This document shows positions 1 to 21,789 of a DNA stretch of 21,789 nt, in pieces. Made by a program: the position numbers and the translations under genes. The notes beneath the pieces were generated by a model that was not told the DNA's origin, did no database searches, and worked only from the letters and a program-made list of their open reading frames with translations. The stretch is from positions 1 through 21,789 of the IMG/VR virus record IMGVR_UViG_3300032462_000108; one strand, 5' to 3'. Origin of the DNA: a virus. The stretch's first letter is position 1. Each line of letters starts with the position of its first letter.

Positions 1-660
1 ATATACGACTCTATATTTCTGATATGCAAATTGCACAGATAATCTATGAAAATTATCATCAGACCAGTTGAGAGTTTGTGGTGCAATTCCAACTGGAAAA
101 GCATCTAACAACTCAACTATATAAACTCGTTTAATAAACTCATCATATTGTATAACTTTTACATTACACATATAACGAGACTTTTCTCCCTTAGGAAATC
201 TTACATTGTTTGTATCTGAAGGATGAATTGATTCCATCCACTTATCAAACAATTTTCTTTCATAGAAATCATTCGTACATAAAAATGTTAAATTCATGTC
301 ACTGTACATAGATTGATATGGAACTTTAAATGTTGGACCATAAATCTTAACATCAGCTGTAGCAAGTGTTCTGCCAGGCAATTCAGCTGCCTCACACTGT
401 AGTGATAAGTAACGAGATATAGATGAGTTTCCTGACTTAGAGAATCCATCTTCAGGTGCTCCACCTAAAGCGCCATTGATTGCATCAGATACATCGGCAA
501 ATACTGAATTGGGAAAATTCAATATCTTTTCTATAATTGAATTGCCAATATGATTAGCAATAGCTGGTGGAATAGGCAAGATGACTTCGAACCGATTTGG
601 TTTCGCTAGGCCGTCTTTACCGTGAATATTTGATAAAAATAAATTAGGTGAGAATGACAT
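1..660 (-). CDS. gp54: Tail-tube-fold protein, gp54-like baseplate tube initiator (partial, C-terminus off the left edge)
   Basis: The minus strand is open from an ATG at 660 to base 1, giving 220 residues without a stop; the C-terminus lies outside the window. The product opens with a short leader and an L-A-K-P-N-R-F motif near residue 19. A Gly/Ser-rich stretch follows, then a L-P-G-R motif (about residue 94), and a beta-rich region ending with aromatic strands near residues 198-220. This pattern is typical of the tail-tube fold shared by T4 gp19 and gp54. I favour the gp54-type initiator, which seats the tube on the baseplate, because the neighbours are baseplate and completion genes rather than sheath genes, and because it carries an insert (about residues 40-80) that a plain tube protein lacks. 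A purine-rich AAGGAAGAA lies just upstream, and the start overlaps the previous stop as TAATG, suggesting translational coupling. It could instead be gp19 or another tube paralogue. Confidence 0.6.
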   Translation of the reverse strand, partial: MSFSPNLFLSNIHGKDGLAKPNRFEVILPIPPAIANHIGNSIIEKILNFPNSVFADVSDAINGALGGAPEDGFSKSGNSSISRYLSLQCEAAELPGRTLATADVKIYGPTFKVPYQSMYSDMNLTFLCTNDFYERKLFDKWMESIHPSDTNNVRFPKGEKSRYMCNVKVIQYDEFIKRVYIVELLDAFPVGIAPQTLNWSDDNFHRLSVQFAYQKYRVVY

Positions 661-1238
661 TAAAATTTCTTCCTTGAATCGTTATATACTTGGTTTGTTG
701 AAGCACCCTTAAAGTCTTCAACTGGTAATAATGCGGCTATATCCCACTCGTCAGCATTAATTTGTAAGAACCGTGATTGTACATGGTTATATAAATATCT
801 CTTGATACATGGTGTTGCTTCGAATGCTTTTGAAGCAGACTTTAGAAAACTATAACTCAATCTAAATTTAGTTTTATCATCATATTGACTATTGGTTAAC
901 GTTTCACTTAACTTATCTAATAAAATAACTCTATTCTTTGGATGGATATAATGTAAATTCAATCCTAAAAAACCATCTTTATATTCTTCGACTGGAATGA
1001 CCAAAGGGAATCTATCGTAATATTGTAGTTTCTCTTTAGTTTTAGGGTCATAATAATAAAAATACATTTTACCAATGATTGTAGAAGACTTTAAATTATT
1101 TCTATCGCTCATCAAATTGGTGCGAGAAACTGTTAATTCTTGTATCTTGGCTTTCAACCAATCACGAGATGAAGCAGTTCGAGGTTTTATTCCCTCTTTT
1201 GCTAATGATTCTCTGATTCTATCTAATAAGTAAGGCAT
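660..1238 (-). CDS. Conserved T4-like protein, possible gp2-type DNA end protector
   Basis: A 192-residue soluble protein with no signal peptide or membrane segment. The N-terminal third is basic and probably helical. The core (about residues 55-105) holds a striking aromatic block (Y-F-Y-Y-D-P, then Y-Y-D-R-F-P-L-V and G-F-L-G-L-N-L-H-Y). The C-terminus has a W-D-I-A-A-L-L-P motif and ends basic. I recall this signature from marine T4-like phages, where it lies beside gp4 and is usually called the DNA end protector, the protein that caps packaged DNA ends and blocks host exonuclease. That name rests on memory and on position next to head completion gp4, as in T4 where genes 2 and 4 adjoin; T4 gp2 is longer (about 274 residues). 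A late-promoter octamer sits 4 bases before the ATG and no Shine-Dalgarno is visible. Existence as a gene is near certain; the function is moderate at best. Confidence 0.5.
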   Translation of the reverse strand: MPYLLDRIRESLAKEGIKPRTASSRDWLKAKIQELTVSRTNLMSDRNNLKSSTIIGKMYFYYYDPKTKEKLQYYDRFPLVIPVEEYKDGFLGLNLHYIHPKNRVILLDKLSETLTNSQYDDKTKFRLSYSFLKSASKAFEATPCIKRYLYNHVQSRFLQINADEWDIAALLPVEDFKGASTNQVYNDSRKKF

Positions 1239-1242
1239 TATC

Positions 1243-1250
1243 TATTTATA
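1243..1250 (-). promoter_or_regulatory. Late promoter octamer TATAAATA before the 192-residue gene
   Basis: An exact TATAAATA on the minus strand fills the short gap between the gp4 stop and the next ATG (1238), leaving a 4-base spacer GATA. By T4 late-promoter geometry, transcription would start at or inside the start codon. No Shine-Dalgarno is present, so the transcript would be leaderless unless the gene is read through from upstream. Confidence 0.5.
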
Positions 1251-1682
1251 TCAAATGCCTAAGTCTTTTTCGGTTACTAGCATAAATTGCCAACCATGTT
1301 CACGACAGAACAAATCTGCAGCTCTCCATTTTTCTTGATTGATAGCATATGTGATTGATTCAGATATGAATGTTTTAGTTTTTCTTTTTTGAGTAGGCGC
1401 TTTTGTTTGTTTTTCGGGTTTAACTTCTAACACTAAAGTCTTTTGTTTACCATTCTTTTGTAACATACGACAAACAAAGTCCGGGAAATAACGATGAGGT
1501 TTTTGGTCCACAGGTGAGCGATATGGTACGATTAGTTCTTCACTAGACCACCATATGCATTTCTTTTCATTATCTAAGTAGTTCATAACACGGCGTTCCC
1601 AACTAGAGCGATAAATAATGTTAGTAGGGTTACCTTTATATTTACTTGGATTTTTAGGGGTAAATTTTCCAGAATAAGGCAT
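1251..1682 (-). CDS. gp4: Head completion protein gp4-like, PD-(D/E)XK nuclease fold
   Basis: A 143-residue product matching T4 gp4 (about 150 residues) in length and hallmark motifs: an N-terminal G-K-F-x-P-K-N-P-x-K-Y-K-G-x-P block, Y-R-S-x-W-E (E29), W-S-S-E-E, P-Y-R-S-P-V-D, then R-Y-F-P-D-F (D68) and L-E-V-K-P (E86, K88). The series E29, D68, E86-x-K88 fits the PD-(D/E)XK catalytic layout seen in TnsA-like nucleases. In T4, gp4 acts after packaging, completing the head so that the tail can join; a role in processing the DNA end is an inference from the fold. The C-terminal half is Lys/Thr/Gln-rich and so likely binds DNA or is flexible. The ATG at 1682 gives the expected family N-terminus. 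No Shine-Dalgarno precedes it, only a late-promoter-like octamer. It is the first gene of the leftward arm. Confidence 0.88.
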   Translation of the reverse strand: MPYSGKFTPKNPSKYKGNPTNIIYRSSWERRVMNYLDNEKKCIWWSSEELIVPYRSPVDQKPHRYFPDFVCRMLQKNGKQKTLVLEVKPEKQTKAPTQKRKTKTFISESITYAINQEKWRAADLFCREHGWQFMLVTEKDLGI

Positions 1683-1696
1683 AAATACTACTTATG
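1680..1696. promoter_or_regulatory. Bidirectional late promoter: 17-bp near-palindrome carrying T4-type late octamers on both strands
   Basis: The plus strand reads CATAAATA at 1680-1687 and the minus strand reads CATAAGTA at 1696-1689, separated by one central base. The 17 bases are palindromic except for one mismatched pair (1685/1691). T4 late promoters consist essentially of a TATAAATA -10 octamer recognised by the gp55-type sigma factor. The rightward start would fall near 1693, giving gp48 (ATG 1725) a leader of about 30 bases. The leftward start would fall near the gp4 ATG at 1682, giving a nearly leaderless message. Both octamers differ from consensus by one or two bases, so strength is uncertain. 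Confidence 0.55.
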
Positions 1697-1724
1697 CTAG
1701 TTATAACACGAAACGGATAAAAAT

Positions 1725-3050
1725 ATGTCACTTTTTGGCTTTGGCGATATCAAATTTAACAACGATAAACGAGACGGCTTCGGTCCTTTAGCTGCTTTAG
1801 AAGGCACAGAGTATCAAAGAGAGACTTTCAGATATCCAACAGATGTTGGTGCCTTTGATAAAGGTCATTACATGGTGTTTTATGTTCGTGAACAAAATAG
1901 AGATGCAATTGCAGCAGGTTTTTCTGGCAGCAAGGATATACCTTTACCAAAGTTTGAACCAGGGTCTGAAACTTATCAAAACATAAGAACTGGAAGTGAA
2001 CTAAGTTCAAAAATATCAAGTGGCGCCAATCAAATAAAATCAGCTGTTGGTAATATGGGCGGTAGTTTTACTTCAAAGATTTCATCATTGGGGGGGTCAA
2101 TGGACGGATTTGCTGGAGGTTCAATTAGTGGTGCAATCAATAGTATCGGCAATAAAATTAAAGGCGGAGCATCTAGTATATTTGGACAGACTAATGTTCT
2201 TAAAGGCAATACACAATCAACAAGCAAAATATTAGACTATAATTTCCAAAAGATAACTAGCAGTAAACTCATAAACACAACAACACGCACAAAAGAAGCT
2301 ATAGCAATATACATGCCTGATACTTTGATGTATAACCACACACAATCTTATAGTTCGGCTCAATTGGGCGGAGGAATAGCTGGAGCTATATTGGCGGCTG
2401 GCAGGTCAGCTGTTGAAAGCTTTAAAAAGAATGGTGGAAAATTAGATGGTGGAACATTATTAAAGTCCGCGACCGCAGGGCTCAAGGAATTAGCTAGTGC
2501 TTCTGCGGCTGGAGCTGTTGAATCACTGGTCGGAGGCGCCGCCGGAAATGCAGATATGGGAAAAGCAGCATCAATAGCAATATTAGGTCAAATACAAAAC
2601 CCGATGTTAGAAATGATATACTCGTCTCCTAACTTCAGAAAATTTCAATTTGACTTTCTCTTTTATCCTAGAGATGAAACGGAGGCACTAGAAGTTCAGA
2701 ATATTCTAGATAGGTTTAAATATCATCAAGCACCAGAATTTGGTACTGGCATAAATCAGGAAAGTGGTGCAACATTAAGACCACCATCAGAATTTGATAT
2801 CAAGTTCTATTATGGCGCAGGTGAAAACCCAAACATTCCAGAGATTGCTCAAGGTTGTGTATTAGAAACTATTGATGTGAATTATGCACCTAACGGCGCC
2901 TCGTTCTATGAAGTACCTGGTGAAAATATTCCAGCTCTTGGTCGTACGGGTATGCCAACAGCTGTTCAACTAACACTGAACTTTACAGAAACAAGGATTC
3001 TTACAAAGAATGATTTGAGAAATCCTGCTAAAGAGGGAGGAAGCAGATAA
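1725..3050 (+). CDS. gp48: Baseplate tail tube cap gp48
   Basis: A 441-residue protein (T4 gp48 is 364) that caps the baseplate hub and, with gp54, nucleates tail tube polymerisation. The N-terminus has the F-R-Y-P-x-D-V-G and K-G-H-Y-M-V-F-Y signature near residues 36-55, familiar from marine T4-like gp48. The C-terminal 170 residues have the tube-like beta fold, including N-P-M-L-E-M-I-Y and a F-x-F-D-F-x-F-Y-P-R-D segment around residues 290-320. Between them (about residues 65-175 and 210-280) lies a long Gly/Ser/Ala-rich, low-complexity region, probably flexible, which accounts for the extra length. It is the first gene of the rightward arm, about 30 bases downstream of the predicted late start. 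The Shine-Dalgarno is weak. The stop overlaps the gp53 ATG as TAATG. A run of seven G at 2090-2096 lies in the flexible region but the frame continues through it. Confidence 0.85.
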   Translation: MSLFGFGDIKFNNDKRDGFGPLAALEGTEYQRETFRYPTDVGAFDKGHYMVFYVREQNRDAIAAGFSGSKDIPLPKFEPGSETYQNIRTGSELSSKISSGANQIKSAVGNMGGSFTSKISSLGGSMDGFAGGSISGAINSIGNKIKGGASSIFGQTNVLKGNTQSTSKILDYNFQKITSSKLINTTTRTKEAIAIYMPDTLMYNHTQSYSSAQLGGGIAGAILAAGRSAVESFKKNGGKLDGGTLLKSATAGLKELASASAAGAVESLVGGAAGNADMGKAASIAILGQIQNPMLEMIYSSPNFRKFQFDFLFYPRDETEALEVQNILDRFKYHQAPEFGTGINQESGATLRPPSEFDIKFYYGAGENPNIPEIAQGCVLETIDVNYAPNGASFYEVPGENIPALGRTGMPTAVQLTLNFTETRILTKNDLRNPAKEGGSR

Positions 3051-3703
3051 TGGCAAGATATTTTAATTTCTTCCCGGTAACACCATATACAAGTAACACT
3101 CAAACTGATGGTGTTGATACAGCTACTAATATAATTTCTAGATTTGGTTTTGAAAAGAAACTAAAAGAAAACGCAAATGCTTTCTACAAATATTCCATTA
3201 AAGATAGTGACACGCCAGAAATTATTGCACACAAATATTATGGTCATTCTGAAAGGCATTGGATTGTATTATCATTTAATGACATTATAGACCCACAATT
3301 TGATTGGCCATTACAATATGACCAATTCATTAGTTTCGTTAGTGATAAGTATGCATCTCAAGGTGCAGCTAACACAACAGTTCAAACTGGATTGGAATGG
3401 TGTCAAGATGTGAATAACACACAAGCTTATTATAAAGTTGTTACAAGAACCAACCCAGCAGACGGCACTGTAATTGCAGAAAAGATTGAAATAGATTCAG
3501 CCACTTATGCAAATGTAGGGGCATCAACAATAGTTTACACAACATCTGATGGCAAGAAGACATCTCAGGCTATCACAAAACTGAAGACTACATATTATGA
3601 TTATGAAGAGGAAGTGAACGAGGGTAAGAGGGAGATTAATTTATTACAAAGTCAGTTTGTTACTGAGGTTGAAAAAGAATTTAAACGAGTTATTTCTGAA
3701 TGA
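3050..3703 (+). CDS. gp53: Baseplate wedge subunit gp53
   Basis: A 217-residue product, close to T4 gp53 (196). The N-terminus M-A-R-Y-F-N-F-F-P is the usual opening of the marine gp53 family. Residues about 45-100 hold a LysM-like segment (Y-x-I-x-D-x-D-T-P-E-I-I-A-H-K-Y-Y-G, then H-W-I-V-L, then D-P-Q-F-D-W-P-L) that is the family core. In T4, gp53 locks neighbouring wedges together around the hub. The C-terminal 80 residues are beta-rich and then helical with charged heptad-like spacing (from about residue 180). A strong Shine-Dalgarno, GGAGGAAG, lies at 3036-3043, unlike the weak sites at many neighbours. It overlaps both flanking genes: TAATG with gp48 and ATGA with the hub gene. T4 also keeps gene 53 beside gene 5, but not the hub gene next to it. 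Confidence 0.88.
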   Translation: MARYFNFFPVTPYTSNTQTDGVDTATNIISRFGFEKKLKENANAFYKYSIKDSDTPEIIAHKYYGHSERHWIVLSFNDIIDPQFDWPLQYDQFISFVSDKYASQGAANTTVQTGLEWCQDVNNTQAYYKVVTRTNPADGTVIAEKIEIDSATYANVGASTIVYTTSDGKKTSQAITKLKTTYYDYEEEVNEGKREINLLQSQFVTEVEKEFKRVISE

Positions 3704-5040
3704 GTGAAATAACGATTACTAACCCTGTTCAATTTTTTGTTAAAGAAGTTGCAATTATTACAAAGAATGGGGCAAAACTTGATTTACAAAAAGTATTTGA
3801 AGAAATTAATATATTTGATTCATTGTTCTTACCTGTAGTTAATGGAAATATTCTTATTAGTGATTCTATTGGGCTCTCAAATAAACTAGCGCTCGATGGT
3901 TCAGAAGCTCTTCTCCTTGAGATAGCAAAAGATAAAGATTCAGAAATAGCTTCTTATAAAAAAGCATTTCGTATTTATAAACAAACAGATAGAAACAATA
4001 CTAATCAAAGTAACGAAGCGTATATTCTCCATTTCGTTTCAGATGAATTGTTGTTTTCTGACCAACAGCGGGTTACACAAAGTTATACGGGAAAATATTC
4101 AGATATTGTAGCATCTATTATGTTTGATTATCTACAAGTACCAGCAAACAATTTAGGTGGTATTTTAGCAGACACTAGTGGTGTAAGAAAGGTTGTTATA
4201 CCTAATTTAAGACCTTTAGAGGCTATTGAATGGTGTGCTAAACGTTCGGTTGATGTTTTAAATTCACCAAGTTATGTTTTTTATCAAAACGTATCTGGTT
4301 ATAATTTTGTAGGGTTGTCTGACTTATTAACAATGCCTGCAATATTAGATGTTAGATTTCAGGCTAAAAATATAGCTGGCCAATCTAAATTTTCTGAGTT
4401 ATCTGGAGCTAGAAGTTATGAAGTGATTGCACAAAGCGATTCACTGGAAAAAACAAGAAGTGGTATTAATGCTGGCAAGTTTATTGGATTTGACCCAATA
4501 ACAAGAACCATAGCTACAAGAGGAATAAGTTTTATTGATACATATTTATCAATGCGGCATGGAAATAAAACTCCAAATATAACAGACATGTTGAATAAAT
4601 CTGGACAAAGTAATATGGAAGCATTTGACTCTAAAAAGGCATTAAGTATATTTGGTGCTGGCAGAAAATATAGTGCATACATTAAAGCAAAAGACCCCGA
4701 GTCGCTTACATATATTGAACCATATGAAGATTTAGTATTTCAAAGAAAATCAATCATGAAACAATTGATGTCTAAACGTCTGAAGTTTGTTATGCCTGGT
4801 AATTTTCAATTATCATCAGGATATAATGTTGACGTTAAGATTCCAGAACTCGCAATCAAAGAAGATGGCATAGAGACTGAAGATTTATCTTTAAATGGTA
4901 AACATCTAATTGTAGCATCAAGACATATTATATCATTTGACAAACACGAAACAATTATTGAAGTAGCTTCCACATCAACTAATAAAGAACAAGTACATGC
5001 TTCTAACCCAAATCAAACATCTGCGGTGGAAAATTATTAA
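3700..5040 (+). CDS. gp27: Baseplate hub protein gp27-like
   Basis: A 446-residue protein (T4 gp27 is 391). The opening beta domain contains a F-D-S-L-F-L-P-V-V-N-G-N-I-L-I-S-D-S segment near residues 39-56, typical of hub proteins of the gp27/VgrG-N type. A later helix plus strand region includes L-R-P-L-E-A-I-E-W-C-A-K-R (about residues 170-182), which matches the conserved hub helix in this family. In the virion a trimer forms the ring that joins the tail tube to the gp5 spike. The location directly before the gp5-like gene is the clearest support: the two partners are cotranscribed with a 2-base gap. Translation probably couples to gp53 through the ATGA overlap, since no Shine-Dalgarno is evident. 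The C-terminus is Ser/Asn/Thr-rich and likely disordered, as in T4 gp27. Direct similarity to T4 gp27 is weak by eye; the call rests on motifs and context. Confidence 0.78.
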   Translation: MSEITITNPVQFFVKEVAIITKNGAKLDLQKVFEEINIFDSLFLPVVNGNILISDSIGLSNKLALDGSEALLLEIAKDKDSEIASYKKAFRIYKQTDRNNTNQSNEAYILHFVSDELLFSDQQRVTQSYTGKYSDIVASIMFDYLQVPANNLGGILADTSGVRKVVIPNLRPLEAIEWCAKRSVDVLNSPSYVFYQNVSGYNFVGLSDLLTMPAILDVRFQAKNIAGQSKFSELSGARSYEVIAQSDSLEKTRSGINAGKFIGFDPITRTIATRGISFIDTYLSMRHGNKTPNITDMLNKSGQSNMEAFDSKKALSIFGAGRKYSAYIKAKDPESLTYIEPYEDLVFQRKSIMKQLMSKRLKFVMPGNFQLSSGYNVDVKIPELAIKEDGIETEDLSLNGKHLIVASRHIISFDKHETIIEVASTSTNKEQVHASNPNQTSAVENY

Positions 5041-5042
5041 TT

Positions 5043-6032
5043 ATGGAAAATGAAGATAAAAAAGACTTCGCTGGTAAAAATGGATTTACTTGGTGGGTTG
5101 GTGTTATTGAAGATAGAAAAGACCCACTCAAACTAGGTAGATGTAAAGTAAGATGTGTTGGTTGGCACGCTGATGATAAGATGCGATTGCCTACTTCAGA
5201 TTTGCCTTGGGCAATGCCATCACTTCCAGTAAATAATAATACCACTTATACGTCTAAAGAAGGTGATATGGTATTTGGTTTTTTTGTTGATGGTGAAAAT
5301 GCACAAGAACTAGTTATGTTAGGAGTTATGCCTGGTATCCCATTGGCGGCTGCAGACAATCAATCAGCTTTTAATGACCCACGAACAGATGCAGAATTAA
5401 CATTAGCACCTAGGCCTCCAAAGACAAAGACATACAATACTGACGGAACAGGAATTGTTGTTACAGAAGAAGACAAAGCAAGTTTAAATCCATTGATTCT
5501 TGATGAACCAACAACATCACGAATTGCTAGAAATGATTCAGATACAATAACAAAGACTTTTATCCAAGAAAGAAAAGATAATGTTGTAAAAGATATACCA
5601 ACATTCAATTCAACTTGGTCTGAACCAGAAACAAAATATAATACAAATTATCCATATAATCATGTAACACAAACAGAGTCCGGACATGTATTTGAAATTG
5701 ATGATACCCCAGGCGCAGAAAGATTACAAAAAGCACATCGTAATGGGTCGTTTGAGGAATTATATCCAGATGGCGACAAAGTAACTAAAGTTACAAAAAA
5801 TAACTATGAAATAGTAATGGGCGATGAGAGTGTTTATATTATGGGTAAATGTAACATCACTGTTCAAGGTGATGCTGAGATTTATGTAAAGAAAAATATG
5901 TATGCGAAGATAGATGGTAATGTAGAAGTTGATGTTAAAGGCAACTACAATGAAAAAGTTGGTGGAACATATACAGTTACTTCAGATGGCAATATGAAGT
6001 TTGTTGCACCTAAGATAGACTTGAATCCATAA
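5043..6032 (+). CDS. gp5: Baseplate central spike gp5-like, without a lysozyme domain
   Basis: A 329-residue spike protein; T4 gp5 has 575. Residues about 15-100 form the N-terminal OB-fold, with W-W-V-G-V-I-E-D-R-x-D-P-x-K-L-G-R followed by V-R-C-V-G-W-H and D-L-P-W-A-M-P, the standard gp5 opening. A linker follows (about residues 110-210). From about residue 213, H-V-x-E-I-D-D-T-P-G-A-E-R introduces the VgrG/gp5C needle, a triple-stranded beta-helix built from short alternating repeats (V-T-K-V, I-V-M-G, V-Q-G-D, V-D-V-K-G) up to the end. The T4 lysozyme domain that sits between the OB-fold and needle in T4 is absent: the linker is too short and no catalytic E-(8)-D-(5)-T pattern is visible. 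The spike therefore probably punctures without digesting peptidoglycan, or a lysin is supplied elsewhere. It ends in a TAATG overlap with the next gene. Confidence 0.85.
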   Translation: MENEDKKDFAGKNGFTWWVGVIEDRKDPLKLGRCKVRCVGWHADDKMRLPTSDLPWAMPSLPVNNNTTYTSKEGDMVFGFFVDGENAQELVMLGVMPGIPLAAADNQSAFNDPRTDAELTLAPRPPKTKTYNTDGTGIVVTEEDKASLNPLILDEPTTSRIARNDSDTITKTFIQERKDNVVKDIPTFNSTWSEPETKYNTNYPYNHVTQTESGHVFEIDDTPGAERLQKAHRNGSFEELYPDGDKVTKVTKNNYEIVMGDESVYIMGKCNITVQGDAEIYVKKNMYAKIDGNVEVDVKGNYNEKVGGTYTVTSDGNMKFVAPKIDLNP

Positions 6033-6295
6033 TGCATGAATTTATATTATTGATAGATGGCAAACAGAAGACTTTTCATAACTACGAAGATATTCCTGAG
6101 AATTTTCAACATGTCATTAAATTTGCACCAGAGATACCAGAGGGTCCGCACACTGAAGAACAACATGAAGAAATTAATTTGTGGAATAATAAGTTACAAA
6201 TTTTAATGCGAAGAGAAAGAGAATCTATATTAGATATTTTTTATCCACCATCAGATGCAGTAAGAAAAGCACAGGAGAATTGGAATGTCGGTTAG
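6032..6295 (+). CDS. Unrecognised 87-residue acidic protein between spike and PAAR genes
   Basis: I do not recognise this protein. It starts on a TAATG overlap with the spike gene, which makes translation very likely. It has three parts: a short beta segment (residues 1-17), a Pro/Glu/His-rich acidic stretch (about residues 18-45), and a C-terminal charged helix (about 50-80) containing R-R-E-R-E-S-I-L-D-I-F-Y-P-P. There is no signal peptide, membrane segment or metal motif. The stop lies 11 bases inside the next gene, so three consecutive genes are translationally linked. Its place between spike and spike-tip genes suggests a small baseplate part or assembly helper, but nothing in the sequence proves this. 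Confidence 0.7.
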   Translation: MHEFILLIDGKQKTFHNYEDIPENFQHVIKFAPEIPEGPHTEEQHEEINLWNNKLQILMRRERESILDIFYPPSDAVRKAQENWNVG

Positions 6296-6740
6296 TGTAA
6301 GTGTTGTCCCAGGCGCAGATACGGTTGTGTCATCAACTCTTAGGGTTGGAACAATTAATGCAACCGTAATAGCTGAAGGAGATGCTGGCGAAAGTATTAC
6401 TAATGTGACTTCAACTACACATACAGGAATTAATGTAACACCTGGAACAGACTCTTGTACACTAGTTGGAACTTATGAGGATTCTTATACTGATACATTT
6501 ACTTATGTAGAAAGAGAAAAGAGTGACTTGAATAGTACACCCGTAACAATAGTTGGACTTGCTAATTTACCAAGTGGCAAAACATATTACAACTTAAGTC
6601 AAGACACTAGAACCCATGTTACTAAGTCGTATACGATATCGGTAATTTATGATGGAGGTACAGAGAATTTTACTGTTACACAAGATATTTATAATACATG
6701 GGATGCGATTAAAGATGCAGTTGCGTCCTATTATGATTGA
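6285..6740 (+). CDS. Unrecognised 151-residue beta-rich protein next to PAAR gene
   Basis: I cannot assign a family. The protein is rich in Val, Thr, Ser and Asp with alternating hydrophobic residues, so almost entirely beta-strand, and lacks Cys apart from one near residue 58. No signal peptide or membrane segment is seen. The last 25 residues look helical (W-D-A-I-K-D-A-V-A). The start ATG at 6285 has an AGGAGAA Shine-Dalgarno about 10 bases upstream and lies inside the previous gene; the stop is immediately followed by the PAAR gene's ribosome site. Beta-rich composition and position suggest a virion surface or spike-associated protein. It could also be a tail-associated protein unrelated to the spike. 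Confidence 0.68.
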   Translation: MSVSVSVVPGADTVVSSTLRVGTINATVIAEGDAGESITNVTSTTHTGINVTPGTDSCTLVGTYEDSYTDTFTYVEREKSDLNSTPVTIVGLANLPSGKTYYNLSQDTRTHVTKSYTISVIYDGGTENFTVTQDIYNTWDAIKDAVASYYD

Positions 6741-6751
6741 GGAGAAATGAA

Positions 6752-7042
6752 ATGCCAGCAGCAACTAGAATTGGAGATGCAGACATAGCACATTGTTCTG
6801 GAATGGTCAGAGCATCTGGAAGTGGTAACGTATCTGTTAATGGAATACCTTGGAGTAGACAGGGTGACAATAACACCGGACACCTACTTCCAGGCACACC
6901 ATGCCCGGCACACGTTGCCCCAATTACAACAGGTTCAACGACTGTTTTTGTTAATTCAAAGGGAGCTGGACGAATAGGTGATGCAATTACAGGCTGCACG
7001 TCAGTTGCTCAAGGTTCTACCAACGTTTTTGCTGGAGGTTGA
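6752..7042 (+). CDS. PAAR-domain spike-tip protein
   Basis: A 96-residue PAAR protein, the size of stand-alone PAAR caps such as T4 gp5.4. PAAR proteins fold into a sharp zinc-bound cone that tips the gp5/VgrG needle and helps to breach the outer membrane. The start (P-A-A-T-R-I-G-D), two later glycine-rich repeats (G-N-V-S-V-N-G-I-P and T-T-V-F-V-N-S-K-G) and G-R-I-G-D-x-I-x-G-C are family hallmarks. Likely metal ligands are H14, H44, H54 (or C51) and C82. I chose ATG 6752 rather than the in-frame TTG at 6737 because a GAGGAG Shine-Dalgarno at 6739-6744 lies between them and because PAAR proteins start at M-P-A-A. It lies downstream of the spike gene with two unknown genes in between and just ahead of the wedge gene gp25. 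Confidence 0.92.
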   Translation: MPAATRIGDADIAHCSGMVRASGSGNVSVNGIPWSRQGDNNTGHLLPGTPCPAHVAPITTGSTTVFVNSKGAGRIGDAITGCTSVAQGSTNVFAGG

Positions 7043-7050
7043 TATAAATA
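7043..7050 (+). promoter_or_regulatory. Late promoter octamer TATAAATA before gp25
   Basis: An exact TATAAATA lies in the 12-base gap between the PAAR stop and the gp25 ATG at 7055, with a 4-base spacer GAAC. T4 late geometry would place the transcript start at the ATG itself. A GGAGG at 7034-7038 lies upstream of the octamer, so read-through transcripts would carry a distant ribosome site (about 16 bases away) and promoter-derived transcripts none. Confidence 0.55.
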
Positions 7051-7054
7051 GAAC

Positions 7055-7459
7055 ATGGCTACTGTAACTATAAAAACAAATAGAACTTTTTCTGATTTAG
7101 ATTTGAATTTCAAACTACATCCAGTTAAAAAAGACGTTAATATACATCTCAACGAATTGGCTATTACCAATTCTATTAAGAATCTTGTATTGACTAATCA
7201 CTATGAAAGGCCATTTCAACCCAATGTTGGAAGTAATATTCGTAGGTTATTGTTTGATAATTTAGATGCAATAACAGCAGCACAAATAGAACGAGAAATT
7301 AAAGAAACAATAGACAACTTTGAACCCCGAGCAAGAGTTTCAAAGGTAACAGCAGTTGCGGCTCCAGACCAAAATGGTTATAAAATGCAACTTGAATTTT
7401 TTGTATTGAACAATACAAGTCCTATTACAATAAACTTCTTTTTAGAGAGAGTTAGATAA
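7055..7459 (+). CDS. gp25: Baseplate wedge subunit gp25
   Basis: A 134-residue protein, the same size as T4 gp25 (132). The gp25 family is conserved in T4-like and P2-like tails, R-type pyocins and type VI secretion (TssE). It has the usual order: an N-terminal F-S-D-L-D-L-N-F segment, D-V-x-x-H-L-N-E (about residues 29-36), the helix N-S-I-K-N-L-V-L-T, the G-S-N-I-R-R-L-L-F block (about residues 60-68), and the hallmark E-P-R (near residue 91). In the wedge core it pairs with gp6 and gp53, and in T4 it helps to start sheath assembly. It sits immediately before gp6 with a 2-base gap, an order shared with many contractile systems. An exact late promoter octamer abuts its start. Confidence 0.95.
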   Translation: MATVTIKTNRTFSDLDLNFKLHPVKKDVNIHLNELAITNSIKNLVLTNHYERPFQPNVGSNIRRLLFDNLDAITAAQIEREIKETIDNFEPRARVSKVTAVAAPDQNGYKMQLEFFVLNNTSPITINFFLERVR

Positions 7460-7461
7460 AC

Positions 7462-9525
7462 ATGGCTTCAGATAGATTAAGAATAACGGAGCTAGACTTC
7501 GACACAATTAAGGCGAATTTACAAACGTACTTAAATGCACAAACAGCCTTTACTGATTATGATTTCACAGGTTCAGGTCTATCAACACTTCTAGATATTT
7601 TAGCATATAATACACATTATAATGCTTACTATCTAAACATGGTTGCCAACGAGGCATTTTTAGATACTTCGTTACTAAGAGATTCCGCAGTGTCACATGC
7701 TAAGACTTTAGGTTATACTCCATTTTCTACACGAGCTTCAGTCGCAACAATTAACTTTAGAGCTAATTCAGCAACATCTACTGTGGGTACAATGACATTA
7801 CCTGCTGGATTTTCATTCTTATCTGAACAGATTGATAACAAGGCTTATAACTTTATTGTATTGAATGATACTACAGTTACAAAAGCTGATAGTTCATATC
7901 TAATCGAAGACCTTTCAATATATGAAGGTCAGTATGTAACTTATGTTTTTAATTATGATAGTGCATCTAATCCAAAATCAATATTCGTGTTGCCTGATAG
8001 TAGCATAGACACAACAACTATTTCACTTACAGTACAACAATCATCTTCTAATACTTCAACTGTTGTTTATAATAAAGTTACAGAGGTTTTAGATATTGGA
8101 CCAACATCGGAAGCTTATTTCTTACAAGAAGAAAAGAATGGTAAATATGAAGTTTACTTCGGCAATGGCGTAGTGGGTAAAGCATTACCTGATGGCGCTG
8201 TTGTTAAAGTTAATTATGTTGTAACAAACGGAACAACAGTCAACAAAGCAAATAACTTTATAGCTACTGCGACTGTAGCTGATTCATTGAGTGAAGCATT
8301 ATCAACATTTGTAATTTCTCCAATTAGTGCGGCTGCTGGTGGAGCAGAAAGAGAAACCGTTGATGCTATTAAATATTCAGCTGCGGCTCAATTCTCATCA
8401 CAGAATCGTTTAGTTTCATTTAAAGATTATGAATCATATATTACTAATAATTATCCAAACATCTCATCTATATCAGTTTGGGGTGGAGAAGATAATGACC
8501 CACCAGTTTATGGTAAAGTATTTGTTTCATTAAAACCAAAAGATAATTATTATATTTCAGAAACAGAGAAGGCAAGAATTATTAATGATATAATTACTCC
8601 AAAAGCTATCGTTGCTGTGACAGCTGAAATACTAGACCCACAATATCTATATCTAATTGTTGAAGCTGACATTGAATATACTGCTACAAAAACCACTCTA
8701 ACTGAAGATGCTTTAAAAGTATTAATTAGAAATGCAATTGTTAATTATAAGAATGTTAATCTAGATAAGTTTGATGCTAAATTCATCAATTCAAAAATAG
8801 AAACAGACATTGATAATGTTCAAAAAAATGCAATCGTTGGTTGCGAAACTCTAGTTCGTGCTCAGAAAAGATTTACACCAACACTTTCAACATCATTAAG
8901 TTACACAATTGATTTTAATATTCCTTTATTCCGTGGTTCACTTACTAATAGGTTAACTTCAACATCATTTAGTGTATTAGATTCTACTGCCACTACTCGC
9001 TCTGTTATTTTAGAAGAAATAGCACAATCATTTTCTGGTGTTGCTTCTATTAGTATAACAAATCCTGGTACAGGATATACAATAGCGCCAACAGTAACAA
9101 TCACTGGTGATGGCACAGGTGCTACTGCAACTGCTGTTATTGTTAATGGCGCAGTTCATTCAATTGAAATAACAAATCGTGGTATTGATTACACAAGGTC
9201 AATTGTAACAATCTCTGGTGGTTCCGGTTATGGTGCTACAGGCACAGGTGTGATTGATGCAAAAACTGGATTATTAAGAACAATCTATTATGATGCAAAT
9301 GCAGAAAGACAAATTGTAGATGCGACTGCTGGTGAAATTAATTACGAGACAGGTCGAATTACAATAAATGACATTAATATCCTTTCAGTATCAGCTACAG
9401 ATGATGTGATAAGATTGACTATTGAATCAGAAGATAGTATTATAGAATCCTCTAAAAACACAATTATTACAATTGATACAGCAGACGTAACGTCTATTGT
9501 TACAACACTAACTAAAGCGACTTAA
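7462..9525 (+). CDS. gp6: Baseplate wedge subunit gp6
   Basis: A 687-residue protein (T4 gp6 is 660) that forms the gp6-dimer ring of the wedge core, related to the P2 gpJ family. The N-terminus (F-D-x-I-K-A-N-L-x-x-Y-L, then Y-D-F-T-G-S-G-L-S-T-L-L-D-I-L-A-Y-N-T, residues about 13-55) is diagnostic, as is the A-x-N-E-A-F-L-D-T-S segment near residue 65. The mid region (about 280-480) has the usual L-V-S-F-K-D-Y-E and I-S-V-W-G-G-E-D motifs. Residues about 528-603 are a glycine-rich beta module with two copies of a repeat (first core G-T-G-Y at 536-539) and look like an insertion, since gp6-type sequence (Y-Y-D, then G-R-I-T-I-N) resumes straight after. The stop overlaps the next ATG as TAATG. 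Confidence 0.92.
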   Translation: MASDRLRITELDFDTIKANLQTYLNAQTAFTDYDFTGSGLSTLLDILAYNTHYNAYYLNMVANEAFLDTSLLRDSAVSHAKTLGYTPFSTRASVATINFRANSATSTVGTMTLPAGFSFLSEQIDNKAYNFIVLNDTTVTKADSSYLIEDLSIYEGQYVTYVFNYDSASNPKSIFVLPDSSIDTTTISLTVQQSSSNTSTVVYNKVTEVLDIGPTSEAYFLQEEKNGKYEVYFGNGVVGKALPDGAVVKVNYVVTNGTTVNKANNFIATATVADSLSEALSTFVISPISAAAGGAERETVDAIKYSAAAQFSSQNRLVSFKDYESYITNNYPNISSISVWGGEDNDPPVYGKVFVSLKPKDNYYISETEKARIINDIITPKAIVAVTAEILDPQYLYLIVEADIEYTATKTTLTEDALKVLIRNAIVNYKNVNLDKFDAKFINSKIETDIDNVQKNAIVGCETLVRAQKRFTPTLSTSLSYTIDFNIPLFRGSLTNRLTSTSFSVLDSTATTRSVILEEIAQSFSGVASISITNPGTGYTIAPTVTITGDGTGATATAVIVNGAVHSIEITNRGIDYTRSIVTISGGSGYGATGTGVIDAKTGLLRTIYYDANAERQIVDATAGEINYETGRITINDINILSVSATDDVIRLTIESEDSIIESSKNTIITIDTADVTSIVTTLTKAT
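9040..9270 (+). repeat. G-x-G-Y beta repeat module inside gp6
   Basis: Encodes two tandem copies of a roughly 35-residue repeat of form I-x-I-T-N-x-G-x-G/D-Y-x-x-x-P-x-V-x-I-x-G-x-G-x-G-A-x-A-x-A. The same module occurs in the gp7-position protein, gp8 and the DUF4815 protein in this window. Confidence 0.75.
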
Positions 9526-12080
9526 TGGCACATCTGAACGACAAAACCTCGATACTGGTTAATAGACAACTTCCTGAATTTGTTCGTGAAGATTATCCTC
9601 TATTCATCACTTTCCTTGAAGCTTATTATGAGTTTCTTGAAACTAAACAAGGAAGTGAACTTAATGATTTAACAACTCAAGCAAAATCATTACGATATGT
9701 TAATGATGTTGACCATGCAATTGCAGAATTTGAGACTAGTTTCTTTAATTCATTTGCAACTCTTTTACCTAGAGATATTGAAGTTGACAAAGAGTTTTTA
9801 ATTAAAAATGTTTTACCTCTTTACCTTGCCAAGGGTAATGAAAAGTCATTTAAACTCCTCTTCAGAATGTTATTCAATGATGAAGTTGATATTATTCTAC
9901 CAAAAAATAATATATTAAAACCATCAGATGGCAAATGGGTTATTGACAATGTTCTTAAAGTTGAAACTGATATAAGAAGCGTTTATGTTGGTGACGGAAC
10001 AACAACTACATTTATCTTAGCACAAGAAGCTTTAGCTTCACAAATCACAGTTACAGTTGCCGGCGTTACTCAAGTTGAGACCACTAATTTCTATATTCGT
10101 AAAGAAACTAAAAAATTAATATTAGTAACTGCACCAGCTATTGGGGCAGAAGTTAAAGTTGTTTATACTAACTTCGAAGCATCACAATTAAACAATAGAA
10201 AAGTAACAGGTATGCAATCAGGTGCAACAGCACTTATTGAACGTGCAGTAAAAAGAACAATTACAGATACATTAAATCTTGGTTTCCCTTACCAATTATT
10301 CATTAATAGTAAAACTCTAGTTGGTACATTCACTCAAGGTGAACAAGTTACAACAGACGTATTTGATGCCAATGGGAATCTAATTACAATCACAGCTGAT
10401 ACTTTTTCAATTGTAAATAAAATTAATGTTATCACCGGCGGTGAAAGTTATAATGTTGGTGACCAAGTTCCAATTACAGGAGGCGGTGCAACAATTGTAG
10501 CAACTGCTTCTGTCGATGATGTTGTTGAAGGATATATTGATAGAGTTGATGTTAATAATGGAGGTTCTGGTTTTATTGCTGGAGGTGACATTTATGTTTC
10601 TGGCATTGCACCTTTAATATTAGACCTTGCTATTGGTTCTGTAGACACTACAGGTGTAGCAAATTCAACATCTAATACATATTTTGTTAATAATGATGTT
10701 ATCTCAACCTATGGTTCTATATTAATAAGTGCTCCTGATTATGGGTTTCCAGCAACAGTGGTTGCTAGTGAAAATGTGGCTACAGTGATTGCTGATGCAT
10801 TAACAGAATTAACATTAACGAATTTAGGACCAATTACAAATGTAGCTGTTCTATTCTCAAACACCTCAACTTCAATATCTCCAACTTTAGTTGCTCAAGG
10901 AGCTACATATACCGCCGGCGCTTCTACATTTACTATTAAACCATTTAACTCCGTTGGAAGAATTACAATCACAGCTCCGGGTACAGGATATAATGTCGGC
11001 GAAGAGATTGTATTTACAAATCCAATAGGCACTTTCGGAATAGGTGCAGCCGCAGCTATTAAAGAAATTGATGTGTCGGGTGGAATCACTCAAATAGAAA
11101 TACAACAGTCTCGTATTCCTGGCACAGTAGCTATTACAAATAATACAGTTACAATGTCTGGAACAGGAACGAACTTTGGCGTAGATGTTCGAGTTGGAGA
11201 TAACATAATTGTTCAAAATCAAAATAGAACTATTAATGCAATATCTTCAACAACTTCAGCTAATGTAAGTGCCAATTTCACATTTCCAGATGCAAGTGAT
11301 ATAACAGGAGAAACAGGAAGAAAAGTTGGTCGGTATAGTGTTTACCCTCTAGGCGGCCAAAATTATAATGCAGATGTTATGCCAACATTATCAATAACAA
11401 CAGCCACAGGAACTGGAGCTACAATAACTACATCTGCGTTGATGGGTAATAATAGTTCAATGACGCCATTTATTGGTACTGATAAACCAGGTGAAATTAT
11501 TTCTATTAGTGTTATTTCTGGTGGCACAGGTTATCAATTTACACCACAAGTTGACTTGACATTATCTGGTAACGGACTTGCCACAGCTAATGCAGAAATT
11601 GAATCAGTTTATTCATCATTTACTGGTCGCTGGACATCATCAGATTCCATTCTATCTTCAAGTGAAAGAAGATTACAAGGTAGTAATTATTATACTGATT
11701 TCTCTTATGTAACATCTTCACTTACTGAATTTACAAAATACAAGAAAGTATTAAGAGACTTATTACATCCATCTGGATTTAATCAGTTTGCTGACTTAAA
11801 CTTCAAATCAAATATTGTACCACCAACAATTGTATATTCAAGTGCAACTCAAAAAACAGTTTCTGGTACCGTAAATGTTGCGGCTGCTTCAATATATCTA
11901 ACTGGTACTAACACCAAGTTTAATGTAGCAACATCAGAAAGTATTATTACAATCGGCGATAGTATTTCAGTTAATAATGAAATTCGAGTTATTAACAGTA
12001 TTATCAGTAACACTAACCTATCGGTCACTGCAACATTTACTAATTCAGCAAATGAACAGCCCGTTATATTACAGACATAA
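9525..12080 (+). CDS. gp7: Baseplate wedge protein at the gp7 position
   Basis: An 851-residue virion protein lying where T4 has gene 7 (1032 residues), between gp6 and gp8. The N-terminal 150 residues are helical and well conserved in style (L-P-E-F-V-R-E-D-Y-P-L-F-I-T-F-L-E-A-Y-Y-E-F-L, then Y-L-A-K-G-N-E-K-S-F-K-L-L-F-R), a signature I recall from marine T4-like phages. The middle (about 300-700) is beta-rich with several G-x-G-Y-type repeats. A conserved segment follows at about residues 703-765 (G-R-W-T-S-S-D-S, then K-V-L-R-D-L-L-H-P-S-G). A second beta module occurs twice, at residues about 533-591 and 781-843, the latter closing the protein. In the wedge, gp7 bridges inner and outer baseplate. 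Real similarity to T4 gp7 is not visible to me, so the name rests on position and size. Confidence 0.6.
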   Translation: MAHLNDKTSILVNRQLPEFVREDYPLFITFLEAYYEFLETKQGSELNDLTTQAKSLRYVNDVDHAIAEFETSFFNSFATLLPRDIEVDKEFLIKNVLPLYLAKGNEKSFKLLFRMLFNDEVDIILPKNNILKPSDGKWVIDNVLKVETDIRSVYVGDGTTTTFILAQEALASQITVTVAGVTQVETTNFYIRKETKKLILVTAPAIGAEVKVVYTNFEASQLNNRKVTGMQSGATALIERAVKRTITDTLNLGFPYQLFINSKTLVGTFTQGEQVTTDVFDANGNLITITADTFSIVNKINVITGGESYNVGDQVPITGGGATIVATASVDDVVEGYIDRVDVNNGGSGFIAGGDIYVSGIAPLILDLAIGSVDTTGVANSTSNTYFVNNDVISTYGSILISAPDYGFPATVVASENVATVIADALTELTLTNLGPITNVAVLFSNTSTSISPTLVAQGATYTAGASTFTIKPFNSVGRITITAPGTGYNVGEEIVFTNPIGTFGIGAAAAIKEIDVSGGITQIEIQQSRIPGTVAITNNTVTMSGTGTNFGVDVRVGDNIIVQNQNRTINAISSTTSANVSANFTFPDASDITGETGRKVGRYSVYPLGGQNYNADVMPTLSITTATGTGATITTSALMGNNSSMTPFIGTDKPGEIISISVISGGTGYQFTPQVDLTLSGNGLATANAEIESVYSSFTGRWTSSDSILSSSERRLQGSNYYTDFSYVTSSLTEFTKYKKVLRDLLHPSGFNQFADLNFKSNIVPPTIVYSSATQKTVSGTVNVAAASIYLTGTNTKFNVATSESIITIGDSISVNNEIRVINSIISNTNLSVTATFTNSANEQPVILQT
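10420..11600 (+). repeat. Several G-x-G-Y-type beta repeats in the gp7-position gene
   Basis: Degenerate copies begin near 10420 (I-N-V-I-T-G-G-E-S-Y), 10540 (V-N-N-G-G-S-G-F), 10960 (I-T-I-T-A-P-G-T-G-Y), 11340 (L-G-G-Q-N-Y) and 11492 (I-S-V-I-S-G-G-T-G-Y). Several are followed by the glycine/alanine-rich second half. They are not contiguous: other sequence, including the second module at 11121-11290, lies between them. Confidence 0.6.
11121..11290 (+). repeat. Second beta module, copy 1 (internal) in the gp7-position gene
   Basis: Encodes residues about 533-591, starting G-T-V and containing G-T-N-F, V-G-D-N-I-I-V, N-R-T-I-N-A-I-S-S and S-A-N-V-S-A-N-F-T-F. It pairs with the copy at 11865-12053, which has the same order of motifs with diverged sequence. 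Confidence 0.65.
11865..12053 (+). repeat. Second beta module, copy 2 (C-terminal) in the gp7-position gene
   Basis: Encodes residues about 781-843, starting G-T-V and containing T-K-F-N-V, I-G-D-S-I-S-V-N-N, I-R-V-I-N-S-I-I-S-N-T and L-S-V-T-A-T-F-T. The motif order is the same as in copy 1 at 11121-11290. Confidence 0.65.
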
Positions 12081-12083
12081 ATA
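12076..12083 (+). promoter_or_regulatory. Late promoter octamer CATAAATA overlapping the preceding stop, before gp8
   Basis: CATAAATA overlaps the stop codon of the gp7-position gene (TAA at 12078-12080) and lies 7 bases before the gp8 ATG at 12091. It differs from the T4 late consensus only at the first base. No Shine-Dalgarno is present between it and the ATG. Confidence 0.45.
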
Positions 12084-12090
12084 GAATACA

Positions 12091-13665
12091 ATGACCCAAA
12101 TTACAAAGAAAAAAACAGGATATCAAAACGCTAAAATCTGGCGTGATTCTCAACAAACAGCGGCTGCTACAGACCCGGTACTGTATATCTTTATTGGTAA
12201 TAATATACCATATTCAGATGAAGCTACACCCCCTGCTCTAGTTGATTCAATAACAGAAGAGAAAGATACATGGGATAATATGTATGCAGCCAAGAAGATT
12301 ACTGGTGGCGATAGTGAATTAGTTATTCCAAAAGTTGTTTGGGCAGCTAATAACAAATATATCCAATTTGATGATACTACAGATGCTAATACTCTTGTTC
12401 AAGCAAATACAATAAGAGGCGTTCAGCCGATGTATACGATTACATCTGACCGAAATGTTTATAAGTGTATGTCTAATAACACATCTACATTGGCTAACAC
12501 TGCTAATTCAACAATAGAACCAACAGGTGATTATACATCATCTAATGGTAATATATCTACGGCTGATGGTTATTTGTGGAAGTATATGTATAATGTTAAA
12601 CCGTCAAACAAATTCTTAACATCTTCCTGGATTCCAGCTCCAACTTCAACAAGTCAATTAGATTATGGAGTAAATACCACAGGTGTGGTTGATGGCGAAT
12701 TAACAACCGTTGTCATGCAAACTGCTGGTTCTGGTTATGTAGATAGTGTTGTAACTGTTAGTGCATTTATAACTGGTTGTACTATTCTTACATTAGCAAA
12801 TACAACAAATATATCTGCGAATATGAGTGTGTCAGGCACTGGTATTTTCACAGGTGCAACTATAACATCAAGAGATGTTGCTAATAATACAATATTACTT
12901 TCGACCGGCGCCACAGCAAACGGCGGAGCTTCAGGAAATAATTTAACTGTATCGACTAGAGTTTCTATCGATGGCGATGGAGTCGGTGCTGTTGCTACTC
13001 CTACATTAACAGGTGACACTTTAACCAAGATAACAATATCAACTATTGGCACCGGATACACAACTGCAAACGCAGCTATCTATGGCTCAGCAACTGTTGC
13101 TAACACAGCAACTGCTCGTGTTGTGATTGGTCCAAAATATGGCCATGCATATAATCCCGCTGATGAATTAATGGCAGGAAATGTAATGAACACCATTAGA
13201 CTTGGAGAAATAGATACAACAGAGGATGGATTAATTTCAGCAAATACTTCGTTTAGGCAGGTAGGTCTTCTGATTAATCCGCATAAATATAGCAATACAT
13301 CGGCTGTTAGTCATACGACTGCTAATTCAGTTATAAAACAAGCAACAACATTAACGGTGATTGCTGGGTCAACATATAACTTAAATGAATATGTCTATCA
13401 AGGCTCTTCAGCTGCAACTGCAACATTTTTTGCTTATTTAAACTATCAAACTGCAAATGACTTATGGCTTACTAGGGTTAAAGGAACATTAACAGTTGGT
13501 CTTCCTTTGACTGGTGCAACTTCGGGAAGTTCAAGAACAGTAATTAGTAGTGTTAATCCAGAATTTCAACCATATTCTGGCGATATTGTTTATACAGAAA
13601 ACGCTGTCAAAACAGACCGAACAGACGGTCAGGCGGAAAATATTAAATTAGTTATAAGATTTTAA
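12091..13665 (+). CDS. gp8: Baseplate wedge subunit gp8, enlarged by an internal beta insert
   Basis: A 524-residue homologue of T4 gp8 (334 residues). Shared landmarks in order: an early Y-I-F-I-G strand (T4 has I-F-I-T-F-G), a W-D-N-M segment, V-Y-K-C (Y-R-C in T4), T-A-D-G-Y-L-W-K-Y-M-Y (residues about 151-162; T4 has G-D-G-Y-V-W-E-Y-L-F), F-R-Q-V-G-L-L-I-N-P (about 390; T4 F-R-Q-I-S-I-I-T-N-P), and a closing S-G-D-I-V-Y-T-E-N-A then E-N-I-K-L-V-I-R-F (T4 S-G-E-M-I-Y-M-E-N-R then E-I-N-I-L-F-T-F). The extra 190 or so residues are mostly a glycine-rich beta insert at about 200-344, itself interrupted by another module. In T4, gp8 is a dimer that links gp7 to gp10. Expression may come from the late octamer just upstream. 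Confidence 0.88.
   Translation: MTQITKKKTGYQNAKIWRDSQQTAAATDPVLYIFIGNNIPYSDEATPPALVDSITEEKDTWDNMYAAKKITGGDSELVIPKVVWAANNKYIQFDDTTDANTLVQANTIRGVQPMYTITSDRNVYKCMSNNTSTLANTANSTIEPTGDYTSSNGNISTADGYLWKYMYNVKPSNKFLTSSWIPAPTSTSQLDYGVNTTGVVDGELTTVVMQTAGSGYVDSVVTVSAFITGCTILTLANTTNISANMSVSGTGIFTGATITSRDVANNTILLSTGATANGGASGNNLTVSTRVSIDGDGVGAVATPTLTGDTLTKITISTIGTGYTTANAAIYGSATVANTATARVVIGPKYGHAYNPADELMAGNVMNTIRLGEIDTTEDGLISANTSFRQVGLLINPHKYSNTSAVSHTTANSVIKQATTLTVIAGSTYNLNEYVYQGSSAATATFFAYLNYQTANDLWLTRVKGTLTVGLPLTGATSGSSRTVISSVNPEFQPYSGDIVYTENAVKTDRTDGQAENIKLVIRF
12688..13120 (+). repeat. G-x-G-Y module in gp8, split by a nested second module
   Basis: The first repeat begins at M-Q-T-A-G-S-G-Y and runs to V-V-T-V-S (about 12760). 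It is then broken by a separate module at 12762-12957 (T-I-L-T-L-A-N-T-T, M-S-V-S-G-T-G-I, N-N-T-I-L-L-S-T-G-A). Its second half resumes at 12961 as D-G-D-G-V-G-A-V-A-T. A further copy follows at I-S-T-I-G-T-G-Y (about 13040). Confidence 0.7.
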
Positions 13666-13683
13666 CAGAGGAAACTGAACTAG

Positions 13684-16600
13684 ATGACAATCAATACCAA
13701 TTTTAATGTAAGCCCTTACTATGATGACTTTAGTGAGGATAAAAAGTTTCTTCGAATGTTATTCAAACCTGGATATGCTGTTCAGGCTCGTGAATTAACT
13801 CAATCACAAACTATTCTACAAAAGCAAATTGAAAGATTTGGTAACCATATTTTCGAAAATGGGTCAGTTGTTTCTGGCGGTACCACATACTTACAAGATG
13901 TTACATATCTTAAACTAGACTCCGATTATGCAGGCACAGCTGTTACTGCAAATAATTTTATTGGTGCAACTATTGTAGATAGTATTTCTCTGCCAACTAA
14001 ACGTGCAGAAGTTATTAAAGTTTATGATGCAGATGCTGGCACAGGTGACCCAAAAACACTTCTAGTTAAACAAATTTATGGCACTGCGTTTGCAGCTGCT
14101 GACACTATACTAACTTATGAAGCTTCATTCACGGCTGCTAATGTAGCAACTTCGGGTGTTGGTACAGGCCAAATATTTTCTGTAAATGAAGGATTTTATT
14201 ACTATGACGGATTCTTCATTAAGAATTCTGCTCAAACTATAGCAACATCAAAATATTCCAGCTCAACAGCTAATGCAAGAATTGGTTTTATAATTTCAGA
14301 ATCAGTTGTCACGTCAAGTTCAGATACTAGTCTATTAGACCCAGCCCAAAATGCTTCTAACTATCAAGCACCAGGTTCAGACCGATTTAAAATTGATTTA
14401 ACTCTTACAACTCGGGCACTCACATCAACAGATGTGACACAATTCATTGAACTTGCTCGTGTTGAAAATGGTGTTTTAACAAGAGCATATACAACACCAA
14501 TTTATTCAGTATTAGAAGATACATTAGCAAGAAGAACTTTTGATGAATCTGGTAACTATACAGTAAGGCCATTTAAGTTATCTTTAGAAACAAATTCAGC
14601 AAACACCGCTAATTTAGATATAACACTCTCTCCAGGTAAAGCATATGTGTTTGGTTATGAGTATGAATCAATTGCCCCAATAACATTAACGATTGACAAA
14701 CCAAGAAATAAGGAAGCTGTTCAAAATAAAAAATTAACTGGTGATTATGGTAATTTTGTTTATACAACAAATCATGTTGGCACACAAGCAATTAACGATT
14801 TATCAACCATAGATTTACATTGTGTTAATTCAGCATCCATTAATGTAGTTTCATCCGCAACAATATCAAATACAAAAATAGGTACGGCAAGAGTTATTTC
14901 ATTATCATATGATACTGCTTCAAATACCTCAAATTCATCAACATATGCCTATAAATCATTCTTGTTTGATGTTTCTGTAAATAATTCAGTTACAGGAAAT
15001 GTCACTTCAGCTGCTAGCACAACAATTACAATTGGTAACACAGGCGCTGGTCAAATATTTTCTGGCATAACAGACGCTTACAATGGCACAACACTTAGTA
15101 TCACAACTGGACCCGGTTCAACTGAATCACCAAAAAGAATTACAGCTTTTAATGCAACAACACAAACATTAACAATATCTGAAGCATTTATTACAACGCC
15201 TACCACAGCATCTCAGTTTTCTATCGACTTTGGAATAAGTGAAATGGAAAGTTTAGCTACATTCTCAGGAACAACAGTAGTTAATAAATCCGATGTTGAA
15301 ATACGGTCTAAAGATTTAGCTTCAACATATAATGATACATTTATAACCGATTCGGAATATCAATCACCAATTATTTCTTTAGGTGAGAGATTTATTGCTG
15401 ATGGAACAATTGCTGATTTTTCTTATTCATATAAAAGATTATACACAGGTCAATCATTTACCGCTAATGTATCACCGGCATTATCAGTAGGTTCAGGTGA
15501 AACGATTGCGAGTGCAACAACATCTTCTACAAAATTAGCAAACTATCAAGTTGTTGTAACTTCTGCTGGAAGTTCATCATATTCTGTTGGCGAGGTTATT
15601 TCGGTTGATAAAATTACAACCGTTGACGCCGGCACAAGAAAAATTACAGTTGATGGTGCAGCAAACATGACAGCAAATGTGACTGCAACTATTGATTTCA
15701 CATTAGTATCTGGTAGTCCTGCAAAAACAAAAACACTAGTTTCAGCTGCTGCAGCTGTTCAAACTACGGGTGGTGAAATTATCAGTACTGGTAATATTGT
15801 TTATGCCTCTTCAGGTCAAACAACAATTGCAGCTGCTCAAGTTGTTAAAACTCCAGATACAGCACAAACACTTTATGTTTCTGATATTGATGCTCTAGTT
15901 AGTGTTTATGATTTTGATGGTAATGCAGTTTCTAATAGTCCTTCTGACTACACAGATATTACAACTCGTTATACATTGGATAAAGGACAAAAAGATTCAT
16001 TCTATGACCATGGAAATATTAAACTAAAACCTGGACAAATAGCACCCAATGGTCCACTAGTTGTAAGATATAATCATTATTCATCATCTGGCGCTGGATT
16101 CTTTACCGTAGATTCTTATCCAACATATGGAACAATACCCACATTTACTTCACCTACATCCGGTCGAGCTTATGAACCAAGAGATTCTATTGATTTTAGA
16201 CCAGTTCGTAAAGATGCAACTGCAGCAATTGGTGAAACAGTAGTATTTGATGTTGATTCTTCAACAACAGGACCAAAAGTTGTTGAAAATGGTTCATCTA
16301 TCATTTTAGACTTTAGTTATTATTTACCAAGAATTGACATCGTTGTTTTAAATAAAAATAGAACATTTGATATTGTAAAAGGCGAACCATCTATAAATCC
16401 GGTTCGACCAAGAAATATAGATGATGCTATGAATCTTTATATTCTAAGTGAACCAGCTTATCTTGCAGACACTAGCGATACTCAAGTTGAATATGTTAAT
16501 AATCGTAGATATACGATGCGAGATATTGGTAATTTAGATACTCGTATTAATAATCTTGAATACTATACATCATTATCATTACTTGAACAAGACGCTATTA

Positions 16601-19600
16601 ATAAACAAGATTTAACAATTCTCGATTCAACAAATTTACCAAGATTTAAAAATGGTATTGTTGTTGATGGGTTTAAAGGACATTCTGTTGCTGATGTATC
16701 AAGTGCTGAATATATAGCCTCTATTGACCCTACACGAGAAGAATTAAGACCGTCATTTAACATTTCATCGTATGGATTAACATTTGATTCTGCTAATTCT
16801 GCAAACTTCACACAAGATGGTCCTTTTGTTACACTCTCATCAACATCTACATCTTTTGTTGAACAAGATTTAGCATCTAAAACCATGAACATTAACCCAT
16901 TTAATGTGGTTAATTATCTTGGTAAAATTAAATTAAATCCACCATCTGATATTTGGGTTGATACCACCAAAAAACCAGATGTATTAGTTAATATAGGTGG
17001 TGATAGAGATGCTTGGGACATTCTTTTACAAAACCAAGATATTGACCCATTTAAAGTTGAGTGGGGTAATTGGGAAACATTTTGGACAGGAACATCAACC
17101 TCGACTAGTGAAACTACAAGAGCTAACGCTTGGATTGGTGGTCGAAGAAATGGCCGAGGTAATATAAGAGTGTCGGACGCTGGGTCAATAACAACAACTA
17201 CAACCGTGGACCAATCACAAACTAGAACCGGTATTACAACTCAAGTTGCAGCTGAATCAATTACACAATCAATTGGTGACCGTATTATTGATGTATCAGT
17301 AATACCTTATATGAGAAACCTAAGTGTTCTCTTTACCGCTACTGATTTTAAACCAGATACAGTTTTATATCCTTTCTTTGATAATATAACACAAGAAAGT
17401 TATGTATCAAGAGCAAATAAATTCGTATTAGGCTCAAGTGATTTAGGATATAGAACTGCAACAGCTAATACAGAAGGCGTCAACATCTTTAATAACGGCA
17501 CATCAGCGGTAATTGGAACTGGAATAGCCGTATTAACATCGAATACAGAAGTGTTTGTTGCTAACATTTCATCTTCTGTACAATTAAATGTTGCAAGTGC
17601 AAACTTAATTGGACAAGTTTCTGGCACAACAATTCCAATAACAGAATATCATCACTATTCAGCTTCTCCTATTTCAGCTACAACTAATACAATAGTATTG
17701 AGACAAGATGCTACAGGAGCAACGAATGAAATTTTGTATGCTAATGTGGCAAATAGTACTGCCATCTCTATTACAAGTGGTACAGGTGCAGGACAAACAA
17801 GAACAATGTCTACATATGTAGCTGCTACAAGAACTGCTACTGTATCTGTAAATTGGACAACAACTCCAGATACAACTTCGGTATATTCAATTGGTAATTT
17901 AACAACTACTCGTGCAGGAGATGTCGCTGGCATTTATAGTATTCCAAAAGGAACATTTAGAACCGGTGAAAAATTATTTCGATTAATTGATGTTGCTTCT
18001 GGAGATGTTCCAAGTTCATCAACAAACGGTGACGCCTCATTCTTTGCACAAGGATTATTACAAACACAAGAAGAATTGATTGTGTCAACCATACAACCAA
18101 CCATTCAAAGAACTTCAGTAAAAGATTCTCGTGTGACATCAACATCATCGTCTGTTTCAGAACCGGTTGCTGGTTGGTGGGACCCATTAGCACAAACATT
18201 CTTAATAGCACCAGCACAACATCCTCAAGGTATATTCCTTGACCGTGTTCGTGTTTGCTTTAAATCAAAAGATACAACTGTTCCAGTTACATTACAATTA
18301 AGACCTACTGTAAACGGATATCCATCATCAACAGTGATATATCCATATGGTTCAGTTACACTTACGCCAGATAAAATAAATGTTTCCGATTCACCGGATT
18401 TTGATGATGCAACCAAATATACAGACTTTGTATTTGATACACCAATTTACATATTACCAGGTGAACACGCTTTCGTATTAGTTTCTAATTGTAATAGTTA
18501 TGAAACATATGTTGCTGAAACTGGTAAATTAGATATAGCTTCTGGATTACAAATTTCAGAACAACCTTATGGTGGTTCATTCTTTATGTCACAAAATGGT
18601 TCAACATGGACTGCTGACCAAAACCTTGATATATCATTTAGATTATTTCGCAAAACATTTAGTGGTTCAGCAACTTGCCAATTTACAGTTAATGCACCTA
18701 GTTCAAATGTAAATTATGATTTAGTTAATTTTGTTACATCACATGTTTCAATGGCAAACACTTCTATTAGTTACTCTTTCTTATCAGAGAAATCATCAGG
18801 GGGGCAGACCGGTTATCTTCCAGTCACAACATTAAGTGATTATCCAATGACAGATGGTAACGGACGCCGTGTATTGAATCCTACAACAGGCAATACAACC
18901 TTATCGCTTAAGGCTACAATGTCAACACTTAATTCAGAGGTATCTCCATTTTTAGATACAACACGATTTGGTGGAATATTTGTTGAAAATACAATTAATA
19001 ATTTACCATTGAAATCAGAAGACTTTGTTATTGCAGTTCAAGGCACAGGATATTCTACAATACCAACAGTAGAAATTACTGGTGGCGGAGGCTCAGGAGC
19101 AGTTGCAACTGCTGTACTTACATCAACAACTGTTACTGGAATTACAATAACAAATGGTGGAGCAGGATATACAACATCTCCAACTATAGCAATTACTGGA
19201 GGTAGTGGTTCAGGTGCCAGTGTAACATATAATGGTGAAGATAAGAAATCTGGTGGTAATTCAAAAGTTAGATACATGACAAGACGAGTAACACTTGCTG
19301 ATGGTTTTGATTCTGGAGATTTAAGAGTTTATCTCACAGGTTATAAACCTAGTGGTTCAAATATTCATGTGTATTACAAAGTGCTGTCTGCTTCCGATTC
19401 AGATACTTTTGATGATAAAAATTATGTTCTTATGACTGAATTGGGTAATCCAAATTTCGTATCAGCAAATAATAGAGATTTTAGAGAATTATCATTTGCA
19501 CCAGGTACTGATAGAACATCAGAAAATAGTGTCACTTATACGACAGGCGGAACAACTTATAATTCATTTAGAACATTTGCGATTAAGGTTGTAATGCAAG

Positions 19601-19668
19601 GTGATGATACCGTTGATGTTCCTAAACTGAGAGATTTAAGAGTAATCGCATTACCGGCAGAGGCATAA
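13684..19668 (+). CDS. Giant DUF4815-family baseplate/tail structural protein
   Basis: A 1994-residue virion protein. The N-terminus (Y-Y-D-D-F-S-E-D-K-K-F, then F-K-P-G-Y-A-V-Q-A-R-E-L-T-Q-x-Q, then Q-I-E-R-F-G) is the DUF4815 signature. Further landmarks are a D-T-R-I-N-N-L-E-Y-Y-T-S-L-S segment (near residue 955), a tryptophan-rich W-G-N-W-E-T-F-W block (about 1125), G-D-R-I-I-D-V-S-V-I-P-Y (from 1198), and W-W-D-P-L-A-Q-T-F (1498-1506), all recurrent in marine phage relatives. A beta module occurs twice (464-516 and 1342-1404), and a G-x-G-Y repeat pair lies near the C-terminus (about 1784-1852). Its position after gp8 matches T4 genes 9-12, so it may be the peripheral baseplate/fibre-attachment protein replacing several of them; that is inference. 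An AGAGGAAA ribosome site precedes the ATG at 13684. Confidence 0.82.
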   Translation: MTINTNFNVSPYYDDFSEDKKFLRMLFKPGYAVQARELTQSQTILQKQIERFGNHIFENGSVVSGGTTYLQDVTYLKLDSDYAGTAVTANNFIGATIVDSISLPTKRAEVIKVYDADAGTGDPKTLLVKQIYGTAFAAADTILTYEASFTAANVATSGVGTGQIFSVNEGFYYYDGFFIKNSAQTIATSKYSSSTANARIGFIISESVVTSSSDTSLLDPAQNASNYQAPGSDRFKIDLTLTTRALTSTDVTQFIELARVENGVLTRAYTTPIYSVLEDTLARRTFDESGNYTVRPFKLSLETNSANTANLDITLSPGKAYVFGYEYESIAPITLTIDKPRNKEAVQNKKLTGDYGNFVYTTNHVGTQAINDLSTIDLHCVNSASINVVSSATISNTKIGTARVISLSYDTASNTSNSSTYAYKSFLFDVSVNNSVTGNVTSAASTTITIGNTGAGQIFSGITDAYNGTTLSITTGPGSTESPKRITAFNATTQTLTISEAFITTPTTASQFSIDFGISEMESLATFSGTTVVNKSDVEIRSKDLASTYNDTFITDSEYQSPIISLGERFIADGTIADFSYSYKRLYTGQSFTANVSPALSVGSGETIASATTSSTKLANYQVVVTSAGSSSYSVGEVISVDKITTVDAGTRKITVDGAANMTANVTATIDFTLVSGSPAKTKTLVSAAAAVQTTGGEIISTGNIVYASSGQTTIAAAQVVKTPDTAQTLYVSDIDALVSVYDFDGNAVSNSPSDYTDITTRYTLDKGQKDSFYDHGNIKLKPGQIAPNGPLVVRYNHYSSSGAGFFTVDSYPTYGTIPTFTSPTSGRAYEPRDSIDFRPVRKDATAAIGETVVFDVDSSTTGPKVVENGSSIILDFSYYLPRIDIVVLNKNRTFDIVKGEPSINPVRPRNIDDAMNLYILSEPAYLADTSDTQVEYVNNRRYTMRDIGNLDTRINNLEYYTSLSLLEQDAINKQDLTILDSTNLPRFKNGIVVDGFKGHSVADVSSAEYIASIDPTREELRPSFNISSYGLTFDSANSANFTQDGPFVTLSSTSTSFVEQDLASKTMNINPFNVVNYLGKIKLNPPSDIWVDTTKKPDVLVNIGGDRDAWDILLQNQDIDPFKVEWGNWETFWTGTSTSTSETTRANAWIGGRRNGRGNIRVSDAGSITTTTTVDQSQTRTGITTQVAAESITQSIGDRIIDVSVIPYMRNLSVLFTATDFKPDTVLYPFFDNITQESYVSRANKFVLGSSDLGYRTATANTEGVNIFNNGTSAVIGTGIAVLTSNTEVFVANISSSVQLNVASANLIGQVSGTTIPITEYHHYSASPISATTNTIVLRQDATGATNEILYANVANSTAISITSGTGAGQTRTMSTYVAATRTATVSVNWTTTPDTTSVYSIGNLTTTRAGDVAGIYSIPKGTFRTGEKLFRLIDVASGDVPSSSTNGDASFFAQGLLQTQEELIVSTIQPTIQRTSVKDSRVTSTSSSVSEPVAGWWDPLAQTFLIAPAQHPQGIFLDRVRVCFKSKDTTVPVTLQLRPTVNGYPSSTVIYPYGSVTLTPDKINVSDSPDFDDATKYTDFVFDTPIYILPGEHAFVLVSNCNSYETYVAETGKLDIASGLQISEQPYGGSFFMSQNGSTWTADQNLDISFRLFRKTFSGSATCQFTVNAPSSNVNYDLVNFVTSHVSMANTSISYSFLSEKSSGGQTGYLPVTTLSDYPMTDGNGRRVLNPTTGNTTLSLKATMSTLNSEVSPFLDTTRFGGIFVENTINNLPLKSEDFVIAVQGTGYSTIPTVEITGGGGSGAVATAVLTSTTVTGITITNGGAGYTTSPTIAITGGSGSGASVTYNGEDKKSGGNSKVRYMTRRVTLADGFDSGDLRVYLTGYKPSGSNIHVYYKVLSASDSDTFDDKNYVLMTELGNPNFVSANNRDFRELSFAPGTDRTSENSVTYTTGGTTYNSFRTFAIKVVMQGDDTVDVPKLRDLRVIALPAEA
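15073..15231 (+). repeat. Third beta module, copy A, in the DUF4815 gene
   Basis: Encodes residues about 464-516: a strand L-S-I-T-T-G-P-G, then R-I-T-A-F-N-A-T-T-Q-T-L-T-I, then T-T-P-T-T-A-S-Q-F-S-I. The same order recurs at 17707-17895. Confidence 0.6.
17707..17895 (+). repeat. Third beta module, copy B, in the DUF4815 gene
   Basis: Encodes residues about 1342-1404: I-S-I-T-S-G-T-G-A-G-Q, then T-Y-V-A-A-T-R-T-A-T-V, then W-T-T-T-P-D-T-T-S-V-Y-S-I. It matches copy A in motif order and spacing, with diverged residues. Confidence 0.6.
19033..19240 (+). repeat. G-x-G-Y repeat pair near the C-terminus of the DUF4815 gene
   Basis: Two tandem copies, the first from V-Q-G-T-G-Y (Y1790) and the second from N-G-G-A-G-Y, each with P-T-x-x-I-T-G-G-x-G-S-G-A. 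They are the clearest examples in the window and closely match the gp6 copies. Glycine codons in this stretch vary, so the copies are old or under protein-level selection. Confidence 0.75.
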
Positions 19669-19669
19669 T

Positions 19670-19897
19670 ATGGCATATGTAAAAATTAAAGATAAGAATT
19701 TAATTAGAGATACTTACTCCAAAGCTGTCCTAAATACAGATAGAGCTGGACTAGAACAATATCATGCACAACGCCATATTGCTAGACAATCGCAACAAGA
19801 TAAATTAGAAACTAAAACAAGAATAATTCAACTAGAAAAAGACATGACTGATATTAAAGATTTACTTAAACAGATTGCAATGGCGAGGAAACCATAA
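19670..19897 (+). CDS. Small coiled-coil protein of unknown function
   Basis: A 75-residue basic protein. Residues about 33-70 are predicted helical with heptad-like spacing (L-E-T-K-T-R-I-I-Q-L-E-K-D-M, then I-K-D-L-L-K-Q-I), suggesting a coiled-coil oligomer. The start codon is one base after the DUF4815 stop, and its stop overlaps the next ATG as TAATG, so translation is coupled on both sides. I recall small proteins of this kind beside DUF4815 genes in marine T4-like phages, without a known job. A short trimeric or dimeric coiled coil could act as an adaptor or chaperone (compare T4 gp57A, a small coiled-coil fibre chaperone), but no specific similarity supports this. Confidence 0.75.
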   Translation: MAYVKIKDKNLIRDTYSKAVLNTDRAGLEQYHAQRHIARQSQQDKLETKTRIIQLEKDMTDIKDLLKQIAMARKP

Positions 19898-20496
19898 TGG
19901 CTATACAATATATTAATAATGCCAATACTTTCCAACAATGGTTGGTCGCAACTCAATCTTTAATCACTGTAGCTAACAATCTAACCGATGGCGGTAACAC
20001 ATTAACTTTCATGGCAAATACAAATTTTGCCGTAGCAAATAATGTAACCATTGGCGGTGATTTAACAGTATCAGGAAATATAACGTTAGATGAAGTGGGT
20101 TTTGATAATCTAACGGTAGCTGGCGATACACTCATGGCCGGAACATTAAATGTAACTGGAGTTACCGCTTTAAATGTAACAACTGCCACATCAGCAACAG
20201 TTTCTGGTAACACCATTGTGGGCGGAACATTAAATGTAACTGGAGTTACCGCTTTAAATGTAACAACTGCCACATCAGCAACAGTTTCTGGTAACACCAT
20301 TGTGGGCGGAACATTAAATGTAACTGGAAATACAGCATTAAATGTAATGTCAGCAACATCAGCAACATTAACAACGGCAGAAATTCCAACATTAACAGGT
20401 GTTAATACATTCACTGGAACTGCTAATACTAACATATATAATGCTATTTCAATCGTTGATGGAAATTCACTAGCTTTTGCAATTGCATTAGGTTAA
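19897..20496 (+). CDS. Repeat-built fibre-like virion protein
   Basis: A 199-residue protein of Ala, Thr, Val, Asn and Gly. The N-terminus (M-A-I-Q-Y-I-N-N-A-N-T-F-x-Q-W, residues 1-15) resembles the attachment end of marine T4-like tail fibre or whisker proteins. From about residue 50 it consists of short beta repeats (V-A-N-N-V-T-I-G-G-D-L-T-V-S-G-N-I, and so on), typical of trimeric beta-helical shafts in which each turn presents V-x-G-N-x. Residues about 82-137 are two identical 28-residue units encoded by a perfect 84-bp tandem repeat, with a diverged third. The C-terminal 40 residues leave the pattern and may form a cap. Likely host contact or a short fibre; no enzymatic domain or receptor-binding fold is recognisable. 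A late promoter follows its stop. Confidence 0.75.
   Translation: MAIQYINNANTFQQWLVATQSLITVANNLTDGGNTLTFMANTNFAVANNVTIGGDLTVSGNITLDEVGFDNLTVAGDTLMAGTLNVTGVTALNVTTATSATVSGNTIVGGTLNVTGVTALNVTTATSATVSGNTIVGGTLNVTGNTALNVMSATSATLTTAEIPTLTGVNTFTGTANTNIYNAISIVDGNSLAFAIALG
20141..20308 (+). repeat. Perfect 84-bp tandem repeat, two copies plus a diverged third
   Basis: Bases 20141-20224 and 20225-20308 are identical across all 84 positions as I read them, including silent sites. A third copy from 20309 keeps the first 20 bases (to about 20328), then drifts to about 20370. Each unit encodes 28 residues, so changes in copy number stay in frame. Confidence 0.92.
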
Positions 20497-20499
20497 GTG

Positions 20500-20507
20500 T
20501 ATAAATA
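20500..20507 (+). promoter_or_regulatory. Late promoter octamer TATAAATA before the 108-residue virion gene
   Basis: An exact TATAAATA lies in the 38-base intergenic gap after the fibre-like gene. A start near 20513 would give a leader of about 22 bases that includes an AAGGAA Shine-Dalgarno (about 20519-20524) before the ATG at 20535. This is the best-formed late promoter in the window. Confidence 0.65.
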
Positions 20508-20534
20508 GAGCATAATTTAAGGAAATAAAATAAA

Positions 20535-20861
20535 ATGGCTAACACGTTTAAATCAAATTTATCAGCAGATATACCTATATCAGGCACAAATGTATATACT
20601 TGTCCATCGGCAACTCAAACCACTTTGATTGGTTTAACACTATCAAATAAGACTGCAGGAACTGTTACAGCAAGTGTGTTCTTAACTAGAAGTGCTACTG
20701 ACTATTCATTAGTTACTGATGCGCCGATTCATACCGGTTCAACATTAGTTCCAGTTGGTGGTGACCAAAAAGTAGTTTTACAGGCGGCTGATGTTTTAAA
20801 AGTAACATGTAGTGCGAATACCTCAATCGATGTCATCGCTTCATTATTAGAAATTGCATAG
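20535..20861 (+). CDS. Small virion structural protein of a marine phage family
   Basis: A 108-residue beta-rich protein. Its style is one I recall as widespread in marine phages: N-L-S-A-D-I near the N-terminus, a V-Y-T-C-P strand, T-L-I-G-L-T-L-S-N-K-T, D-A-P-I-H-T-G-S-T-L-V, the central G-G-D-Q-K-V-V-L-Q-A-A-D-V-L-K-V, and a closing S-L-L-E-I-A. These proteins usually sit among tail fibre genes and are annotated only as structural; the fold looks like a small beta sandwich and a decoration or fibre-connector role is a guess. It has its own late promoter and a good ribosome site, so it may be made in more copies than its neighbours. The TAG stop lies 9 bases before the next GTG start and overlaps that gene's Shine-Dalgarno. 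Confidence 0.75.
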   Translation: MANTFKSNLSADIPISGTNVYTCPSATQTTLIGLTLSNKTAGTVTASVFLTRSATDYSLVTDAPIHTGSTLVPVGGDQKVVLQAADVLKVTCSANTSIDVIASLLEIA

Positions 20862-20864
20862 GAG
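20860..20864 (+). promoter_or_regulatory. Shine-Dalgarno AGGAG that decides the GTG start of the tail fibre gene
   Basis: AGGAG overlaps the TAG stop of the preceding gene and lies 6 bases before GTG 20871. No ATG is available in frame within a sensible distance, so this site fixes the non-ATG start. Confidence 0.7.
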
Positions 20865-20870
20865 TAATTT

Positions 20871-21789
20871 GTGTCATACTTAGGCCAATCAGTACCATAC
20901 TACGACCCGACCAACGCCCCTGTTCCCCAGTTAGATGCTGAGAGATTCAATGGTGATGCTGCAACAGTGGCATTCACAATGGCAAGGCAGGTCACCACTA
21001 ACACTGATGTAGAAGTTTTTGTTGATAATGTTCAACAAGAACCAGTAGTTGCTTATTCAGTTGCCAATAAAACTCTGACATTTACGGAGGCTCCTCCAAC
21101 AGGAACAAATAATGTTTATATTGTATATCGTAATTCATATGGTCTACAAAACTTTGCAACTATAGCTGATGGGTCAATTACATATGCTAAGTTAGCAAAC
21201 AACATTAAACAATTTCTAACTGAAACATTTACCGGCGATGGTGCTGATGCAACAGTTACTTTGACAGATACCCCTGCTAACGCAAACTCATTATTAGTCT
21301 CAATAGACGGAGTTATTCAAACTGCAACAACAAATTTCACATTAGCCACAAACGTAATCACATTCACATCTACTCCTGCTTTAGCGGCAGCTATAGTAGT
21401 TAAACATCTAGGTTTCAGAACAGATGTAGCAACAACTGCTCTGGCAGCTGGTGTAGTGACTACGGTTGCTCTTGCAGACAATTCTGTAACCGCAGCTAAG
21501 ATTGCACCCGGTACAATTATAGATACTGACATAGCTGATGATGCTGTCACAACTCCTAAAATATTAAATGCTAATGTCACAACAGCTAAGATATTAGATG
21601 CTAATGTAACCACAGCTAAACTTGCAGATGACTCTGTTAATGCGTCTAAATTAAATGTAACAGGAAATGGAACATCAGGTCAGGCTTTAACATCTGATGC
21701 TGATGGGTCAATGACATGGGCAACAGTACTTACTCCAACTGGTGTAGAAACACTTACAAACAAAACTTTAACTTCACCAAAAATAAATG
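20871..21789 (+). CDS. Tail fibre protein, N-terminal part (runs off the right edge)
   Basis: An open frame from a GTG at 20871 to the window end (306 codons). The GTG is chosen because AGGAG at 20860-20864 is correctly spaced 6 bases before it, and the first in-frame ATG is some 35 codons in, inside a domain. After a leader (V-P-Y-Y-D-P), two related beta domains follow: about residues 25-91 (F-N-G-D-G, D-V-E-V-F-V-D-N-V-Q-Q-E) and 118-182 (F-T-G-D-G, S-L-L-V-S-I-D-G-V-I-Q), each with a strand order ending F-T-x-A/T-P-x. Residues about 185-262 carry a run of short A-K-L/I-type turns (A-D-N-S-V-T-A-A-K-I, A-N-V-T-T-A-K-I), and near 290 comes the E-T-L-T-N-K-T-L-T-S-P-K motif common in fibre shafts. 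The receptor-binding C-terminus is not in the window. Confidence 0.82.
   Translation, partial: MSYLGQSVPYYDPTNAPVPQLDAERFNGDAATVAFTMARQVTTNTDVEVFVDNVQQEPVVAYSVANKTLTFTEAPPTGTNNVYIVYRNSYGLQNFATIADGSITYAKLANNIKQFLTETFTGDGADATVTLTDTPANANSLLVSIDGVIQTATTNFTLATNVITFTSTPALAAAIVVKHLGFRTDVATTALAAGVVTTVALADNSVTAAKIAPGTIIDTDIADDAVTTPKILNANVTTAKILDANVTTAKLADDSVNASKLNVTGNGTSGQALTSDADGSMTWATVLTPTGVETLTNKTLTSPKIN

Follow-up and report, generated by a model that had tools for sequence, protein, structure and literature searches.

A short beta-strand repeat in four adjoining baseplate proteins of an uncultured aquatic T4-like phage groups by host gene

Introduction

Why would four adjoining tail-baseplate proteins from distinct families carry the same short repeat? 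In an uncultured aquatic T4-like phage, about 10 copies of one beta-strand repeat are distributed over gp6 (a pair), the protein in the gp7 position (four copies), gp8 (a pair, the first member of which is split) and a DUF4815 protein (a pair). The original prediction for this window (the whole stretch of DNA analyzed, 21,789 nucleotides) was that a self-contained beta element of the outer baseplate had passed from gene to neighbouring gene by recombination. The element itself was found as described in all four proteins, by profile copies scoring above shuffled sequences and, for gp8, through its protein family; the history of the copies proved to be a different one.

Results

The repeat unit and its four host proteins

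The repeat unit is 34-39 aa long (about 36 aa) and comprises three strands, namely an I-T-N..G-x-G-Y turn, P-x-V-x-I-x-G and G-x-G-A-x-A-x-A. Copies were scored with a profile that, after a window-seeded start, was made from 502 bacterial copies only (bacteria-only profile), with 500 shuffles per protein as controls. With this profile the best shuffle scores were 5.5 bits for gp7, 4.4 for DUF4815 and 8.4 for gp6, which the strong copies exceeded by 11-48 bits, and the other window proteins tested had no repeat copy above noise. The sequence is rich in glycine and alanine and gives large HMMER bias terms, as would be expected if a G/A/T-rich beta sequence only seemed repeated. Given the margin over shuffles, the conservation of the slots across more than 100 phages and the confident strand predictions, such an effect of chance or composition is extremely improbable; it was refuted for the gp6 and DUF4815 copies and for the last one in gp7, a refutation that does not extend to the weakest gp7 and gp8 pieces.

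The four genes, all on the plus strand, belong to distinct families, as had been proposed. The baseplate wedge protein gp6 (7462..9525, 687 aa) matched Pfam Gp6-like_1st (PF21379, E 2.8e-18) and PHROG 219 (E 4.6e-151) and combines the helical Gp6-like domain with C-terminal domains of the T4 gp6 fold (model against 3h2t: VIA Z 22.9, 3.3 A, 272 residues). The wedge protein in the gp7 position (9525..12080, 851 aa) matched Pfam Baseplate_wedge (PF23786, E 2.5e-11, 44 bits against a cut-off of 27) and the baseplate wedge family PHROG 17744, and its direct match to T4 gp7 was weak (E 0.005). The baseplate wedge protein gp8 (12091..13665, 524 aa) was assigned by Pfam Phage-Gp8 (PF09215, E 2.8e-9), PHROG 438 (E 2.9e-73) and the T4 gp8 fold (1n7z: Z 20.8, 3.1 A, 267 residues). 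The fourth protein (13684..19668, 1994 aa) matched Pfam DUF4815 (PF16075, E 2.4e-59, 201.6 bits against a cut-off of 30); ORF65 of phi812 (PDB 9euf) is a homologue of its core (E 1.1e-43), but has only 1152 aa, and its strongest alignment, to aa 862-1095 of the window protein, stops short of the repeat region. T4 gp6, gp7 and gp8 are homologues of the host proteins, while the repeat is absent from T4 genome-wide.

The suggestion that copies usually come as a pair applied to gp6, DUF4815 and gp8 but not to gp7, where they are scattered. All copies below lie on the plus strand. In gp6, repeat 1 (ISITNPGTGYTIAPTVTITGDGTGATATAVIVNGAVHS; 9049..9162, aa 530-567) and repeat 2 (IEITNRGIDYTRSIVTISGGSGYGATGTGVIDAK; 9163..9264, aa 568-600) reached 52.3 and 19.4 bits with the bacteria-only profile. 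The DUF4815 pair (19027..19245, aa 1782-1854) scored 33.5 bits (aa 1785-1819) and 30.2 bits (aa 1820-1848) with the same profile; searching phages by tblastn with this pair retrieved nothing, probably an effect of the low-complexity filter. The gp7-position protein has one strong copy, repeat d (11505..11606, aa 661-693, 20.4 bits, bacteria-only profile), at a position (the gp7_C slot) occupied by a copy in most relatives. Its repeats a (10422..10517, aa 300-331, 8.0 bits), b (10962..11069, aa 480-510, 8.3 bits) and c (11352..11432, aa 610-636, 7.1 bits) are weak, all above 500 shuffles, and a doubtful partial copy (VDVNNGGSGFIAGGDIYVSG; 10545..10604) was recognized by motif only (1.9 bits, bacteria-only profile).

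In gp8 the first repeat is interrupted. Its first part (GSGY strand, 12709..12756) was aligned with unsplit copies in gp8 of MED4-213, Melnitz and DSL-LC02, and its second part (GDGVGA strand, 12946..13020) obtained 10.3 bits in a looser scan. Nested in it is a small barrel (12739..12954, aa 217-288) that matched in structure the tail tube protein of Acinetobacter phage Mystique (VIA Z 9.5, 1.9 A, 68 residues) and 8eci of Arthrobacter phage Bridgette (Z 8.1). Repeat 2 (ITISTIGTGYTTANAAIYGSATVANTATARVVIG; 13030..13131) scored 2.4 bits with the bacteria-only profile, and its position matches that in Kyanoviridae and phiN3 gp8. Taken on its own gp8 is the weakest case, since 1 of 500 gp8 shuffles reached 11.4 bits in comparison with the 10.3 bits of the half-copy (aa 282-310, looser scan). 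The gp8 copies are nevertheless secure, because PHROG 438 (cyanophage gp8) matched the gp6 pair (E 1.5e-10) and the motif position is identical in gp8 of HTVC008M, Melnitz, Mosig, MED4-213, DSL-LC02 and phiN3.

Insertion into host-protein loops

The pair in gp6 is a clean in-frame loop insertion, with the empty site present in the isolates HTVC008M, Melnitz and Mosig. It was found in none of 61 gp6 ORFs of HTVC008M-like phages (some of these ORFs are fragments), and gp6 also lacks it in S-PM2, phiN3, DSL-LC02, MED4-213 and T4. The suggestion that marine phage gp6 has similar repeats found no support: all eight isolate gp6 proteins besides that of T4 were without the repeat, which in the isolates examined sits in gp7 and gp8 rather than in gp6. 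The DUF4815 pair is likewise a clean in-frame loop insertion; HTVC008M, Melnitz and Mosig have a short loop there, and 0/32 DUF4815 ORFs of HTVC008M-like phages (some of them fragments) contain the pair. A separate pair occurs at another site of the S-PM2 DUF4815 protein (aa 1978-2044).

In the AlphaFold model of gp6 (pTM only 0.53), the pair has pLDDT mainly of 85-91 (one block 80) and forms six strands, after which the gp6 fold resumes. The expectation that these segments are insertions followed by resumed family sequence is supported for gp6 and DUF4815 by empty sites in relatives; in the gp6 and gp8 models the repeats are flanked on either side by the T4 fold. Fold-search rows for the full-length gp6 and gp8 models were dominated by the host fold and yielded no named fold, Ig-like or otherwise, for the pair.

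Inheritance and spread between genes

The nearest neighbour of a copy was almost always a copy from its own slot in another phage (gp6_1 103/103, gp6_2 105/105, gp8 64/64, gp7 73/76 and DUF_2 34/35). In the pair tree, which has 76 columns and few supported forks, gp6 pairs formed one clade (support 99) and DUF pairs essentially one (22/23, support 96); single copies, with 34 columns, were too short for a tree, and the MED4-213 DUF4815 row (39 stops, a joining error) was left out of the comparison. Distances between host-protein bodies and between repeats were correlated (Mantel 0.54 and 0.66), i.e., repeat similarity follows the divergence of the host protein. Copies within one phage were barely more alike than copies between phages, and they did not exceed in similarity the copies of a single slot across phages. 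Copies in gp7 and gp8 predate the gp6 and DUF4815 pairs; they are common to cyanophages and Sinorhizobium phage phiN3 and absent in T4. These sequence comparisons indicate that the pairs were gained once per slot and then inherited vertically.

Recent spread within the genome, in which the module moves between adjacent wedge genes of one phage by copying itself or by gene conversion, would fit the location in four adjoining genes, the 73-74% DNA identity over about 80 bases between the window gp6 and DUF4815 copies, and a slightly closer relation of gp6_1 and DUF_1 within a phage (0.478 vs. 0.461, p 0.002; nine slot pairs were compared). However, the other slot pairs were hardly more alike within a phage, at either the protein or the DNA level, the 1-2 points seen where there was an excess are what shared codon use would give, pair distances track host-protein distances, and gene conversion between slots was rejected in both protein and DNA comparisons. 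Because copies group strictly by host gene across phages, the outcome set beforehand as refuting it, this part of the original prediction fails, and recent spread is very unlikely. An older event, a single copying in the clade ancestor that gave rise to both the gp6 and the DUF4815 pairs before they evolved separately, is possible but rather doubtful. Both are pairs, inserted in this clade and missing in HTVC008M-like phages, gp6_1/DUF_1 is the closest of the gp6-DUF slot comparisons (0.47), and the tree test does not reject gp6 plus DUF as one clade (p-AU 0.754); against this, the tree is short (76 columns) with few supported forks, MED4-213 gp7 copies are about equally close, and two separate captures from outside fit equally well. 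The account of spread is thereby corrected, with all four copy sets being old and inherited.

Occurrence beyond the four genes

The repeat matched at least 12 PHROG families (wedge, hub, neck and fibres), and in isolates it was found in neck, hub, sheath-stabiliser and fibre genes. A pair is present in lambda-type Pseudomonas tail tube proteins, for which Vibrio phage P2 provides a clean empty site with flanks 65% matching. Bacterial and archaeal proteins also carry the repeat, including VgrG (at the C-terminus), GH64-dockerin and peptidase C25 proteins, and it is often paired or in long arrays of up to 36 copies. A location on the outer baseplate was therefore too narrow a description, as neck, hub, tail-fibre, tail-tube and non-phage proteins are involved. 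Given that each gene has inherited its own old copies and that other proteins widely carry the repeat, finding it in these four genes is less remarkable than it first seemed.

Neither a Pfam or NCBIfam model nor a PDB sequence covers the repeat, and no description was found in a literature search of partial journal coverage, which is weak evidence. It is already included in PHROG 438 (Kyanoviridae gp8, positions 198-277) and the gp7-like PHROGs 701, 2885, 708 and 19630; these, however, are whole-protein profiles in which it is unrecognised as a separate module. Two PDB matches, the TAL-like repeats of BurrH (full-sequence E 1.7e-5, individual stretches at most 9.6 bits) and WrbA (E 0.37, pair profile), were taken as composition matches and so rejected.

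Discussion

With its occurrence in unrelated virion proteins, its in-frame insertion and the empty sites in gp6, DUF4815 and tail-tube relatives, the repeat has the features of a promiscuous virion decoration domain; its place in loops, and the analogy drawn next, suggest that it would be exposed on the virion surface. The nearest comparison is with the Ig-like virion domains (Big_1, Big_2, I-set, FN3), e.g., the C-terminus of lambda gpV and the YSD1 tail tube insert (PMC9022992). Those are also small beta modules on several classes of virion protein, C-terminal or inserted in loops and present or absent among relatives, and the Pseudomonas lambda-type tube proteins carry the repeat pair in just this way, as an insertion. 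The present repeat differs, as compared by sequence profile, in having about 36 aa, three strands and an arrangement in pairs or arrays; the gp6, DUF4815 and tail-tube pairs had no match above cut-off to any Pfam family, these Ig-like ones included, even at E 5. We favour the reading (probability roughly 0.62) that the repeat is a promiscuous two-repeat accessory beta module which would work like virion Ig-like domains. The pair, six strands in a row, would be inserted as a unit into a loop of the host protein. Ancestors of the clade may have gained one gp6 pair and one DUF4815 pair by recombination with one of the numerous copies present among phages and bacteria of aquatic habitats, and the gp7 and gp8 copies would date to a deeper ancestor.

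Such a module could add a projection that packs against neighbour subunits, or it could provide weak multivalent binding to the host surface. The mean identity of the gp6 pair is 65%, compared with 61% for the gp6 body, which argues against a fast-evolving receptor-binding role. As the pair is as conserved as the remaining gp6, a fixed structural or contact role is favoured for it, at about even odds, over host-specific binding. A module for host-surface or glycan binding that aids adsorption, as proposed for tail Ig-like domains, is comparatively unlikely: it would suit the bacterial proteins of secreted type, in which GH64, dockerin and C25 peptidase domains occur, the VgrG C-terminus and the tail-fibre PHROGs, but not the conservation of the gp6 pair or the copies in neck proteins, which lie far from the host.

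More tentatively, and at somewhat less than even odds, the accessory beta module may be an unrecognised unit that has moved between the virion proteins of phages (wedge, hub, neck, tail tube and fibre), VgrG spikes of the T6SS type and proteins secreted by members of many bacterial and some archaeal phyla. It would then serve as an all-purpose insert for loops in beta-rich surface proteins and would itself take up nested barrels, as in gp8. Part of the similarity between distant motifs could reflect convergence on beta hairpins rich in G and A. Since gp6, DUF4815 and the tail tube offer matched sites with and without the pair, its function could be probed by simple deletion. If the module is as widespread as it seems and is absent from domain libraries, a curated model of it would put a label on so far unannotated parts of virion proteins in aquatic phages and of secreted proteins in bacteria; gp7-like proteins with such stretches are 850-4,500 aa long here.

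Presence of the Repeat in Four Baseplate Proteins

The window is a virus record of 21.8 kb and comes from a T4-like phage; among isolates it is closest to Pelagibacter phage HTVC008M and to Methylophilales phage Melnitz (gp6 identity 39–40%). Its four repeat-bearing proteins were identified as gp6, the gp7-position wedge protein, gp8 and the DUF4815 protein. One unit of the repeat has 34–39 residues with three predicted strands (x-I-x-I-T-N, G-x-G-Y turn, P-x-V-x-I-x-G, G-x-G-A-x-A-x-A). The repeat profile was seeded from the window and then built from bacterial copies only, with 500 shuffles of each protein as control. Above these shuffles, the bacteria-only profile detected a pair of copies each in gp6 and DUF4815, and in gp7 one strong copy and three weak ones. 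The signal was weaker in gp8 when this protein was taken by itself. The gp8 family profile, PHROG 438, itself contains the repeat (match to the gp6 pair, E = 1.5e-10), and the two gp8 copies of the window align with those in gp8 of six isolates. Thus the count of about ten copies in the original prediction was right, and the presence of the repeat in the four proteins is confirmed.

Insertion of the Pair and Empty Sites

The pair was not found in gp6 of any of the eight aligned isolates other than T4, nor in HTVC008M-like gp6 (0/61); in HTVC008M, '..SSSFKVSGD..FLNDD' joins 'GQGNIRLYY' directly. Both copies are present at the same place in 126 uncultured gp6 proteins of the window's clade, about half of whose members were retrieved with the window gp6 as query, which favours insert-bearing relatives; members retrieved with gp8 as query gave the same result. 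In the predicted gp6 model, the strands of the pair lie at residues 526–534, 544–549, 552–561, 564–575, 580–585 and 593–599 (pLDDT mainly 85–91, one block 80), the fold resumes at residue 602, and residues 318–687 superpose on T4 gp6 (3h2t) over 272 residues at 3.3 Å. Mean conservation is 65% for the pair, 61% for gp6 itself and 55% for the remainder of the C-terminal part. With conservation close to that of gp6, the pair is more likely to serve there as a fixed contact than as a host-specific tip.

For DUF4815, 47 uncultured relatives spanning the slot have at least one copy there, and 46 of them have two. The loop between 'NR(L/V)..' and 'GG/GS..YITR' is short in HTVC008M, Melnitz and Mosig, and no copy was found in 32 HTVC008M-like DUF4815 ORFs, some of which are fragments. 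S-PM2 DUF4815 carries its own pair at a different site (aa 1978–2044), so the repeat probably entered this family more than once.

Over 267 residues the gp8 model fits T4 gp8 (1n7z) at 3.1 Å, so gp8 too retains the T4 body, with extra matter in between. Its first repeat copy is split by a small predicted barrel (aa 217–288, 12739–12954) resembling part of a phage tail tube protein (Acinetobacter phage Mystique, Z 9.5, 1.9 Å; 8eci from Arthrobacter phage Bridgette, Z 8.1), which would be one decoration-type domain nested in another. In the DUF4815 ORF of two other repeat-bearing sequences (L045 and L078, about aa 2019–2160), the second repeat of the pair is broken by a G/T-rich beta module of about 70 aa (TTLTVSSV..GQILSGSSVTPGTTI..). 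Nesting of other modules within the repeat thus seems to be tolerated in more genes than one.

Inheritance of the Copies

The original prediction, that the repeat spread by recombination between neighbouring genes, implied that copies would group by phage; they grouped by gene slot instead. After removal of near-identical copies, nearest neighbours came from the same slot in 103/103 cases for gp6_1, 105/105 for gp6_2, 64/64 for gp8, 73/76 for gp7, 29/37 for DUF_1 and 34/35 for DUF_2. In the pair tree, the gp6 pairs form one group, as do 22 of the 23 DUF pairs (99 and 96, respectively). Pair distances track host-protein distances (Mantel r = 0.54 for gp6 and 0.66 for DUF4815, each p = 0.0005), and the excess likeness of copies within a phage over those across phages is at most about 2 points, in protein or DNA. 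Neither gene conversion nor continuing spread is therefore indicated, and inheritance is vertical in each slot. The reading as insertions stands, given the empty sites in gp6 and DUF4815, while recent within-genome spread does not. The gp6 and DUF4815 pairs may still go back to one ancient copying event between the two genes (p-AU = 0.754). Recent exchange is not needed to account for the 73–74% DNA identity of the window copies. The gp7 and gp8 copies are common to Kyanoviridae isolates and Sinorhizobium phage phiN3 and absent from T4, and are therefore older.

Wider Distribution and Possible Function

At least 12 PHROG families, of wedge, hub-lysozyme, neck, tail fibre and other virion proteins, have a match to the pair. 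Whole-genome scans gave 14 matches in S-PM2, 18 in MED4-213, 12 in DSL-LC02, 2–4 in each of the other five and none in T4; the genes hit in the isolate genomes are annotated as neck, sheath-stabiliser, gp5 hub, tail-fibre and structural genes. In a set of 80 contigs from bacteria and archaea, the highest number of copies in one protein is 36, and copies co-occur with domains of VgrG, of GH64 plus dockerin, and of peptidase C25. A Desulfobacteraceae VgrG (L298) has eight copies after its spike domains. Tail tube proteins of Pseudomonas (Pfam Phage_TTP_11) have the pair between 'WSDG..' and 'F.LP.TRTW', where the Vibrio phage P2 tube protein has only a short loop (flanks 65% identical); the two are an independent case of a filled and an empty site. 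Three Pseudomonas genomes (L284, L301 and L320) encode such lambda-type proteins, in which the pair is cleanly inserted when they are compared with the Vibrio phage P2 protein.

The repeat is covered by no model in Pfam or NCBIfam; it is uncatalogued and belongs to a known kind, the promiscuous virion beta modules. The pair is modular, loop-inserted, vertically inherited per slot and widely shared, and its exposure and function are inferred by analogy. Ig-like domains are carried by tail tubes, baseplates, fibres and capsids; tubes can form without them, and they are proposed to help adsorption (reviewed in PMC9022992). By this likeness, the pair is best seen as an accessory projection.

Neighbouring ORFs

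A small ORF after DUF4815 (19897–20496) contains repeats in tandem, each of about 28 aa (LNVTGVTALNVTTATSATVSGNTIVGGT); neither a Pfam family above cut-off nor a PHROG match was found for it. The PAAR-motif spike-tip gene lies at 6737–7042 (Pfam PAAR_motif, E = 1.5e-9; listed start TTG). For the ORF at 6285–6740 the match is to PHROG 23903, which bears the label toxin (E = 9.7e-20), but the ORF is sited between the gp5 and PAAR spike genes and more likely encodes a structural protein.
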